A program made the position numbers and the translations under genes. The notes under the pieces were generated by a model. It saw only the letters and a program-made list of their open reading frames with translations. It ran no database searches and had not been told where the DNA came from. Shown here piece by piece: positions 1 through 64,000 of a stretch of 64,000 nt of DNA. Source of the stretch: Kineosporiaceae bacterium (GTDB taxonomy: Bacteria > Actinomycetota > Actinomycetes > Actinomycetales > Kineosporiaceae); the NCBI GenBank assembly GCA_016794595.1, contig JAEUJN010000041.1:1-64000 (forward strand). Reading direction: 5' to 3'. Numbering within the stretch: position 1 is the stretch's first letter; each line of letters starts with the position of its first letter.

Positions 1-131
1 CCGCGGGATCGACCAGCCCGCCGTCCACCAACACTCGATCCGAACCCGTTCCTCACTCGTGATCCGCTGTCCTGGCACGACCGGACCCTCTCAAGATCAA
101 CACCATCGTTGCAACAGGGGGTCGAGCCCAC

Positions 132-169
132 GCACTTTCGACCAGTCGAAAGTGCATGATCACGAGGGG
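132..169. repeat. Degenerate copy of dispersed palindrome (copy 1)
   Basis: The right half reads TCGAAAGTGCATGATCACGA, matching the right arm of the palindromes at 24659-24718 and 33091-33157. Only the inner 10 bp of the left arm (GCACTTTCGA) survive, around a CCAG loop. The two better copies sit at gene 3' ends, so this may mark the end of a gene lying left of the window. Nothing else recognisable was seen in bases 1-260. Confidence 0.7.
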
Positions 170-260
170 TGGGGGGTGGGGCCACTCCCGGTCAACCGGC
201 ATAATCGGCCATGTTCTCGGCACTCGGTGCACCCCTCGACGACGACAGGCAGGGCACCTC

Positions 261-1076
261 ATGACAGCTGGTGGTCAGGACAGCGCACTGGGGTCGGTCC
301 CGGTGCGGATCGACACCTCGATCGCGCACCCGGCCCGGGTGTACGACTACTGGCTGGGCGGCAAGGACAACTACCCGGCCGATCGTGAGGCCGCCGAGGC
401 CGTGATCAGGGCCAACCCCGGGATCGTGCCGGGGGTTCGGGCCAACCGGGCCTTCCTCGTGAGGGCGGTGCGGCACCTGGTCGGCGAGGCCGGCATCTCC
501 CAGATCCTCGATCTCGGCACCGGGCTACCGGCCGTCGACAACGTCCACGAGGTGGCCCAGGCGATCAACCCGGACACCCGGGTGGTCTACGTCGACAACG
601 ATCCGATCGTGCTGGTGCACGCCCACGCACTGCTGGTCGGCAGCCCGGGCACGATCGCCTACCTGGACGCCGATCTGCACCAGCCGGCGGAGGTGCTGCG
701 CCGGGCGGGGCAGACGCTGGACCTCGATCGGCCGGTGGGGCTGCTCCTGCTGATGACCCTGCAGTTCCTGGTCGAGGACGCCTACGACGTGCTGGGGGAG
801 CTGATCGGCGCGCTGGCTCCGGGCAGCTACCTGGCGGTCTCGCACCCGCTGCGCGACGACGCGGTGGGGATCGCGAACGCGGCGACGTCGAAGTACAACG
901 AGAAGGTCGGCACCCAGATGGTCCGCCGGACCCGGGAGGAGATCACCCGGTTCTTCGACGGGCTCGAGCTGATCGAGCCTGGCGTGGTCTCGCTCGACCA
1001 GTGGCGGCCTGCTCCCGACGCCGGCCCGAGCACGGACTACTCGCCCGCCCTGTGCGGGGTGGCGCGCAAGCCCTGA
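261..1076 (+). CDS. SAM-dependent methyltransferase, SAV2177/DUF574 family
   Basis: This is a cytosolic class I S-adenosylmethionine methyltransferase of the actinomycete-restricted DUF574 family; substrates are generally unknown. Near the N-terminus it has the family hallmark YDYWLGGKDNYPADR, followed by the SAM-binding motif DLGTGLPAVDNVHEVAQ and an acidic YVDNDP strand end that would hold the SAM ribose. Its 271 residues are normal for the family. The reading frame is open further upstream, but the added residues are arginine-rich and unlike the family, so the ATG at 261 is preferred. It stands alone, with the next gene about 100 bp away. The family call is secure; the substrate cannot be inferred. 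Confidence 0.9.
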   Translation: MTAGGQDSALGSVPVRIDTSIAHPARVYDYWLGGKDNYPADREAAEAVIRANPGIVPGVRANRAFLVRAVRHLVGEAGISQILDLGTGLPAVDNVHEVAQAINPDTRVVYVDNDPIVLVHAHALLVGSPGTIAYLDADLHQPAEVLRRAGQTLDLDRPVGLLLLMTLQFLVEDAYDVLGELIGALAPGSYLAVSHPLRDDAVGIANAATSKYNEKVGTQMVRRTREEITRFFDGLELIEPGVVSLDQWRPAPDAGPSTDYSPALCGVARKP

Positions 1077-1179
1077 GTGCGGCACCGGGCCGCATCCCGG
1101 ACGCATCCCGGGACGCCTCTGCTCATCGCGGCCGGGCCGCGGCCGGGTCGCGCAGTGGCCGGGATCGTAGAGTGCGCCC

Positions 1180-2208
1180 ATGAGGTCGCGTCGTGTCATC
1201 CACACGGTCGAGTCGCACACCGAGGGGATGCCCACCCGGGTGGTCACCGGGGGCGTCGGCGTGCTCCCGGGGGAGACGATGTTCGACCGCCGGCGCTGGT
1301 TCATGGCCAACCTGGACGGCCTGCGGACGTTCCTGATGACCGAGCCTCGCGGCCACTCGGCGATGAGCGGCGCCATCCTGCAACCACCCACCCGTCCGGA
1401 CGCCGATGTCGGCGTGCTCTACATCGAGGTCTCGGGCTGCCTGCCGATGTGCGGGCACGGAACCATGGGCGTGGCCACGGTGCTGGTCGAGACCGGCATG
1501 GTCGAGGTCGTCGAACCGGTCACCACGATCCGCCTGGACACCCCCGCGGGGCTGGTGATCGCCGACGTCCGGGTCGAGGACGGCGCCGCGCGCGCGGTCA
1601 CCCTGCGCAACGTGCCGAGCTTCCTGCTCGACCGTCAGGCCACGGTCGAGGTGAAGGGTTTCGGCGAGGTCGGCTACGACATGGCCTTCGGCGGCAACTT
1701 CTACGCGATCCTGCCGCTGGCCCAGCTCGGGATCGACTTCGACCGCCGGAACAAGCAGCAGATCCTGGACGCCGGGCTGGCGCTGATGGAGGCGATCAAC
1801 ACCCAGCGGCGCCCGGTGCACCCGGACAACCCCGAGATCGCGGTCTGCCACCACGTGCAGTTCCTGGCCCCGGGGGCGACCGCGCAGCACTCCCGGCACG
1901 CGATGGCGATCCACCCCGGGTGGTTCGACCGCAGCCCGTGCGGCACGGGAACCAGTGCCCGAGTAGCGCAATTGGTGGCGATCGGCGAGCTGGCGATGGA
2001 CACCGACTTCGTCAACGAGTCGTTCATCGGAACCCATTTCGTCGGCCGGGCGGTGGAGCGCACCACGGTGGGCCGGGCCGGTGGCGACGGTGCGGGACAG
2101 GCGCTGGAGGCCATCGTGCCCACGATCACCGGACGCGCGTGGGTGACCGGGACGGCCCAATGGCACCTGGACCCGGCCGACCCTTTCCCGGAAGGCTTCG
2201 AGTTGTGA
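1180..2208 (+). CDS. Proline racemase family protein (proline racemase / 4-hydroxyproline 2-epimerase)
   Basis: A PLP-independent epimerase-fold enzyme that inverts the alpha carbon of proline or hydroxyproline with two cysteines acting as acid and base. Both are present: Cys91 in MCGHGTMG and Cys254 in DRSPCGTGTSA. The second Cys argues against trans-3-hydroxyproline dehydratase, where it is normally Thr. Length (342 aa) matches the family. No hydroxyproline catabolic genes adjoin it. An ornithine cyclodeaminase-type gene lies 4.8 kb away, which may or may not be related. Racemase and epimerase activities cannot be separated from sequence reading alone. No strong ribosome binding site precedes the ATG. 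Confidence 0.85.
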   Translation: MRSRRVIHTVESHTEGMPTRVVTGGVGVLPGETMFDRRRWFMANLDGLRTFLMTEPRGHSAMSGAILQPPTRPDADVGVLYIEVSGCLPMCGHGTMGVATVLVETGMVEVVEPVTTIRLDTPAGLVIADVRVEDGAARAVTLRNVPSFLLDRQATVEVKGFGEVGYDMAFGGNFYAILPLAQLGIDFDRRNKQQILDAGLALMEAINTQRRPVHPDNPEIAVCHHVQFLAPGATAQHSRHAMAIHPGWFDRSPCGTGTSARVAQLVAIGELAMDTDFVNESFIGTHFVGRAVERTTVGRAGGDGAGQALEAIVPTITGRAWVTGTAQWHLDPADPFPEGFEL

Positions 2209-2252
2209 GCAGTGTGCCTGTCGTCTCTCGTCCCTGAGCTGCCGAGGAGTCC

Positions 2253-2792
2253 GTGATGAGCCTGGACCGTCCCGTCGCCCCCAACCCCTACGACCTGCTG
2301 CCCGCCGCGGCGTCCTTCACCGTCACCAGCGCCGACGCCGCCGACGGAGCCCCGTTGGTGCTGCGCCACGTGCACGACTCGACCGGCGGGCAGAACGTCT
2401 CCCCACAGCTGAGCTGGTCGGGGGCCCCGGAGGGCACCAAGTCCTTCTGCGTCACGTGTTTCGACCCCGACGCGCCCACGCCGTCCGGGTTCTGGCACTG
2501 GCTGGCGGTCAACATCCCGGCCTCGGTGACCTCGCTGGACGCCGGTGCCGGGGCGGACGACGAGCAGCTGCCCGACGGTGCCTTCCACGTGCGCAACGAC
2601 TTCGGCAACCAGCGCTACGACGGCTGCGCGCCGCCCCCCGGCGACATGACGCACCGCTACTACTTCGTGGTGCACGCGGTCGACGTCGACGCCCTGCCGG
2701 TGGACGGATCGGCGAGCCCGGCCGTGGTCTCCTTCAACCTCGCCTTCCACACCCTGGCGAGGGCGATCCTCGTGGGGACCTTCGCCCACTGA
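2253..2792 (+). CDS. YbhB/YbcL family (PEBP-like) protein
   Basis: A 179-residue phosphatidylethanolamine-binding-protein fold of the bacterial YbhB/YbcL type. Visible family signatures are the early QNVSPQLSWSGAPEGTKSF stretch, the ligand-pocket segment TCFDPDAPTPSGFWHWLAVNIP and the later YDGCAPPPGDMTHRYYFVVHAVD. There is no signal peptide, so it should be cytosolic. Bacterial members have no firmly established reaction. It follows the epimerase gene by 44 bp on the same strand and could be cotranscribed, with a plausible GAGGAG-like ribosome binding site before the ATG. Confidence 0.88.
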   Translation: MMSLDRPVAPNPYDLLPAAASFTVTSADAADGAPLVLRHVHDSTGGQNVSPQLSWSGAPEGTKSFCVTCFDPDAPTPSGFWHWLAVNIPASVTSLDAGAGADDEQLPDGAFHVRNDFGNQRYDGCAPPPGDMTHRYYFVVHAVDVDALPVDGSASPAVVSFNLAFHTLARAILVGTFAH

Positions 2793-2909
2793 CGCGCTTG
2801 CCGCCGCACGAGGTGGTCCGCCGCGGGGGTAGGGTTCACGGGCATCGATGATCGCTGATCCGGGGACGCTCCACCTTGGCGATCGGCGACGGCCTCCGAA
2901 GGAGAGAGT

Positions 2910-3338
2910 GTGTCGGAATACCCACCCTACGGCTCCGAGCAGCCGGGTCAGCAGCCCCCCAACCAGCAGCCGGGTGGGTACCCGCCGCCGCCGGCCTACG
3001 GTCAGCAGCCGCAGTACGGGCAACCGTCCTACGGTGCTCAGCCTGCGTTCGGGCAGCCCTCCTATGGTGCTGCGCCCAGCGGGCCCCGGCCGAACAACAA
3101 CCTGGTGCTGGCCATCCTGTCGACGGTGCTCTGCTGTCTGCCGGCGGGCATCGTCTCGATCGTCTACGCCGCCAAGGTGAACGGGCTGTGGGACTCGGGA
3201 CAGTACGCCCAGGCCCAGGCTGCCGCCGAGTCCGCCAAGAAGTGGGCGATCATCTCGGCCGGGGTCACCCTGGTCGGCGTGGTGCTCTACGTGATCTTCA
3301 TCGTCATCCTCGGGGCGAGCGGTTCGCTCTCCCCGTGA
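2910..3338 (+). CDS. CD225/dispanin-type membrane protein with Pro/Gln/Tyr-rich N-terminus
   Basis: A 142-residue protein. Residues 1-62 are a disordered Pro/Gly/Gln/Tyr-rich tail with repeats such as YGQPSYGAQPAFGQPSYGA. Two membrane helices follow: LAILSTVLCCLPAGIVSIVYA, and a second near residues 113-136. The loop VNGLWDSGQYAQAQAAAESAKKW is typical of the CD225/dispanin (interferon-induced transmembrane protein-like) family. It starts with GTG after a clear GGAGAG. The DUF2752 gene begins 2 bp after its stop, so the two are probably translated together. Function in bacteria is unknown. Confidence 0.85.
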   Translation: MSEYPPYGSEQPGQQPPNQQPGGYPPPPAYGQQPQYGQPSYGAQPAFGQPSYGAAPSGPRPNNNLVLAILSTVLCCLPAGIVSIVYAAKVNGLWDSGQYAQAQAAAESAKKWAIISAGVTLVGVVLYVIFIVILGASGSLSP

Positions 3339-3339
3339 G

Positions 3340-3771
3340 GTGATCGACCTGTCCCGGCGGGCGCTGCCACGGTGGGTGGCGCCCGCCGCGACGGGGGTGG
3401 CGGTGGCCGCGGCGGGGGCCCTGCTCACGGTGCGAGACCCCCGGGTCCCGGGGGCGTACGCGATCTGCCCCTCGCTCGCGCTCACCGGCACCTACTGTCC
3501 GGGGTGCGGGTCCCTGCGTGCGGTCAATCGGCTACTCGCCGGTGACCTCGCCGGGGCGGTCGGCTACAACGTGCTCGCAGTGGCGGTCGTCCCGGTGCTG
3601 GTCTACGCCTGGGTGGCCTGGGCGCTGCCGCCGCGCCTGACGGCGCGCTGGCCCCGGGTCGGGTCCGCGCCGTCCCGGGCGATCTACGCCTTCGCGGTGC
3701 TGGTCGGCCTCTACTGGGTCGCCCGCAACCTGCCCTGGGAGCCGTTCAGCTGGTTGGCGCCGTCCCCCTGA
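3340..3771 (+). CDS. DUF2752 domain membrane protein (first tandem copy)
   Basis: A small integral membrane protein (143 aa, about three hydrophobic helices) with the DUF2752 signature YCPGCGSLRAVNRLLAGD, where a CxxC pair sits at the membrane face ahead of an amphipathic segment. The GTG start is 2 bp after the CD225-type gene, implying translational coupling. A paralogue follows at 3859 with the same order of features. The family has no established function; the CxxC could bind metal or be redox active, but that is inference. Confidence 0.85.
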   Translation: MIDLSRRALPRWVAPAATGVAVAAAGALLTVRDPRVPGAYAICPSLALTGTYCPGCGSLRAVNRLLAGDLAGAVGYNVLAVAVVPVLVYAWVAWALPPRLTARWPRVGSAPSRAIYAFAVLVGLYWVARNLPWEPFSWLAPSP

Positions 3772-3858
3772 CCAGAACCGGCCAGATCACCAGCCGGGCC
3801 TGCCGGGCCTGCCCACCTGATCAGACCGGGCCGACTGAGTCCCGGTTACTCTCACGCC

Positions 3859-4305
3859 GTGTCCACCTCGCCGCGTCGCGCCGCCGTCCGTGACCTGCCC
3901 GCGTGGGTGGCCCCGGCGCTGACGGCCGCCGGTGCCGCAGCGGGGTGCCTGATGCTGAGCGTGCGGGACCCGCGTGAGCCCGGCTCGTACGGAATCTGCC
4001 CCTGGCTCGCGGTCACCGGTACCTTCTGCCCGGGGTGCGGCCTGCTGCGAGCGGTGAACCGATTGCTGGACGGGGACGTGGTGAGGGCACTGGCCTACAA
4101 CGCCCTGATCGTGGCGGCGGTCCCGGTGCTGGTGTACGCCTGGTTGACCTGGGCGCTGCCGAACCGGGTGACGCGATCGTGGCCGCGGCTCGAGCGCCTC
4201 CCTGCCCCGGTGGTGTGGGCGGGCTACGGACTGCTCGCCGTGTTCTGGGTGGCCAGGAACCTGCCCTGGTGGCCGTTCACGGCGCTGGTGCCGCCTCACC
4301 CCTGA
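3859..4305 (+). CDS. DUF2752 domain membrane protein (second tandem copy)
   Basis: This 148-residue paralogue of the preceding gene shares RDPREPGSYGICPWLAVTG, the signature FCPGCGLLRAVNRLLDGD, and the ending VFWVARNLPWWPF. The two proteins align along their whole length, so they arose by tandem duplication. It starts with GTG after an 87 bp gap and is likely still in the same transcript as the CD225/DUF2752 pair. Function unknown. Confidence 0.85.
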   Translation: MSTSPRRAAVRDLPAWVAPALTAAGAAAGCLMLSVRDPREPGSYGICPWLAVTGTFCPGCGLLRAVNRLLDGDVVRALAYNALIVAAVPVLVYAWLTWALPNRVTRSWPRLERLPAPVVWAGYGLLAVFWVARNLPWWPFTALVPPHP

Positions 4306-4370
4306 CCACCAGACGTCCACCGAGACGTCCACGGGCGCACCCGATCGGGGGCGCCCCGCTCGCTGCAGGA

Positions 4371-5072
4371 TCAGGTCCCGCTGTGGGGCGGCCAGCCCTG
4401 GGACGGTCCGGGTGCGGGCGGGGGAGGCGGGTACACCGGGGGGTTGCCCCGCTCCGGCTGCGGCGGAGTCCCGTACGCCGGCGTCCCGTAGGCGGGGTTC
4501 CCCTGGGTGGGGTTCCCGTAGGAGGGAGTCCCGTACGGGGATCCGTAGGTCGGCTCCTGATAGGTCGAGGCGGGGTCGGACTGGCCCGCAGGGGCGGGCG
4601 ACCCGAAGGTGGGTTGGGACGGCGGAGCTGCTTCGGTGCCGCCGTAGCCCCCGTAGGCGGGTGGGACCCCGTACCCACCGGGGCCGCCGAAGCCGCTGGG
4701 GCCGTAGGGAAGTGCGGTGCCCTTGGGTGAGGCGCCCCAGGCGTTCGGGTGCGGCTGGCTTTCCTGGACGGCGAAGATGAAGATGATCAGACCGCCGACA
4801 CACGGGATGAGGTTGAGCAGGTAGAACCACCCCGATCGCCCGGTGTCGTGCAGTCGGCGCACGGAGACCGCCAGCGACGGCAGCAGCCCGGCGAGCATGA
4901 CCAGACCGCCGAGGATGCTGGAGTCACTGCCGGCCAGGCTCTCGGGCAGGCTCGCGATGACCACGGCGCCCACATAGGCGAGAGCGAACCACCAGTACTC
5001 GGACCGGCGAGCACGCCCGGTGAAGTCGGCGTACTTGGCGATACAGGTCCGCACTGCCTCGGAAAAGCCCAC
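4371..5072 (-). CDS. DUF805 domain membrane protein with Pro/Gly/Tyr-rich tail
   Basis: The N-terminal DUF805 domain begins VGFSEAVRTC and carries the family signature KYADFTGRARRSEYWWF plus about four membrane helices and the loop RRLHDTGRSGWFY. The last 110 residues form a disordered tail rich in Pro, Gly, Tyr and Thr (repeats such as YGTPAYGTP). I chose the GTG at 5072 because family members start close to GF.EAV and a GGGGGA lies just upstream; an ATG at 5126 is an alternative. The gene converges on the DUF2752 pair. Its low-complexity tail resembles that of the CD225-type protein nearby. Function unknown. Confidence 0.85.
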   Translation of the reverse strand: MGFSEAVRTCIAKYADFTGRARRSEYWWFALAYVGAVVIASLPESLAGSDSSILGGLVMLAGLLPSLAVSVRRLHDTGRSGWFYLLNLIPCVGGLIIFIFAVQESQPHPNAWGASPKGTALPYGPSGFGGPGGYGVPPAYGGYGGTEAAPPSQPTFGSPAPAGQSDPASTYQEPTYGSPYGTPSYGNPTQGNPAYGTPAYGTPPQPERGNPPVYPPPPPAPGPSQGWPPHSGT

Positions 5073-5181
5073 GGCGTGATCCCCCACCCCAGGTCGACTG
5101 CTCACACTCGGTGGCGAAGCTACCACCGCCCCGTACCACCTCGGCTGCAGTCGCCATCGTGTCGGGCGGGGGCCGGACCGC

Positions 5182-6711
5182 TCAGAAGGAGTCCCGGAAC
5201 ACCTCGATGTCGGCGCCCAGGGCGTTCAGGCGCTCGGCCAGATCCTCGTAGCCGCGATTGATCACATAGACCGACCTCAGTACCGACGTGCCCTTGGCCG
5301 CCAGCATCGCCAGCAGGATCACCACTGCCGGGCGCAGAGCGGGCGGGCAGACCACCTCGGTACCCGACCAGCGGGTCGGCCCCTTCACCATCACCCGGTG
5401 CGGGTCCATCAGGGTGACCGAGGCGCCGAGCCGGTTCAGTTCGGTCAGGTAGACCGCACGGTTCTCGTACACCCAGTCGTGGATCAGGCTCTGCCCGGAC
5501 GCGGATGCCGCGATCACCGCGAAGAACGGCAGGTTGTCGATGTTCAGCCCGGGGAAGGGCATCGGGTGGATCTTGTCGATCGGCGCGTGCAGCACCGACT
5601 TGCGGGTGGTCAGGTCGACCAGCCGGGTGCGGCCGTTGGCGGCCAGGTACTCCTCGGTGCGTTCGTAGTCCAGGCCCATGCCCTCGAGCACGGCGAGCTC
5701 GATCTCCATGAACTCGATCGGCACCCGGCGAATCGTGATCTCCGAGTCGGTGACGATGGCCGCGGCCAGCAGTGACATCGCCTCGATCGGGTCCTCGGAC
5801 GGCGCGTAGTCGACGTCCACCTCGATCTCGCGCACGCCGCGCACCCGCAGCGTCGTCGTCCCGATGCCCTCGATGCTCACGCCCAGTTCCTGCAGGAAGA
5901 AGCACAGGTCCTGGACCATGTAGTTGGACGACGCGTTGCGGATCACCGTCTCGCCCTCGTGCAGGGCGGCGGCCATCAACGCATTCTCGGTCACGGTGTC
6001 GCCGCGCTCGGTCAGCACGATCGGACGCCGCGGGGTGACCTCGCGGTTCACCTGGCACTGATAGGTGCCCTCGGTGGCCACGACGCCGAGGCCGAAGGGA
6101 CGCAGCGCGGTCAGGTGCGGCTCGATCGTGCGCAGGCCCAGCTGGCAACCGCCCGCATAGGGCAGCTCGAAGGACTCCAGCTGGTGCAGCAGGGGGCCCA
6201 GCAACATGATCACTGATCGGGTGCGGCGGGCAGCATCGGCATTGATCGAGGACAGGTCGATGTCGCCGCTGGGGGTGAGCTCGAGGTCGCCGTCGCTGTT
6301 CAACCAGCGGCTGCGGACCCCGATGCTGTCCAACACCTCGAGCAGCCGGTTGACCTCCTCGATCCGGGCCACCCGGCGCAGCGTGGTGCGGCCCCGGTTC
6401 AGCAATGCGGCGCAGAGCAGCACGACGCCGGCGTTCTTGGACGACTTGACGTCGATCGCCCCGGCCAGCTTGGTGGGGCCGTGGACCCGCAGGTGCACCG
6501 GGCCGGCTCCCACGTGGATCAGCTCGGAGTCGAGCGCCTCGCCGATGCGGGCGATCATCTCCACGGTCAGGTTCTGCTGACCCCGCTCGATCCGGTGGAC
6601 GGCGCTCTGGCTGGTGCCCAGTGCCTCGGCCAGCTGCGTCTGGGTGAGCCCGCGATGGGTGCGTGCGCCGCGGATCAGAGTGCCGATCTGGGCGAGGTGA
6701 GCCTCGGACAT
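5182..6711 (-). CDS. murA: UDP-N-acetylglucosamine 1-carboxyvinyltransferase with N-terminal XRE helix-turn-helix
   Basis: Residues 1-60 form an XRE/Cro-type HTH (LTQTQLAEALGTSQSAVHRIERGQQ). The rest is the two-lobed EPSP-synthase-like MurA fold, which transfers enolpyruvate from PEP to UDP-GlcNAc, the first committed step of peptidoglycan synthesis. The substrate Lys-Asn pair is present in KSSKNAG. The fosfomycin-target cysteine is kept in YAGGCQLGLRT, and the preceding helix RRTRSVIMLLGPLL matches the family. Enzymatic activity is therefore plausible. An in-frame ATG 21 bp upstream (6732) is an alternative start. I prefer MSEAHLAQIG because the upstream ATG lies inside a palindrome (6724-6739) that looks like an operator. 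Neither start has a clear Shine-Dalgarno sequence. Confidence 0.88.
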   Translation of the reverse strand: MSEAHLAQIGTLIRGARTHRGLTQTQLAEALGTSQSAVHRIERGQQNLTVEMIARIGEALDSELIHVGAGPVHLRVHGPTKLAGAIDVKSSKNAGVVLLCAALLNRGRTTLRRVARIEEVNRLLEVLDSIGVRSRWLNSDGDLELTPSGDIDLSSINADAARRTRSVIMLLGPLLHQLESFELPYAGGCQLGLRTIEPHLTALRPFGLGVVATEGTYQCQVNREVTPRRPIVLTERGDTVTENALMAAALHEGETVIRNASSNYMVQDLCFFLQELGVSIEGIGTTTLRVRGVREIEVDVDYAPSEDPIEAMSLLAAAIVTDSEITIRRVPIEFMEIELAVLEGMGLDYERTEEYLAANGRTRLVDLTTRKSVLHAPIDKIHPMPFPGLNIDNLPFFAVIAASASGQSLIHDWVYENRAVYLTELNRLGASVTLMDPHRVMVKGPTRWSGTEVVCPPALRPAVVILLAMLAAKGTSVLRSVYVINRGYEDLAERLNALGADIEVFRDSF

Positions 6712-6723
6712 GGGAGTCACGCT

Positions 6724-6739
6724 ATCTCGCATGTGAGAT
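6724..6739. promoter_or_regulatory. Palindromic operator candidate at the start of HTH-murA
   Basis: ATCTCGCATGTGAGAT is a 16 bp inverted repeat with one mismatched pair, located 13 bp ahead of the preferred murA start. The site and spacing fit autoregulation by the protein's own HTH domain. The role is inferred from position and symmetry. Confidence 0.5.
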
Positions 6740-6998
6740 GTCCGAGGCCGAATGGGTGGTTGACGCGCCCACGGTGGGTGAGCGAGTGACGCGGATGATC
6801 ACCCTCCGCTGTCGGTTGCCCGCGCTGGATCAATCCCCTGACCTCACCATCCTCATCGGGGAAGGTGATCGTCCGTGATCGCATCGCCACGCCCGGCGAC
6901 ACCTTCCCCGAGGAGGTGACGCGTTGACACCATTTCGTGCCTCCTCTTTGCCGGATCGGTGGACGCACGGGGTGGTTGGCGCAACGCTTCGGGGTGAG

Positions 6999-8009
6999 AT
7001 GAACACCGTGCCCGCCGGGATCTCCGGCCTCCCCGTCCTCGGCGAGTCGCAGCTGCGAGCCCTCGTCCCGATGACCGCCGCGATCGTCGCCCTCGAGGCG
7101 GCCCTGTACGACGGCACGGCCCCAGGGGTGACTCCCGCCCGGACGTCGGTGCTCACCCAGGCCGGTCAGATCCTGCTGATGCCGGCGGCCACCTCGCGGT
7201 TCGTGGGCATCAAGCTGGTCACCATCGCGCCGGACAATCCCGCGATCGGCCTGCCCCGCATCCAGGGGGTCTACGTCCTGATGGACGCCGTGGCGTTGAG
7301 CCCGGTGGCCCTGATCGACGGGGTGGCGCTCACCTCGTTACGGACCCCGGCCACCTCGGCGGTCGCCGTCCGCCGGTTGGCGATCAAGGGCGCCGTCCGG
7401 CTGGTGGTGATCGGGACCGGGCCGCAGGGGTACGGCCACGTGGAGGCCGTCCAGGCGGTGCGGCCGGTCTCGCACCTGACCGTGGCCGGCCGGGATCGGG
7501 CGCGGGCCGAGGCCATGGCGACCTGGGCAGCCGGGCGCGGCCTGAGCGTCGAGGTGGTGGCCGGGGCCGATCTGGCGGATGGGCTCGAGCAGCCGGTACG
7601 GGCGGCGGACGTGGTGGTGTGTGCCACCACCTCGGCCTCACCGGTGGTGCGGGGGGAGTGGATTCGGGACGGCGCGGTGGTGGTGGCCGTCGGCAGTCAC
7701 GAACCGGACGCCCGAGAGGTCGACTCCGACCTCGTCCTGCGCTCGCTGGTGCTGGTCGAGACCCGCGAGACCGCCCTGCGCGAGGCAGGAGACATCCTGA
7801 TCCCGATCCGGGACGGCGAGTGCGGTCCCGAGGTGATCAGCGGTGACCTGTCCCAGTTGGTCAAGGGCCACCTGAACCTGGACGAGCGCCGTCCGCGGTT
7901 GTTCAAGGGGTGTGGTGAGGCCTGGCAGGACCTCGTGGTGGCCTCGGCTGCCCAGGATCGGATGCAGGCGGCTCACACTCCGCCCTACGGCACCCGCACC
8001 GGGTGGTAG
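6999..8009 (+). CDS. Ornithine cyclodeaminase / mu-crystallin family NAD(P)-dependent enzyme
   Basis: A 336-residue member of the OCD/mu-crystallin superfamily, which includes ornithine cyclodeaminase, ketimine reductase, alanine dehydrogenase and SbnB-like synthases. Seen are the substrate-domain LTSLRTPATSAVAVRRLA, the Rossmann motif VVIGTGPQGYGHVEAV and the later VVCATTSASPVVRG. These define the fold, not the substrate. The ATG at 6999 has GGGGTGAG directly upstream; the more distal TTG at 6924 adds residues unlike the family and itself resembles a TTGACA -35 box. It diverges from HTH-murA across about 290 bp. Proline/ornithine metabolism is only a suggestion. Confidence 0.85.
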   Translation: MNTVPAGISGLPVLGESQLRALVPMTAAIVALEAALYDGTAPGVTPARTSVLTQAGQILLMPAATSRFVGIKLVTIAPDNPAIGLPRIQGVYVLMDAVALSPVALIDGVALTSLRTPATSAVAVRRLAIKGAVRLVVIGTGPQGYGHVEAVQAVRPVSHLTVAGRDRARAEAMATWAAGRGLSVEVVAGADLADGLEQPVRAADVVVCATTSASPVVRGEWIRDGAVVVAVGSHEPDAREVDSDLVLRSLVLVETRETALREAGDILIPIRDGECGPEVISGDLSQLVKGHLNLDERRPRLFKGCGEAWQDLVVASAAQDRMQAAHTPPYGTRTGW

Positions 8010-8087
8010 CCGTATCCTGCGAGAACGTTGCAGGGGTCGTCCGACCCGCCTGAGGCCACCCCTCGCCGGACGATCAGGGAGTCCACC

Positions 8088-9443
8088 ATGACAACTGACG
8101 TGTCCACACGTCAGTGTGTCGCGTGCCAGGCGCCGCTCGCCGCCACGGCCTTCTTCTGCACCGCGTGTGGGGCCCCCGTCCCGCGGGAACAGCGGGCCTC
8201 GTCCAAGGCCACCGGTGCTGCCTGGTGGCGCAGCGCTGCCTCTCCCGCGCAGGCACCTTCCCCGATGCCGGTGGCCTCGCCGGACGGCGGGCCCGCCGAG
8301 GGTGCGTCCGCCGAGAACGAGCCCTCGACCGGCGCGGACCGGCTCCCGGACGCCGCCGACCGCGGCGGTGCGATCGAACCGGTCGAGCGGGTGCGGGCGG
8401 ACCCCGAGCCGTCGGACGTCGAGCAGCAGGACGACGTCCAGCCCGCCGTGGCCGCCGTCCGCCCGGAACCTGACGTCAGCCCGGAACCGGACGCGAGGCC
8501 GGAACCGGACGCGAGGCCGGAACCGGACGCGAGGCCGGAACCTGACGCGGGGCCGGAACCTGACGCGGGGCCGGAACCTGACGTCATGCCGACCGCGTCC
8601 GGCTCGGACGAGCCGGACACCGGTGAGGTGCTGCGCCTGCCGGCACCGAGGGCCCGCGCCCAGGCCGGCCCGGCTGTCTCGACTCCTGCCTCGACTCCTG
8701 CTCCTGATCCCACCCCGTCCACCCCCGGGACCTCCGGCGCGTCGACCCTGCTCCCCGACCTCAGCCGGGCCGCGGCCGGTGACGACCCGTCGGTGGTCGA
8801 GCCTGCCGAGCCGGTGGTTCCCGCTGCGGTGTCGGAGACCCCGGAGACCCCGGAGACGCCGAGACGCCTGCGTGCTCGCCGCGCGCGGGGCGTTGCGCTC
8901 GTGCTGGCGCTGCTCGCGGTCGCGGTGGCAGCGGCGCTGGTGCTCTGGCCCGGGGCCTCGGTGGGCTCACCGGGCCGGACGTCGAGTGCGCGCCAGGCCG
9001 CGGTTGCCGCGTGGCAGGAGGGCAATGCGGCGTGGGCGGCCGGCGACATCGCGGCGGTCTGTGATCGCTACGACGGGGTTGGCCCCACCGGGATGTGGGC
9101 GACGCGGGCCATCTGCCTGAAGTCCGAACAACAGGGGTTCGACAGCGCGACGTCGGAGCGCAAGCAGGTGCTCCGCTCGATGACCGTCGATCCACGGTTG
9201 GTCGAGGTGGTCGACGAGGCCACCATGGTGATCTGGTTCCGGGACGTCCGGGTGGGCGGGTCGCGCCCGGAGTACTTCACGCCGGACGACGTGGCCGTCA
9301 TGCGCCTGTCCGACGGCCGCTGGCAGCAGGTCGGGGCCCGCTACCGCGGGGTGGTGGTGGGCCACCTGCCTGCGGGGCTCGCCCAGGTCGCGGCGGGTGG
9401 CGCCGACCGGCCGAGCACCGGCGGGTCCTCACCGCAGGGATGA
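8088..9443 (+). CDS. Zinc-ribbon, Pro/Glu-rich single-pass membrane protein
   Basis: A 451-residue protein. At its N-terminus is a zinc ribbon with CxxC pairs at residues 10/13 and 24/27. A long acidic, Pro-rich linker follows, containing seven 6-residue repeats of the PEPDAR type. After that come a basic stretch RRLRARRARG, one membrane helix (VALVLALLAVAVAAALVLW) and a folded-looking C-terminal domain of about 150 residues that would be extracellular. ATG 8088 has AGGGAG upstream. I do not recognise the C-terminal domain. The next gene, also a low-complexity anchored protein, starts 25 bp later on the same strand. Confidence 0.75.
   Translation: MTTDVSTRQCVACQAPLAATAFFCTACGAPVPREQRASSKATGAAWWRSAASPAQAPSPMPVASPDGGPAEGASAENEPSTGADRLPDAADRGGAIEPVERVRADPEPSDVEQQDDVQPAVAAVRPEPDVSPEPDARPEPDARPEPDARPEPDAGPEPDAGPEPDVMPTASGSDEPDTGEVLRLPAPRARAQAGPAVSTPASTPAPDPTPSTPGTSGASTLLPDLSRAAAGDDPSVVEPAEPVVPAAVSETPETPETPRRLRARRARGVALVLALLAVAVAAALVLWPGASVGSPGRTSSARQAAVAAWQEGNAAWAAGDIAAVCDRYDGVGPTGMWATRAICLKSEQQGFDSATSERKQVLRSMTVDPRLVEVVDEATMVIWFRDVRVGGSRPEYFTPDDVAVMRLSDGRWQQVGARYRGVVVGHLPAGLAQVAAGGADRPSTGGSSPQG
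8463..8588 (+). repeat. Seven tandem 18-bp units inside the zinc-ribbon gene
   Basis: Seven consecutive 18-mers of the type CCGGAACCGGACGCGAGG encode the repeating PEPDAR/PEPDAG/PEPDV hexapeptides. Units 2-4 are identical and units 5-6 are identical, so the array expands or contracts by slippage or unequal exchange. Confidence 0.9.
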
Positions 9444-9468
9444 CCAATCAATCGCATAGAGTGATTGC

Positions 9469-10167
9469 ATGGTCACAGATAGCTCTACGGGGGTGGCGCT
9501 GCCCGTCGTGGCGGCCTCGCTCATGGGGGCCGGAGCCGTTCTGTCCTTCGGACTCATCAGAGGTTCCGAGCCCCCGGCCGACCCTCCGGTGGCCGCGCCG
9601 GAGGCCCCGGTCGCCCTCGCCTCGACCGCTCCGGCACCGATCACCCTGACCCGGCACCCCGCGCTCACCGCGACAGCGGGCGGCTCGGCGGGAGTTGGCC
9701 AGGCTGCGGTGGCGGCCGATCCGGTGCGCCACCGTCGGGTGGGCGACCGCGCCCGCGTGAAGGCCCCGGCGCGGACAGCACCGGCACCCGCCCCTGCCGC
9801 AGCACCCCGGGCCACGGGTTCGGCTCCCACCGAACCGCCCCCTGTGACGGTCGGGGCCTCCCGGCCGGTGGTGGCGGCGACTCCGGCCCGGACCGCTCCT
9901 GCGCCGGTCACCCTGGTGCTCCAGCGCGGCTCCAACGGCCACCTGTACCCCGTCCAGGTCATCGACCCGGCCGCCGACCCTCAGCCGATCGCCGAGGCGC
10001 CGGACACCGGGGCGGCAGCACCGGCCGCGGCCGGCGAACCGACCGCGCCCGCCCCCACGGCGACCCCCCAGACAGCCTGGCGCCGCGGCGCCGTGGGCCA
10101 GGCGACGGACACCGCGACAGCCGGTGGGTCGTCCGGCGGGGCGTCCGCCGATACGTCGGGCGGGTAG
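9469..10167 (+). CDS. Ala/Pro-rich protein with N-terminal membrane anchor, unknown function
   Basis: A 232-residue protein. One hydrophobic N-terminal segment (VALPVVAASLMGAGAVLSFGLI) would act as signal anchor, followed by about 200 residues of low complexity rich in Ala, Pro and Thr. The only non-repetitive island is VTLVLQRGSNGHLYPVQVID. No family recognised. It is probably in an operon with the zinc-ribbon gene. A 6-bp inverted repeat (CAATCA..TGATTG, 9445-9467) lies just ahead of the ATG. A long frame also exists on the other strand but is Arg-rich and lacks domains. Confidence 0.55.
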   Translation: MVTDSSTGVALPVVAASLMGAGAVLSFGLIRGSEPPADPPVAAPEAPVALASTAPAPITLTRHPALTATAGGSAGVGQAAVAADPVRHRRVGDRARVKAPARTAPAPAPAAAPRATGSAPTEPPPVTVGASRPVVAATPARTAPAPVTLVLQRGSNGHLYPVQVIDPAADPQPIAEAPDTGAAAPAAAGEPTAPAPTATPQTAWRRGAVGQATDTATAGGSSGGASADTSGG

Positions 10168-10376
10168 GGCGCGCGTGCGCGCACCTCGCGGGCGGCGCCG
10201 GATCGAGCCCCATTCGGCCACTTCTGCGTGATCGCCCGCGGTCGGTATCGTGGCGAGCACGCTGCGACCCGAGCGTGCAGCGCCGGCACCCTGCTCCTGC
10301 TCACCCGGCGGGTGGGTGCCGTCCCGGCCGTGCCGCCGGCGGCGATCCCGACCGCGGCCCGACGAAGGAGCGCACG

Positions 10377-11537
10377 ATGAGTGATCTCGCGTCCCCTCGG
10401 GGACCCGCAGGCCCCAGGTCGGTCCCCCCGGGCGGGGAGGCGATCGACTTCGTCCAACTGCTCACGCCGGACGGCGCCCGCAAGCGTCCGGCCGAGTACC
10501 CACTCGACGTGGACGCCGACACCCTGCGCGGGTTCTACCGCGACCTGGTGTTGCTGCGCCGCTTCGACACCGAGGCCACCGCCCTGCAACGGCACGGAGA
10601 ACTCGGCTTGTGGGCGCCCCTGCTCGGGCAGGAGGCCGCCCAGATCGGGGCCGGCCGGGCGCTGGCACCGCAGGACTTCGCCTTCCCGACCTTTCGTGAA
10701 CACGGGCTGACCTGGTGTCGGGGAGTGGATCCGGCCCAGGTACTCGCCCTCTTCCGGGGCGCCAGCCTGGGTGGCTGGGACCCCGCCGTCCACAACCTGC
10801 ACCTGTACTCGATCGTGATCGGCACCCAGGTGCTGCACGCGGCCGGATACGCGATGGGCATCCAGCGGGACGGTCACGTGGGTACCGGCGACCCGGCCCG
10901 GGACACCGCCGTCCTGGCCTGCTTCGGGGACGGCGCCACCTCGCAGGGTGACGTCAACGAGGCGTTCGTGTTCGCCAGCGTCTTCAACCTGCCGGTGGTC
11001 TTCTTCTGCCAGAACAACCAGTTCGCCATCTCCGAGCCGAACCAGCGCCAGTCACGGATCCCGTTGTACCGCAGGGCATCCGGCTTCGGGTTTCCCGGGG
11101 TGCGGGTGGACGGCAACGACGTGCTGGCGGTGTACGCGGTCACCCGGGATGCCCTCGACCGGGCACGCCGCGGTGAGGGCCCCACGTTCATCGAGGCCTA
11201 CACCTACCGGATGGGGGCACACACCACCTCGGACGACCCGAGCCGCTACCGGCCGACCGGCGAGCTCGAGCACTGGCAGCAACTGGACCCGATCGATCGG
11301 CTCGTGGAGTACCTGCTGCTCACCCAAACCGGCGACGAGCGCTACTTCGCCGAGATCGCGGCCGAGGCCGACGCCCTCGGGGTACGGGTGCGTGAGGCCT
11401 GCCGATCGATTCCGAACCCCTTGCCGGAGAGCATGTTCGACCACGTTCACGTCGAACCCCATGCCCAGGTGGACGCCGACCGCGCGTGGTTTCGCGCCTA
11501 CCAGAGCTCGTTCGAGACCGCCGGGGGTGCGGCGTGA
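10377..11537 (+). CDS. bkdA: 2-oxo acid dehydrogenase E1 component, alpha subunit
   Basis: Thiamine-diphosphate-dependent decarboxylase subunit of a branched-chain 2-oxo acid or pyruvate dehydrogenase complex; it works with the beta subunit to load the acyl group on the E2 lipoyl arm. The ThDP/Mg site is visible as CFGDGATSQGDVNEAFVFA followed by FFCQNNQFAIS. The phosphorylation-loop-like segment YRMGAHTTSDDPSRYR is also present. It starts at an ATG preceded by GAAGGAG (386 aa). Its stop overlaps the beta-subunit start by 4 bp. Actinobacterial members are annotated both as PdhA and BkdA; without E3 or catabolic context I lean to branched-chain substrates. Confidence 0.88.
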   Translation: MSDLASPRGPAGPRSVPPGGEAIDFVQLLTPDGARKRPAEYPLDVDADTLRGFYRDLVLLRRFDTEATALQRHGELGLWAPLLGQEAAQIGAGRALAPQDFAFPTFREHGLTWCRGVDPAQVLALFRGASLGGWDPAVHNLHLYSIVIGTQVLHAAGYAMGIQRDGHVGTGDPARDTAVLACFGDGATSQGDVNEAFVFASVFNLPVVFFCQNNQFAISEPNQRQSRIPLYRRASGFGFPGVRVDGNDVLAVYAVTRDALDRARRGEGPTFIEAYTYRMGAHTTSDDPSRYRPTGELEHWQQLDPIDRLVEYLLLTQTGDERYFAEIAAEADALGVRVREACRSIPNPLPESMFDHVHVEPHAQVDADRAWFRAYQSSFETAGGAA

Positions 11538-12559
11538 GCGGCCCGGGCGACCACCAGGTCGCCGACTCGATCGAGCCGGCGGACGTGCAGACCCTCACCA
11601 TGGCGCGCGCGCTGAACGCCGGCTTGCGCCGGGCGATGGAGTCCGACCCCACGGTGCTGGTGATGGGCGAGGACGTCGGGGCGCTGGGAGGGGTCTTCCG
11701 GGTCACCGACGGGCTGGCCAAGGACTTCGGGGACGAGCGGGTGATCGACACCCCTCTGGCCGAGTCCGGCATCGTGGGGGCGGCGATCGGACTGGCCATG
11801 CGCGGCTACCGGCCGGTGTGCGAGATCCAGTTCGACGGCTTCATCTACCCGGCGTTCGACCAACTGGTCTCGCAGCTGGCCAAGATGCACTACCGGACGG
11901 CGGGCGCCGTCCGGGTACCGGTGGTGGTCCGGGTCCCCTACGGCGGGGGGATCGGGGCCGTGGAGCACCACAGCGAGAGCCCCGAGGCCTACTTCGCCCA
12001 CACGGCGGGGCTGAGGGTGGTCACCTGCGCGACCCCCCAGGATGCCCACTGGATGATCCAGCAGGCCATCGCCAGCGACGACCCGGTGATGTTCTTCGAG
12101 CCCAAACGTCGCTACTGGGACAAGGGATCGGTCGATCTGCGGGCCGCCTCGGCTCCGCTCGACCGCGCCCGCGTCGTCCGCAGCGGTGAGCGCCTGACCA
12201 TCGCGGCCTACGGCCCCATGGTGCGCACCGCCCTGGACGCGGCAACCGTGGCCGAGCACGAGGGCATCTCGATCGAGGTGGTCGACCTGCGGTCGTTGTC
12301 GCCGCTCGATGTCCCGACCCTGGTCGCCTCGGTGGAGCGCACCCGCCGCCTGGTGGTGGTGCACGAGGCGCAGACCTTCCTGGGGATGGGCGCCGAGATC
12401 GCCGCCCGGATCACCGAGGCCTGCTTCTACCAGCTCGAGGCTCCCGTGCTGCGGGTGGGCGGGTTCCACACGCCCTACCCGGCCTCGCGGGTGGAGGAGG
12501 ACTACCTGCCCGATGTCGACCGGGTTCTGGAGGCGGCCGACCGTGTGCTGGCGTACTGA
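11534..12559 (+). CDS. bkdB: 2-oxo acid dehydrogenase E1 component, beta subunit
   Basis: Transketolase-like beta subunit (341 aa), partner of the upstream alpha subunit. Recognisable segments are TMARALNAGLRRAMESDPTV, VMGEDVGALGGVFRVTDGL, the conserved DTPLAESGIVGAAIGLAMRG and the C-terminal HEAQTFLGMGAEIAARI. It begins with GTG in a GTGA overlap with the alpha gene stop, a coupling that favours equal subunit synthesis. The E2 gene follows 63 bp downstream. Confidence 0.9.
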   Translation: MSGPGDHQVADSIEPADVQTLTMARALNAGLRRAMESDPTVLVMGEDVGALGGVFRVTDGLAKDFGDERVIDTPLAESGIVGAAIGLAMRGYRPVCEIQFDGFIYPAFDQLVSQLAKMHYRTAGAVRVPVVVRVPYGGGIGAVEHHSESPEAYFAHTAGLRVVTCATPQDAHWMIQQAIASDDPVMFFEPKRRYWDKGSVDLRAASAPLDRARVVRSGERLTIAAYGPMVRTALDAATVAEHEGISIEVVDLRSLSPLDVPTLVASVERTRRLVVVHEAQTFLGMGAEIAARITEACFYQLEAPVLRVGGFHTPYPASRVEEDYLPDVDRVLEAADRVLAY

Positions 12560-12622
12560 TCCGGTGAGCCGCGACCTGGCGAGTCCACGACCCAGGAGCA
12601 GGCGACAGAGAGGACGGCGTTG

Positions 12623-13942
12623 ATGCTGAAGGAGTTTCGCCTCCCCGATGCCGGCGAGGGGCTGACCGAGGCGGACATCGTGAGCTGGCGGGTCCGCCCG
12701 GGGGACACCGTGGCGGTGAACGACGTGATCGTCGACATCGAGACCGCCAAGTCCGTGGTCGAGCTCCCCAGCCCGTATGCCGGGGTGGTGGTCGAGCTGC
12801 TCGTGGCCGAGGGGCAGACGGTGCCGGTGGGCACCCCGATGATCCGGATCCAGACCGAGGCCGCTGTCGGGGCCGATCCGGACGGCGGCGGACGCGGGAA
12901 CGGTTCCCTGCCATCGGGATCCGGGGAGCCGGCCGACTCCGAGGGCGAGCGCACGCCGATGCTCGTCGGGTACGGGCCGCGCGTGGGGGCGGTGTCCCGC
13001 AGGCGCCGGGTCGAGGCCTCTGCACCTGCCGCCTCGGCTGGTGAGGTGTCCCCGCAGGAGGTGGTCGCCGGGCTGTTCCGGCCGATGGCCAAGCCTCCCG
13101 TGCGCAAGCTCGCCCGGGATCTGGGGGTGGACCTGAACACGGTTCCCCCGACCGGCAGGGGCGGGGTGGTCACCCGCCAGGACGTCGAGGCGGCGGCCGA
13201 ACGGGCTGCGGCCGCCACGGTGACGGCGGACGAGCGGGTGGCGTTGCGCCGGGAGACCCGTGTGCCCGTCAAGGGCGTACGTAAGCTGACCGCCCAGGCC
13301 ATGGTGGCCAGCGCGTTCAGTGCGCCGCATGTCACCGAGTGGGTGCAGGTCGACGTCACCCGCACGGTGAAACTGCTGCACCGGCTGCGGCGCAGCCCGG
13401 ACTTCGCCGGCGTCCGGCTCACCCCGCTGGTGATGGTCGCGCGGGCGCTGCTGGTCGCCGTCCGGCGTCACCCGCAGGTGAACGCGAGTTGGGACGAGCA
13501 GGCGCAGGAGATCGTCACCAAGCACTACGTGAACCTGGGCATCGCGGCCGCCACGCCGCGCGGACTGCTGGTGCCGGTGATCCCGGACGCCGACTCGCTC
13601 GGGCTTCGTGAACTGGCGCAGGCGATCTCGGTGCTGGCGAAGACCGCTCGCGACGGTCGCACCCAGCCCTCGGAGATGTCCGGCGGCACGATCACCATCA
13701 CGAACGTGGGGGTCTTCGGCGTGGACGGCGGCACCCCGATCCTGCCACCCGGGCAGTCGGCGATCCTCGCGGTGGGGCAGGTGGCCGAGCGGCCGTGGGT
13801 GCACAAGGGGCGGGTGCGTCCGCGTCAGGTGACCACGCTGTCGCTGAGTTTCGACCACCGCATCGTGGACGGCGAGCTCGGCAGCCGAGTGCTCGCGGAT
13901 GCCGCCGCGATCCTCAACGATCCCGGAACCGCTCTGGTCTGA
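12623..13942 (+). CDS. bkdC: 2-oxo acid dehydrogenase E2 (dihydrolipoamide acyltransferase)
   Basis: The E2 core transfers the acyl group to CoA. Domains in order: one lipoyl domain (residues 1-78, lipoylated Lys43 in DIETAKS), a flexible Gly/Ser/Pro linker, a peripheral subunit-binding domain (about 156-191, RKLARDLGVDLNTVPPTGRGG) and the catalytic domain with SFDHRIVDG (His412, Asp416). The ATG at 12623 is preceded by AGAGAGGA. No E3 (lipoamide dehydrogenase) gene is present, so the complex must borrow one from elsewhere. Its last 29 bp overlap the 3' end of the convergent fatty-acid hydroxylase gene. Confidence 0.92.
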   Translation: MLKEFRLPDAGEGLTEADIVSWRVRPGDTVAVNDVIVDIETAKSVVELPSPYAGVVVELLVAEGQTVPVGTPMIRIQTEAAVGADPDGGGRGNGSLPSGSGEPADSEGERTPMLVGYGPRVGAVSRRRRVEASAPAASAGEVSPQEVVAGLFRPMAKPPVRKLARDLGVDLNTVPPTGRGGVVTRQDVEAAAERAAAATVTADERVALRRETRVPVKGVRKLTAQAMVASAFSAPHVTEWVQVDVTRTVKLLHRLRRSPDFAGVRLTPLVMVARALLVAVRRHPQVNASWDEQAQEIVTKHYVNLGIAAATPRGLLVPVIPDADSLGLRELAQAISVLAKTARDGRTQPSEMSGGTITITNVGVFGVDGGTPILPPGQSAILAVGQVAERPWVHKGRVRPRQVTTLSLSFDHRIVDGELGSRVLADAAAILNDPGTALV

Positions 13943-14978
13943 ACGGATTCGGGGACGATGGGACCGGCCGCCGAGTGCCTGCCGACCGGCGGGACGATGA
14001 GCGGCGAACGTCCGACAGCGTGCTGCGCAGCAGGGCCCAGCCGGCCCGCAGTGCGTCGTGAGGATTCCTGAGCGCCCAGCGGATCGGCCGGACCCGCCGG
14101 AACGGGAACCACAACTGGCCCGCCATGGTGGCCGGGAGGTGTTCGTCGACGCCGTACACCTGGGGCCGGCGATCGGCCGGCATCCGGTAGGTGCCGAAGA
14201 CGATGTCCCACAGCGGCAGGAACGTCGAATAGTTGGTGTGGTGGGCGTCGGTCTCGTTGGCGTGATGCCAGTGATGGAACTCGGGCGTGATGATCAGCCG
14301 GTGCAGCGGTCGCAGTCGCCACCGGACATTGGCGTGCAGGAACAGCCCGAGGACGAACTGGACGACGGCCAGAACGCCCGTGAACTCGGCGCTGAACCCG
14401 GCTGCCAGCAACAGCACGAAGGCCGGCGCGATGATGATCCCGTCCAGCGGGTGAACCCGGAAGCCGCTGATCCAGTCGAGCTGTTCGGTGGAGTGGTGCA
14501 CCGCGTGGAAGCGCCACAGTGCCGGCACCTCGTGTGACCACCGGTGGCCCCAGTAGATCGCGAGGTCGAACAGGGCGATTCCCAACAGCGGGGTTGCGGC
14601 GGCCGGCAGCCACCCGACCACCGGCCGCAGCAGCAGCCCGGGGATCCACGCCAGGCTGACCACCGCGATCACGGCGCCGACCCCGACCGCGGCGATGTTG
14701 AGCAGCGGCGAGACCAGCGCGTAGCGCATGTCCAGCCCGACCAGCGGCCGCCGCACCCGCTGCCCTCGGTGACGGGGGAAGAGCTTCTCGAAGGGAACGA
14801 TCAGGCAGAACAGCACCGGGATCACGAAGACGTTCCCCGGCTCGATCCACAGGGCGATCGCGACGCCCAGCAGGGCGGCCACCCGACCGCGCCAGCGGCG
14901 GGCCGGAGGTGGGGTGGCTCGGAGCCCTGGCAATGGCGCCCGAAGGGGCGCCTCTCCCGATTCGAGCAGCGTGGTCAT
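13914..14978 (-). CDS. Sterol desaturase / fatty acid hydroxylase family membrane protein
   Basis: An integral membrane di-iron oxygenase of the fatty-acid hydroxylase superfamily. The histidine clusters that bind the two irons are all present: HRWSH, HAVHHS and HHWHHANETDAHHTNY. They are set among four to five hydrophobic helices. The ATG at 14978 has GAGGGG just upstream; the open frame beyond it is Arg-rich and not homologous. The protein is 354 aa with a basic tail. The substrate could be a lipid, carotenoid or hopanoid and is not decidable. It diverges from the ECF sigma gene across an 87 bp region holding a large inverted repeat. Confidence 0.88.
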   Translation of the reverse strand: MTTLLESGEAPLRAPLPGLRATPPPARRWRGRVAALLGVAIALWIEPGNVFVIPVLFCLIVPFEKLFPRHRGQRVRRPLVGLDMRYALVSPLLNIAAVGVGAVIAVVSLAWIPGLLLRPVVGWLPAAATPLLGIALFDLAIYWGHRWSHEVPALWRFHAVHHSTEQLDWISGFRVHPLDGIIIAPAFVLLLAAGFSAEFTGVLAVVQFVLGLFLHANVRWRLRPLHRLIITPEFHHWHHANETDAHHTNYSTFLPLWDIVFGTYRMPADRRPQVYGVDEHLPATMAGQLWFPFRRVRPIRWALRNPHDALRAGWALLRSTLSDVRRSSSRRSAGTRRPVPSSPNPFRPERFRDR

Positions 14979-15004
14979 GTCCCCTCTGTCGCGGGGAGCG
15001 CCGT

Positions 15005-15045
15005 CCCTGGTTCGCCACTTCTCGGCCGGCGATGGCGAACCGGGG
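15005..15045. promoter_or_regulatory. Large inverted repeat between divergent hydroxylase and sigma-factor genes
   Basis: GGTTCGCCA and TGGCGAACC form perfect 9-bp arms around a 15-base spacer. Beyond one T:G position the arms continue for three more pairs. It fills much of the only space available for both promoters, so it could be an operator or a 5' hairpin. Role inferred from position. Confidence 0.4.
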
Positions 15046-15065
15046 TGAGGGCTCGATCCGACAGA

Positions 15066-15650
15066 ATGGGTGTGGTGCAGAGGCAAGCGCCCTCGAGCGA
15101 GGACGATCGCAGCCTGCTGGCGCGTCTTGCCGGTGGTGATTGCATCGCCCTCGAGACGCTGTACCGACGGCACGCGCCGTGGCTGATGACTCGGCTCGAT
15201 TCCCGCTGCGGGGACCGAGAACTGGCCGATGCCGCGTTGCAGGAGACGTTCCTGGCGGTGTGGCGCAAGCCGACTGCCTACCGGGGCGACGGCGATGTCG
15301 CGGCCTGGCTCTGGGGAATCGCCGTCCGGCGCCTGATCGACGAGCTCCGCCGTCGACGGGTTCCGCCGATCGACCCCGCCCTGATCACCGACCCACTCCT
15401 GGAACGTCAGGACGTCTTTCACCGGACGGCGCCCGCCGGCACCGAGGAGATGGCGCTGGCTGATCCTCGGTACGGCGAACTCGGGCCGGCCATCCAGAAC
15501 CTGGCACCCGAACTGCGGGCGGTGCTGATCGCCACCGCCATCGATGGGCTGTCCACCAAGGAGGCGGCGCGCCTGCTGGGCGTGCCGCAGGGCACCGTGA
15601 AGACCCGGCTGATGCGGGCCCGGCATGCGATGCAGGAGGCGCTGGCGTGA
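15066..15650 (+). CDS. ECF-type RNA polymerase sigma factor (sigma-70 family)
   Basis: A 194-residue extracytoplasmic-function sigma factor. Region 2 is visible as ALETLYRRHAPWL through AALQETFLAVWRKPTAYRGD; region 4 is LAPELRAVLIATAIDGLSTKEAARLLGVPQGTVKTRLMRAR. There is no region 3. The stop codon overlaps the start of the membrane-protein gene by one base, and that gene overlaps the ABC ATPase gene, giving a tightly coupled three-gene operon. No classical zinc-finger anti-sigma factor is adjacent, so the membrane protein may take that role, which is inference. Confidence 0.88.
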   Translation: MGVVQRQAPSSEDDRSLLARLAGGDCIALETLYRRHAPWLMTRLDSRCGDRELADAALQETFLAVWRKPTAYRGDGDVAAWLWGIAVRRLIDELRRRRVPPIDPALITDPLLERQDVFHRTAPAGTEEMALADPRYGELGPAIQNLAPELRAVLIATAIDGLSTKEAARLLGVPQGTVKTRLMRARHAMQEALA

Positions 15651-16339
15651 TGGATATCGTTCGGCTGGAAGCGAATTGGGCCGTGATCAGGGCGGAGCTG
15701 GAGGCTCCCCGGCCGCGGCTTCTGGAGCGGACCCTGCGTCGTCTGGGCATTCCGGCGGCGGCCACCCGGCTGGTGGTGGCCACGCCTGCGTTGCGGCGGG
15801 CCTGGCTGGCGGCGGTGGCCGTGGTCGTCCTGTTGGGGATCGGGGCTGCCCAGCCCGATGATCCCGGCAGCTTGTGGACCTTCCTGGTGCTCACCCCGAT
15901 CCTGCCGGTGCTGGGCGTGGCACTCGCCTACGGGCCGGCCTCGGATCCGATGTACGAGGCGCAACTCGCCACCCCGATGCAGGGATTGCGCCTGCTGGCG
16001 GTGCGGGCGCTGGTGGTGCAGGTGGTGGCGGTGGCGGTGGGCGGCGCGGTCGCCCTGCTCACCCCCAGCATCCGCCCGATGGCTCTCGCCTGGCTGCTGC
16101 CCGGCCTGGCACTGACCGCCGCCATGGTCGCGGGCATGAGTGCCCTGACCCCTCGTCGCGCTGCGGCGTCGACAGCCGTCGCATGGGTGCTGGGCGTGGT
16201 GCTCACGGGTGCCGTGACCTCGGATCAGCTCGCGGCCTTCGCCCCCGGAGGCCAGCTCGTGATGCTGGTCGTGGGGCTGGTGGCGATGCTGCTCGCCTAC
16301 CGCCGCCGGGACCGGTTCGATCACCTGGCGCTGACATGA
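15650..16339 (+). CDS. Six-helix membrane protein, probable ABC permease and/or sigma partner
   Basis: A 229-residue protein with an N-terminal cytosolic stretch of about 45 residues and about six hydrophobic helices ending in YRRRDRFDHL. It lies between an ECF sigma gene and an ABC ATPase gene with 1-bp and 4-bp overlaps, so it is the natural membrane partner of the ATPase and may also restrain the sigma factor. The Cys/His set of a zf-HC2 anti-sigma factor is absent. No enzymatic motif seen. Confidence 0.7.
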   Translation: MDIVRLEANWAVIRAELEAPRPRLLERTLRRLGIPAAATRLVVATPALRRAWLAAVAVVVLLGIGAAQPDDPGSLWTFLVLTPILPVLGVALAYGPASDPMYEAQLATPMQGLRLLAVRALVVQVVAVAVGGAVALLTPSIRPMALAWLLPGLALTAAMVAGMSALTPRRAAASTAVAWVLGVVLTGAVTSDQLAAFAPGGQLVMLVVGLVAMLLAYRRRDRFDHLALT

Positions 16340-17202
16340 CCGCCGCCCAGCTGACCGCCCGGGCTGTCGGCGTCCGGGCCTCGAACCGTGTGCTGCTCGA
16401 CGGCGTCGACCTGCGGGTGACCGGTGGGGTGACCGCCGTGCTCGGTCCCAACGGGTCGGGCAAGTCCACCCTGGTGCGCTGCCTCGCCACCGTTCTGGCG
16501 CCCACCACCGGCGAGGTGACCATCGACGGACTGCACCCTGGCCGCGAGGTGGAACGGATCGAGATCAGGCGACGGCTCGGCTATCTGCCTCAGGACGTCG
16601 GCGTGGCCCGCGGTGCGCGAGTCTTCGACACGGTGGAGTACCTGGCCGTTCTCAAGGGAATGACCCACGACCGCGGACGCCGCGCAGCCGTCTTCTCGGT
16701 GCTCGACCGAGTGGGCCTGCGGGCACGGGCCGGTTCGCCGATCGAGCAGCTGTCGGGCGGGGAGCGCCGGCGAATGGGTGTGGCTCAGGCGCTGCTCGGT
16801 GAACCTGGGCTGTTGCTGTTCGATGAGCCGACCGCCGGGCTGGACCCTGACGAGCGGGCCAGGTTCCTCGCCCTCGTGCACGAGCGTCGCGGGCGGAGCA
16901 CGGTGGTGATGTCCACGCACCTCGCCGACGAGGCGGCGACTGCCGATCGGGTGCTGGTCCTGCTCGCCGGCCGGGTGGTCTTCGACGGCCCGCCGGCGGC
17001 GCTGGCTGCCCGGGCGGCCGGCCGCGCCTGGCTGGATCCTGGACCGCCTCCAGCCGGCGGCTGGCCGCCGGGACGGGTACGGGCGTTCCGGCAACGCGCC
17101 GATGGCGGGTATCGATGCCTCGGCACTCCTCCCGCCGGTGCCGTGCTCGATGGCCCCACGGTGGAGGACGGCTACCTCCTGCTGGCGTCGACGGACAGGT
17201 AG
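16336..17202 (+). CDS. ABC transporter ATP-binding protein
   Basis: A cytosolic ABC ATPase (288 aa) with Walker A GPNGSGKST, Q-loop YLPQDVG, signature LSGGERRR, Walker B LLLFDEPTAGLDPDE and the switch histidine in MSTHLADE. It looks like the subfamily that pairs with small multi-helix permeases for drug, peptide or lantibiotic export. ATG 16336 overlaps the permease stop (ATGA). The last 70 residues form a variable C-terminal extension. Only one permease gene accompanies it, so a homodimeric membrane part is likely. Confidence 0.9.
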   Translation: MTAAQLTARAVGVRASNRVLLDGVDLRVTGGVTAVLGPNGSGKSTLVRCLATVLAPTTGEVTIDGLHPGREVERIEIRRRLGYLPQDVGVARGARVFDTVEYLAVLKGMTHDRGRRAAVFSVLDRVGLRARAGSPIEQLSGGERRRMGVAQALLGEPGLLLFDEPTAGLDPDERARFLALVHERRGRSTVVMSTHLADEAATADRVLVLLAGRVVFDGPPAALAARAAGRAWLDPGPPPAGGWPPGRVRAFRQRADGGYRCLGTPPAGAVLDGPTVEDGYLLLASTDR

Positions 17203-17315
17203 CGGGGATCCCCAGCTCACGCGTGTGGGGTCCTCACCGAAGGGATCGGCGGCTGCACCGGACGCGCCGGATGAGCGTGCTGGATGACGGGCATGGACCG
17301 GCCTTGACGGACGTA

Positions 17316-17330
17316 CTTCCATTTTGGAAG
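17316..17330. promoter_or_regulatory. Palindrome upstream of VOC-HxlR operon
   Basis: CTTCCATTTTGGAAG is a perfect 6-bp inverted repeat around TTT, 11 bp ahead of the VOC start and just after a TTGACG that could be a -35 box (17304). It is a plausible operator for the HxlR regulator encoded in the same operon. Confidence 0.45.
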
Positions 17331-17341
17331 CATCGGCCGCC

Positions 17342-17746
17342 ATGAGCCTCTTCATCACCTGCCCGGTCGAGAGCGTCGAGCGCGCGACAGCCTTCTACAC
17401 AGCCCTCGGCTGGAGGCTGAACCCTGACATGTCCGATCACAACGTCTCGTGCTTCGAGATCGCCCCCGACCAGTACGTCATGCTCGGCAGCCGTGAGATG
17501 TACGCCGGCGTCGGCGGCGTCGAGGAGTTGGTCGGCGGACCCGACACGCCGTCGAAGGTCACGGTCTCGTTCGACCTCGGCAGCCGCGAGGCGGTGGACG
17601 AGCTGGTGGAGCGCGCCGGCGCTGCTGGCGGGCGAATCGGCGACACCGACGACTATCCCTTCATGTACCAACGTCAATTCGACGACCTCGACGGCTACCA
17701 CTACTCGCCGTTCTGGATGAGGCCGGACACCGTTCCGACCGCGTGA
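17342..17746 (+). CDS. VOC (glyoxalase/bleomycin-resistance) superfamily protein
   Basis: A 134-residue vicinal-oxygen-chelate protein: SLFITCPVESVERATAFYTALGW starts the first beta-alpha-beta-beta-beta unit, and the second ends in YQRQFDDLDGYHYSPFWM. It resembles the PhnB/YdcC-like glyoxalase subfamily; some metal ligands may be missing. It overlaps the HxlR regulator by 4 bp (GTGA). This VOC-HxlR arrangement usually serves detoxification or electrophile sensing. Substrate unknown. Confidence 0.85.
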   Translation: MSLFITCPVESVERATAFYTALGWRLNPDMSDHNVSCFEIAPDQYVMLGSREMYAGVGGVEELVGGPDTPSKVTVSFDLGSREAVDELVERAGAAGGRIGDTDDYPFMYQRQFDDLDGYHYSPFWMRPDTVPTA

Positions 17747-18024
17747 GCCACCTCGCGGCGGCCCTAGAGGTCGTTGGTGCCCGGTGGGCCCTGCTGATCG
17801 TGGAACAGCTCCTCGACGGCCCGCAGCGATACGGCGATCTCCAGCGCACCCTCGGATTGGGGACCAACATGCTTGCCACCCGCCTGCGCGAGCTCGAGGC
17901 GGCCGGAGTCCTGCGCCGGTTGCCCCTTCGACACAACACCCGCGCCTATGCCCTGACCGAACGCGGCCTCGCCCTGCGCGAGGCAATAGTTGCCCTCGAG
18001 CGCTGGGGCGCGGAGCAGGACTGA
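17743..18024 (+). CDS. HxlR family winged-helix regulator
   Basis: A 93-residue MarR-like winged helix of the HxlR type: VGARWALLIVEQLLDGPQRYGDLQRTLG is the conserved first half and GTNMLATRLRELEAAGVLRR the recognition helix. It lacks the Cys near the N-terminus that some HxlR/YodB sensors use. Start GTG overlaps the VOC stop. It probably controls this operon through the palindrome upstream. Confidence 0.88.
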   Translation: MSHLAAALEVVGARWALLIVEQLLDGPQRYGDLQRTLGLGTNMLATRLRELEAAGVLRRLPLRHNTRAYALTERGLALREAIVALERWGAEQD

Positions 18025-18246
18025 ACAGCACACGGCCTCTGGCCGGTCAGGCAAGGAGCACCCGAGCTACTCATCGGGTCACGGGGACCGACGAACTCGC
18101 TGCCGCGTCGGGAGGTCGTATCGGGCGATCACCTGCTCGAACGTCACCGAGCCGATATCCCGTCGCGGCCAGTGGCCCAGAGCACCTTGCAGGCCGGCGG
18201 GGTAGTGGCCATGGCCCAGCCATCTGACCTGGATCAGCGCAGTACT
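18025..18246. other. Gene-poor gap with a possible coding remnant
   Basis: No intact gene. On the minus strand a short frame (about 18075-18195) reads HYPAGLQGALGHWPRRD and then SVTFEQVIARYDLPTRQRV before a stop, which looks like the C-terminal end of a once longer protein. No start or family identified. Confidence 0.3.
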
Positions 18247-18753
18247 TCACGTCTCGGGCCGACCCCGCTCGGGGCGGCGTACCGAGGCGAGCAGCACAGC
18301 GACCAGAAGCGCCGCCTGCGACAGCGACGCGAGCACGAAACCAGCTTCCGGGCGCATGACATCCGCGCCGCCCGTGAGCTGCCCGGTGACCAGGTCCTTC
18401 CCGTCCCACAGGCGCTGCTCCGACCAGATCGCCTGACCCGCCAGAACCGGACAGATCACCAGGCCGAGCACTGCAACCGCTGCCGCCACGATCCGACCGC
18501 CCCGCCACCGCAGCGCGAGGACGCCGACGGTGACCACCCATATGAGCACCAGCACCGCCGCGGTCTCCGGAGCGGAGTCGGTCCCGGCCAGCAGATATGT
18601 GGTGCCAGGGTCGGACGCGGTCGTCGGCGCCCCGCCTCCCGATGCTGTCCACCTGCTCCAGGGCAGCACCATCGCAGCGCCCAGGAAGACCACTCCCGCC
18701 GCCCCGACCATGACCGCCGGCCGCCAGGTCCGAGCCCTCCGATTGATCGACAT
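18247..18753 (-). CDS. Four-helix membrane protein, unknown function
   Basis: A 168-residue membrane protein with four hydrophobic helices. After the first helix is a Trp-containing loop (MVLPWSRWTASGGG), an architecture reminiscent of Trp-rich actinobacterial membrane proteins, though I cannot assign a family. Start ATG 18753 is chosen because upstream residues are low-complexity and Arg/Pro-rich; no good ribosome binding site is seen. The gene lies next to decayed toxin-antitoxin sequences and may itself be an orphan of an accessory segment. Confidence 0.5.
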   Translation of the reverse strand: MSINRRARTWRPAVMVGAAGVVFLGAAMVLPWSRWTASGGGAPTTASDPGTTYLLAGTDSAPETAAVLVLIWVVTVGVLALRWRGGRIVAAAVAVLGLVICPVLAGQAIWSEQRLWDGKDLVTGQLTGGADVMRPEAGFVLASLSQAALLVAVLLASVRRPERGRPET

Positions 18754-18939
18754 GCTGATGCGACGCTTCGGCGCGGCCCCGGGTTGCGTGCCGGGCACCA
18801 CCGAAGGTGCCTGCGGCCTCGTCGTCGTGATGGGTGGGATCCAGGAGAGTCCGGTCGACAGCACGGCGCAGGACGTTGCCTGGCGGGGGTGTCGTCCAGA
18901 CGTCCGGTTCGTCGCTCCCATTGCAGACGGCGCGACACG

Positions 18940-19217
18940 CGGCAGAAGCGGATGGCCGCGCTGTTCGCGGCGGTTGCGGACATCCGATGGTGCCGCTCGG
19001 TTCGTCGATCATGTTGCGCGCGGCAGCACCGCACAGCGGACGCGACGGTCGTCGAGCGCGCCGGCTCGCTCCTGGCGGCGAAGGACCGAGACGACCTCCA
19101 GGTCGATCAGTCCCGGTGCTGCAGGGACTCTCCCCAGAGCCGTGCACGCGCGGTGTCGCCGTCCTGGTTGTCGTCGGCGAGGGCAACGACCAGGACGCTC
19201 GCGTCAACGACGATCAC
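18940..19217 (-). pseudogene. Frameshifted PIN-domain toxin (VapC-like) remnant
   Basis: From a GTG at 19217 the first frame reads VIVVDASVLVVALADDNQDG, a clear PIN-domain start with the catalytic Asp, then stops after 36 residues. A -1/+1 shift continues as LIDLEVVSVLRRQERAGALDD, the expected next PIN helix with its catalytic Glu. A further shift gives NMIDEP and then HPLLPRV, fragments of the C-terminal half. At least three frame changes mean it is dead. It overlaps the antitoxin remnant as a normal VapBC pair would. Confidence 0.7.
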
Positions 19218-19338
19218 GATCGGAACGGAGCGCCGCGACGGCGGCCTGCAGCGGCACGCGGCCACCCGAGCGCCCTCCGGCCCGCTCCAGCACCTCGTCC
19301 AGCGTCGGCGCGCTGGCGGCGTGGCGGCGCTCAGCCCG
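19204..19338 (-). pseudogene. Antitoxin C-terminal fragment, partner of dead VapC
   Basis: An open frame ending APTLDEVLERAGGRSGGRV, then PLQAAVAALRSDRDRR and stop. This style (acidic helix followed by an Arg-rich tail) is typical of VapB antitoxin C-termini. It overlaps the toxin remnant start by 14 bp. The N-terminal DNA-binding half is missing; upstream DNA is the 3' flank of the intact VapC gene. Confidence 0.5.
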
Positions 19339-19404
19339 GGTCCACCTGGAGTCGGAGGGTCGCGGCGTCTGCGGGTGCGTGCCGGATCGAGCCGGCGAAC
19401 AGCG

Positions 19405-19791
19405 TCAGGTCGCCGCGATGGTGATCGGTCGGATCGCCTGCTCTGCCAGTGCGCTCAGGTCGCGGGGGTCGCTGGTCAGAACGACGGGAGTCGGGTGGCG
19501 GTCAGCGAAGGCAACGACCACCGCGTCCACGGCAGAGATCTTGGATGCCTTCCGCGTCGCCGTCCGCAACCGGGCGGCTTCGCGGGCCGTGGATTCGTCG
19601 ACGTCGCGGATCTGGCAGGTGCGCAACAGCCGGTTGGCGTGGAAGTCGCGACGGGCATCGCCGGTCAACGCCTCGGCCAGAACGACCGAGGGGACCTGCG
19701 CCGGCCACAGGCCGCGGTTGCGCAGCTCCGTGAGTCGGGCCCGGTGTCCGGCGAGGGCGCTGATGCCCCCGGAGTCCAGGATGAGCGTCAC
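19405..19791 (-). CDS. PIN-domain ribonuclease toxin (VapC-like)
   Basis: A type II toxin (128 aa): PIN-fold endoribonuclease with the metal-binding acidic residues Asp6 (LILDSGG), Glu40 (VVLAEAL), Asp89 (SAVDAVVVAFA) and Asp108 (LTSDPRDL). It overlaps the antitoxin gene by 4 bp. Targets of such toxins are usually tRNA or rRNA, but the target here is unknown. It looks intact, unlike the second pair immediately downstream. Confidence 0.85.
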   Translation of the reverse strand: MTLILDSGGISALAGHRARLTELRNRGLWPAQVPSVVLAEALTGDARRDFHANRLLRTCQIRDVDESTAREAARLRTATRKASKISAVDAVVVAFADRHPTPVVLTSDPRDLSALAEQAIRPITIAAT

Positions 19792-20069
19792 GCGGAACGT
19801 GCCGGCCGCGACCCGCTACCGGCCCGCTTGACCGGGCGCCGGCCGGCAACCAGTCCGTCGGCCCAGACGGCAGCCTCCTCGAGTTCGGCGTCCGGCACCG
19901 GACCGAACTCGGCGTCCAGCTCCGCCAGGTAGGCGTCCAGAGCGGCGATCTTCGCGAGTCGGTCGAGCTCCTCGACCAAGGCCGCCGCGGCGAGCCGGGA
20001 CACGTTCAGCCCCGCTGTGCGGGCATGCTCCAGCAACTCGTCCGGGATCGTGATGTTCACCCTTGCCAT
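19788..20069 (-). CDS. Ribbon-helix-helix antitoxin of the VapBC-like pair
   Basis: A 93-residue antitoxin. The N-terminus MARVNITIPDELLEHARTAG is a ribbon-helix-helix strand and helix; the acidic C-terminus would wrap the toxin. I place the start at ATG 20069; an ATG two codons upstream is equally possible. A TATAGT box lies 6-12 bp upstream of these codons, so the mRNA is probably leaderless or nearly so. The pair would repress its own promoter. Confidence 0.8.
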   Translation of the reverse strand: MARVNITIPDELLEHARTAGLNVSRLAAAALVEELDRLAKIAALDAYLAELDAEFGPVPDAELEEAAVWADGLVAGRRPVKRAGSGSRPARSA

Positions 20070-20075
20070 GCGCAT

Positions 20076-20081
20076 ACTATA
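20076..20081 (-). promoter_or_regulatory. -10 box (TATAGT) of the toxin-antitoxin operon
   Basis: TATAGT on the minus strand is a near-consensus -10 in otherwise GC-rich DNA, so close to the antitoxin ATG that the transcript would carry little or no leader. No good -35 hexamer is seen. Confidence 0.5.
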
Positions 20082-20340
20082 CACACTGATGGAGCTTCGG
20101 GTGCGCATGGGGAACGCACTCGATTCGGCATGCGCGAACACTCAGCACATCGTGGGTCACCGGTCGAAGCGGCCCGTCGGTCCGTCCACTCGGGTCGCGA
20201 GCCCGTCGGGATCACGAGATCGCGAAGCAGGAAGCGGCGCTCGTCCAGCCCTGCGCCGCATCCATCCGGTCTCCTCGTGATGGCACTTGCCGGCGGTGCA
20301 GGAACGGCATGCCGGAGAGTGACACGCGTCTGTAGGCGAG

Positions 20341-20396
20341 CGAGTGGGGACGAATGCTGCGGTGTGGTGCCCCGAACGTGCGTTCCTCCCCACTCG
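20341..20396 (-). terminator. Stem-loop downstream of alkB
   Basis: CGAGTGGGGA and TCCCCACTCG are perfect 10-bp arms separated by 36 bases that contain a smaller GAAC-GTGC-GTTC hairpin. It lies 35-90 bp past the alkB stop on its strand. The rest of 20082-20430 shows no gene on either strand. Confidence 0.45.
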
Positions 20397-20430
20397 ATCG
20401 GGGGTGGGCGCCCATCGCGCGGCGTGCGGT

Positions 20431-21069
20431 TCAGCGCACGCCGCGGGTGCGGAACTGGACGCTGATCCGCGGCCCCACCGCACGTGTGGTCTTCAGGACG
20501 GCGTGCTCCCAGGTGCGTTGGCACGATCCGCCCATCACGACCAGGTCGCCGTGGCCGAGGGCGAACCGGTGCGCGGTGCGCCCTCCCTTGGGGCGCAGGG
20601 CCAGCTCGCGCGGCGAGCCCAGCGACACGATCGCGATCACCGTGTCCTCGGTGCGGCTGCGGCCGGTGTCGTCACCATGCCAGGCCACGCTGTCCCGCCC
20701 GTCGCGGTACAGGCAGAACCCAGCTGTCACCAGAGGCTCGCCGAGTGCCGGCGCGTAGCAGGCGTTGATCAGCTCCAGCGAGTGCGCGAGCAGCGGATCG
20801 GGCAGCGCCTCGCCCTCGCCGCAGAACGCCAGTAGGCGCGGCACGTCGACCGTGCGGTCGTACATCCGGCGGCGCTCGCCGACCCAGGGCACGGCGTCCA
20901 GCAGGCGGTGGAAGAGGGTGTCCGCCCCTGGCAACCAGTGCGGCTGAACGTCGACCCATGCCCCGTGCGCCAGCTCGACCCGGCGAGGCTGCGGGACGGC
21001 GGGCGCGACGAGCGCGGCGGGTCCACCCGGCGGGTGATCGAACAGGCTCCCCTGGACGGCAAGAGGCAT
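20431..21069 (-). CDS. alkB: Alpha-ketoglutarate-dependent dioxygenase, AlkB type
   Basis: An Fe(II)/2-oxoglutarate dioxygenase (212 aa) that oxidatively removes methyl groups from alkylated DNA or RNA bases. The iron ligands His131 and Asp133 (AWHGDD) and His189 (TWEHAV) are present, as are the 2-oxoglutarate-binding Arg201 and Arg207 (RISVQFR). Also typical are LINACYAPALGEP and LGHGDLVVMGG. The start is taken at MPLAVQGSLF because family members begin close to this SLF segment. It stands alone. Confidence 0.9.
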   Translation of the reverse strand: MPLAVQGSLFDHPPGGPAALVAPAVPQPRRVELAHGAWVDVQPHWLPGADTLFHRLLDAVPWVGERRRMYDRTVDVPRLLAFCGEGEALPDPLLAHSLELINACYAPALGEPLVTAGFCLYRDGRDSVAWHGDDTGRSRTEDTVIAIVSLGSPRELALRPKGGRTAHRFALGHGDLVVMGGSCQRTWEHAVLKTTRAVGPRISVQFRTRGVR

Positions 21070-21340
21070 GCCATCAGTGTGCCACGTCATCGAACACTTG
21101 TTCTACCGGAAGCGCCTTGTGGAGAGCGCTGGCCCATCGGCACCCCTGCACTACCGGGTCCAGGTCCAGCAGCTCACCAACAGCCCGTACCGGACCGTCC
21201 TCGCGCGGATGTGCGGAACACCTGTGCGAGCAGCCGGGTGGCGTGAGGCATCCGAGGGCGCGCCCACAGCCCCCGATCTACAGTGATCGAGGCGCCACCG
21301 AGTCGCGGCCTCGCGTCACCGCACCAGGGGAGATCACGGC

Positions 21341-22318
21341 ATGGCGGACGGCGCGCGGGGGGCGGTGCTCGCCGCGCTGCTCGTGCTGGCGATCGGGGTG
21401 ACGACCTGGACGGCGCAGTCGGAGCGAACGGCGCTGGAGGTCCCGGACGGCAGGGCGGCCGCCCCGATCGGGTCACCGCCACCGCTGCCCGCCGCCGGGG
21501 CCCAGCGGCCGGTGCGAGTGGTGGCGGTCGCCGACATCGCCTGTTCCGACCCCACCCCACGCCCGGACCGGTGCCGCCAGGCCGACACGGCAGCGCTGAC
21601 CGCGAGCCTGGCCCCGGACGCCGTCCTGGTTGCCGGCGATCTGCAGTACGACACGGGCTCGGCGCAGGAGTTCGCGCGCTCCTACGACCCGACATGGGGA
21701 GGGCTGAAGCCGATCACCCGGCCGGTGCCGGGCAATCACGAGTACGACACCTGGGACGCCGCGGCCTACTTCGACTACTTCGGCTCCGCTTCCGGATCGC
21801 CCGAGACCGGTTGGTACAGCTTCGATCTGGGTGCCTGGCACCTGATCGCCCTGAACAGCAACTGCGAGCATGTCGGCGGCTGCCACCAAGGGCCGGCCCA
21901 ACTTGCCTGGCTGCGTGAGGATCTCGCCCGTAACGCCGATCGCTGCGTGCTGGCGTACTGGCACCATCCCCGGTGGAGCAACAGCCGGCACGGTGACAGT
22001 GAGCGGTCCTCGGCGTTCGTCGAGGAGCTCGACCGTGCGGGGGCCGAGCTGGTGCTCAGCGGGCACGACCACAACTACCAGCGGTTCGAACCCCGCCGCC
22101 CGGACGGCAACCGGGATCCGGCCGGTCTGCGGCAGTTCGTCGTCGGCACCGGCGGGAAGAGCCTGTACTCCATCTCCTCCGACCGCGGCCTCGAGTCCGG
22201 CGAGGACTCCACGTACGGCGTCCTCGATCTCACCCTGCGTCCGGACGGCTACGACTGGCGCTTCCTGCCGGTCGACGGCGGGCGGCCGGGCGATCGCGGG
22301 TCGGCCACCTGCCGCTGA
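21341..22318 (+). CDS. Secreted metallophosphoesterase (purple acid phosphatase-like)
   Basis: An exported calcineurin-like phosphoesterase of 325 aa. Residues 1-25 are a hydrophobic signal or anchor. Metal-binding motifs appear in order: VVAVADIACSD, VAGDLQYD, VPGNHEYD, YWHHPRWS and LSGHDHNYQR. The central NCEHVGGCHQGPAQLAWLREDL resembles bacterial acid phosphatases that release phosphate from organic esters outside the cell. It converges with the MFS gene, separated by a strong hairpin. No pho box recognised. Confidence 0.88.
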   Translation: MADGARGAVLAALLVLAIGVTTWTAQSERTALEVPDGRAAAPIGSPPPLPAAGAQRPVRVVAVADIACSDPTPRPDRCRQADTAALTASLAPDAVLVAGDLQYDTGSAQEFARSYDPTWGGLKPITRPVPGNHEYDTWDAAAYFDYFGSASGSPETGWYSFDLGAWHLIALNSNCEHVGGCHQGPAQLAWLREDLARNADRCVLAYWHHPRWSNSRHGDSERSSAFVEELDRAGAELVLSGHDHNYQRFEPRRPDGNRDPAGLRQFVVGTGGKSLYSISSDRGLESGEDSTYGVLDLTLRPDGYDWRFLPVDGGRPGDRGSATCR

Positions 22319-22326
22319 GGTCTCGC

Positions 22327-22367
22327 CGGCGGGATTCGGTGTCGTGGTGGCACACCGAAGCCCGCCG
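22327..22367. terminator. Bidirectional terminator hairpin between convergent genes
   Basis: A 16-position stem with a single A/G mismatch and a 9-base loop. The arms begin CGGCGGGATTCGGTGT and end ACACCGAAGCCCGCCG. It lies 9 bp after the phosphoesterase stop and 20 bp before the MFS stop, so it can serve both. There is no T-tract, as is common in high-GC actinobacteria. Confidence 0.7.
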
Positions 22368-22386
22368 TCGACCGAGCCCGGCAGGA

Positions 22387-24090
22387 TCAGTCGGACGCCG
22401 GCCCCTCACGCAGGGCAGCGGCTGCCGACTCCTGCTCGTGCCGGGCGGCGATGCCGGACTGGGTGCGCAGCTTCTCCTCGGGCAGGAACCACACGATCGC
22501 CAGCGCCACCGCCAGCACGACCGCACCGAGCACGAACACCCCGGAGATCGCCTCCGAGAAGCCGACCAGGAACGGGTGCGCCAGCCTCGCGTCGATCGTG
22601 GACAGGAACGAGGAGTCGTTCAGAACCCCTGCGGCCGAGGCGGTTTCCGGGTGCGCCAGGCCCTGGAGCACGACCTGGTTGGCCGGGTCACCGAGGACGG
22701 CCGGGTCCTTGAGTGCCGCCTGGAACTCCGGGGTGGTGGCCGCGGATCGGAAGGCCGATCCGATGGTCTCGGGCAGCCGGTTGAACAGCACCGACAGGAA
22801 CACCGCGGTTCCCAGGGTGCCGCCCATCTGGCGGAAGAAGGTCGCCGAGGAGGTGGCCACCCCCATGTCCTGGGGCGGCACCGCGTTCTGGATGGCCAGC
22901 ACCAGGGTCTGCATGTTGAACCCCAGGCCCAGGCCGAAGACGAAGGCGTAGGCGTCCACGATCACCATCGAGGTGTCGGCGTCGATCCGCGAGAGCAGCA
23001 CCATGCCGATCACCAGCAGGAACAGGCCCACGATCGGGAAGACGCGGTACCGCCCGGTGCGTGAGATCGCCTGCCCCGAGCCGATGGAGCCGGCCATGAT
23101 GCCGAGCACCATCGGCAGCAAGAGCAGGCCGGCTGCGGTGGGCGAGTAGCCCTTGACGATCTGCACGTAGAGCGGCAGGGCGGCCAGTCCACCGAACATG
23201 CCCATGCCGACGATGAAGTTGAGGATCGAGCCGACCCCGAACGTGCGGCCGCGGAACAGGCGCAGCGGCAGCAGCGCGTCGTCCCCGATGCGCTTCTCCG
23301 CCCACAGGAACCCGGCAATCCCGAGCACCCCGATCACGTAGGCGCTGATCGACCGGGAGCTGGTCCAGCCCCACTCGCGACCTTGCTCGGCCACGATCAG
23401 CAGCGGCACCAGGGCAAGACACAGCATGACGGCGCCCAGGTGGTCGATCCGGTGGTCGCGGCGGGTGTGCGGAAGATGCAGCGTGCGGATGACCAGCGCC
23501 AGGGAGACCATGCCGATCGGCACGTTCACCAGGAAGACCCAGCGCCAGCCGGTGACCCCGAGGATGCTGTCCTGCCCGGCGAGGAAACCGCCGACCACGG
23601 GGCCGAGAACGCTGGAGGTGCCGAAGACGGCCAGGAACATCCCCTGGTACCGAGCCCGCTCCCGCGGCGGCACCAGGTCGCCGATGATGGTCAGCGCCAA
23701 CGAGAACAGTCCGCCCGCGCCCACGCCCTGCAACGCCCGGAAGGCGGCCAGCTGGTACATCGACTGGGCGAAACCGCAGAGCGCAGAACCGATCACGAAC
23801 ACCGTGATGGCCAGCAGGAAGAACCGGCGGCGTCCGTACAGGTCGCTCAGCTTGCCGTACAGCGGGGTGGAGATGGTGGAGGTGATCAGATAGGCGGTGG
23901 TCGCCCACGCCTGCAGGCTCAGCCCCTGGAGGTCATCGGCGATGGTCCTGATGGATGTCGCCACGATGGTCTGGTCGAGGGCGGCCAGGAACATCCCGGA
24001 CATCAGTCCGGTGAGGATGATCATGATCTGGCGGTGAGTGAACGCCGGGGGCGCCTCGAGGCCGGATGCGGAGGGGGTTGCCGCGGACAT
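22387..24090 (-). CDS. MFS drug exporter, DHA2 (14-helix, EmrB/QacA) family
   Basis: A proton-driven multidrug efflux pump in the cytoplasmic membrane. Family motifs: the helix 1 motif AALDQTIVATSIRTI, the loop 2-3 motif GKLSDLYGRRR and the helix 5 motif C-like VLGPVVGGFLAG. It has about 14 hydrophobic helices and 567 residues. The ATG overlaps the stop of the MarR gene by one base, so pump and regulator are co-translated. A long periplasmic loop (around residues 430-500) separates the last two helices, typical of DHA2 members. Confidence 0.92.
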   Translation of the reverse strand: MSAATPSASGLEAPPAFTHRQIMIILTGLMSGMFLAALDQTIVATSIRTIADDLQGLSLQAWATTAYLITSTISTPLYGKLSDLYGRRRFFLLAITVFVIGSALCGFAQSMYQLAAFRALQGVGAGGLFSLALTIIGDLVPPRERARYQGMFLAVFGTSSVLGPVVGGFLAGQDSILGVTGWRWVFLVNVPIGMVSLALVIRTLHLPHTRRDHRIDHLGAVMLCLALVPLLIVAEQGREWGWTSSRSISAYVIGVLGIAGFLWAEKRIGDDALLPLRLFRGRTFGVGSILNFIVGMGMFGGLAALPLYVQIVKGYSPTAAGLLLLPMVLGIMAGSIGSGQAISRTGRYRVFPIVGLFLLVIGMVLLSRIDADTSMVIVDAYAFVFGLGLGFNMQTLVLAIQNAVPPQDMGVATSSATFFRQMGGTLGTAVFLSVLFNRLPETIGSAFRSAATTPEFQAALKDPAVLGDPANQVVLQGLAHPETASAAGVLNDSSFLSTIDARLAHPFLVGFSEAISGVFVLGAVVLAVALAIVWFLPEEKLRTQSGIAARHEQESAAAALREGPASD

Positions 24091-24602
24091 CAGCTCTCCT
24101 GGTCGGTGGACGGGGTCGGTTCGGCCGGTCCGGGGGTATCCGTGCCGGTGGGGCCGGGGCGCTGCTGGTCGAGGGCGTCGTTGAGCCGGCGGATCAGCCC
24201 GAGCAGGACGTCCAGGTCGGCCTCGCTCCACCCGTCCAGCACGTCGCGGATCACCTGCTGGCGGTGCTCGGTGAGTTCGGCGCCGAGCAGCAGTCCGGCG
24301 GTGCTGGCCACGAGCTGCACGGCGCGCCCGTCGTCCGGGTCGGGGCGGCGCTCGACCAGGCCCGCCCGGGCCAGCGCGCTCACGTAGCGGCTGGTGGTCG
24401 ACGGGTCGAGCAGGGCGGCGTCGGCGAGTTCGCCCTGGCGGCGTGGCCCGCAGCGCACCAGCGTCATCAGCAGCCCGACGGCGGCGAAGTCCAACCCGGG
24501 CGGCACCTTGGTCGCCATCCGGGCCCGGACGATGTGCAGCAGCTTGGCATGACGGGCGAGCTCGAAGCCGAGCTCGCCCTGGAGGTCACCGTGGGCGCAC
24601 AC
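24090..24602 (-). CDS. MarR family transcriptional regulator
   Basis: A 170-residue winged-helix repressor: FAAVGLLMTLVRCGPRRQGELADAALLDPSTTSRYVSALARAGLVERRPDPDDGR covers the HTH and wing. The C-terminal 25 residues are Pro/Thr/Gly-rich and disordered. It starts with GTG immediately after a palindrome that is its probable operator (24604-24624), and it is in one operon with the DHA2 pump. The likely role is drug-inducible derepression of efflux. Confidence 0.9.
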   Translation of the reverse strand: MCAHGDLQGELGFELARHAKLLHIVRARMATKVPPGLDFAAVGLLMTLVRCGPRRQGELADAALLDPSTTSRYVSALARAGLVERRPDPDDGRAVQLVASTAGLLLGAELTEHRQQVIRDVLDGWSEADLDVLLGLIRRLNDALDQQRPGPTGTDTPGPAEPTPSTDQES

Positions 24603-24603
24603 C

Positions 24604-24624
24604 AGTTATGTGTAGCACACAACT
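24604..24624. promoter_or_regulatory. MarR operator candidate
   Basis: AGTTATGTG-TAG-CACACAACT is an interrupted inverted repeat with one mismatch, ending one base before the MarR GTG. Its length and symmetry suit MarR dimers, and a repressor bound here would block transcription or translation of the pump operon. Confidence 0.65.
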
Positions 24625-24658
24625 ATCGAGATCCACCCACCCCACCCCTCACCGCCAC

Positions 24659-24718
24659 CCCACCCCCCGTGATCATGCACTTTCGAATAGTCGAAAGTGC
24701 ATGATCACGGGGGGTGGG
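24659..24718. repeat. Dispersed palindrome, best copy (28-bp perfect arms)
   Basis: Two perfect 28-base arms around the loop ATAG; the inner 18 bases are GTGATCATGCACTTTCGA and the outer part is C-rich. It begins 5 bp past the stop codon of the membrane-protein gene at 24723, so it can act as that gene's terminator. The same core recurs at 33091-33157 and, degraded, at 132-169. Confidence 0.92.
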
Positions 24719-24722
24719 AGGG

Positions 24723-25427
24723 TCAGTGTTGCGGAGCGGCGACGGACGAGGTCACCGAGCGGATGATGTCCACCGTGGTGAGCACCATGTAGTGGGCGAA
24801 CGCCAGCACCCCGAGCAGGCGCGCGCCGTCCTCGAGCATCAGGCCCCACGACCCAGCCGGCTCGAAGATCATGTCGATGAACCCCGACATGGCCAAGGCG
24901 CCGAAGGCGGCGTACAGCACCAGCCAGCGGGTCCGGGCGATCTCCCGCAGGAAGGCGATCACCCACAGGCCGCCCAGCAGGGCCTGCGCCGTCTGCGCCT
25001 GGTTGCTCGAGACTCCCAGGCGCGGGGCGACCGCCGAGTGGAACTGGATCCAGACGTCCAGTAGCAGCATCAGGGCGACCAGGGCCCCGCCCGCCAGGAA
25101 CCGTGCCGCGCCGCGCCGTCCGGTGACGCCGGCGATCCAGGCGCCGAGTGCGGCGGCCGTGCCCGCTGCGGACCAGGCGACGATCGACGCCTCGTTCAGG
25201 ATGCCGGAGTACCACGGCTGACCCCCGAGGTAGGAGGCGTCCAGGAACAGCTCCTTCAGCGGGGCCCACTGCTGGGTCCCGGCTGCTGCCAGCACCACCG
25301 TGCCCGCCAGCCAGGTGCCGAGCAGTGGCAGCAGCAGGCGTACCTGGCGGCGCAGGCCGAACGGCGTGCGAGGACGGCGTCCGGTGGGGCCGGGGTGATC
25401 GAGAACTGGGGTGCTCTGCTGGCTCAC
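24723..25427 (-). CDS. Six-helix integral membrane protein, unknown function
   Basis: A 234-residue protein with about six hydrophobic helices, starting VRLLLPLLGTWLAGTVVLAA. Charged or aromatic residues occur within the membrane part (LDVWIQFHSAVAPRL, FIDMIFEPAGSW). I recognise no family. It diverges from the nitrilase gene by 31 bp, so their promoters overlap. Its 3' end is marked by the large palindrome. Confidence 0.7.
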   Translation of the reverse strand: MSQQSTPVLDHPGPTGRRPRTPFGLRRQVRLLLPLLGTWLAGTVVLAAAGTQQWAPLKELFLDASYLGGQPWYSGILNEASIVAWSAAGTAAALGAWIAGVTGRRGAARFLAGGALVALMLLLDVWIQFHSAVAPRLGVSSNQAQTAQALLGGLWVIAFLREIARTRWLVLYAAFGALAMSGFIDMIFEPAGSWGLMLEDGARLLGVLAFAHYMVLTTVDIIRSVTSSVAAPQH

Positions 25428-25458
25428 CGGGTGTGTCTCGGCAGATTAGGGTCACAAC

Positions 25459-26283
25459 GTGCGCGTTCACGTCCTGCAGATCGCCTATGGCGACGACGAG
25501 CCGATGGCCGACCGCACGCGCCGGGTCGCCGACCTGGTCCGCCGCCAGGAGGGCGCCGACCTGGTGGTGCTGCCCGAGCTGTGGGCACCCGGGGGGTTCC
25601 TCTACCGCACCTGGGGTGAGCGCGCCGAGCTGCTCGACGGCCCGACCGTGCGCGCCCTGGCCGCCGCCGCCCGCGATCTCGGCGCCCATGTGCACGCCGG
25701 TTCGATCGTCGAGCGGGCACCGGACGATGCCCCTGCGCAGGCCAGGGGCGAGACCGGCCGCGGGCTGTGGAACACCTCGGTGCTGCTGGGCCCGGACGGC
25801 GAGCTGCTCGCCTCCTACCGCAAGATCCACCGGTTCGGATTCGGTCAGGGCGAGCCCGCACTGATGGAGGCCGGGACCGAGGTGATCGCGGTGGACCTGC
25901 CCCTGGGCCCGGCAGGCACGCCGGTCACGATCGGCCTGGCCACCTGCTACGACCTGCGCTTTCCCGAGCTGTTCCGGTTGTTGCTGGACGCCGGCGCGCG
26001 CGTCGTCCTGGTGCCCGCGGCCTGGCCGGCCGCCCGGGTCGAGGCCTGGCAGCTGCTCGGGCGGGCCCGGGCGATCGAGGACCAGGTGGCGCTGGTGCAG
26101 TGCAACACCGGCGGGTCGCACGGAGGCCTGGCCATGGGCGGGCGCAGCCAGATCGTGGACGCCGCCGGGCGGGTGCTGGCCCAGGCCGGCCCCGACGAGG
26201 AGGTGATCGTCGCCGAGATCGACGTCGCTGCCATCGAGACCTGGCGCGCCGACTTCCCGGTGCTCGCCGATCGCCGGCTCTGA
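25459..26283 (+). CDS. Carbon-nitrogen hydrolase (nitrilase superfamily amidase)
   Basis: A cytosolic 274-residue amidase with the Glu-Lys-Cys triad: Glu40 in [11 protein letters not shown], Lys122 in YRKIHRFGF and Cys163 in [12 protein letters not shown]. The sequence around the Cys is typical of omega-amidase/Nit2-like and carbamoylase-like branches. It starts with GTG. The CopD gene begins 7 bp after its stop, so they form an operon despite unrelated functions. Confidence 0.9.
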
Positions 26284-26290
26284 GGTCGCC

Positions 26291-27286
26291 GTGCGTCCCT
26301 CGATCCCCGCGCCGGCGGTCGCCGCCGGCCTGCTGGGGCTGGCTGCGATCGTCGCCCTGCTGACCGCCTCGGACGTCGGGACGGCGATCGCGCCCCCGCT
26401 GGCCGATCCCGGCGCGCTGGTGCGGTGGTCGATCCCGGTGGTGCGGGTTCTGGTCGACCTGGCCATGGCCACGGCGATCGGCGCGGTCGCCCTGGCGTTC
26501 GTGATCGACTCGAGCGAGCCCTACCGGCCGGCGCTGATCCTGGCGGGGCGGGCCTGCGCGGTCTGGTCCGGAGCGCAGGCCGTGCTGCTGATCGCGGTGA
26601 GCGCCCGGGCTGCCGGCCTGGCGCCCACGGACGTCGGCCTGTGGCCGGTCGCCACGAACCTGATCAGCGACACCGCGGGGGGGTTCGGGGCCGCGATCAC
26701 CGTGCTCGCGGCCGGTGTCGCCGCTGTGGCGCTCGCGATCGTGGGCCGGGGCGGGGCGCCGTGGTCGGCCTACCCCGCGGCCGCGCTGGTGCTGGTCGCC
26801 GCGCTGGCCTCAGCCCCGGCCGGGCACGCCTCGTCCTCGGCGGCGGGCAGTTCGGTGCTGATCGGCCGGGCCATGCACCTGCTCGGGGTCGGGGCCTGGG
26901 TCGGCGGCTTGCTCGCCCTCGTGGTGCTGTGGCCGGGGCTGTGGAGTGAACGCCGGGCCGTGGCGGCTGCCCAGGGGTACTCGGTGATGGCCGGCGCGGC
27001 GTTCTTCCTCGTCGCCGGTTCCGGGGTGGCCACCGGGCTGGCCGTGATCGGCCGGGTCGACCTGTTCGGCTCGGCCTACTCGCGGCTGCTGGTGGCCAAG
27101 ACGGTGCTGCTGCTCGTGCTGGGGGCGATGGGTGCCTGGCACCGGGCCCGTCACGTGCCCCGGCTGGACCGGGCCGGCGCCCGCGGACTGCTCAGGCTGG
27201 CCCTGGCCGAGCTCGCCGTGATGGCGGTCGTGTTCGCCTTCGCTGCCGTGCTGGCTGACACGCCGACGCCACAGCCCCTGCACTGA
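26291..27286 (+). CDS. CopD family copper-resistance membrane protein
   Basis: A 331-residue integral membrane protein with about eight helices and the CopD-domain segments [20 protein letters not shown] and [22 protein letters not shown]. His and Met residues in these helices are thought to handle copper at the membrane. It resembles the N-terminal half of the CopD-CtaG protein at 30140, and both contain an early [20 protein letters not shown] motif. GTG start, coupled to the nitrilase gene. Confidence 0.82.
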
Positions 27287-27290
27287 CCTC

Positions 27291-27349
27291 CCGACAGGTC
27301 GCCCGACGGGTCTACCGACAGGTCTGTCCGACGGGTCTGCTGACGGGCT
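27291..27349. repeat. Five short direct repeats, CCGACRGGTC type
   Basis: CCGACAGGTC, CCGACGGGTC, CCGACAGGTC, CCGACGGGTC and a diverged CTGACGGGCT follow each other with 2-3 base gaps between two convergent genes. No function assigned. Confidence 0.75.
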
Positions 27350-27356
27350 GACAGCG

Positions 27357-27384
27357 ACGCGGCCGGCAGCTCAGCCGGCCGCGT
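27357..27384. terminator. Bidirectional terminator between copD and lacI-type gene
   Basis: Perfect 11-bp arms ACGCGGCCGGC and GCCGGCCGCGT around a 6-base loop. The stem overlaps the stop codon and last codons of the LacI-type gene (27371). Confidence 0.7.
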
Positions 27385-28378
27385 CACCGGTCGAGTGCCG
27401 CTGGACGAAGTGGGGCCGGAAGACGACCCGGGCGGGTGGCTCGTCGTCCGGTGGGTCCTCCCAGCGGCTCAGCAGCGCGTCGATCGCCGTCCGGGCGATG
27501 GCGTCCTCGTCCCAGCCGAAGGTGGTCAGGGCCGGATCGACCAGGTCGGCGAGGTCGTGGTCGTCGTACCCCAGCACCGACAGCTCGCCGGGGATGTCCA
27601 GGCCGATCCGGGCTGCCGCCCGGTAGGCGGCGAAGGCGATCGAGTCGCTCAGGCAGAACACGGCCGTCGGACGTCGCGCCCCGGCGAGCAGATCCTCGAT
27701 CACGCCCGCGCTCCGGCCGACGACGGGGGGAACCGAGACCAGCCTCAGGTCCAGGCCCCGCTCCTCGGCGATCAGACCGGCCAGTCGCTGCGCCGGCCGG
27801 CCGGGGGTCGAGGGCAGCCCGGTGGTGAGCAGCCCGATCCGCCGGTGGCCGAGACCGGCGAGGTGGGCCAGCGCCGTCCGCACCCCGGCCACGTTGTCGA
27901 AGGCCACGCTGGGGGCCTGGGGTCGCCAGGTCAGCACGTCGCCGACGGAGACCACGACGAAGTGCTCGGGAAGCTCGGCCCACCACCGGGCCTCGGGATC
28001 GGTGACCAGCGCGACGACACCGTCGACGTGCTCTCGGGCCATGGTCTCGACCAGGGCGCGCTCGCGGTCGGGATCACCGTCGGTGTCGGCGATCGAGCTG
28101 ACGTGGCCCGCGGCCCGCAGTCGACCGGCGAGGGCCACCGCCAGGCCCTGGTGCCACAGGTCGTGCAATGCCCCGCAGACCCCGACCGCCCCGCTGCGTC
28201 CGCCGGCGAGCGCCTGGGCGACCGGGTTGGCGGTGTAGCCGAGCCGGTCGGCGATGTCACGGACCAGCTGCTGGGTGTGCGGGGAGCTCTTGAGACCACG
28301 CAGGGCGTACGAGGCGGCGGCCTTCGACAGCCCCGCCTCGTCGGCGACGTCCTGCAACCTCACCCGGCCATCCGGCAC
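27371..28378 (-). CDS. LacI family transcriptional regulator
   Basis: A 335-residue LacI/GalR repressor: HTH VRLQDVADEAGLSKAAASYALRG with the hinge NPVAQALAGGRSGAVGV, then a periplasmic-binding-protein-like effector domain ending in VLGYDDHDLADLVDPALTTF. It diverges from an amidohydrolase/cysteine-dioxygenase operon. The two AACCGGTT palindromes in that intergenic space fit LacI operators with the usual central CG. Effector unknown, possibly the amidohydrolase substrate. Confidence 0.92.
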   Translation of the reverse strand: MPDGRVRLQDVADEAGLSKAAASYALRGLKSSPHTQQLVRDIADRLGYTANPVAQALAGGRSGAVGVCGALHDLWHQGLAVALAGRLRAAGHVSSIADTDGDPDRERALVETMAREHVDGVVALVTDPEARWWAELPEHFVVVSVGDVLTWRPQAPSVAFDNVAGVRTALAHLAGLGHRRIGLLTTGLPSTPGRPAQRLAGLIAEERGLDLRLVSVPPVVGRSAGVIEDLLAGARRPTAVFCLSDSIAFAAYRAAARIGLDIPGELSVLGYDDHDLADLVDPALTTFGWDEDAIARTAIDALLSRWEDPPDDEPPARVVFRPHFVQRHSTGDAAG

Positions 28379-28440
28379 GTGATCAGCATACGAACGGCCG
28401 TACGGGTCGGCACCCCGTCCCCCGGGGGGACTGGTGCGAG

Positions 28441-28454
28441 GTGAACCGGTTAAC
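28441..28454. promoter_or_regulatory. LacI-type operator O1
   Basis: GTGAACCGGTTAAC, a near-palindrome centred on CCGG, 34 bp centre-to-centre from O2. A regulator dimer on each site could cooperate or loop over the operon promoter. Confidence 0.65.
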
Positions 28455-28473
28455 TACGCTGAACACCTACGCT

Positions 28474-28489
28474 GGTGAACCGGTTCACC
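28474..28489. promoter_or_regulatory. LacI-type operator O2 (perfect palindrome)
   Basis: GGTGAACCGGTTCACC is a perfect 16-bp palindrome ending directly before the GGAGG ribosome binding site of the amidohydrolase gene. Binding here would block the operon. Confidence 0.75.
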
Positions 28490-28498
28490 GGAGGTTCG

Positions 28499-29428
28499 GT
28501 GCGCATCGACCTGCATCAACACCTGTTGCCCTCGGCCTTGCTCGAGGCCCTTGCCGCGCGCGAGAGCTCGCCGAGGTTCGCCGGTGGGACGCTGCACCTG
28601 CCCAGCGAGCCATCCCACCAGGTCGAGCCCACCGAGCACGATCCCGCCCAGCGGCTCGCCGAGGCGGATCGGGCCGGCATCGACCTGCTCGCCCTGTCGC
28701 TGTCGCCCTCGCTGGGCATCGACCTGCTGCCTCCCGACCAGGCCCACCCGCTGCTGGAGACCTGGACGAACTGCCTGACCGGCTGGCGGGGTGCGCACCC
28801 CGGCCGGTTCGCGATCTGGGCGGGTACGGCCCTGATCGAGCCCGACCTGCCCCGGCTGCGCCGGCACCTGTTGCTCCCCGGGGTGCTCGGACTCCAGGTG
28901 CCCGCGCCCGCGCTGGCCGACCCGGACGGCGTGGCCCGCCTGGGCGAGGTGCTCGCGCTGTGCGCCGAACTGGACCGCCCGGTGCTGGTGCACCCCGGCC
29001 CTGCGGTGGTTCCGGACGGCGCGCGCCTGCCGTCCTGGTGGGTGCCCTTGACCGCCTACCCGGCGCAGCTGGCGGCGTCCTGGTTCGCCTGGCACGCCGC
29101 GGGGGTGAGCGAGCACCCCGACCTTCGGATCGCCTTCGTCGCGCTGGCCGGCCTGGCGCCCCTGCACCACGAACGCCTGGTCGCCCGCGGTGGACGCTTC
29201 CGGGTGCACCCGAACGTCTTCTACGAGACCTCCTCCTACGGGCCCCGGGGCATCGACGCCCTGGTGCGCGTGGTCGGCGTCGACGGCATGCTCCACGGCT
29301 CGGACGAGCCGAACGCCCGCGGCAGCGACCCCGGCCTGGGAGAGGCGTTCTCCCACCTGCTCTTCTCCGCCAACCCCGCACGATTCCTCGGCCCGTCCCT
29401 GAACGAAGCGAAAGAAGCCCTGCCATGA
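28499..29428 (+). CDS. Amidohydrolase family protein (amidohydrolase_2 / ACMSD-like TIM barrel)
   Basis: A metal-dependent hydrolase or decarboxylase (309 aa) with the strand 1 HxH pair His6/His8 (RIDLHQHLLP), His165 on VLVHPGP and the catalytic Asp269 in MLHGSDEPNARG. These are the ligands of the amidohydrolase_2 group, which includes decarboxylases of aromatic or amino-carboxy compounds. The GTG start has GGAGG four bases upstream; frames opening earlier would run through the operator. Its stop overlaps the cysteine-dioxygenase-like start (ATGA). Substrate unknown. Confidence 0.85.
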   Translation: MRIDLHQHLLPSALLEALAARESSPRFAGGTLHLPSEPSHQVEPTEHDPAQRLAEADRAGIDLLALSLSPSLGIDLLPPDQAHPLLETWTNCLTGWRGAHPGRFAIWAGTALIEPDLPRLRRHLLLPGVLGLQVPAPALADPDGVARLGEVLALCAELDRPVLVHPGPAVVPDGARLPSWWVPLTAYPAQLAASWFAWHAAGVSEHPDLRIAFVALAGLAPLHHERLVARGGRFRVHPNVFYETSSYGPRGIDALVRVVGVDGMLHGSDEPNARGSDPGLGEAFSHLLFSANPARFLGPSLNEAKEALP

Positions 29429-30027
29429 CCCTGACCGCCCCCACGCCCGGCCCTGTGCCCGCACTCGCTCCAGTCCCCACGACCGCCATGGCCCCCACGG
29501 CCGATCCGCGCACCGTCACCCAGCACGACCTGTCCCGGGTCGAGGGGCTGCCCGCCCTGCCCGAGCGCACCCTGGCCCCCGAGGAACTGCGCCGGCTGGT
29601 CGAGGCGCTCGCCGCCCGGCCCGAGCTGTGGCAGGAGTTCGCCGCGGGGGACGCCGGCCAGCGGCACTATGCCTCCCTGCACCGTGACGCCCACCTCGAC
29701 GTCTGGGCGCTGTTCTGGAACGTCACCGACGACACCGGCTGGCACGATCACGACACCTCCAGCGGAGCAGTGGCCGTGGCCCGCGGTGAGCTCGAGGAGT
29801 CGCACCTGAGGATCCCCGGCCCCCACAGCCGGCGCCGGCTGGCCGAGGGGGCATCGATCCAGTTCGGGCCGGACTACATCCACCGGATCACCGGCGGGGT
29901 GGACGGCGCGGTCTCGATCCACGCGTACTCGCCGCCGCTGTGGCGCCTGGGTCAGTACTCGATCGACGAGCACGGCGTCCTGCGCCGGATCACGGTCAGC
30001 TACGCCGAGGAGTTGCGTCCCCGCTGA
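29425..30027 (+). CDS. Cysteine dioxygenase type I family cupin protein
   Basis: A 200-residue cupin with the three-histidine iron site of cysteine dioxygenases: His107 and His109 in WHDHDTSSGAV, and His153 in YIHRITG. The first 30 residues are Pro/Thr-rich and probably disordered. Family enzymes oxidise the thiol of cysteine or 3-mercaptopropionate to a sulfinate. It is translationally coupled to the amidohydrolase under LacI control, which suggests a catabolic route for a sulfur compound; the pathway itself is not known to me. Confidence 0.85.
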   Translation: MTLTAPTPGPVPALAPVPTTAMAPTADPRTVTQHDLSRVEGLPALPERTLAPEELRRLVEALAARPELWQEFAAGDAGQRHYASLHRDAHLDVWALFWNVTDDTGWHDHDTSSGAVAVARGELEESHLRIPGPHSRRRLAEGASIQFGPDYIHRITGGVDGAVSIHAYSPPLWRLGQYSIDEHGVLRRITVSYAEELRPR

Positions 30028-30139
30028 CGGCTCCCGAGGACCTCCCAGCCGGGCCCGCTGACGGCCCGATCGCGGGCCGGTGAGCGACGTCGTCCCGGGT
30101 CTGGCCTGCGCCGGCCGGCGCAGCGCCTACTGTGGCACC

Positions 30140-32191
30140 GTGACCGCGTCTGCCCCTGCACGGGCGGCGTCGGCCGGGCCGACCCTCCGTCGCCGACCTG
30201 GCGCGCTCCCCGTCGTGTTGTCGATCGTCATCCTGGTGATCTCCGTCCTGGCGATGGTGGCCGGTGCCCTGCTCACCGGGGCTGCGGCACCGATCGCCCT
30301 GAGCGATCCCGGCCCGCTGGTGCGTTGGGGGGTCCCCGGCCTGAAGCTGGTCGTCGACCTCTCATCGGCGATCACGATCGGCACCCTGGCGCTGGCTGCT
30401 GTCGCCCTCCCGGTGGCGGACGGCACCCGGTCGGGCCTGAGCCGGCACGCGCGCGCGCACCGTCCGGCGATGTTGCTCGCCTCGGCCGCCGCCGGCTTGT
30501 GGGCGCTCGGCACCCTGGTGCTGGTCGTGTTCACCTACGTCGACGCGGTCCCCGACACCCGGTTGTCGGACGAGACCCTGGGCGCCCAACTGTGGGCGTT
30601 CATGACCGACGTCGAGCTCGGGCAGGGGCTGCTGTTCACCCTGATCGTGGCCAGCCTGATCTCCATCCTGGCCGCCGGTGGCCAGTCGTTACGGGCTGCC
30701 GGCCTGCTCTGCTGCCTGTCCCTGGTGGGCTTGATCCCGCCGGCACTGGCCGGGCACGCCAACACCGGTGGCAGCCACGAGACCGCGGTGACCGGGCTCG
30801 GGGTGCACCTGGTGGCCCTGTGCCTGTGGGTGGGTGGGTTGATCGCCCTGGCGGCTCTCTGGCCGAGCCTGACCCGCGAGCAGGCAGCCGCGGCGGCGCG
30901 TCGCTTCTCGCCGCTGGCGTTGTGGTCGTTCGTCTTCCTGTGGGTCTCGGGCGTGGTGAGCGCCTGGATCCGGATCGGGGAGCTCGGGGCCCTGTGGACC
31001 AGCTACGGGGTCCTGCTGCTGGCCAAGTCCGCCCTGTTGCTGGGTCTCGGTGCTGCCGGCTGGTGGCATCGCCGACGCACCCTGGCCCAGCTGGACGACG
31101 GTCGCGCCGGGTCGTTCGGCAGGCTGGTCGCCGGTGAGCTGGGACTGATGGCGGCCGCCATGGGCCTGGCTGCCGCCCTGGCCCGCAGCGCCCCCCCGGT
31201 TCCCGAGGTCCCGGCCACCCTGCCCACGATCGCCGAGTCCCTGACCGGCTACCCGATCCCCCCCGAGCCCACCCTGGCCCGGTGGCTGACCAGCTGGCAG
31301 CCGGACCTGCTCTGGATCCTGGTCGCGGTGGTGGCCGGAGGGATCTACCTGCGGGGCGTCGTGCGCATGCACCGGCGAGGTGACCACTGGCCGGTGCATC
31401 GCACCCTGCTGTGGTTCCTCGGGCTGGCCGCGCTGACCTGGCTGACCTCCGGCGGCCCGATGGTCTACGGCCGGGTGCAGTTCAGCGCCCACATGCTCGG
31501 CCACATGATGCTCAGCATGCTGGTGCCGCTCTTCCTGGTCATGGCGGCGCCGATGACCCTGGCCCTGCGCACCCTGCCGTCACGGCACGACGGCACCCGC
31601 GGCCCCCGCGAGTGGCTGCTGGCCGCCCTCGAGTCCTGGTACTCCCGCCAGATCACCCGTCCGGCGGTCTCCGGCTTCTTCTTCGCCGGGCTGCTGTTCC
31701 TGTTCTACTTCTCCGGCCTCTTCCCGCTGGCGCTGCAGACCCACGTCGGTCACGAGGCGATGCACGTCCACTTCCTGGCCGCCGGGTACCTGTTCCTGTG
31801 GGTCCTGATCGGTCCCGACCCCGGCCCGAATCGCCCCTCGCCGGCACTGCGCATGGTGTTCATGTTCGCGGTGATCGCGTTCCACACCTTCTTCGGGGTG
31901 GCGCTGATGATGTCCCGCGGGCTGCTGGCCGAGGAGTTCTTCACGGCGCTGCAGCGGCCCTGGGCCAGTGACCTGCTCGCCGACCAGCACCTGGGTGGGG
32001 GCCTGGCCTGGGGGCTGGGCGAGGTCCCGATGGTGGCCGTGGCCCTGATCCTCGCCGTGCAGTGGGCGCGGGCGGACGATCGCGAGGCCAAGCGCCGGGA
32101 CCGGGCCGCCGACCGGGACGGCGATGCCGAGCTGACCGCCTACAACGCGATGTTGGCCGGCATGGCCGACCAGGACTCGCGCCGCGGCTGA
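30140..32191 (+). CDS. CopD-CtaG fusion membrane protein (copper handling / cytochrome oxidase assembly)
   Basis: A 683-residue polytopic protein. The N-terminal half is a CopD domain (VHLVALCLWVGGLIALAAL, LLLAKSALLLGLGAAGWWHRR). The C-terminal half is a caa3-type CtaG domain with conserved His/Met residues (HMLGHMMLSMLVPLFLVMAAP, HEAMHVHFLAAGYLF, IAFHTFFGVALMMS). Such fusions supply copper for cytochrome oxidase assembly in actinobacteria. I take the GTG at 30140; an in-frame ORF reaches 30080. The solo CopD protein at 26291 resembles its first half. Confidence 0.88.
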   Translation: MTASAPARAASAGPTLRRRPGALPVVLSIVILVISVLAMVAGALLTGAAAPIALSDPGPLVRWGVPGLKLVVDLSSAITIGTLALAAVALPVADGTRSGLSRHARAHRPAMLLASAAAGLWALGTLVLVVFTYVDAVPDTRLSDETLGAQLWAFMTDVELGQGLLFTLIVASLISILAAGGQSLRAAGLLCCLSLVGLIPPALAGHANTGGSHETAVTGLGVHLVALCLWVGGLIALAALWPSLTREQAAAAARRFSPLALWSFVFLWVSGVVSAWIRIGELGALWTSYGVLLLAKSALLLGLGAAGWWHRRRTLAQLDDGRAGSFGRLVAGELGLMAAAMGLAAALARSAPPVPEVPATLPTIAESLTGYPIPPEPTLARWLTSWQPDLLWILVAVVAGGIYLRGVVRMHRRGDHWPVHRTLLWFLGLAALTWLTSGGPMVYGRVQFSAHMLGHMMLSMLVPLFLVMAAPMTLALRTLPSRHDGTRGPREWLLAALESWYSRQITRPAVSGFFFAGLLFLFYFSGLFPLALQTHVGHEAMHVHFLAAGYLFLWVLIGPDPGPNRPSPALRMVFMFAVIAFHTFFGVALMMSRGLLAEEFFTALQRPWASDLLADQHLGGGLAWGLGEVPMVAVALILAVQWARADDREAKRRDRAADRDGDAELTAYNAMLAGMADQDSRRG

Positions 32192-32198
32192 CCGGCCG

Positions 32199-32417
32199 TC
32201 ACCGGTCGAATCGGGCGGGCCGGTCCGGGCCGTCCGCCTCGGCCAGCCGCTGGTGCAGCCGGGTGCGCACGTCGTCCGGGGTGAGGGCTCGCCGGTTCCG
32301 CTCGGACCGGGCGATCAGGACGCCGGTCGCCGCCACTCCGGCCACCCCGGCCAGCCCCAGCGCCCGGAGACCCCACCGGGTCAGCCGTCGCAGGCCGTCG
32401 TCCGACCGACCGCTCAT
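32199..32417 (-). CDS. Small single-pass membrane protein
   Basis: 72 residues: basic N-terminus, one helix (LGLAGVAGVAATGVLIARS), then a charged tail RNRRALTPDDVRTRLHQRLAEA. The ATG has GGGAGGGA three bases upstream, a strong reason to call it real; longer upstream extensions in the same frame would overlap the divergent gene. Function unknown. Confidence 0.65.
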   Translation of the reverse strand: MSGRSDDGLRRLTRWGLRALGLAGVAGVAATGVLIARSERNRRALTPDDVRTRLHQRLAEADGPDRPARFDR

Positions 32418-32469
32418 CGATCCCTCCCCGTTCTCCCGGCCGCCGCGGCGGCCAGGGCAGACTGCTGCC

Positions 32470-33108
32470 ATGGCCCGCGAGATCGGCACGTCCAGCTCCA
32501 TCGCCCTCGACCACGCGGTCGAGCTCACCCGCACCGGTGATCTCTGGTTGTTCCGCGGGCCCAGTCTGGCCGACCGGGCCATCCGGACGCTCACCAACGC
32601 CCCGGTCAACCACGTCGGCATGGCGGTGGTGCTCGAGGACCTGCCGCCGCTGTTGTGGCACGCCGAACTCGGCCAGGCGCTGACCGATGTCTGGACCGGC
32701 ACCAAGCACCGCGGGGTGCAGTTGCACGACCTGCGCGAGGCGGTGGTGCAGTGGGTGAACGGCTACGGGCAACGGCCGTGGCTTCGCCAGCTGGACGTCA
32801 CGGTGACCCCGGCGATGGAGGACGAGCTGTTGCGGGAGATCGCCCGGGCGGACGGGCTGCCCTTCCCGCGGACGGTCGCCCTGGCGGGTCGGTGGCTGCG
32901 TGGTCGGGTGCGGCGCCACGCGCCGATCGGGGTCACCTACTGCGCCGAGGTGGTCGCCCGCGCCTATCAGGTGATGGGCCTGCTGGACGCCGAGCGCCCG
33001 GCCAACGCCTTCGACCCCGGCACGTTCTGGTCGGGGGACAAGCTGGACCTGCTGGCCGGTGCCCGGTTGGGCTCCGAGATCGAGGTCCGCACCCAAACCC
33101 CTTCGTGA
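32470..33108 (+). CDS. YiiX-like permuted NlpC/P60 cysteine hydrolase
   Basis: A 212-residue protein with the circularly permuted papain-like order: GDLWLFRGPSLADRAIRTLTNAPVNHVGM supplies the catalytic His48, and GVTYCAEVVARAY the nucleophile Cys158 with Glu160. Relatives hydrolyse peptide or lipid amide/ester bonds. No signal peptide is present, so it should be cytosolic. The stop codon lies inside the dispersed palindrome at 33091-33157. Confidence 0.78.
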   Translation: MAREIGTSSSIALDHAVELTRTGDLWLFRGPSLADRAIRTLTNAPVNHVGMAVVLEDLPPLLWHAELGQALTDVWTGTKHRGVQLHDLREAVVQWVNGYGQRPWLRQLDVTVTPAMEDELLREIARADGLPFPRTVALAGRWLRGRVRRHAPIGVTYCAEVVARAYQVMGLLDAERPANAFDPGTFWSGDKLDLLAGARLGSEIEVRTQTPS

Positions 33109-33157
33109 TCATGCACTTTCGACTACTCGAAAGTGCATGATCACGATGGGTTTGGGT
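33091..33157. repeat. Dispersed palindrome at convergent gene ends (copy 3)
   Basis: The inner 18-bp arms GTGATCATGCACTTTCGA surround CTAC; outer 10-bp arms ACCCAAACCC and GGGTTTGGGT extend the stem after a 3-4 base mismatch. The stop codon of the YiiX-like gene (33106-33108) is inside the left inner arm, and the stop of the acyl-CoA dehydrogenase gene begins at the last base of the right arm. Confidence 0.92.
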
Positions 33158-35013
33158 CAGAAGGCGGCTTCGTCGAGGTCCATCAGGGAGTTGTCGGTGG
33201 CCTCGGCGATCGCCCGTTCGGAGGTCAACCGGGGCAGCACCGTGCGGGCGAAGAACCGTGCGGCCGCGATCTTGCCCTCGTAGAAGGACCGGTCGGCCGC
33301 GGTGGTGGCCGGGTCGGCCAGCTTGCCCGCGGCCACCTCGGCACCGCGCAACAGCAGCCAGCCGATCACCAGGTCACCGGCCCCCATCAACAGGCGGGTG
33401 GTGTTCTGGCCGACCTTGTAGACGTTGCGCACGTCGCCACCGTCGGCCTTGGGGTGGGCCGACATCAGCGCACCGACCATGACCCCGACGATGCCCTGCA
33501 CGTCGTCCAGGGCCTTGCCCAGCAGTTCGCGCTCGACCGCCAGCACGTCGTCCGCGTCGGCGTCCTTGACGAACTCGGCGATCAGACCCGCCACGTGGGT
33601 GAGCGCCTGGCCCTTGTCCCGCACGATCTTGCGGAAGAAGAAGTCCATGCCCTGGATCGCCGTGGTGCCCTCGTAGAGGGTGTCGATCTTGGCGTCCCGC
33701 ACGTACTGCTCGATCGGGTAGTCCTGCAGGAACCCGCTGCCGCCGAGGGTCTGCAGGCTCTCGGTGCCCAGCAGCACCCACGAGCGCTCCGACCCGCAGC
33801 CCTTGACCAACGGCAGCAGCAGGTCGTTCAGTCGCTCGGCCAGCTCGTCGGTTCCGCCCGCGGCCTCGGCGATCCGGACGGCGTCCTGCTGGGTGGCCGC
33901 GTAGATCATCAGGGCTCGCAGGCCCTCGGCGTAGGACTTCTGCAGCATCAGGGAACGGCGCACGTCCGGGTGGTGGGTGATCGTGACCCGGGGAGCGGCC
34001 TTGTCGGTCATCTGGGTCAGGTCGGCGCCCTGCACGCGCTGCTTGGCGTACTCCAACGCGTTCAGGTAGCCGGTCGACAGGGTGGCGATCGCCTTGGTGC
34101 CGACGAACATCCGCGCGGCCTCGATCACCTTGAACATCTGGGCGATGCCGTCGTGCACGTCACCGACCAGGGTGCCGACCGCGGGGATGCCGTCCACCTC
34201 GCCGAAGCGCAGCTCGCAGGTGGCGGAGACCTTCAGCCCCATCTTCGACTCGACGCCGGTGGCGAAGACGCCGTTGCGCTCGCCGAGTTCCCCGGTCTCG
34301 GGGTCGAGGTGGAACTTGGGGACGACGAACAGGGACAGGCCCTTGGTGCCCGGGCCGGCCCCCACGGGGCGGGCCAGCACCAGGTGGACGATGTTGTCGA
34401 ACAGGTCGGCCTCGCCGCTGGTGATGAAGCGCTTGACCCCGCTGATGTGCCAGGTGCCGTCGGCCTGCTGGACCGCCTTGGTGCGCCCGGCCCCGACGTC
34501 CGACCCGGCGTCCGGCTCGGTCAGCACCATCGTCGCGCCCCAGCGCTTGTCCACCATGAGCTGGGCGATCTGCTTCTGCCGCTCGTTGCCGAGGGCGTAC
34601 AGGATCGGGGCGAAGTGGAAGCCCATGCCGTACATGTGCACCGCGGGGTTGGCCCCCAGCACGAACTCGGCCATCGCCCACGAGATCGACGGGGGCATCG
34701 GGTGCCCACCCATCTCGACCGGCAGGTTCACCCGCCAGAACTCGCCGTCGGCGAAGGCCCGGTAGGAGGCCTTGAAATCCTCGGCCAGGGTCAGGGAGTG
34801 GTTCTGGGCGTCGAAGGTGGGGGGCGTGCGATCGGAGCTGATCAGGCTGGGCGCGAGTTTGTCGGTGGCCAGCTTGGCGACCTGGGCCAGCATGTCCCGA
34901 GCGGTTTCGAGGTCGACGCCCTCGTAGGGTCCGCTGCCGAGGACGTCGCCGCGCCCGAACAGCTCGAACAGGGTGAACTCGACGTCGCGCAGGTTGTGCT
35001 TGTAGTGGCTCAT
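33157..35013 (-). CDS. Acyl-CoA dehydrogenase (long FadE type)
   Basis: A 618-residue FAD enzyme introducing the alpha-beta double bond in acyl-CoA. Visible: [19 protein letters not shown] (FAD/substrate loop), [20 protein letters not shown] and the catalytic-base region [20 protein letters not shown]. The extra 130-150 residues after that are typical of the long, single-gene subfamily with a C-terminal helical domain. Upstream are two palindromes resembling TetR-type operators. Chain-length preference unknown. Confidence 0.92.
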
Positions 35014-35078
35014 CGGATGCCGCCCCTCGGAGTCGTTGCCACGCGCGGCCTCGGGCCGCGGCACCGGGTCTCAGCCCG

Positions 35079-35118
35079 GTTACCCACTGGTAACTAGATG
35101 ATGCCTACTGACCGGTAG
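35079..35118. promoter_or_regulatory. Two adjacent palindromes upstream of acyl-CoA dehydrogenase
   Basis: GTTACC-CACT-GGTAAC (perfect 6-bp arms, 35079-35094) and CTACTGACCGGTAG (imperfect, 35105-35118) lie 66-105 bp ahead of the start. They resemble binding sites of TetR-family fatty-acid regulators. A CGCGGCC-TCG-GGCCGCG hairpin (35044-35060) sits nearer the start. Confidence 0.5.
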
Positions 35119-35256
35119 CTTGGCAACAGCCCAGATCGGTGGGGCCGGCTGCGATCGGCCCGACGGAGGGCGATCCGTACAGTTGGCCGGACACGTGGCG
35201 ATGTATCGCGCGGGCGCGGTGCATCGCAGGGCAACGGGCGAGGTCGGGGGCAGGGC

Positions 35257-37116
35257 GTGCGGACTCCAGATCGGCGCTGGGACCTGGCGCCGGAGGTGCA
35301 CCGGCTGGTCGGTGACTGGGCCCGCATGCCCCAGCCGCCGGACGTGGCCGGCCTGGAGGAGGCCATCCGCGAGGCCTACCGGGCCGCCGGGCTGCGACCG
35401 GGGCCGGTCATCTGGTGTCGAACCCCGGGGGAGTACCTGGCGGTGCTCGAGTCCCCGGTCGCCCATGCCCGCCTGCTGCTCGCGCACCGGCACCCGCTGG
35501 TCCGGCTCCGCCGCTGGCGGCCGATCGGGATCGGCGCCGTGGGCCAGATCGTGGTCGCGATGGTCCTGGCCGTGGTCCTGATGGTGCTGGCCCTGAGCAC
35601 CTGGATCGCCGCCACGGTGCTCAGCTACCGGCTGGTGCTGGCCGTCCTGGGAATCGGCCTCGGGCAGTCCTCGCCGGTGGAGTCGGGTGTCTTCCTGGCC
35701 TGTCTGGCGGGCTGGTTGCTGGTGCTGTGGAGGGCGCTGCCGTCGGTGATCTCGCTCGCCCGCAGGGCATGGACGGCGGTGGCCCGCCGGGCCTGGCACG
35801 CGGAGGTGCCGTGGGTGGGCGAGCTGCGCCGTCCGCCGCTGGACCTGTTGCCCTGGCGGGCGCTGCGCGAGGTCGCGGTGGCCCTGGCGCCCCCGGTCGA
35901 GCTCGGCTCCTCGTCCTCGTCCCCCGGACAGCCCTCAGGACAGCTCGCAGGACAGCTCGCAGGGCAGCTCGCAGGACAGCTCGCAGGGCAGCTCGCAGGA
36001 CAGCCCCCCGATCACCCGCTGGTGGTGAGCGCCCGGTGGCAGGACGGCGTCCGGCACGTGTTCGTCGACTCTGAACGGGTCCCCGAGCTGCCGGCACCCG
36101 GCCAGGTCGGCCGGCAGGCCGAACTGTTCGCCCGCGAGTGGGTGGCGCAGCACCTCACCCTGGGAGCGCAGGCCGTCGACCGGCACGTGGTCGAACAGTC
36201 GGTGGTGCGCTGCTATGCCGAACTCGGTGCCGACGCCCCGACCTTGCGCTGGTACCCCGACCCGGCGAGGTACGCCCGCGCGCTGGACGAGGTGCGCTCC
36301 GGCCGTTCCCCCTGGTGGGTGCCGACCATGGACCAGCAGATCAGGGACGTGATCCGCCGGGGCATCACGCCCGGGGGGCGGCCCGGGCCCGCCGAGGCCC
36401 AGCTGGCACCGGTGGTGATGGCCGCCGACCCGCTCGGTCGGTTTCTCACCCGGTCGTTCTCGCCGGTGGCGACGATCGGCTGGCGGTGGCGGCACGCCGT
36501 CCGGCGGGGTGCCCTGGCCGGGCTGCCGGACGAGCCTGCCGATCGGGCCGACCGGCTGCTGACCGCACTGGAGCAGAACGCCCCGGTGCCCTGGACGGCG
36601 CGCCGAGGCCTTGCCGTGCTGCTCGAACCGCCGCCCGAGGTGCACCGGGGTGAGTTGGTCGCGGGGGACGGAGGGACGCGGCTGACGACACACTCGCTGG
36701 CCTGGCCGGACGGCTCCTGGTGGCACCTGATCGACGGGGTGCGGGTGCCGCGCCCGGCCGATTCGGGGGACTGGACCGTGGCCGAGATCCACCAGGTGGT
36801 CAATTCCGAGGCGCGCCGGGTCCTGATCGAGGTGATGGGCTGGGAGCGCTACCTCGCCGAGGCCGACCTGCCCCTGCTGGCCGAGGCACCGGACCCGGCC
36901 AACCCGCCGCACACCCTGCGGCTGTTCGCGCTGCCGGCGGCCGGGTGGCAGGACCTGAACCTGCTGGTGATGACCAACGCCAGCCCGGGCCTGGACGGCG
37001 CGGTGCGGCTGTTCGCCGAGTTCGTCCCCGCCGGCTTCGACGATCCGGTGGCGGCCGTTGCCTGGCAGTACGGGGTGCCGGTGGCCGTGTACCGCACCCT
37101 GCAACGCCGCACCTGA
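35257..37116 (+). CDS. DUF6745-like protein with membrane helices and GQLA repeats
   Basis: A 619-residue protein. Residues 90-165 contain two strong membrane helices, followed by an amphipathic basic region and a linker of GQLA repeats. The C-terminal 370 residues are soluble and include RRVLIEVMGWERYLAEADLPLLAEA and TLRLFALPAAGWQDLNLLVMTNASP. These segments resemble the DUF6745 family, whose function is unknown. It has a GTG start and diverges from the acyl-CoA dehydrogenase gene. The small gene at 37225 is probably its partner. Confidence 0.7.
   Translation: MRTPDRRWDLAPEVHRLVGDWARMPQPPDVAGLEEAIREAYRAAGLRPGPVIWCRTPGEYLAVLESPVAHARLLLAHRHPLVRLRRWRPIGIGAVGQIVVAMVLAVVLMVLALSTWIAATVLSYRLVLAVLGIGLGQSSPVESGVFLACLAGWLLVLWRALPSVISLARRAWTAVARRAWHAEVPWVGELRRPPLDLLPWRALREVAVALAPPVELGSSSSSPGQPSGQLAGQLAGQLAGQLAGQLAGQPPDHPLVVSARWQDGVRHVFVDSERVPELPAPGQVGRQAELFAREWVAQHLTLGAQAVDRHVVEQSVVRCYAELGADAPTLRWYPDPARYARALDEVRSGRSPWWVPTMDQQIRDVIRRGITPGGRPGPAEAQLAPVVMAADPLGRFLTRSFSPVATIGWRWRHAVRRGALAGLPDEPADRADRLLTALEQNAPVPWTARRGLAVLLEPPPEVHRGELVAGDGGTRLTTHSLAWPDGSWWHLIDGVRVPRPADSGDWTVAEIHQVVNSEARRVLIEVMGWERYLAEADLPLLAEAPDPANPPHTLRLFALPAAGWQDLNLLVMTNASPGLDGAVRLFAEFVPAGFDDPVAAVAWQYGVPVAVYRTLQRRT
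35926..35997 (+). repeat. Six tandem 12-bp units encoding GQLA repeats
   Basis: Units of GGACAGCTCGCA/GGGCAGCTCGCA, the first diverged, encode GQPS followed by five GQLA. Near-identical units suggest recent slippage; length should vary between strains. Confidence 0.9.
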
Positions 37117-37224
37117 CCCGCCCGGCCGGGAGTGACCGCAGTCGGCCGGAAGTGACCGCAGATGGCGTGCGGCTTACCCTGGCTTGAGCGGCGCCCACCC
37201 GGGCCCGGGGCATCGAAGGGGCTG

Positions 37225-37683
37225 ATGGTCGTGGCGTTCTCGTACGCGCAGGCGCTGGAACTGGTCGGGACCGCGGTGCCGGGGCACCTGCAGGCAGATC
37301 TCGAGGTGCCCTCTCTCAGGGGCGTTCAGGCCCAGGGCGACCTGCTGGTCTTCCCGATCGCCGAGCCGGACGACGTGGCCTGGGCTCCGGTGCCGGCCAC
37401 CGGCGTCCAGCTGATCCGGTCCGAGGCGACCGGCAACACGCACTGGTTGCACCAGGACCAGGGCTCGACCGGGGTGCAGTGGGCCGAGCCGGTGCGGGTG
37501 CCGGTGTTCGAGGACGAGGAGCCGGACCTGCGGCTGGCCTACGTCCGGGTGCCGGAGGGACAGGGCGGCCTGCTGATCCACACCGAGGAGCACGGGGTCA
37601 ACGGGATCGGACCGGGCACCTACCAGGTGAACCGCAAGCGGGAGGCCGACCCGGAATCGGTGCAGCGGTTGCTCGCCGACTGA
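37225..37683 (+). CDS. Small cytosolic protein, partner of the DUF6745-like gene, unknown function
   Basis: A 152-residue protein without membrane helices, beginning MVVAFSYAQALELVGTAVPG and containing GVQLIRSEATGNTHWLHQD and GLLIHTEEHGVNGIGPGTYQVNRKRE. The final strand-rich part with HTEEHG and YQVNRKRE is well structured. The start at ATG 37225 follows GAAGGGG. It lies 108 bp downstream of the DUF6745-like gene. Small proteins ending in YQV.R.RE often accompany DUF6745 genes in my recollection, but this needs a search to confirm. Confidence 0.65.
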   Translation: MVVAFSYAQALELVGTAVPGHLQADLEVPSLRGVQAQGDLLVFPIAEPDDVAWAPVPATGVQLIRSEATGNTHWLHQDQGSTGVQWAEPVRVPVFEDEEPDLRLAYVRVPEGQGGLLIHTEEHGVNGIGPGTYQVNRKREADPESVQRLLAD

Positions 37684-37758
37684 CAGCCAGTCCGCCGGCC
37701 TCTCGCTCGACCGCCGCCCGACCCCGGGCCCGGGCCCGCCGGGTGGCCCTGCGAATGG

Positions 37759-38025
37759 TCAGCGCACGCTGCGCTGGCCACGCATCCTGGTCACCAGGGC
37801 CACCCCGCCGGCAGCCAGCAGGACCTGGACGAGCAGTTCCACCCAGTCGATGCCGCTGGTGTCGCGCATCGGTCCGACGATCGCGGTGCCGATCAACGCG
37901 GCGACCACCCCGACGACCATGGTCAACCAGATGGGGATGTCCTGCCGCCCGGGCAACACGAGCCTGCCCAGGGCTCCGATGATCAGGCCGATGATGACGG
38001 CACCGATGATGCCCTCGATGGTCAT
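37759..38025 (-). CDS. GlsB/YeaQ/YmgE family (transglycosylase-associated) membrane protein
   Basis: An 88-residue protein with three hydrophobic helices and the family Gly-rich pattern GAVIIGLIIGALGRLVLPGRQDIP. These are small stress-related membrane proteins of uncertain role. The ATG has GAGGAGA upstream. A GGCCGGG/CCCGGCC hairpin (38053-38070) lies just before it and probably ends the upstream serine-hydrolase transcript. Confidence 0.88.
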   Translation of the reverse strand: MTIEGIIGAVIIGLIIGALGRLVLPGRQDIPIWLTMVVGVVAALIGTAIVGPMRDTSGIDWVELLVQVLLAAGGVALVTRMRGQRSVR

Positions 38026-38164
38026 TGACTTCTCCTCGCCAGAGCTGACGTGCCCGGCCAGGCGGCCGGGTGTCGATGACCGCAGGATCGCACCGCCGCG
38101 GCCCGCCCGCCTGTCCAGATCGGGGGCGTTCCGGGCGGTGCCGGCAGGACGGTACGTCCGCAGC

Positions 38165-39394
38165 TCAGCTCAGCAGCGCTCCGTAGATCAGCTGGCGCAG
38201 CAGCGGGCGGATCGGGTAGGTGCTCGAGGGCAACAGCTGGGTCATGAACACCACCTCGAGCTGCTCGACGGGGTCGACCCAGAAGGCCGTGCTGGCGGCG
38301 CCACCCCAGTTGTACTCCCCGGGGGAGCAGATCATCCGAGTGGCCACCGGGTCGATCACGACCGCCATCCCGAGCCCGAAACCGACTCCGGTCTGCGGGA
38401 TCTCGCTGAACACCGGCCGCCCGAAGGTCTGCATGTCGGCATTGCCCGGCAGGTGGTTGCGGGTCATGTAGGCGACGGTTCGCGGGCTGAGCAGCCGGAC
38501 GCCGTCCAGTTCACCGCCGGCGGCGAGAAACCGGGCGAAGCGCTGGTAGTCGGCCGTCGTGCCGACCAGCCCGCCCCCGCCGGCGAGCAGCGGTGGGTCC
38601 AGGCAGACATCGCCCAGGGTGTGGTTGCGCGCCAGCCCGCCGTCCGGGGTGGCCAGGTACAGCGCGGCCAACCGGTCGACGTCGCGGCCCTGGACCCGGA
38701 ACATCGTGTCGGACATGCCGAGCGGCCCGGTGACCAGCTCGGCCAGGGCGGCGTCCAGGCTCTGGCCGGTGACCACCTCGATCAGCCGGCCCAGCACATC
38801 GGTGGCCACCGAGTAGTTCCACTCGGTGCCGGGGGTGAACAGCAGGGGCAGGCTCGCCCAGAAGTCGACGGCATCGGCCAGGTCGACGTCCGGCGGGCTG
38901 CCCCACTCGTACCCGTGGGCGCGCAGCATGGCGTCCACCGGGTGCATCCGGTGGAAACCGTAGGTCAGCCCGGAGGTGTGGCTGAGCAGGTGCCAGATCC
39001 GGATCGGCTCCGGGGTCGGCACGGTCATCACCTTGACGTCCGACCCGCCGGTGTAGACCCGGCTGCCGGCGAAGGCCGGCAGGTGGCGCGCGATCGGGTC
39101 GGTGAGCTGGAAGGCCCCCTGCTCGTAGAGCATCATCACGGCGACCGCGGTCAGCGGCTTGGTCATGGAGTAGATCCGCCACAGGGTGTCCCCGGTGACC
39201 GGCAGGTTGTTCTCGACGTCCCGCAGCCCGTACCGGCTCGTGTGCACCACCCGCCCGCGCCGGGTGATTGCCAGGTCGTACCCCGGCAGCTTGCCGGCGT
39301 CCACGTAGGCGGCCAGGGCGGCGTCCACCCGGTCGAGCCGATCGGGGTCCAGGCCGAGCTCGGCCGGATCCACCTCGACCTGAAGTCCACCCAT
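38165..39394 (-). CDS. Serine hydrolase, beta-lactamase class C / esterase family
   Basis: A 409-residue member of the AmpC/EstB-like family. The nucleophile motif SxxK is in RIYSMTKPLTAVAVMM, the second-site Tyr in WNYSVATDVLG, and the loop HTSGLTYGF is typical. There is no signal peptide, favouring an intracellular esterase or peptidase over a secreted beta-lactamase. It ends 89 bp before Enzyme I starts to be read in the other direction of the operon order, and has its own promoter region. Confidence 0.88.
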   Translation of the reverse strand: MGGLQVEVDPAELGLDPDRLDRVDAALAAYVDAGKLPGYDLAITRRGRVVHTSRYGLRDVENNLPVTGDTLWRIYSMTKPLTAVAVMMLYEQGAFQLTDPIARHLPAFAGSRVYTGGSDVKVMTVPTPEPIRIWHLLSHTSGLTYGFHRMHPVDAMLRAHGYEWGSPPDVDLADAVDFWASLPLLFTPGTEWNYSVATDVLGRLIEVVTGQSLDAALAELVTGPLGMSDTMFRVQGRDVDRLAALYLATPDGGLARNHTLGDVCLDPPLLAGGGGLVGTTADYQRFARFLAAGGELDGVRLLSPRTVAYMTRNHLPGNADMQTFGRPVFSEIPQTGVGFGLGMAVVIDPVATRMICSPGEYNWGGAASTAFWVDPVEQLEVVFMTQLLPSSTYPIRPLLRQLIYGALLS

Positions 39395-39481
39395 TGACGC
39401 CTCCGATCACGCGGGTCCGCGCCGGTGATCCCGGCGCGGACCCAGCCCAGCGCGATCGGGGCAGCGGGTCAAGGCCCCGCG

Positions 39482-41182
39482 TCAGAGGATCTCGGTCAGG
39501 CCGGTGCGGGCCTCGGCTCGCACCACGTCCAGGGCGTCCCGGGCGGTCCGGGCGTCCCGGGCCAGGGATGCCAGTCGCTGGCACTCGGGCAGGCTGTGCA
39601 GGGACAGTGCGAACCGGACGATGCCGACCTTGGACGGCGCCATCGACAGGCTCGACACCCCGAGTCCGACCAGCACCAGGGCGAGCAAGGGGTCGCCGCC
39701 GGCCTCACCGCACACCCCGATCGGCGTGCCGGTGACCGCGGCTCCCCGGCAGGCCAGGGCGATCACGTCCAGGACGGCGGGCTGCCACGGGTCGAGCAGG
39801 TCCGACAGCTCACCCTGCATGCGGTCGGCGGCCATCGTGTACTGGGCCAGGTCGTTGGTGCCCAGGCTGGCGAAGTCCACCTCGGCCAGCACGTGCTCGG
39901 CCCGCAGTGCCGCCCCGGGAACCTCGATCATCACCCCGCTCTTGGGCAGGCCGTTCTCCTTCACCCGCCGGCTGAACCAGGCGGCCTCCTCGGCCGTGGC
40001 CACCATCGGGGCCATCACGCGCACGTCCGCCCCGGTGTCCCGGGCGGCGATCGCCAGCGCCTCGAGCTGGCTGTCCAGCAGGTCCGGACGCTCGGCGGAC
40101 AGCCGCAGGCCGCGCCGTCCCAGGGCCGGGTTCTCCTCCGGGCCGAGGTTGGCGAAGGCGAGCGGCTTGTCGGCGCCGGCGTCCAGGGTGCGGACGACGA
40201 CCCGCCGCCGTCCGAACGGGGTCAGCACCTGGCGGTAGATCTCCGCCTGCTCGGCGACGGTGGGTGCGCGCTCGGAGGACAGGAAGACGAACTCGGTGCG
40301 GAACAGGCCGACCCCCTCGACGTCCAGGGCGGCGGCCTGGACGGCGTCCTCGACCCCGCCGATGTTGGCCAGCAGGGCGACCGGATGACCGTCGCGGGTC
40401 ACCCCGGGGCCGTGGCTGCCGACCAGGGCGGCGGTCCGCCGCCGGCGCCGGACGACGAGGTCCTCGACGTACTGGGCGGTGGGGTTGAGCGTCACCTCGC
40501 CGGTGTCGCCGTCCACCGCGATCGGCGTCCCGGGGGCGATCCGGGTGGCGCCGGGCAGCTGGACGACGGCCGGGATGCCCATCTGGGCGGCCAGGATGGC
40601 GGTGTGGCTGGTGCGCCCGCCCGCCTGGGTCACGATGGCCACCACCAGGGAACGGTCGAGGGTCGCGGTCTCGGCCGGTGCCAGGTCCTCGGCCACGACC
40701 ACGCTGGGCACGCTGAACGGGGGGATTCCCGGTGCGGGCACTCCCAGCAACCGGGCCAGGGCCCGCGACCCGACGTCGCGCAGGTCGGTGACCCGTTCGG
40801 CGAAGTACCCGCCGAGAGCGGTGAACTGGGCGGCGTAGTCCTCGACCGCGGCGTCGACCGCGGCGGCGGGACCCTTGCCGGCCGACAGGTGCTTGGTGGC
40901 CGCCTTGATCAGCCCCTTGTCCCGGGCGATCAGGGCGGTGGCGGTCAGGATCTGCTGCGCGGTGTCGTCGGCGGTCGCTGCCCGGGCGGTGAGGTCCTGG
41001 GCGACCCCTTCGAAGGCCGCCTTGATCCGCACCAGCGCGGCCTCGGGGTCGGCCGCGGCCGGCTCGCCGGCCGGCGGGCGGACCGGTGGCGCGACCTGCA
41101 CCACCGGTCCGAACGCGGTGCCCGGGCTGACGCCGATGCCCACGCGGGCGCCGGACAGGGTCGCGGAGCTCGGTTCAGCCAT
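39482..41182 (-). CDS. ptsI: Phosphoenolpyruvate-protein phosphotransferase (PTS Enzyme I)
   Basis: The first phosphotransfer enzyme of the sugar PTS: it takes phosphate from PEP on His193 (GGRTSHTAILA) and passes it to HPr. The PEP-binding barrel is seen in VGLFRTEFVFLSSERAP, NPALGRRGLRLS and LGTNDLAQYTMAADR; the C-terminal cysteine-bearing GVCGEAGGDP is present. 566 residues, normal length. It follows HPr by 6 bp, a ptsHI operon. Confidence 0.95.
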   Translation of the reverse strand: MAEPSSATLSGARVGIGVSPGTAFGPVVQVAPPVRPPAGEPAAADPEAALVRIKAAFEGVAQDLTARAATADDTAQQILTATALIARDKGLIKAATKHLSAGKGPAAAVDAAVEDYAAQFTALGGYFAERVTDLRDVGSRALARLLGVPAPGIPPFSVPSVVVAEDLAPAETATLDRSLVVAIVTQAGGRTSHTAILAAQMGIPAVVQLPGATRIAPGTPIAVDGDTGEVTLNPTAQYVEDLVVRRRRRTAALVGSHGPGVTRDGHPVALLANIGGVEDAVQAAALDVEGVGLFRTEFVFLSSERAPTVAEQAEIYRQVLTPFGRRRVVVRTLDAGADKPLAFANLGPEENPALGRRGLRLSAERPDLLDSQLEALAIAARDTGADVRVMAPMVATAEEAAWFSRRVKENGLPKSGVMIEVPGAALRAEHVLAEVDFASLGTNDLAQYTMAADRMQGELSDLLDPWQPAVLDVIALACRGAAVTGTPIGVCGEAGGDPLLALVLVGLGVSSLSMAPSKVGIVRFALSLHSLPECQRLASLARDARTARDALDVVRAEARTGLTEIL

Positions 41183-41188
41183 GTCGGG

Positions 41189-41458
41189 TCACTCCGCGTC
41201 GAGGTCGCGAGACAGCAATTCCACCAACGAATCCAGCGCCGCGTCGGCGCCGTCCCCCTCGGCGGTGAGCTCCACTTCCTGGCCGTGTTCGGCGCCGAGG
41301 GCCATCACTGCCAGGATGCTGGTCGCGTCGACCGGCTCCTCGCCCTTCTTGGCGATCTCGATGTCCAGGCCGGTCTCGGCGGCCGCCTGGACGAACAGGG
41401 ACGCGGGCCGCGCGTGCAGGCCGACCGATGAGGCGATGGTGACGGTTCTGCGTGCCAT
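41189..41458 (-). CDS. ptsH: Phosphocarrier protein HPr
   Basis: An 89-residue phosphocarrier with the active-site His15 in SVGLHARPAS. The region around the regulatory position reads DATSILAVMALGAEHG; a Ser is present (TSIL) as in Gram-positive HPr, though actinobacteria usually lack HPr kinase control. It shuttles phosphate from Enzyme I to the EIIA domain encoded at 43211. Separated from the fru genes by a strong terminator. Confidence 0.95.
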   Translation of the reverse strand: MARRTVTIASSVGLHARPASLFVQAAAETGLDIEIAKKGEEPVDATSILAVMALGAEHGQEVELTAEGDGADAALDSLVELLSRDLDAE

Positions 41459-41601
41459 GACTCGAACTCCTCGTGGTCAACCCCGTCGTCGACGGGTTCG
41501 AAGTGCGGTGCCGATCCCGGGTCCGGGTCGGGTCGAGCGGATCGTGCGGCCGGCGGCTGGGCGGAGGCCGGGAGGCGGTGAGCGGCCGGTGAGCGAGGTG
41601 G

Positions 41602-41644
41602 CAGACCGGGTGGGCCGGAGGTGGACGCCGGCCCACCCGGTCTG
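41602..41644 (-). terminator. Strong terminator between fru operon and ptsHI
   Basis: Seventeen-base perfect arms (CAGACCGGGTGGGCCGG and its complement) around a 9-base loop, 27 bp after the EIIBC stop. It should end most fruRKBA transcription, so ptsHI needs its own promoter or read-through. Confidence 0.75.
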
Positions 41645-41670
41645 GTGCCTGCCGGTCGGGAGGGGGACCG

Positions 41671-43209
41671 TCAGGCGGCCAGGGGGGTGGCGGTGAGGGC
41701 GGCCTTCGACTGCTCGCGGCTCTTGAGGGCGATCACGATGCCGGCCATGATCACCACGCCGATGGCCAGGGCCAGGACGAACAGGGCGAACTTGCCGACC
41801 AGGGGCAGCACCCACAGGCCACCGTGCGGTGCCCTCAACGTGGTGCCGAACAGCATGGCCAGCGCGCCGGTCGCGGCCGAGCCGACGACCGAGGAGGCGA
41901 TGATCCGCACCGGGTCGGCGGCGGCGAACGGGATGGCTCCCTCGGAGATGAACGACAGGCCGAGCAGCCAGGCCGCCTTGCCGTTCTCGCGCTCGGGCTC
42001 GGTGAACAGGCCGGGCCGGACGGCGGTGGACAGCGCCATGGCCAGCGGTGCGACCATGCCCGCGGCCATCACGGCGGCCATGATCTTCAGCTGCGGGGCG
42101 TCGGTGGCCGCACCGGCCACGCCCAGGCCGGTGGTGGCGAAGGTGTAGGCCACCTTGTTGACCGGACCGCCGAGGTCGAAGCCCATCATGGCGCCGAGGA
42201 TCAGGCCGAGCAGGACGGCGCTGCTGCCGGTCATGCCGTTCAGGCCCTCGGTGAGGTTGTCCATCAGCCACTTGATCGGGCGGCCCAGCAGGGTGATGAA
42301 GATGCCGGCGGTGACCAGTGTGGACAGCAGCGGGATGACGACCACCGGCATCACGCCGCGAACCCCCTTGTGGACCTTCCAGCGGGAGATCCAGCGGGCG
42401 ACGAACCCGCCCAGGAAGCCGGTGGCGATGCCGCCGAGGAAGCCGGCCTGCATGGTGACCGCGATCGAGCCGCCGACGATGCCCGGGACGATGCCCGGGC
42501 GGTCGGCGATGGCGAAGGCGATGAAGCCGGACAGGATCGGGACCAGGAAGCCGAAGGCGGCCGCTCCCATCACGAACAGCAGTGCCGCCCAACTGGTCAG
42601 GCTCAGCAGGTCGAAGTTCTGGGCGATGTTGTAGGCGGCGTCCTCACCCGAGGCGGTCAGGCTGTACTTGACGATCTCGATCGCGCCGTCCTCGCCGATG
42701 GCGATCTGGGCCAGCATGAACGACAGCGCGATCAGGATGCCGCCGGCCGCGACGAACGGGATCATGTACGAGACACCGGTCATCAGCCACTGCCTGATGC
42801 GGGTGGCGGTTCCCACGCCGGACTCGACCTTGGTGGTCAAACCCGTTGCGGCAGAGGAGCCCCCGGCCACGGTCACGGCGACCGAGCCCGGGTCGCGCCG
42901 GAACTGCTCGACTGCGGCGACGGCCTGGGTGATCAGGCCCGGGCCATCGGAGATGGCCTTCTTCACCCCGACGTCGATGGTCGGCTTGCCGGCGAAGCGA
43001 TCCCGGCCGACGACCTCGAGGTCGTGGGCGAAGACCACCCCGTCCGCGGCGGCGATCACCGCCGGGTCGAGCGGGTCCGACCCGGCCGACCCCTGGGTCT
43101 CGACGATCATCTCGTGGCCGGCGTCGCGCGCGGCCACCTCGAGTGCCTCGGCGGCCATGTAGGTGTGGGCGATGCCGGTGGGGCAGGACGTCACTCCGAC
43201 GAACTTCAT
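41671..43209 (-). CDS. fruA: PTS fructose-specific EIIBC component
   Basis: A 512-residue membrane permease. The EIIB domain at the N-terminus has the phospho-accepting Cys9 in GVTSCPTGIAHTYMAAEAL; after a linker, the EIIC domain (about nine helices, starting MTGVSYMIPFVAAGG) imports fructose as fructose 1-phosphate. The EIIA domain is a separate gene one base upstream, a split from the single-chain EIIABC of many actinobacteria. Confidence 0.94.
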   Translation of the reverse strand: MKFVGVTSCPTGIAHTYMAAEALEVAARDAGHEMIVETQGSAGSDPLDPAVIAAADGVVFAHDLEVVGRDRFAGKPTIDVGVKKAISDGPGLITQAVAAVEQFRRDPGSVAVTVAGGSSAATGLTTKVESGVGTATRIRQWLMTGVSYMIPFVAAGGILIALSFMLAQIAIGEDGAIEIVKYSLTASGEDAAYNIAQNFDLLSLTSWAALLFVMGAAAFGFLVPILSGFIAFAIADRPGIVPGIVGGSIAVTMQAGFLGGIATGFLGGFVARWISRWKVHKGVRGVMPVVVIPLLSTLVTAGIFITLLGRPIKWLMDNLTEGLNGMTGSSAVLLGLILGAMMGFDLGGPVNKVAYTFATTGLGVAGAATDAPQLKIMAAVMAAGMVAPLAMALSTAVRPGLFTEPERENGKAAWLLGLSFISEGAIPFAAADPVRIIASSVVGSAATGALAMLFGTTLRAPHGGLWVLPLVGKFALFVLALAIGVVIMAGIVIALKSREQSKAALTATPLAA

Positions 43210-43210
43210 C

Positions 43211-43657
43211 TCAGTTCACGACCTCTCGCTCGACGATCTCCACGACGGTTGCGGCGTCGGGGGCATCCCTCAGGGACTGGCGGAACTCGGCGCGCATCAG
43301 CTTGCGGGCCAGCGCGGCGAGGATCTTCATGTGCTCCTGGCCGCCGCCGTCCGGGGCGGCGATCAGGAAGATCAGGGTGGCCGGGCCGTCCTCGGCGCCC
43401 CAGTCGACCCCGGTGGCGGGCCGACCGAAGACCAGCGACGGCTGGGTGATCGCCGCGCTGCGGGCATGGGGGATCCCGATCCCCCCGGGCAGCCCGGTGG
43501 CCATCTGCTCCTCGCGCTTGCGGACGTCGTCCAGGAAGGTCGCCAGGTCGGTGCAGCGACCGGAGGTCACCAGGGTCTGTGCCAGTTGGCGGGTCGCCTC
43601 GGTGCGATCGGCGGCGTCCAGGTCGAGCACCACCTGGTCGGTCGTGATCAGGGACAT
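43211..43657 (-). CDS. PTS fructose-type EIIA protein
   Basis: A 148-residue phosphocarrier with the phosphorylated His64 in GGIGIPHARSAAI and the typical ending HMKILAALARKLM. It takes phosphate from HPr and passes it to the EIIB domain of FruA. Stop and FruA start are separated by one base. ATG follows GAGAGGAA. Confidence 0.93.
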   Translation of the reverse strand: MSLITTDQVVLDLDAADRTEATRQLAQTLVTSGRCTDLATFLDDVRKREEQMATGLPGGIGIPHARSAAITQPSLVFGRPATGVDWGAEDGPATLIFLIAAPDGGGQEHMKILAALARKLMRAEFRQSLRDAPDAATVVEIVEREVVN

Positions 43658-43726
43658 GGGGTTCCTCTCTCGGATGCGGGTGCGGGGGTGGACGGGCGGC
43701 AGTGCGGTGTGAGGGAGTGGGAGGGA

Positions 43727-44674
43727 TCAGGGCAGGGGGCGGGCGAGGTCGGGTTCGACCAGGCTGACAACGATGTCTTGACAGTCCGCAGGGGCGGGCA
43801 CCCGGCTGCCGGGCAGGCGCACGGCGGCGGCTCCCCAGGTCACGCCGGAGATCAGTGCGGTCGAGGCGTCCGCCCCGACCGAGAGCGCGTTGAGCAGGCC
43901 GGCCAGCAGGCAGTCGCCGGCGCCCACGGTCGACAGCGGGTCCCCGATGGTGGCGACGGCGTGCAGGCAGGTGTCCTCGTCGACCAGCAGGGCGCCGTCC
44001 CGGCCGAGGCTGACCACGACCCGCTCGAGCCCCTTGTCGATCAGGTCGGCGGCCGCGTCCCGGACGTCGCCCAGGGTCGGCAGCGGCCGGTCGACCAGCT
44101 CGGCGAGTTCCTCGTGATTGGGTTTGATCAGGTGCGGCCGGGCGCGCACGGCGGCGGCCAGCGGTGCCTGGGAGCTGTCGATCGCCACCCGGACGCCGTG
44201 CTCGCGCAGCCGGGTGATCAGGGTCGCGTAGAGGTCCTCGGGAGCGCCCGGGGGCAGCGAACCGCACCCCACGACCCAGGACGTGCGGGTGTCCAGGACG
44301 CCGAGCACGCCGTCGATCAACCCTTCGACATCCTGCGGGCCGAGCGTCGGTCCGGGCTCGTTGAGCTTGGTGGTGGTGCCGTCCGGTTCGACCACGGCGA
44401 CGTTCATCCGCAGGGTCCCCTCCACCGGGACCGTGTGCCGCGGGACGGCGGCCGCCGTGAGCAGGGCGTCCATCAGGGCACCCTCCGGGCCTCCGCTGGG
44501 GAACACGGCGAGGGTGGCTGCGGACTGGGCGGTCAGGGCGCGGGAGACGTTGATCCCCTTGCCGCCCGGGTCGATCCGGCTGGAGGTCGCCCGGTGCACC
44601 TCGCCACGTCGCAGGTCCGGGACGGCGATCGTGCGGTCGACGCTCGGGTTGGGGGTCAGGGTCACGATGGTCAT
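43727..44674 (-). CDS. fruK: 1-phosphofructokinase
   Basis: A PfkB-family sugar kinase (315 aa) that converts fructose 1-phosphate, the product of the PTS, to fructose 1,6-bisphosphate. Seen: TLTPNPSVDRTIAVPDL at the N-terminus, the substrate loop DPGGKGINVSRAL and the catalytic GAGDCLLAGLL near the C-terminus. The ATG overlaps the fruR stop (ATGA). Confidence 0.94.
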   Translation of the reverse strand: MTIVTLTPNPSVDRTIAVPDLRRGEVHRATSSRIDPGGKGINVSRALTAQSAATLAVFPSGGPEGALMDALLTAAAVPRHTVPVEGTLRMNVAVVEPDGTTTKLNEPGPTLGPQDVEGLIDGVLGVLDTRTSWVVGCGSLPPGAPEDLYATLITRLREHGVRVAIDSSQAPLAAAVRARPHLIKPNHEELAELVDRPLPTLGDVRDAAADLIDKGLERVVVSLGRDGALLVDEDTCLHAVATIGDPLSTVGAGDCLLAGLLNALSVGADASTALISGVTWGAAAVRLPGSRVPAPADCQDIVVSLVEPDLARPLP

Positions 44675-45432
44675 GCCCGCACCACCCTCGGCCCGCAGGA
44701 GGAGATCTCGGCGGCGCGCTCGTCGTCCAGATCGGTGTCGGTGATCACCAGGTCGAGGTCGCTCAGCTGGCCGAAGCGGTGAAAGTGGGCGTCCCCTGCC
44801 TTGGTGGAGTCGCTCACCAGCACGCTGCGCCTGGCGGAGGCGATCATGGCCCGCTTGACCGCGGCCTCGCTCTGGTCGGGAGTGGTCAGGCCGCGCGCGA
44901 CCGAGAACCCGTTGGTGCCCATGAGGGCGAGGTCACCCACGATGCCGGCCAGGGCCTCGGTGGCCCAGTCGCCGACGGCGGCCCCGGTCCGCCCGCGGAC
45001 CCGGCCACCGATCAGGTAGAGGGTGACCCCGGGGTGGGTGATCAGGATCGACGCCGCGGCGATGGAGTTGGTGACCACGGTAAGGTCGATGTCCGGCGGG
45101 AGCAGTTCGACGACGGCCAGGGTGGTCGTGCCGGCATCGAGCAGGAGCGTGCCGCCGGCCGGCAGCTCGTCCAGGGCGCGGGCGGCGATCCGGCGCTTCT
45201 CGGCGGTGAGCCGGGTGGTGCGTGCCGCCAGGGTCGGTTCGAGCTCGAGTCGCTCGACCGGGATCGCCCCGCCGTGCACCCGGCGCAGCGAGCCGCGCCG
45301 CTCGAGAGCGGTCAGATCCCGGCGGACGGTCTCGGGGGTCACGTCGAGCGACTCCGCCAGGGCGGTGACCTCGACCCGGCCGACCCGGCGTGCCTCGGCC
45401 AGGATCCGCTGCTGGCGCTCTTCGGCGTACAT
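44671..45432 (-). CDS. fruR: DeoR family regulator of the fructose operon
   Basis: A 253-residue DeoR/GlpR-type repressor: HTH RVEVTALAESLDVTPETVRRDLTALERRGSLRRVHGGAI followed by a sugar-phosphate sensor domain (LLLDAGTTTLAVVELLP, MGTNGFSVARGLTTPDQSEA). Its effector is probably fructose 1-phosphate. It is first in the operon fruR-fruK-EIIA-fruA, with palindromes upstream likely used for autoregulation. Confidence 0.92.
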   Translation of the reverse strand: MYAEERQQRILAEARRVGRVEVTALAESLDVTPETVRRDLTALERRGSLRRVHGGAIPVERLELEPTLAARTTRLTAEKRRIAARALDELPAGGTLLLDAGTTTLAVVELLPPDIDLTVVTNSIAAASILITHPGVTLYLIGGRVRGRTGAAVGDWATEALAGIVGDLALMGTNGFSVARGLTTPDQSEAAVKRAMIASARRSVLVSDSTKAGDAHFHRFGQLSDLDLVITDTDLDDERAAEISSCGPRVVRA

Positions 45433-45495
45433 CCGATCACTCCCGAGTTGCGGTGCGGTGGGCGTGGTGTGTCCTTTTCGCACCTGTATCGGACC

Positions 45496-45534
45496 ACACG
45501 GAGCACCGTGTTGTAAAGGGATTCGGACATCCGA
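45496..45534. promoter_or_regulatory. Two palindromes between fruR and the EamA gene
   Basis: ACACGG-AGCA-CCGTGT (45496-45511) and TCGGA-CA-TCCGA (45523-45534) are perfect inverted repeats in the divergent promoter region; between them, TTGTAAAGGGA is AT-rich and could be part of a promoter. Candidates for FruR binding. Confidence 0.5.
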
Positions 45535-45600
45535 TTCGCTTTGCTTGTGTTGGACTGATTGGGATGCGGAGTGTCGGGGTCGGTGGTGCAGACTCGCCCC

Positions 45601-46458
45601 GTGTCGCGTCGCGGGTGGACCCTGTTCCTGACCATGTCGGTGATCTGGGGAATTCCCTACCTGCTGATCAAGATCGCGGTGGCCGACCTGTCGCCGGCGA
45701 TGGTGGTCTTCGGCCGGACGGCGCTCGCCGCGCTGGTCCTGCTCCCGCTGGCCGCTCGCCGGGGTGAGCTCGCGGCCCTGTGGCCCGTGCGCCGGTGGGT
45801 GCTGGTGTTCTCGTTCGTGGAGATCACCGTGCCGTGGATCATGCTCGGCTACGCCGAGTTGCGGCTGACCAGCTCCCTGACCGCACTCTTGCTGGCAGCC
45901 ATCCCCCTGGTGGCCGTGGTTCTCAGCCGCCTGGCCGGCATCGAGCGGCGGATCGGTCCCGGCCGCTGGGCCGGACTCGCCGTCGGGTTGACCGGGGTGG
46001 CGGCGATCGGGGGGCTCGACCTCGGCTCGGGGGACGCCCTGTCGGTGGTCGCGGTGGTGTTCGCCGTCCTGGGCTATGCCCTCGGCCCACTGGTGATCGC
46101 CAAGCGACTGACGGCGGTGACCGGCACGGCCGTCACGGCGGTGGCGATGACCCTGAACGCGGTGCTTTACCTGCCGTTCGCGGTCTGGACCAGGCCCGCG
46201 CCCGGGCACGTGGTGCCGGTGGCCGCCTGGGTCTCGATCGTGGTGCTCGGGCTGGTCTGCAGCGCCCTGGCGTTCGTGCTGTTCTTCCACCTGGTGGCCG
46301 AGGTGGGGCCGGCCCGGATGTCGGTGATCACCTACGTCAACCCGGTGGTGGCCGCTGTGGCCGGGGTGTGGCTGCTCACCGAACCGGTCACCGCCGGGCT
46401 GGTGGTGGGCTTTCCCCTGGTGCTCTGCGGGTCCTGGCTCGCCACCCGGGCCCGCTGA
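45601..46458 (+). CDS. EamA/DMT family transporter
   Basis: A ten-helix drug/metabolite transporter (285 aa) built of two EamA repeats; the first starts LTMSVIWGIPYLLIKIAV and ends near AAIPLVAVVLSRL, and the second ends with ARMSVITYVNPVVAAVAGVW. Such proteins usually export amino acids or metabolites. GTG start 45601. Substrate unknown. Confidence 0.88.
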   Translation: MSRRGWTLFLTMSVIWGIPYLLIKIAVADLSPAMVVFGRTALAALVLLPLAARRGELAALWPVRRWVLVFSFVEITVPWIMLGYAELRLTSSLTALLLAAIPLVAVVLSRLAGIERRIGPGRWAGLAVGLTGVAAIGGLDLGSGDALSVVAVVFAVLGYALGPLVIAKRLTAVTGTAVTAVAMTLNAVLYLPFAVWTRPAPGHVVPVAAWVSIVVLGLVCSALAFVLFFHLVAEVGPARMSVITYVNPVVAAVAGVWLLTEPVTAGLVVGFPLVLCGSWLATRAR

Positions 46459-46612
46459 CGCCGGGGCGGGTTCGGCTCGGGCCGGCCGGTGTGACGGGGT
46501 CGGCGACCAAGTGCCCTCGCGCCAGGGGGTCGCGGCGGGGTGGGATGGACCCGGGGTCCACCGGCTCGACCGCGGTCGAGTTCCTCCCGCCATCGACGCA
46601 GGGAGGCGCGTC

Positions 46613-47071
46613 ATGAGAGTCCACGTCGTCTACGACTCCGCCTACGGCAACACCGAGTTGATCGCCACGGCGGTGGCACAGGTTCTGCGGTCCTCCCACG
46701 AGGTGGCCGCCTACCGGGTGGGGGAGACCCCGCCGTTCCCGCTCGACCCCGGTGACCTGCTCGTGGTGGGCTCGCCCACCCAGGGCGGGCACGCGACCCC
46801 GGCGATGGAACACTTCCTGGCCCACCTGCCCGACTCGGTGCTCGAGGGGCTGGCCGTTGCCGCCTTCGACACCCGGATGGCCGCCCGGTGGGTGCGGATC
46901 TTCGGCTACGCCGCCCCGCGGATGGAGAAGGCCCTCGTCCTGCGGGACGCGGTGCCGGTGGCCGCCGCCGAGGGATTCGTGGTCACCGGTCGCGAGGGGC
47001 CGCTGGCCGCGGGGGAGCGCCAGCGAGCTGCGGACTGGGCCTGCGGGCTCGCGCTGCCGGTCACGCACTGA
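46613..47071 (+). CDS. Flavodoxin domain protein
   Basis: A 152-residue FMN-binding protein: the phosphate loop VYDSAYGNTELIATAV and the second FMN loop VGSPTQGGHATPAM are clear. It resembles stand-alone flavodoxin/protoporphyrinogen-oxidase-like domains with unknown redox partner. ATG follows GGGAGG. It converges with the binding-protein gene across a short hairpin. Confidence 0.86.
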   Translation: MRVHVVYDSAYGNTELIATAVAQVLRSSHEVAAYRVGETPPFPLDPGDLLVVGSPTQGGHATPAMEHFLAHLPDSVLEGLAVAAFDTRMAARWVRIFGYAAPRMEKALVLRDAVPVAAAEGFVVTGREGPLAAGERQRAADWACGLALPVTH

Positions 47072-47083
47072 CCTCGGCCCACC

Positions 47084-47108
47084 CTGACCTCGCGGGACGA
47101 GAGGTCAG
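47084..47108. terminator. Hairpin between convergent flavodoxin and binding-protein genes
   Basis: CTGACCTC and GAGGTCAG form 8-bp arms around a 9-base loop. The right arm includes the stop codon of the binding-protein gene. Confidence 0.5.
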
Positions 47109-48094
47109 CTCTTGGCGGGCATCCACTTGCGCCACTTCTGCGGATTGGCGTCCAGCCACTTCGCGGCGGCGTCCTCGGGTGACATCTTCTTCGCGGTGAT
47201 GTCGTTCGCCACCTGGTTCTGGTCCTCGTTGGTCCACGAGAAGTTCTGGATCAACGTCGCTGCCGGGCTCCCCGAGTAGGCGAACTCCCGATTGAGGATC
47301 TTGTCCAGGTCGTAGGGCTGGTAGTCGCAGGCCACCGTCTTCGGGTCGGCGTCGCAGCCGGGCGTGTACGGCGGCAGTGGGATGTGCACCAGCTTGACCT
47401 GCGACAGCAGCCACTGGGGTGAGTAGAAGTAGCCGAGCAGCGGGGTGCGCTCGCGCTCGGCGTCCCGGAACGCCTTGATCAGGGCGTCCTCGCTGCCGGC
47501 GTAGACCACGGTGAAGTTCAACCCGAGGTTCTTCAGCAACGCCTCGTCGTTGGTGACGTAGCTCGGGTCGCCGGCCAGGAACTGGCCCTTGCCGCGCGAC
47601 TTCGGCGTGGTGAACAGCTTCCAGTACTGGCGCAGCTGCTTCCAGTCGGTGATGTCGGGGTACTCCTCGACCATCCACGGCGGGACGTACCAGCCGATCA
47701 CCCCTCGGTTGCCGGTCAGCCCGCCCTCGACCGCCACCTGCTCGGTGTCGATGTACTTCTTCTTCAGGTCGTCGTGACCCCAGTTCTCCAGGATGGCGTC
47801 GACCGAGCCGTCGGCCAGGTGTTCCCACGAGGCGGCCTCGGCCTCCGCGCGGACGGCCACGGTGCAGCCGAGTTCCTTCTCCGCCAGGTACTTCACCACG
47901 GCGAGGTTGGCCTCGTAGCCGGCCCAGGGGTTGGCCGCGAGGGTCACCTCGCCGCAGGCTGCCGGCGTCATGCCGGGCGCCGACACCAGGGCAGGCGCGG
48001 TACCGCCGCACCCGGCCAGGGCGAGGGCGCCGGCCATGAGCACTGCCAGCAGTGCGGGCAGCGCGGGCAGCGTGGGCAGGGAACGGGGCCTCAC
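47105..48094 (-). CDS. Glycine betaine/proline-type ABC transporter substrate-binding lipoprotein
   Basis: A 329-residue OpuAC-family binding protein: signal peptide with lipobox LALAGC (Cys29), then VTLAANPWAGYEANLAVVKYLAEKELG, ILENWGHDDLKKKYI and RNFSWTNEDQN-like C-terminal features. Trp residues lining such pockets bind quaternary amines. No permease or ATPase gene is near. The GTG start overlaps the cvnD stop by 4 bp, tying its translation to the conservon, which is unusual. Confidence 0.85.
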   Translation of the reverse strand: MRPRSLPTLPALPALLAVLMAGALALAGCGGTAPALVSAPGMTPAACGEVTLAANPWAGYEANLAVVKYLAEKELGCTVAVRAEAEAASWEHLADGSVDAILENWGHDDLKKKYIDTEQVAVEGGLTGNRGVIGWYVPPWMVEEYPDITDWKQLRQYWKLFTTPKSRGKGQFLAGDPSYVTNDEALLKNLGLNFTVVYAGSEDALIKAFRDAERERTPLLGYFYSPQWLLSQVKLVHIPLPPYTPGCDADPKTVACDYQPYDLDKILNREFAYSGSPAATLIQNFSWTNEDQNQVANDITAKKMSPEDAAAKWLDANPQKWRKWMPAKS

Positions 48095-48687
48095 AGCCGA
48101 ACCTCCTGGTTCTGCCCCGCCAGGGCGCGGGCGAGCACGTTCTCGAGCAGGCAGACCAGCACCTGCTTGACCGACTGCCGATCCCGGGCATCGCAGTCGA
48201 TCACCGGGATGTCGTCACGGACCCCGAGCGCCTCGCGGATCTCGCCGAGGTCGAACCGGGGGACGTCGTCGAACAGGTTGACCGCCACCAGGAACGGGAT
48301 GTCGTGGTCCTCGAAGTAGTCGATCGCGGGGAAGCAGTCCTCGACCCGGGCGGTGTCCAGCAGGATGACCGCCCCCAGGGCCCCCTCGACCAGGTCGTCC
48401 CACAGGAAGGCGTAGCGGTCCTGGCCGGGGGTGCCGAACAGGTAGAGCCGCAGGCTCTCGTCCAGGCTGATCCGGCCGAAGTCGAGGGCCACCGTGGTGC
48501 TGACCTTGCCGGGGACGTTGCGCCGATCGTCGACCCCCTCGGAGGCGTCGGTCATGTCGGCCTCGGTGAACAGCGGCTCCACCTCGGAGATCGCGCCCAC
48601 GAAGGTGGTCTTGCCGACCCCGAAACCCCCACTGATCACGATCTTCACCGAGACCAGGTCGATCAGCTGGTCAGAGTTCACGGACAC
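48091..48687 (-). CDS. cvnD: Conservon GTPase CvnD
   Basis: A 198-residue small Ras/MglA-like GTPase: P-loop SGGFGVGKTTFVGAIS, switch region KVSTTVALDFGRI, FGTPGQDR (DxxG equivalent) and VAVNLFDD (NKxD equivalent). In Streptomyces conservons it joins CvnA-C in a membrane-associated, G-protein-like signalling complex. Overlaps cvnC by 17 bp and the binding-protein gene by 4 bp. Confidence 0.92.
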   Translation of the reverse strand: MSVNSDQLIDLVSVKIVISGGFGVGKTTFVGAISEVEPLFTEADMTDASEGVDDRRNVPGKVSTTVALDFGRISLDESLRLYLFGTPGQDRYAFLWDDLVEGALGAVILLDTARVEDCFPAIDYFEDHDIPFLVAVNLFDDVPRFDLGEIREALGVRDDIPVIDCDARDRQSVKQVLVCLLENVLARALAGQNQEVRL

Positions 48688-49030
48688 GATCCCGGATCCT
48701 TTCGATCAGGCTCACCGACAGGGTGCCGGGCTCGACGGCGGTGACGACCCCGTCCTCGACCAGGTCGGCGACCAGGATGCGCGCCACCCCGATCGGTACC
48801 CCGACGGCCGCCGAGATCTCGGCGACCGAGGTGGGGCGCTGGCAGAGGGTTGCGATCCGGCGCGCCTCGAACCGGATCCCCTGCGGGATCAGGGTGCGGG
48901 CTTGGATCAGGGTCTCGATCCTGAGGCCCTCGCGCGCCGGGCGAGTGCGTCCGCCGGTCAGCAGGAAGGGCCTGATCACCGGCGTCGTCTCGGGATCGTC
49001 GGGCTCCAGCGGGTGCCGGTCGGCGATCAT
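48671..49030 (-). CDS. cvnC: Conservon DUF742 protein CvnC
   Basis: A 119-residue DUF742 protein with a predicted winged-helix-like core: VIRPFLLTGGRTRP at the start and RIATLCQRPTSVAEISAAVGVPIGVARILVADL. The family is found only in conservons and related loci. The ATG overlaps the cvnB stop by 4 bp. Confidence 0.92.
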   Translation of the reverse strand: MIADRHPLEPDDPETTPVIRPFLLTGGRTRPAREGLRIETLIQARTLIPQGIRFEARRIATLCQRPTSVAEISAAVGVPIGVARILVADLVEDGVVTAVEPGTLSVSLIERIRDRVREL

Positions 49031-49464
49031 CGCGGCAGGCGTCGGCGCGACTCGGAGACCAGTGCCGGGGTGAGCAGGGGGCCGAAACGCTCTGCCAGAG
49101 TGGCGGTTTCGTAGCCGATCAGGCCGAGATCGCCATCGCCGTCGGCGACCACGCCGATGCAGCTGCCCCCGGGGATGCTGGTGACCAGAAGGAAGCCGCG
49201 CACCATCTCGATCATGATCAGTTTCAGGCCGGCGAACTCGTAGCGCCGGGCCGCACTGCGTCCCAGGCTGACCAGGCTGGACACGATCGCCGCGAGGTGG
49301 TCGGCGTCCGTGCGGCTCAGGCCGTCCGAGCCGGCGATCAGCAGGCCGTCGGAGGAGACCGCCACGGCCTCGCGGACGCCGTCCGTCGTCCGGACGAAGT
49401 TGCCCAGCATCCAGTTGAAGTCCTGCCCGGTCGCCTGCCCGGTCGTCGATGGACGGATGCTCAT
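49027..49464 (-). CDS. cvnB: Conservon roadblock/LC7 protein CvnB
   Basis: A 145-residue roadblock/LC7 protein (FNWMLGNFVRTTDGVREAVAVSSDGLLIAGSDGL, LGLIGYETATLAERFG), the likely regulator or GAP-like partner of CvnD. ATGA overlap with cvnA and with cvnC on both sides. Confidence 0.92.
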   Translation of the reverse strand: MSIRPSTTGQATGQDFNWMLGNFVRTTDGVREAVAVSSDGLLIAGSDGLSRTDADHLAAIVSSLVSLGRSAARRYEFAGLKLIMIEMVRGFLLVTSIPGGSCIGVVADGDGDLGLIGYETATLAERFGPLLTPALVSESRRRLPR

Positions 49465-52025
49465 GACTCGACCTCCGGCTGGTGCTCTTCCTGGCCCCGG
49501 CGCACGCCGGCGCGCAGGGCGGTGAGCCGGGCACTGACCCCGGATGGGTTGTGGTGGGCCTGGTCCTGGGCCCGCTCGGCGGCGGCCAGATCGAGCACCC
49601 GGACCGAGGGGTCGGCAACCGGCTGGCTCGCCGCTGGTGCCGCGGGCGTCGGCGTCGCCGTACGGGGCCTGCGCTTGGGCAGGCCGTTGCGGGTCCGCTG
49701 GGGATCGCGGGCCGGCTGACCGGACGGCGTGACCTGCCACGCGGTGCGCAGCACGTCGTCCGGGCCGAACCGGATCGTGGCCGCGGGGGGCACCCGCTGC
49801 CACTGCGGCGAGGTCGGCGGGGGAGTGAGTGGGCGCTCGAACAGCGACGCCTCGGTGGGGGCTGTGGGGGCCGAGGTGCCGGCCGCCGCTGGTGCCGCCG
49901 GTGCCTCGGGCGCTGCGGGTGCGACGGGTGCGACGGGTGCGGCCGGTGGCTCGGGCAGCGGAGGCGGGGCGAGGACCGGCTCGACCTCGACGTCCTGGAC
50001 GTCGACCGTCACCACCACGGGCGCCTCGACCTCGTCGGCCGGGGACGCGGCCGGGTCCTCGTCGCGCACCCTGCCCTGCACCGCGGATGCCGGGGCGGCC
50101 GCAGGCAGCGACGGCTGCACGGACAAGGCGTTGCGCGGCAACGTGACCCGCGCGGTGACCCCGACCACCGGTGATGGCAGCAGCTGCACCTCGGCGCCCA
50201 GCTGGCGGGCCAGCTCACCGACCACGAAGTGGCCGAGGAAGCGGGTGGGAGCGGACAGGAAGTCGCCTTCGCCCCGCAGCCGGGAGTTGGCCTGCTGCAG
50301 CTCCTCGGACGTCATGCCGACGCCCTGGTCGGTGACCGCGATCAGATAGCCCTCGGGCAGTTGACGTCCCTGGACCTCGACCTCGCACTCCGGGGGGGAG
50401 AAGGCCAGCCCGTTCTCGATCAGCTCCGACAACAGGTGGGCCACCGCGCCGACCTGCCCCCCGGTGACGAACGCGTCGTCCACCCGGCGCAGGGTCACCC
50501 GGCGGTACTCCTCCACCTCCGAGACCGCGGCCCGGATCACGTCGGCCATCGGCACCGGGGTCGCCCAGGCTCGCGAGTTCGCCGCCCCGACCAGGACCAG
50601 CAGGCTGTCGGCGTTGCGGCGCATGCGGGTTGCCAGGTGGTCGAGCTCGAAAAGGTTCGACAGCGCCTGCGGGTCGATCTCCTCGCTCTCCAGCTGGGTG
50701 ATGAAGCCGAGCTGGCGGCGGATCAGGCCCTGGTTGCGCCGGCCCAGGTTGGTCAGGGACTCGACGGTGCGCTTGCGTTGCAGGGTCTGCTCGATGGCCA
50801 GGTCGTACGCGGCGCTCTGCATCCGGTCGAGGGCGACCGCGACCGACTGGATCTCGACCGATGCGCGGGCCGGAACCTGCACGGGGGCAGGCGGTTCCGG
50901 CGCGTCGTCCCCGCGGCCGGCTTGCACGCTGCGGACGGCGGCCGGCAGCCGTTCGGCGGCCACCTGCTCGGCCTCGGTGGCCAGGGCGGCCAGCGGCCGG
51001 GTGATCGAGCGCGAGGCCAGGATCGCCAGGTAGAGCGAGGCGAGCAGGGTGAGCAGCACCCCGGCCAGCAGGACGGCGAGTCGGGTGATCGCGTCGGTGC
51101 GCAATTCGAAGGCCCGGAACTGGGTTTGGGACCCGATGTGCTGCTGCAACTGGTCCAGGTCGGCCAGCACGGTGGTCAGGCCGGACCACCAGGCCTGGGG
51201 GTTGACCACCAGCGGGCGGCCGTCCGCGCCGTCCACCGCCACCCGCTCGAAGTACTCGGTGGTGCGGGCGGCCCCGGTGCCCAGGCTGAAGTCGAGCGCC
51301 CTGATCTGGGACTCGGTGGCGGAGGCCCGGAACCGGGCGGCGGCTGACTCACGGCCGGCGCGCATGGTGGCGAACTGCACGAACTCGCCCTCGGCGAACC
51401 CTCCGGCCGAGAACACGCCGTTGAGGAACGCCCGCTCCTGGGCGATCGCCTCGGACATGTCCTGCACCGCGGTCAGCGAGGCGACGCCCGCCCGGAGCCG
51501 GTCGTCGTCGGCGTCCTGCAGGCCGAGGTCGGTGCCGCGCAGGCGCGCGATCAGCGAGGTGAAGTAGGTGAACGTGGTGGCGCGCGCGGCGGCGGTGCTG
51601 TCGGTGGCCTCGCGCACGGCGGTCAGGCCGTCGAGCTGGGCCAGGGCGGTGCGGACGGCGGTGTCCCGCGTCCCCTGCCCGCCGACCAGGGCCACCAGCG
51701 AGGCGCGTTCCCGGTCGACCGCTGCCCGGGCAGGGGCCAGTTCGGGGGTGAAGCTGCGGTTGCCGCCCAGGACGGCGCTGGTGATCCCGCGCTCGGTCTG
51801 CAGGGTCTGCACCAGGTCCTGGGTGGCCAGGGTGAGTTCGACCGCACGGGTGGTGGACTCGGCGGTCCGGAAGGCGCGGATCTGCTCGGTCGCCACCACC
51901 GCGAGCAGGATCAGGACGACGGCTGCGGGCAGGGCGAGGATGCGGGCGAGGCGGCTGCCGATACTGCCGCCGCTCAGCGGGCCGCTGTGCCGTCCGCGGC
52001 TCACGAGGGCAGGCCCTCGACGCAT
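49461..52025 (-). CDS. cvnA: Conservon sensor histidine-kinase-like protein CvnA
   Basis: An 854-residue membrane sensor. Order: TM1 (about 26-46), a large extracytoplasmic NIT-like sensing domain containing QTERGITSAVLGGNR, TM2 (LAVLLAGVLLTLLASLYLAILAS), HAMP-like segment, a helical dimerisation region without a canonical phospho-His box, a GHKL ATPase domain (HLLSELIENGLAFSPPE, VTDQGVGM) and a long Pro/Ala-rich tail. Upstream in-frame starts exist at 52112 and 52187; the latter precedes the putative -10 box, so MRRGPALVSRG is preferred. It heads the conservon. Confidence 0.88.
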   Translation of the reverse strand: MRRGPALVSRGRHSGPLSGGSIGSRLARILALPAAVVLILLAVVATEQIRAFRTAESTTRAVELTLATQDLVQTLQTERGITSAVLGGNRSFTPELAPARAAVDRERASLVALVGGQGTRDTAVRTALAQLDGLTAVREATDSTAAARATTFTYFTSLIARLRGTDLGLQDADDDRLRAGVASLTAVQDMSEAIAQERAFLNGVFSAGGFAEGEFVQFATMRAGRESAAARFRASATESQIRALDFSLGTGAARTTEYFERVAVDGADGRPLVVNPQAWWSGLTTVLADLDQLQQHIGSQTQFRAFELRTDAITRLAVLLAGVLLTLLASLYLAILASRSITRPLAALATEAEQVAAERLPAAVRSVQAGRGDDAPEPPAPVQVPARASVEIQSVAVALDRMQSAAYDLAIEQTLQRKRTVESLTNLGRRNQGLIRRQLGFITQLESEEIDPQALSNLFELDHLATRMRRNADSLLVLVGAANSRAWATPVPMADVIRAAVSEVEEYRRVTLRRVDDAFVTGGQVGAVAHLLSELIENGLAFSPPECEVEVQGRQLPEGYLIAVTDQGVGMTSEELQQANSRLRGEGDFLSAPTRFLGHFVVGELARQLGAEVQLLPSPVVGVTARVTLPRNALSVQPSLPAAAPASAVQGRVRDEDPAASPADEVEAPVVVTVDVQDVEVEPVLAPPPLPEPPAAPVAPVAPAAPEAPAAPAAAGTSAPTAPTEASLFERPLTPPPTSPQWQRVPPAATIRFGPDDVLRTAWQVTPSGQPARDPQRTRNGLPKRRPRTATPTPAAPAASQPVADPSVRVLDLAAAERAQDQAHHNPSGVSARLTALRAGVRRGQEEHQPEVES

Positions 52026-52175
52026 CGGACCTGATCGTGGGGCATCGGACGGATATGACCCATGTCGGCAATCCTGACGGCGAAAAGGGCGAACGGGAAG
52101 AAGTGGTGCCATTCCTTCGTGTCGGTTTGCAGCGGTCGAAAAGTAGCAGAACGAGGGTGCCTCGAACCAAGTTGA

Positions 52176-52181
52176 TCTATA
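52176..52181 (-). promoter_or_regulatory. -10 box candidate for the conservon operon
   Basis: TATAGA on the minus strand lies in the most AT-rich stretch ahead of cvnA (about 150 bp from the preferred start). No confident -35 partner. Confidence 0.35.
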
Positions 52182-52213
52182 CGCCACGCTGATGGTTGAT
52201 TACTTTCTGCTGA

Positions 52214-53065
52214 TCAGTCAGCGGGCCGGCCGTGCTCGAGGGGCCTCTCGGAGCGGTCGAGAACTGAGGTGAGGGCCGCCTCAATGGTGAGCCGGTAGCG
52301 CTCTGCCTGATCGGGGTCCTCGTCGCCGTAGGACGGGTAGACGGTGGTCCTGCCGTCCGGAGCCTGGTGAGCCACCAGGTGGACGTGGTGGACTGCCGGC
52401 CAGCCCAGCCGGGAGTAGGTCTCGTGCGTCGCGCGCCGCAGTTCGGCGTCCAGGTTCGGCGGGCCCACCACGATCGTCTTGCCCGCGTACCCGTTCTCGC
52501 GTAGGTGCTCCAGCTCGCTGCGGAAGTTGTCGCCCAGTCGCTGCCCGGGGGTGGGCATGACGATGATCGCCGCAGCGGCCGCCACCAACTGTTCGAACTG
52601 GGCCCGCCAGTCCTCGTGATCGGTTCTGTGGTAACGGATCCCGTCGGGAACGTGGCTGAGGTCGTGATCGGCGAATCCCACCGCACTCAACCCCGCACCG
52701 GCGACGATCTCGCCGACGACCTGTTCCAGGGTCACGGCCCGGGGGAAGGTGTCCCGGCTGTCGAGGGCCGGGGGCAACAACAGGTTCCCGTCGTGACCGA
52801 AGGTCCTCAGCACGAGCACGAACGGGCGGTCGCGCGGGATGTCGCCGGTGCCGGGGGCAGACCAGCTGAGGTAGTTGCGCGCCGCGGCCAGCGGGACGGC
52901 GCCGGCCCACACGATGACGCGAGCTCCGATCACGATCGGGTAGGCGGCCAGCGCGACGAGAGCGGGGACCTCGACCGTGGTGTCCCACCTCCTCCAGAAG
53001 GGCAGGCTCGAGCGGGCGTCGAACTGGGCCCGGGCATGGCGGATCCGGGCCCCGGTCACAGGCAT
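52214..53065 (-). CDS. Membrane-anchored TIR-like/nucleotide-hydrolase-like domain protein
   Basis: A 283-residue protein with one or two N-terminal hydrophobic helices (VPALVALAAYPIVIGARVIVWAG), then a Rossmann-like domain starting RPFVLVLRTFGHDGNLLLPP and continuing TLEQVVGEIVAGAGLSAVGF, WRAQFEQLVAAAAAIIVMPTPGQ and a helix ending SELEHLREN. This order resembles a widespread actinobacterial class with FVLYLRSF-type openings that is related to TIR folds. It overlaps the lipoprotein gene start by 10 bp. Role unknown; signalling or defence possible. Confidence 0.55.
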   Translation of the reverse strand: MPVTGARIRHARAQFDARSSLPFWRRWDTTVEVPALVALAAYPIVIGARVIVWAGAVPLAAARNYLSWSAPGTGDIPRDRPFVLVLRTFGHDGNLLLPPALDSRDTFPRAVTLEQVVGEIVAGAGLSAVGFADHDLSHVPDGIRYHRTDHEDWRAQFEQLVAAAAAIIVMPTPGQRLGDNFRSELEHLRENGYAGKTIVVGPPNLDAELRRATHETYSRLGWPAVHHVHLVAHQAPDGRTTVYPSYGDEDPDQAERYRLTIEAALTSVLDRSERPLEHGRPAD

Positions 53066-53541
53066 ACCGGCACCGTGACGGTGCGCACCCTCACCGGCCG
53101 GCACTGGGGGTGCTCGGCGAGAACCCTGCTCAGGCCGGTTTCGTAGACCTGGCTGCTCAGCTGCCGGGCAGCCAGCGGGTCGATCACCACGTCGAGCTGG
53201 GGGTTGTCCAGGTCGCGGACGAGGTTGGCCAGGTCGTCCTGGCTCAGCTGGCCGCCCAGTGGCCGGGTACTGACCTCGGCGCCCACCTCGATGGTGGTGC
53301 GCAAGGTCATGGGCACGGACGCCGTCCGGGCCACGAGGTCCACCCGCAGGCAGGTCTGGGTGGTCGGGTCCGTCGCGGTGCACACGATCTGCAGCTGCGA
53401 TCGCGCGATCGGGCCCGGTGCGGCGCTGGTGGGTGGCGGGAACCACAACGTCGGCGGTGGCAGGGGAGGTTCAGGCTCCGAGCCACACCCGGCCAGGGCG
53501 GCACAGAGCACCAGTGCCGCCGCCGTGGCTGTCCGTGTCAT
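53056..53541 (-). CDS. Small secreted lipoprotein, unknown function
   Basis: A 161-residue lipoprotein: signal peptide with lipobox ALAGCG (Cys19), Pro-rich linker, then a domain with four Cys (IVCTATDPTTQTCL early, HPQCRPVRVRTVTVPVCL at the end) that may form disulphides. Overlaps the TIR-like gene by 10 bp, so the two are probably co-expressed. No family recognised. Confidence 0.7.
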   Translation of the reverse strand: MTRTATAAALVLCAALAGCGSEPEPPLPPPTLWFPPPTSAAPGPIARSQLQIVCTATDPTTQTCLRVDLVARTASVPMTLRTTIEVGAEVSTRPLGGQLSQDDLANLVRDLDNPQLDVVIDPLAARQLSSQVYETGLSRVLAEHPQCRPVRVRTVTVPVCL

Positions 53542-53784
53542 GTCGTCCCCCTCGGTGAGATGGACCGCGCCGAGTATGCGCGCCCCCGGTCTGGTGAGCA
53601 GTCGGCGGGCGTGTGGATACCGCGTTATACCGCTCGATCCTCGCGGTGGGCGTGTACCGCGTCTGTCAGCCTCCTGACACTGACCACCGATGGCGACCCT
53701 GTGCGGTGGTCGGGCCCTGCGGCAGGGTGACCGTGGGGGGAAGATCCCATCGTCGGCAGGCCGGCCACCGAGCGCGCCCCGGCG

Positions 53785-55437
53785 TCAGCTCCTCGGGGCG
53801 TGCACGATCTGGCCTCGACCGGATCGCTTCGCGTCGTAGAGGCAGCGGTCCCCGGCGTCGAGGAGGTGGTCGACATCTCGCGCCGCACCACTGATCACCC
53901 CGATGCTGAGCCCGACTGTGAGCCCTGGGGCAACCTCGTGCCATGGGTGAGTGGCAACGTGGTCGAGCAGGTCTCGCGCGCGGTCCTCGGCGTCCGGCAG
54001 GCCATGGCTGATCATGAGCAGGAACTCGTCGCCACCGAGCCGGACGGCGAGGTCTGACGGCCTGGTGGCACGGGTCAGGATCGACCCGAGGCGGCGGAGC
54101 ACCTCGTCCCCGGCGGCGTGACCGAAACGGTCGTTGATCAGCTTGAAATGATCGACATCGATCATCAGGAGCGTCAGTCCGTCCGCGGGATCGGCCGTGC
54201 GCAGGCGGGCCAGGTGTCGGTCGTGGGCATGGCGGTTCGCCAGCCCGGTGAGGTGATCCACGTAGGCGCGCTTCGACACACGCTGGTGGTCGAGCAGCGC
54301 CTTCTCGGCGGCGATCTGTCGCCTGGCGCCGGTGACCAGCACCTGACCGAGGTTCCAGCGCACCCGGGAGCTGGCGTCGGCATACCGTCGCCACGTCGCA
54401 CTGGGTGGCTCGGCCGCCGTCGCGATCTCCAACAGGAGGATCTGCAGCCACGACGAATCACGGTCGAGGTGTTGCAGAGCCGACTCGGCGTGAGCCGCCG
54501 CCTGCGCCGCCCGGCCTGCGTCCAGTGCCCGGATCGCACAGCCGGCGTGGATGCACGCTCGGCGACCGTTACGCCGATCGGGCGGCATCCTGCGCAGGAT
54601 CTCCTCGGAGCTCGTTGTCTCGGCATCGCGCGCGATGGCTGCCAGCAGGTAGTCCACTGCATCGAGGTCGTCGATCCACTCCGGGTGTTCGGGCGCGTAA
54701 TCCTCTGCCGCCAGACGCATTCGGCCTGCGGCGACGGTTGTGGCCCGCTCGCGCATGCCGCTGGCCATGAGCGAACAGGCCAGAGGTGCCGCTGCCTCCA
54801 CCTGGTTCAGCACCATGGCCTTTCGGCACATCTCCACGACCGCCAGCAGAGGCTTCGGCCAGGGCAACCGGATCAACTGCTCCAGGTATCCGCAGGCTTC
54901 GACCGCCAACTCCCACATGGCCCGTCGCGTGTAGCCCAGTGCGCACATGACGTAGGCAGCGCAGGCGTGAACGCTGGGGGCTGCATTGTCGGCCAACAGC
55001 GCCATCGCCCGCGCCAGGTCGCGCTCCCCGTCGGCCGAGCCTTCGGCCTCGCTCTCGACGTCGAGGTAGGACCGGTAGGCCCTGGCCGACAACCACAGCG
55101 CAATCAGGCTGTCGTCCTCGGCCAGCCGTGCTGCCTCACCCATCCGGACGAGGTCGGCCGTCCAATCCTCGTCGTAGGAGGCGCTTCCGGCGAACCTCGC
55201 GTAGTGGGCGATCGCGATGACGTCCCACCACTGGTTCAGGGTGGCGAGATCGAGCAGAACGTCGATGTCGTTCTCGCAACGACCCAGCTGCGCACGTTCC
55301 GCGAGTTCGTACCCGTGCACCAGCGCCAGGGCACGCTCTTCCGCCTGGGCCACACAGCACGAATCGGCGTGGATCTGACCTTGCTGAACCCCACGGATCA
55401 GTGGCTCGGTCGCGATTGACGGCGCTGCGCGCCACAT
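53785..55437 (-). CDS. Diguanylate cyclase (GGDEF) with helical N-terminal region
   Basis: A cytosolic 550-residue protein. The first 385 residues are helix-rich (TPR- or HTH-regulator-like superhelix, no TM), then a GGDEF domain from LTGLANRHAHDRH with LMIDVDHFKLINDRFGHAAGDEVLRRL and the active GG(D/E)EF loop LGGDEFLLM (468-472). It should make c-di-GMP from GTP. No I-site RxxD is evident just before GGDEF. The predicted N-terminus (about 22 residues) lies over a 28-bp repeat also found at 56177, so the true start may be downstream, for example near AQAEERALALVHG. Confidence 0.85.
   Translation of the reverse strand: MWRAAPSIATEPLIRGVQQGQIHADSCCVAQAEERALALVHGYELAERAQLGRCENDIDVLLDLATLNQWWDVIAIAHYARFAGSASYDEDWTADLVRMGEAARLAEDDSLIALWLSARAYRSYLDVESEAEGSADGERDLARAMALLADNAAPSVHACAAYVMCALGYTRRAMWELAVEACGYLEQLIRLPWPKPLLAVVEMCRKAMVLNQVEAAAPLACSLMASGMRERATTVAAGRMRLAAEDYAPEHPEWIDDLDAVDYLLAAIARDAETTSSEEILRRMPPDRRNGRRACIHAGCAIRALDAGRAAQAAAHAESALQHLDRDSSWLQILLLEIATAAEPPSATWRRYADASSRVRWNLGQVLVTGARRQIAAEKALLDHQRVSKRAYVDHLTGLANRHAHDRHLARLRTADPADGLTLLMIDVDHFKLINDRFGHAAGDEVLRRLGSILTRATRPSDLAVRLGGDEFLLMISHGLPDAEDRARDLLDHVATHPWHEVAPGLTVGLSIGVISGAARDVDHLLDAGDRCLYDAKRSGRGQIVHAPRS
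55372..55399. repeat. 28-bp direct repeat, copy A (in GGDEF N-terminus)
   Basis: Begins GATCTGACCTTGCTGAACCC and ends CCACGGATC. Identical to 56177-56204, 805 bp away in the same orientation; the two copies flank a region of toxin-antitoxin debris. Confidence 0.95.
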
Positions 55438-55663
55438 GCGCGGTCACCCCCTCGAGGCACTGATGTGCATGCCCGCACCTGGAGTGTCCTCCCGTTCGGA
55501 TCATCCTGCGGTAGGTCTTTCGATCCGGACGGCAAGAAATCGCGAACGGCCGGACCATGTCCCATGCGTCGTCCCCGACGATGAATCCCTCGGTGTGTCC
55601 GCGGCTCCGCCCGGCAGGCGTGGTGGATACCGCATTGCACTGCGTGTCGGTCGCCTATTTCCC

Positions 55664-55879
55664 CTAGCCGCGCTGCGCGCGCCTGTCATGACAGGCGTCG
55701 TAGGCGATGCCGTATCTGACGACGACGCTGGTGAGCAGAGGCAAATGGATCAGACGCTCGTCGGCTTGGCGGAGGAACGAGGTCGCACGCGCAAGGTCTG
55801 GTACGACATCGAGACGTCGCGCCTCGACCAGTGCGAGCACCGTCGCCTGCTGGACGCGGGGGAGCTGGGTCAGCGCCAC
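55664..55879 (-). pseudogene. Truncated HEPN-like protein fragment
   Basis: 71 codons from a GTG overlapping the MNT remnant stop by 8 bp. ALVEARRLDVVPDLARATSF through the YGIAYDA segment matches the N-terminal half of minimal HEPN proteins (…AYDAARKAL…), but the frame ends there. Considered dead. Confidence 0.55.
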
Positions 55880-56052
55880 GGCAGGTCTCCGATGACGGCG
55901 ACCACTGGGCCGTTGCGCACGGTGTCCAGAAACCCGGAGGACGCCGCGAACTCCTCGGTGGTGAGGATCGTCGGGTTGATGGGCCGGCGCACAGCGGCCT
56001 CGACTCGGGTGCACACCTCGTGGACCGCGTCCACGTCGCCCTGATCTTCCGG
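55870..56052 (-). pseudogene. MNT nucleotidyltransferase C-terminal fragment
   Basis: About 60 codons reading GDVDAVHEVCTRVEAAVRRP, then INPTILTTEEFAASSGFLDT and ending VVAVIGDLPWR-stop. This is the standard C-terminal end of winged-HTH/MNT regulators paired with HEPN toxins. The catalytic GSxxxG part is missing. Confidence 0.6.
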
Positions 56053-56130
56053 TCGGACGGTCAGGCGCGCCTGCTCTCCGCATTGTTGCTCACCGGCGAC
56101 GAGCTCAGCGTCACCGATCTGCCGTCCATG
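56028..56130 (+). pseudogene. Winged-HTH N-terminal fragment of an MNT regulator, opposite orientation
   Basis: Reads ALIFRSDGQARLLSALLL then TGDELSVTDL, the usual N-terminal helix-turn-helix of the same MNT family, but on the plus strand, head-to-head with the C-terminal fragment. This implies an inversion or end-to-end fusion of two broken copies. Confidence 0.45.
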
Positions 56131-56176
56131 CGGCCGCGGCCGGCTTCGCGGGCCTCGAGCATGGAGTCGGAGCGTT

Positions 56177-56204
56177 GATCTGACCTTGCTGAACCCCACG
56201 GATC
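56177..56204. repeat. 28-bp direct repeat, copy B
   Basis: Identical to 55372-55399, here intergenic 57 bp downstream of the chemoreceptor stop. Together the copies bound the HEPN/MNT debris. Confidence 0.95.
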
Positions 56205-56260
56205 TCGAAGACCTGATCGACATCGTCCTGTCTGAGGGGTCTGGGACGATCCTCTGGCGG

Positions 56261-57910
56261 CTACAGCTTGAAGTGCGTCACCGCCGCCCGCAGGGACGAC
56301 GAGACCTCCCGCAGGCGCTCGGCGGTCGTACGCCCGGCGTCGGCGCAACTACTCGCCGTGCGGGCGGACGTCGCCACGCTCTCCACGGTGTGGGCGATGG
56401 TCACCGTGCCGCCCGCGGCGTCGTTGACGTTGCGCGCGAGCTGGGCGGTGGTGGCCGTCTGCTCCTCGACCGCGGATGCGATCGTCGTCTGGTAGTCGTT
56501 GACCCTGTCGATCACCTGACTGATCTCGTGGATCGCCCGCACCGCGGCCTCGGTGTCGACCTGGATCGCCTCGACGCGCTGCACGATGTCGTCGGTGGCG
56601 CGGGCGGTCTCCTGCGCCAGGTCCTTGACCTCGCTCGCCACGACGGCGAAGCCCTTGCCCGCCTCGCCGGCACGGGCCGCCTCGATCGTGGCGTTGAGTG
56701 CCAGCAGGTTGGTCTGCTCCGCGATCGACGTGATCACCTTGACCACGGTGCCGATCTCCGCGCTGGACTCGCCGAGCCGCGCCACGGTGGACGTCGCACG
56801 CTCGACCTCACCGGAGGCCTCCGCCGCGATGCGCACTGCATCGGCGGACGACTGGGAGATCTCCCGGATGCTGGCTGCCATCTCCTCGGTCGCGGCGGCC
56901 GCGGTCTGCACGTGGTCGGAGACTTCTTCGGCGGCGCCTGCGGCGGAGACGGACCGGGCGGAGGAGTCGGCAGCGCTGCGCGCCACCTCGTCGCTGGTGC
57001 GGGTCAGCTCCGTGGCCGACTCGGCGAGGACCGCCGAGGACGACGCGACGCCGCCCAGGACCTCGCGCAACGATCGCTGGGCGGAGGTCAGGGCGGCCGC
57101 CATGCGTCCGAGCTCGTCCTGCGAGGTGACCTGGGCCTCGACCGAGAGATCGCCGTCCGCCATCGCAGTGAGCGCAGCCTGCACGGAGTGGAGCGGCCGC
57201 GTGATCACCCGGACGACGACGGCGCCGGCGAGGGCGGTGAGGATGGCGCCGAGCACGGTGACGATCCAGTTTGTGACGGCGGCGCGGCGGCGGCCCGCGG
57301 CGGCGGTGTTCTCGGCGGCGGTCAGCCGCTCGTCGGTGAGCTTGACGATCGTGTCGAGCGCGGACTGGGCGGCGTCCAGGGGTGGGCGGAGGCGGGTGTT
57401 GAAGACTTGTGCGAACATGCGTCGCTCGGCGGCCGTCATGGGATGGTCGGCCAGCGGCACGAGCTGGTCGTCCACAACCGCAAAGGCGGCGGTCACGGAC
57501 GGCCGCAGCTCGTCGTCCAGCACCTGCCGTTGCCGTGCGGTGAGCGGCGCGGTGCCGAAGGCGTCAAGGCCGTCGAGCACGGCCTTCTCGTATCCGGTGA
57601 GCTTGGAGAGCGCGGTGTCGATGTCCTTCTGCTGGTCGTAGGCGGCGGCCTGGGCCAGGCGCGAGCGCACGCGGGCAAAGGACTCCCGGGTGCTGCCGAG
57701 GGCGATCGCCGGTCTGGCCTGATCGGTCAGCACCGCGGCGGCGTTGCGGTCGGCGGAAGCGAGCTGCCTCTGGCCCGCCACGCCGACGACGACCGCGGTC
57801 AGCAGGCCCAGCGCGGCGATCGCCGCGATCTTCACCCCGACCGGCCAATCGGACAGCCCCAGGCCGCCGTGGGTGGATGACGGGACAGGGGCAGCGGTCG
57901 CAACGGTCAT
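56261..57910 (-). CDS. Methyl-accepting chemotaxis protein
   Basis: A 549-residue chemoreceptor: TM1 at about 27-46, a four-helix-bundle extracellular sensor, TM2 at about 212-235, HAMP, then the signalling coiled coil with the conserved hairpin [32 protein letters not shown] 57910 has GAGGA upstream. No che or flagellar gene is in the window, so it depends on distant partners or acts in another behaviour such as twitching. Confidence 0.92.
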
Positions 57911-58300
57911 GGCGGGTCCTCGATCGGGGCAGGGACGGTGGCAGTCGTCGTGACGTCGCCGTACCTCTTGATCGGCAGTAGGAGCGGCGGGCTGGACCTT
58001 CGGACGCGTCGAGCAGTGTGTGTCAGACAACATCCGGTAATGCTTCTGTCACTGAGTGCCAAGGAGGCGGTCGGGCTCCATCGCGGTGTCACGAGCGAGC
58101 GCCCGGAGATGGCGAGTGACCCGGACCGGGGGTCACGGTGTGACCGGAAAGAGACGGTTGACGATCTGGCCGATCGGCCACGGGCCGGACCCGCCGGACA
58201 CTGTGCCGAATCCGGAACCGCTCATCGCACGCAACCGCACGCCAGGACCCGAACGATTGCACCGAGAAGTATCGATCAGGACCCTGACCAGGGATTCTGT
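57911..58300. other. Intergenic stretch without recognisable gene
   Basis: About 390 bp holding the chemoreceptor promoter region and the left flank of the integration site. Frames on both strands are short and without motifs. No terminator or operator found with confidence. Confidence 0.5.
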
Positions 58301-58345
58301 GAGAGCGGGTGACGGGAATCGAACCCCGCACTGTCAGCTTGGGAA
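58301..58345 (-). repeat. tRNA-Gly 3'-half, attachment-site copy 1
   Basis: On the minus strand it carries the anticodon loop TTCCCAA, T-arm GCGGGGTTCGATTCCCGT (one extra G) and acceptor CACCCGCT of a tRNA-Gly(CCC). The 5' half and D-arm are absent, so this is not a working tRNA. It matches 60336-60379 but for one inserted base; homology stops in the anticodon loop, where tyrosine recombinases usually cross over. Confidence 0.8.
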
Positions 58346-58448
58346 CCAGCAAGCGGGGCGTCAAGACGTGCTCTGACCTGCACCGACACACTGTGATCTT
58401 GTTCGTTGACGCTCGCTGTCATCCGCCGAAGTCCGTCGCTACGACCGA

Positions 58449-58583
58449 TCAGGGACCGCGGTGGCGGATCCGCACCGCGTCGAAGACCATCCCGTCTGAC
58501 AGGTCGCCGCGCAGCAGGTGCGCGTCGATGGCCGCGATGGCCGCGAGGATGTCGGAGACCCGCTGTGCGTCGCGGTGGCTCAT
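58449..58583 (-). pseudogene. Truncated HEPN (DUF86-like) toxin
   Basis: 44 residues from an ATG that overlaps the MNT stop (ATGA): RDAQRVSDILAAIAAIDAHL then DGMVFDAVRI, the N-terminal quarter of DUF86 HEPN toxins. The remaining domain with the RxxxxH active site is lost shortly before the attachment-site copy 1. Confidence 0.65.
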
Positions 58584-59101
58584 AGATCGACCGCGTCTGC
58601 GTCGACCCGTTGACGGACACCGGGTTTGAGGTCCTGAGCGGGCACCAGGTCGACCCGATGACCGTCGAGGACCGACTCCAGGTCGGCTTGCAGGCGGGCC
58701 AGCCCGAGCAGGCCCACGGAGGGCGGCAGGTCCACGAGAAGATCGATGTCGCTGTCCGGGCGTTCCTGGCCGCGGGCCACGCTCCCGAAGACCCGCAGGT
58801 TGCTGGCTCCGTGCGCGGAGGCGGCCGCGACGAGGTCTCGTCGGCGCTGGCGCACGATCCTGCCGATCGGGCCGTTCAGGGGGCGGTCCTGTTCGAGGGG
58901 CTCAGAGATGATCACCGTCAGGTCGTACCCGGCCGCTCGCACAAGCCTTGCGAGCGTCCGCAGCGCGGGCTCGCGGCGTCCCGACTCGTAGGCGCTGACC
59001 ACGCTCTGGGTGACGCCGGCCCTCGTGGCCAGCTCCGTCTGCGTCAGATCTGCGCGGAGCCGCGCCTCGCGCAGAATCGCAGCTGCACTGGCAGGGTTCA
59101 T
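58580..59101 (-). CDS. XRE helix-turn-helix + MNT nucleotidyltransferase antitoxin
   Basis: 173 residues: HTH ADLTQTELATRAGVTQSVVSAYESGRREPAL (about 18-48), then a minimal nucleotidyltransferase with VFGSVARGQERPDSDIDLLVDL (Gly106/Ser107, Asp118 and Asp120). MNT antitoxins inactivate their HEPN toxin, by AMPylation where tested. Intact here although its toxin is truncated, so it may survive as a regulator or by chance. Confidence 0.85.
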   Translation of the reverse strand: MNPASAAAILREARLRADLTQTELATRAGVTQSVVSAYESGRREPALRTLARLVRAAGYDLTVIISEPLEQDRPLNGPIGRIVRQRRRDLVAAASAHGASNLRVFGSVARGQERPDSDIDLLVDLPPSVGLLGLARLQADLESVLDGHRVDLVPAQDLKPGVRQRVDADAVDL

Positions 59102-59289
59102 GATGGCAATAGCGGATCGTCACTACTCAGCCAGGGCGAGCGTATCGAGTCAGCCAAGCCGCGAAGAGGCTAGGGACGCACCACAGAGATTGCGGTTATC
59201 GGGAGTGTGGAATCTCCCGGCCGCCTGTCGCCCGCTTCGGCCAGGGACCAGCCCGGCTGCGTCACAGCTGAACCACGGGAGAAGCGGCT

Positions 59290-59643
59290 TCAACCCGCGC
59301 GCTGGCCACGGGCGGCGGCAGTGAGTTGTCCGACCAAGCCGCGGTCGCCTGAGCGCCACGAACGGCGTCGAGGTGTTCGGTGGCGGAGAGCTCGGCGCTG
59401 GTGGTGGCGAGGATGCGGTCGAGAACCTCGCGTCCCGTGACTGCCTCGGCGGAGTCGGTGCGCTGGTGGGAGCTGGAGCAGGCTGCGCTCGATCATCAAG
59501 TGGCTCACCACGCCCGATGCGGCGTAGCGCAGGTGCCGCACCGCCAACGCCAACCGCCTCCCCGCCGCCCAGGCCACGAAGGCCGTCACCAGCGCCGCCA
59601 GCCCGTACGGCTCGGGCATGGTCGCGGCCACCGCCACGAGCAC
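59290..59643 (-). other. Possible membrane-protein fragment of the decayed element
   Basis: The first 60 residues include a plausible membrane segment (PEPYGLAALVTAFVAWAAGRR) and VRHLRYAASGVVSHLMIERS, then degenerate into Arg/His-rich sequence. Could be the start of a broken plasmid or phage membrane protein. Low confidence. Confidence 0.25.
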
Positions 59644-59694
59644 CTCGGCGCTGACGATCGGCGAAATCCGCCGGGTCGGCGTCCGTCGCCGCCG

Positions 59695-60192
59695 CTAACG
59701 GGTCCCCGGACGCATCCGCACCGGGTGCTCGACCAGGTAGCCGTCCTCGAACGCCGCGGTGCACACCGCCGACAACGCCGTCCGGGCCTGCTCGAAGTGG
59801 CGCAACCCACTGCCCCGGTCCCCGGGCGCCGACACCCCCACCGCGAGAGACCCGGCTCCACCCACGCCACCAGCACCCGCTCGGGCAGCCGCCCGGTCCG
59901 CGGCATTACCGCGCCGTTCGCCCGCGCCCAGGCCCGGGCCGGGTGCCCCGCCCGGCGCCGCGCGGCACTCCCGGTCCGGCCCTGCGCATGCGCCAGTCGC
60001 TGCAGCAGCCGCCGGTAGAGCACCGCCGTGGCCGGCGCCAGCCGCCCGGACCGCACCAGCCACCCTGCCGCGTAGTCCGCCATCAGCGGCAAGGCCGCCG
60101 AGCCCGGGGTGCGCCATGTCCCGCGTCGACTTCTGACGCGTCTTGGGACCGTGCGACCGAGCCGTCCGCACGTCCATCGACCCACCTCCCAC
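59695..60192 (-). pseudogene. Decayed tyrosine-recombinase N-terminal region
   Basis: In one frame LMADYAAGWLVRSGRLAPAT and AVLYRRLLQRL look like the core-binding domain of an actinobacterial integrase; after a frameshift ARTALSAVCTAAFEDGYLVE and HPVRM match the end of that domain. Then a stop appears before any catalytic residue. Dead integrase, probably of the element bounded by the two tRNA fragments. Confidence 0.5.
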
Positions 60193-60335
60193 CAGGCAAG
60201 TAGGTCGATCCAGGCCATCAGGCCGCGCCGCTCGCGAGACACCTACGGACCGCTAGGGACCGTGCGGCACGTTTCTCGGCCCCGACCGGGCCCCCAGGAG
60301 GCGACTGAAACCCAGTCCGACCTGCGCTGATGAAA

Positions 60336-60386
60336 GAGAGCGGGTGACGGGAATCGAACCCGCACTGTCAGCTTGGGAAGCTGATA
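60336..60386 (-). repeat. tRNA-Gly(CCC) 3'-half, attachment-site copy 2
   Basis: Minus strand: a complete anticodon arm TCAGCTTCCCAAGCTGA with anticodon CCC, variable loop, T-arm GCGGGTTCGATTCCCGT and acceptor CACCCGCT. Acceptor 5' strand and D-arm are missing; upstream DNA is AT-rich (GTTTTTGACTT). It begins 108 bp before the integrase start, the classic att-int arrangement. Confidence 0.85.
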
Positions 60387-60493
60387 ATGGCAAGTCAAAA
60401 ACGTTGATTGGCAATGGGTTTGGGCTTGACAACTCCTCTCCGTGGTCTAACCGTGGTCTAAAGCACGGATCATGGAGGACACCGGAGGGCGGC

Positions 60494-61603
60494 ATGGCGC
60501 AGACCGCGGGGGAGCGGCGTGGCAACGGCGGCGCCAAGGGACGCAGGGCTGGTTTCGGCTCGGTGGAGAAGCTGCCGTCCGGTCGCTACCGCGTCCGATG
60601 GACTGACGCGGAGGGCGTTCGCGGAACGGCGCCCCTGACGTTCGCCACGATCGCTGACGCCCGGGCCTACCTCGCCACGATCAAGGTCGACATGTTGCGC
60701 GAGGTCTACCGGGCGCCCAAGCGGGTCACCGAGACGCTGAGGACGTACGGCGACCGCTGGATCGCCGATCGGCCGCGGCTCAAGGACTCCACGCGCCACC
60801 AGTACGAGATCGACTTCCGGCTTCACCTGATGCCGTACCTCGGGGACCGCCTGATCGACAAGATCACTCCGGAGCTGGTGCGGCAGTGGCACGGGGCGTT
60901 GAGCCGTGACCTGCGCGCCGACCTCGGCACCGGCGACGGATCGCCTCGCCGTCGTGACGGCAGTGCCACCGTTGCCCGCACGTACCGACTGCTGCGCGCC
61001 ATCCTGCAGACCGCGCTGGACGACGAGCTCATAGCCCGCAGTCCGTGCCGCATCGCAGGCGCAGGTGATCCGCGCTCGCCCGAACGACCGGTGCTGACGG
61101 TGTCCGAGATCGCCGCACTCGCCGCCACGGTGCCCGCGTCCTACCGGGCCTTCGTCGTCCTGGCTGCGTACTCGGGGCTGCGCGCCGGCGAGCTGGCGGC
61201 CCTTTGTTGTCGCGACGTCGAGCTGGCCGGCACGTTCCCGCAGGTGCGGGTGGCACGTCGGTTCTACCGGGTCGCCGGGCGGCTCACGGTCGACGCACCC
61301 AAGTCTGCGGCGGGGGCGCGGGTGGTGCCTGTTCCGCGCTTCGTCGCCGAGGAGCTGGGGAATCACCTCGAGCTGCATCGTGCGGACGCCGTCGGCGACG
61401 ACCTGGTCTTCGTGACCGCGGGCGGCCGCGATGTGTTGGACGGCTACAGCCAAGTGATCCGCAGGGGATTGGCCCGGATCGGCCGTTCCGACGCCTGCGC
61501 CCACGACCTGCGTCATGCCGCGTTGACCGTTGCCGCCGAGCACGGTGCGTATGAGTCCCCTGGTGTGGTGGGGTTTGGGGTGATGGACGGCGTGGCCTGC
61601 TGA
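60494..61603 (+). pseudogene. Tyrosine-recombinase integrase truncated by IS256-type element
   Basis: An otherwise normal integrase: AP2-like N-terminal arm, core-binding domain (TLRTYGDRWIADRPRLKDST), and catalytic domain with Arg230 (YSGLRAGEL), Lys270, His337 and Arg340 (CAHDLRHAAL). The native sequence ends at residue 353; the next 16 codons are the IS left end, so the third His/Trp and the nucleophile Tyr are missing. ATG follows GGAGG. It should be catalytically dead. Confidence 0.85.
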
Positions 61604-62984
61604 GGCGGGGTGGCCATCGGCGGGATCTTCGGTGTGAACGACCAAGCACACACTGAAGAGGAGCCCACCGATGGCCTTGTCCCAGTCTGCCGTGTCCGAG
61701 CTGTTGGAGGCGTTCCGCGCCGGGGATGGCGTGGATCTGATCCGTGAGTCGGTGCGGATCGCGTTCCAGGAATTGATCGAGACCGAGGCTGCCGAGGTGA
61801 TCGGCGCCGGCCGCTACCAGCGCACGAGCACACGCACGACGGAGCGCAACGGGCACCGGGACCGCACGTTGTCGACCCAGGCCGGTGATATCGGGTTGCG
61901 GATCCCGAAGCTGCGTCAGGGATCGTTCTTCCCGGTGATCCTGGAACCGCGGCGGCGGATCGATCAGGCGTTGCACGCGGTGGTGATGGAGGCCTACGTG
62001 CACGGGATCTCGACCCGTTCGGTCGATGACCTGGTCCAGGCCCTCGGGATCGATGCCGGGATCTCCAAGTCCGAGGTGTCACGGATCTGCGCCCAGCTGG
62101 ACGAGGCGGTCGGGGCGTTCCGGTCCAGGACGCTGGGCCACACCGCCTTCCCCTACGTCTACCTGGACGCGACCTACCTGCACGTGCGTGAGGGCGCCCG
62201 CCCCGGCCAGCCCGGCCAGGCGGACCTGCCCGGTCAGGTGGTGTCCAAGGCGGTCGTGGTCGCGACCGGGATCACCGCCACCGGCGGCCGGGAGGTCCTC
62301 GGCCTGGCCGTCGGGGACTCCGAGGAGGAGACGTTCTGGCGGGCGTTCCTGACCGACCTGAAGGCTCGAGGCCTGTCCGGGGTCCGGCTGGTGATCTCCG
62401 ACCAGCACGCCGGCCTGGTCGCTGCCCTGCGGCGCTGTTTGCAGGGGGCGGCGCATCAACGGTGCCGGGTGCACTTCGCCCGGAACCTGCTCGCGTTGAT
62501 CCCGAAGTCGCACAAGGACATGGTCGCTGCGCTGTTCCGCACGATCTTCGCCCAGCCCGACCCGCACGCGGTCTCGGCGGCGTGGGAGGAAGTCCGTGAT
62601 CAGCTCACCCGCTCGTTCCCGAAGGTCGGTCCGCTGATGGACGGCGCGAAGGCAGAAGTGTTGGCGTTCACCGCTTTTCCCCGCACCCACTGGGTGAAGA
62701 TCTGGTCGAACAATCCCCTCGAGCGGATCAACAAGGAGATCAAACGCCGCTCCAGGGTGGTCGGGATCTTCCCCAACGAGGCCGCCGTCATCCGCCTGGT
62801 CGGCTCGGTCCTGGCCGACACCCACGACGAGTGGCAGGTCCACGACCGCCGCTACTTCTCCGAGACCTCCATGGCCCTACTGGCAGCCGACCCAGCCAGC
62901 CTGGATACTGAACCCGCCGCGATCACCAGCGGCACGTGAGCACCGAGGACCCCATCCTCAAAGCCCACCACCCAGCGGGACTCA
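61552..62984. mobile_element. IS256-family insertion sequence, complete
   Basis: About 1.43 kb with one transposase gene. Ends TGAGTCCC…GGGACTCA; the 29-bp terminal inverted repeats match at 23 positions. No 8-9 bp target duplication: left flank GGTGCGTA, right flank ATCGCCGG. The two flanks code for unrelated proteins. Confidence 0.85.
61671..62939 (+). CDS. IS256 family transposase
   Basis: A 422-residue DDE transposase, intact: Asp166 (YLDATYLHVR), Asp244 (VISDQHAGL) and Glu351 (WSNNPLERINKEIKRRSRVVG). The N-terminal RTTERNGHRDRTLSTQAG and HGISTRSVDDLVQALG are typical. It likely remains mobile. ATG after GAGGAG. Confidence 0.95.
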   Translation: MALSQSAVSELLEAFRAGDGVDLIRESVRIAFQELIETEAAEVIGAGRYQRTSTRTTERNGHRDRTLSTQAGDIGLRIPKLRQGSFFPVILEPRRRIDQALHAVVMEAYVHGISTRSVDDLVQALGIDAGISKSEVSRICAQLDEAVGAFRSRTLGHTAFPYVYLDATYLHVREGARPGQPGQADLPGQVVSKAVVVATGITATGGREVLGLAVGDSEEETFWRAFLTDLKARGLSGVRLVISDQHAGLVAALRRCLQGAAHQRCRVHFARNLLALIPKSHKDMVAALFRTIFAQPDPHAVSAAWEEVRDQLTRSFPKVGPLMDGAKAEVLAFTAFPRTHWVKIWSNNPLERINKEIKRRSRVVGIFPNEAAVIRLVGSVLADTHDEWQVHDRRYFSETSMALLAADPASLDTEPAAITSGT

Positions 62985-64000
62985 ATCGCCGGCTCGCGCG
63001 CCTGGCCCGGGCCAGTCTGCTCACCCTCGTGGGGCACGATCGGTACACGATGCACGATCTGCTCCACGCCTACGCCGCTGACCTCGTCAGATCCGACCCC
63101 GCGCAGGAACAGCTGCCGGCGACCCGGCGGCTGGTCGATCACTACCTGCACAGCGCGCATGCCGCCGCCGGCCGCCTTCACTCCTCGCAAGCCGTGCTGG
63201 ATCTGCCGGTTCCCCAGGCCGAGGTGACCATCTGCGAGCCCAGCGATGAGGTTCGGGCCCGTGCCTGGCTGGATGCAGAGCGAGCAACGCTCTTGGCTGC
63301 CGCGGGTCGGGCAGCGGAGGTCGAGGGCTTGCACGGCCAGTGCTGGCAACTCGCGCGGACTGTCACCGGCTTCCTGTTCGACGCTGTCCGGACGCAGGAG
63401 GCCCTTCACCTGAACCTGCTGGCGCTGTCCGCCGCCGAGCGGGCGGGGGACAGGCTGGGGTTGGCTCACGTCCATCATGGTCTGGCCCAGGTGCTGGCGT
63501 GGGCTCAGGAGTACGCCCGAGGACGGGAACACCTGAACCGGGCGCTGCTCCTGTTCACCGAACTGGGTGATGTGCGCGGGCAGGCTCGCTGCCACGGGCT
63601 GCTCGGCTTCTACCACGACCGTGCCGAGGACCACGAGGCCGCGGTGGGGAGCGCGCAGGAGGCTCTGGCGCTTCACCGTGCGGTGGACGATCCGGCCGGT
63701 GTCGCGGGGGTGCTGAACAACCTGGGCTGGGCGTGGGCGAACCTGGGGGATCACGAGCGTGCCCTGTCGGCCTGTCTGGAAGCGCTGGAGATTCAGCGAG
63801 GGCTCGGTGTCTCGGGCGCCTTGTCGGCGACGCTGGACTCGGTGGGGTTCGTCCACCAGCAGGCTGGTAGGCCCGACCGGGCGATCACCTATCTCACCGA
63901 GGCGGTCGCGGTCGCGCAGCGGCTCGGTCAATCCCTTCTGCAGGTGGAGGCTCTGACGCATCTCGGTGAGGCGTTGTGCGAACTCGGTGACCCGTCGTCG
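62985..64000 (+). pseudogene. Headless AfsR-type NB-ARC/TPR regulator, 3' end outside window
   Basis: An open frame with no start of its own runs from the IS right end to the window edge. It begins RRLARLARASLLTLVGHDRY and TMHDLLHAYAADL, the end of an NB-ARC ATPase module, then about 260 residues of TPR repeats (LHLNLLALSAAERAGDRLGL, VLNNLGWAWANLGDHERALS, AITYLTEAVAVAQRLGQS). The expected SARP or HTH, BTAD and P-loop parts are missing, cut off by the IS. The antisense frame over this region is a shadow. Confidence 0.75.

Follow-up and report, generated by a model that had tools for sequence, protein, structure and literature searches.

An OpuAC-type solute-binding lipoprotein (SBP) is encoded as the fifth gene of a conservon, cvnABCD, in the 64,000-nucleotide stretch of Kineosporiaceae DNA analyzed here (the window), and the same gene order is conserved across two actinomycete families. 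We think it reasonably probable that a transporter binding protein has been captured as this conservon's extracytoplasmic receptor and that it serves to sense choline, glycine betaine, or a related compound through the NIT domain of the sensor kinase-like protein CvnA. For the ligand, the contact with CvnA, the direction of signaling, and the output alike, we infer the following scheme. An aromatic cage in the lipoprotein, which is anchored outside the membrane, would hold a quaternary amine (choline, glycine betaine, or a similar compound), and the liganded protein would dock onto the NIT domain; CvnA would then alter the nucleotide state of the GTPase CvnD through CvnB and CvnC. The system would likely control how choline or betaine is taken up and broken down, or else a physiological state tied to that nutrient. 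Conservons are a frequent feature of actinomycete genomes, those of Streptomyces and Mycobacterium among them, and we know of no ligand for any NIT-bearing conservon sensor. For one conservon, having its own binding protein with a predictable type of ligand would supply a concrete input that is cheap to test, with the choline/betaine uptake and oxidation genes as its candidate regulon.

The five genes lie on the minus strand in the order cvnA, cvnB, cvnC, cvnD, SBP (Table 1). A first-pass annotation of this DNA had described them as overlapping end to end by 4, 4, 17, and 4 bp in succession, and we recovered exactly these overlaps. Pfam matches and overlaps, together with HMM and tree placement, set the operon among the conservons, and the SBP carries a signal peptide and a lipobox (LALAGC). 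The inverted repeat at the SBP stop, folded with its flanks, reaches -29.7 kcal/mol (z -1.9) without a T run and may possibly mark the operon's end; terminator and promoter scans returned nothing above chance except this weak hairpin. Shortly upstream of the conservon is a gene for a GGDEF diguanylate cyclase (53785-55437).

Table 1. Features of the conservon-SBP operon, in window coordinates
Feature	Position	Strand	Evidence
cvnA, sensor kinase-like, 854 aa	49461..52025	-	Pfam NIT 3.6e-36, HATPase_c 5.5e-9
CvnA extracytoplasmic NIT region, ortholog marker P0004	51051..51893	-	identity 46-56% in SBP-linked orthologs, 31-39% elsewhere
cvnB, roadblock/LC7 protein	49027..49464	-	Robl_LC7 2.2e-18; ATGA overlap (4 bp) with cvnA
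cvnC, DUF742 protein	48671..49030	-	DUF742 4.1e-24; ATGA overlap (4 bp) with cvnB
cvnD, small GTPase, P-loop GGFGVGKTT	48091..48687	-	ATP_bind_1 4.7e-23; 17 bp overlap with cvnC
OpuAC-type lipoprotein (SBP), 329 aa, proposed conservon receptor	47105..48094	-	OpuAC E 2.3e-39; GTGA overlap (4 bp) with cvnD
Inverted repeat CTGACCTC-N9-GAGGTCAG, at SBP stop, between convergent genes	47084..47108	-	weak hairpin

The lipoprotein was also said to have no permease or ATPase partner, and our searches agree: there is no betaine-type permease across the 64 kb, and the sole ABC ATPase match (16336-17202) is distant and generic. With cognate permease and ATPase genes absent nearby, the SBP does not qualify as a component of an ABC importer. 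The genome has one other OpuAC gene, which sits in a complete IclR-proV-choW-SBP operon on another contig (C10), and the choW gene of that operon encodes the only choW-type permease in the genome. No OpuAC gene lies near any of the genome's other three conservons.

The gene order is widely shared. Relatives of the lipoprotein were sought in 84,980 species genomes, which yielded 104, and among the best 80 of these the SBP gene lies directly 3' of cvnD, on the same strand, in 38 gene-called loci including that of the window, all of them from Kineosporiaceae or Micromonosporaceae (prevalence in the latter derives from a contig scan biased toward the SBP). Six further loci from the window's own family and two with transporter genes in between bring the set to 46, of which 44 have the cvnABCD-SBP order. 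None of 26 control conservons has an SBP beside it, so the linkage is far beyond chance. The first-pass annotation had proposed such a survey, and the 46 loci, which span two families and form a clade, rule out an arrangement that is unique or strain-specific. Translational coupling, which it had also claimed, applies to the window, where the SBP start overlaps the cvnD stop, but does not extend to the set as a whole: with genes called heuristically, cvnD and the SBP gene overlap in 15 of the 38 loci and are separated by gaps of 8-260 bp in the other 23. Thus, operon membership is conserved, whereas strict translational coupling is not.

Within the window's own family, orthologs of the CvnA ectodomain (49-56% identity outside the genome itself) and conservon-type SBPs (64-72% identity) are each present in 11 of 13 genomes. 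These are the identical 11 genomes, and both are missing from the other two, one of which (G436) has neither protein while the other (G015) has a permease-linked SBP only. Nine of the 11 loci are contiguous, and two are interrupted by contig ends: in G437, cvnBCD-SBP is contiguous and cvnA lies at the end of another contig, and in G444 the contig breaks at both sides. When the comparison is widened to 395 genomes of the same class, CvnA ectodomains from other families show just 31-39% identity, the conservons examined there have no SBP, and the survey found no close SBP-conservon beyond the window's family. As a side observation, solitary CvnA-type NIT kinases occur in another family (L117, L118, L121) with no recognizable cvnB, cvnC, or cvnD nearby.

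The phylogenies of the two partners agree. In the SBP tree, 37 of 38 conservon SBPs fall in one clade (support 99), together with the SBP of L006, a locus whose contig begins immediately ahead of this gene; the exception, from Dactylosporangium (L021), groups with L024, L033, and L035 in the sister clade. The SBP-linked conservons likewise form a single clade in a tree of CvnB, CvnC, and CvnD (support 98), indicating one conservon origin, and the first split there comprises L033, L021, and L024, as in the SBP tree. These shared clades and the shared earliest split indicate that conservon and SBP have been inherited together. Partnership of the lipoprotein with a transporter elsewhere had been named as a result that would count against a signaling role; its clade is separate from transporter genes, although paralogs are linked to them. 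The SBP is also under purifying selection, as judged by dN/dS values of 0.14-0.45 in seven close pairs, which are similar to those of CvnA. The mirror-tree partial correlation between the SBP and the CvnA ectodomain was 0.23, no higher than with CvnB or CvnD; we dropped this signal as support for an SBP-CvnA pairing because it is not specific.

In regard to what the lipoprotein binds, its AlphaFold2 model (pLDDT 86.5) finds its best PDB match in TmoX (4xz6), followed by DmpX, OpuAC, ChoX, and ProX. The OpuAC domain, the export signal, the modeled betaine-type fold, and the aromatic cage predicted from the alignment place it in the OpuAC family. The TmoX pocket is formed by Trp55, Trp102, Phe106, Glu131, Trp177, Phe220, and Trp222 (PMC8918994), which align in that order with W57, W105, D108, I133, Y179, Y222, and Y224 of the window lipoprotein. 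Five of these positions (TmoX W55, W102, W177, F220, and W222) carry aromatic residues in nearly every conservon SBP, with Tyr or Phe at 179, so that a cage of the choline/betaine type is retained in the alignment and a ligand of this type is predicted. In TmoX, Glu131 hydrogen-bonds trimethylamine N-oxide (TMAO) (PMC8918994). Conservon SBPs have Ile, Val, or Leu at this position (Ile133 in the window), and because of this replacement choline or betaine would fit better, making TMAO the less likely ligand.

A second difference concerns residue 165, a position picked on inspection of the conservon SBPs and examined afterward in tandem second SBPs. Glutamate is found there in 54 of 54 SBPs encoded directly after a permease gene versus 4 of 44 conservon SBPs; it also occurs in 1 of 17 tandem second SBPs, which are mostly from Streptosporangiaceae. 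A glutamate aligns at this position in TmoX and OpuA, outside the listed TmoX pocket residues, and we suspect that it serves permease docking. A paired tree test of Glu165 against permease linkage had too few independent changes for significance, and in five genomes of the family f35, which behaves as Streptosporangiaceae, second SBPs are without this glutamate though no conservon is nearby.

The loss of Glu165 bears on whether the lipoprotein is still a transport component, one that feeds the sole ChoW-type transporter (C10) in trans while the conservon merely controls its expression. We regard this as unlikely, though the least unlikely of the alternatives: the fold and cage are typical of transport SBPs, a complete transporter is present in this genome and in several relatives, and two operons (L008 and L011, both proV-choW-SBP-cvnABCD-SBP) contain a transporter, an SBP, a conservon, and a second SBP. 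However, C10 already encodes an SBP for that transporter, the glutamate that is universal in permease-linked SBPs is lost, and the lipoprotein's clade is separate and always conservon-bound. The earlier suggestion of a sensor rather than a transporter is partly supported. Four findings favor a sensor over a transport part: cage residues persist, Glu165 has disappeared, selection on the SBP is purifying, and the SBP is inherited along with CvnA.

Gene neighborhoods provide a further indication of ligand. Genes for ChoW permease, BetA, BADH, DMGDH, or sox proteins are nearby in 11 of 46 loci versus 1 of 26 controls, the single control having a lone BADH-type aldehyde dehydrogenase match; in the other 35 loci, no choline or betaine genes were found near the SBP-conservon. 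The most extensive case is Rugosimonospora (L033), where cvnABCD-betB-proV-choW-SBP-DMGDH-soxB-soxD-soxA-soxG form one run. Elsewhere, cvnA is adjoined by betB and betA (L007), sox genes lie immediately upstream (L017, L018, L020, and L041), DMGDH-like and GbcA-like genes lie upstream (L025), or, in G437 of the window's own family, the order is cvnBCD-SBP-betA-proV-choW-SBP2. These links to choline/betaine uptake and oxidation point to a quaternary-amine ligand, as the first-pass annotation had proposed, and the predicted class is likely choline/betaine; its alternative of an osmolyte sensor is less supported than a sensor of choline or betaine as nutrients. Separately, Actinoplanes sp. KI2 carries, on one contig, an SBP-conservon (L022) and, roughly 30 kb away, a complete betA-BADH-proV-choW-SBP-sox operon (L043). 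In Streptomyces (L062, L063, L065, L066, and L081), a related SBP gene with no permease follows a sulfatase gene, mostly with an FGE-like gene, and these loci perhaps serve choline sulfate use.

The sister loci also point to the SBP's origin. Rugosimonospora L033, Planosporangium L024 (cvnABCD-permease-SBP), and Dactylosporangium L021 (cvnABCD-SBP) suggest a series of transporter loss, and judging by the tree and the paralogs the change probably ran from transporter-bearing to SBP-only loci. The series also speaks for a rival reading, in which the SBP is a co-transcribed relic or scavenger left after transporter loss, with no signaling role, or else an output of the conservon, and the loosely coupled CvnD-SBP junction in 23 of 38 loci fits with this. 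We nevertheless consider it improbable, as the SBP is kept in 46 loci of two families with an intact cage and dN/dS well below 1, and co-occurs perfectly with the CvnA ectodomain in the window's own family.

A similar recruitment may have occurred separately in Streptosporangiaceae. In 7 of 12 inspected f35 genomes (L202-L208), conservon genes flank a proV-choW-SBP-SBP operon with betA: at one end lie cvnA-type genes in divergent orientation, at the other end conservon genes in convergent orientation, and divergent cvnA-type genes are also found at the named Streptosporangiaceae loci L052, L060, and L075. The conservons flanking the f35 operons belong to a different clade from the SBP-linked ones in the CvnB, CvnC, and CvnD tree, and the association is one of adjacency, not of a single operon. 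At these loci, the second SBP of the choline uptake operon is without glutamate 165.

The receptor model also depends on the CvnA sensor domain. Hydropathy and Pfam place hydrophobic segments near residues 22-52 and 310-341, flanking the NIT domain (70-301), with HATPase_c at 527-631. Modeled with a pLDDT of 91.9, the ectodomain matches the NIT domain of NasR (4akk) at a TM-score of 0.82, so what had been called a NIT-like domain is a true NIT fold, and a non-NIT fold is ruled out. CvnA, which by model resembles nitrate-sensing receptors in fold, also shows little or no variation in Glu-Arg pairs like those predicted to form the nitrate pocket of NasR. As a point against the receptor reading, the intact NIT domain could bind a ligand of its own. 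In a rival reading, CvnA might sense nitrate or nitrite with the lipoprotein incidental or a second input. Alongside the fold and the conserved pairs, nirB-, nirD-, and NarK-type MFS-like genes adjoin the SBP-conservon in Paractinoplanes L013 and L036 and are near it in L015, L019, and L026. However, this gene link is confined to one genus, some NIT domains are reported not to bind nitrate (PMC13343842), and nitrate sensing leaves the conserved SBP unexplained; we judge it the least probable of the readings considered here.

Our preferred reading, a captured receptor for choline or betaine, fits into a broader set of known systems. In the open-licence literature, we found no joint report of a conservon and a substrate-binding protein, although an earlier report elsewhere is possible, and the only such paper naming both conservons and glycine betaine concerns another subject. 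The window conservon has the same cvnA-B-C-D order and domains as Cvn1-13 of Streptomyces coelicolor, and differs from known conservons in that its fifth gene encodes an extracytoplasmic betaine-type SBP. The lipoprotein has the fold and predicted aromatic cage of the ProVWX, ChoXWV, and TmoXWV binding proteins (TmoX 4xz6, ChoX 2reg, ProX 1r9l, and OpuAC), but lacks a cognate permease and ATPase, has lost glutamate 165, and has Ile133 in place of TmoX Glu131.

Transporter-type binding proteins paired with sensor kinases have precedents in AioX-AioS, TorT, and LuxP, which serve as receptors for kinases, AioX being derived from a transporter family (PMC5908839). The window lipoprotein resembles these as a transporter-less SBP whose gene shares an operon with a sensor kinase gene and is inherited along with it, with putative kinase contact. 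It differs in that they belong to other SBP families and that AioS acts via a response regulator, whereas the window co-encodes a Ras-like GTPase. If our reading is correct, part of an ABC importer feeds a Ras-like GTPase pathway.

The reported conservon accessories are CvnE (a P450) and CvnF (a GAF protein), which occur with CvnAs lacking a sensor domain, and CvnF8 stimulates the ATPase and autophosphorylation of CvnA8 (PMC13343842). Like CvnF8 and CvnE, the lipoprotein is encoded directly after cvnD; unlike them, it is an exported SBP with an OpuAC domain and accompanies a NIT-bearing CvnA, and it belongs to neither class. We would give roughly even chances to a combined proposal: that the lipoprotein represents a third accessory class, in which an ABC binding protein was recruited, once its transporter had been lost, as the extracytoplasmic receptor of a Ras-like GTPase pathway; that choline or glycine betaine can be assigned to this conservon as ligand; and that a similar recruitment may have taken place separately in Streptosporangiaceae. 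If so, an extracytoplasmic accessory would be added to the published rule that pairs accessories with sensor-less CvnAs.
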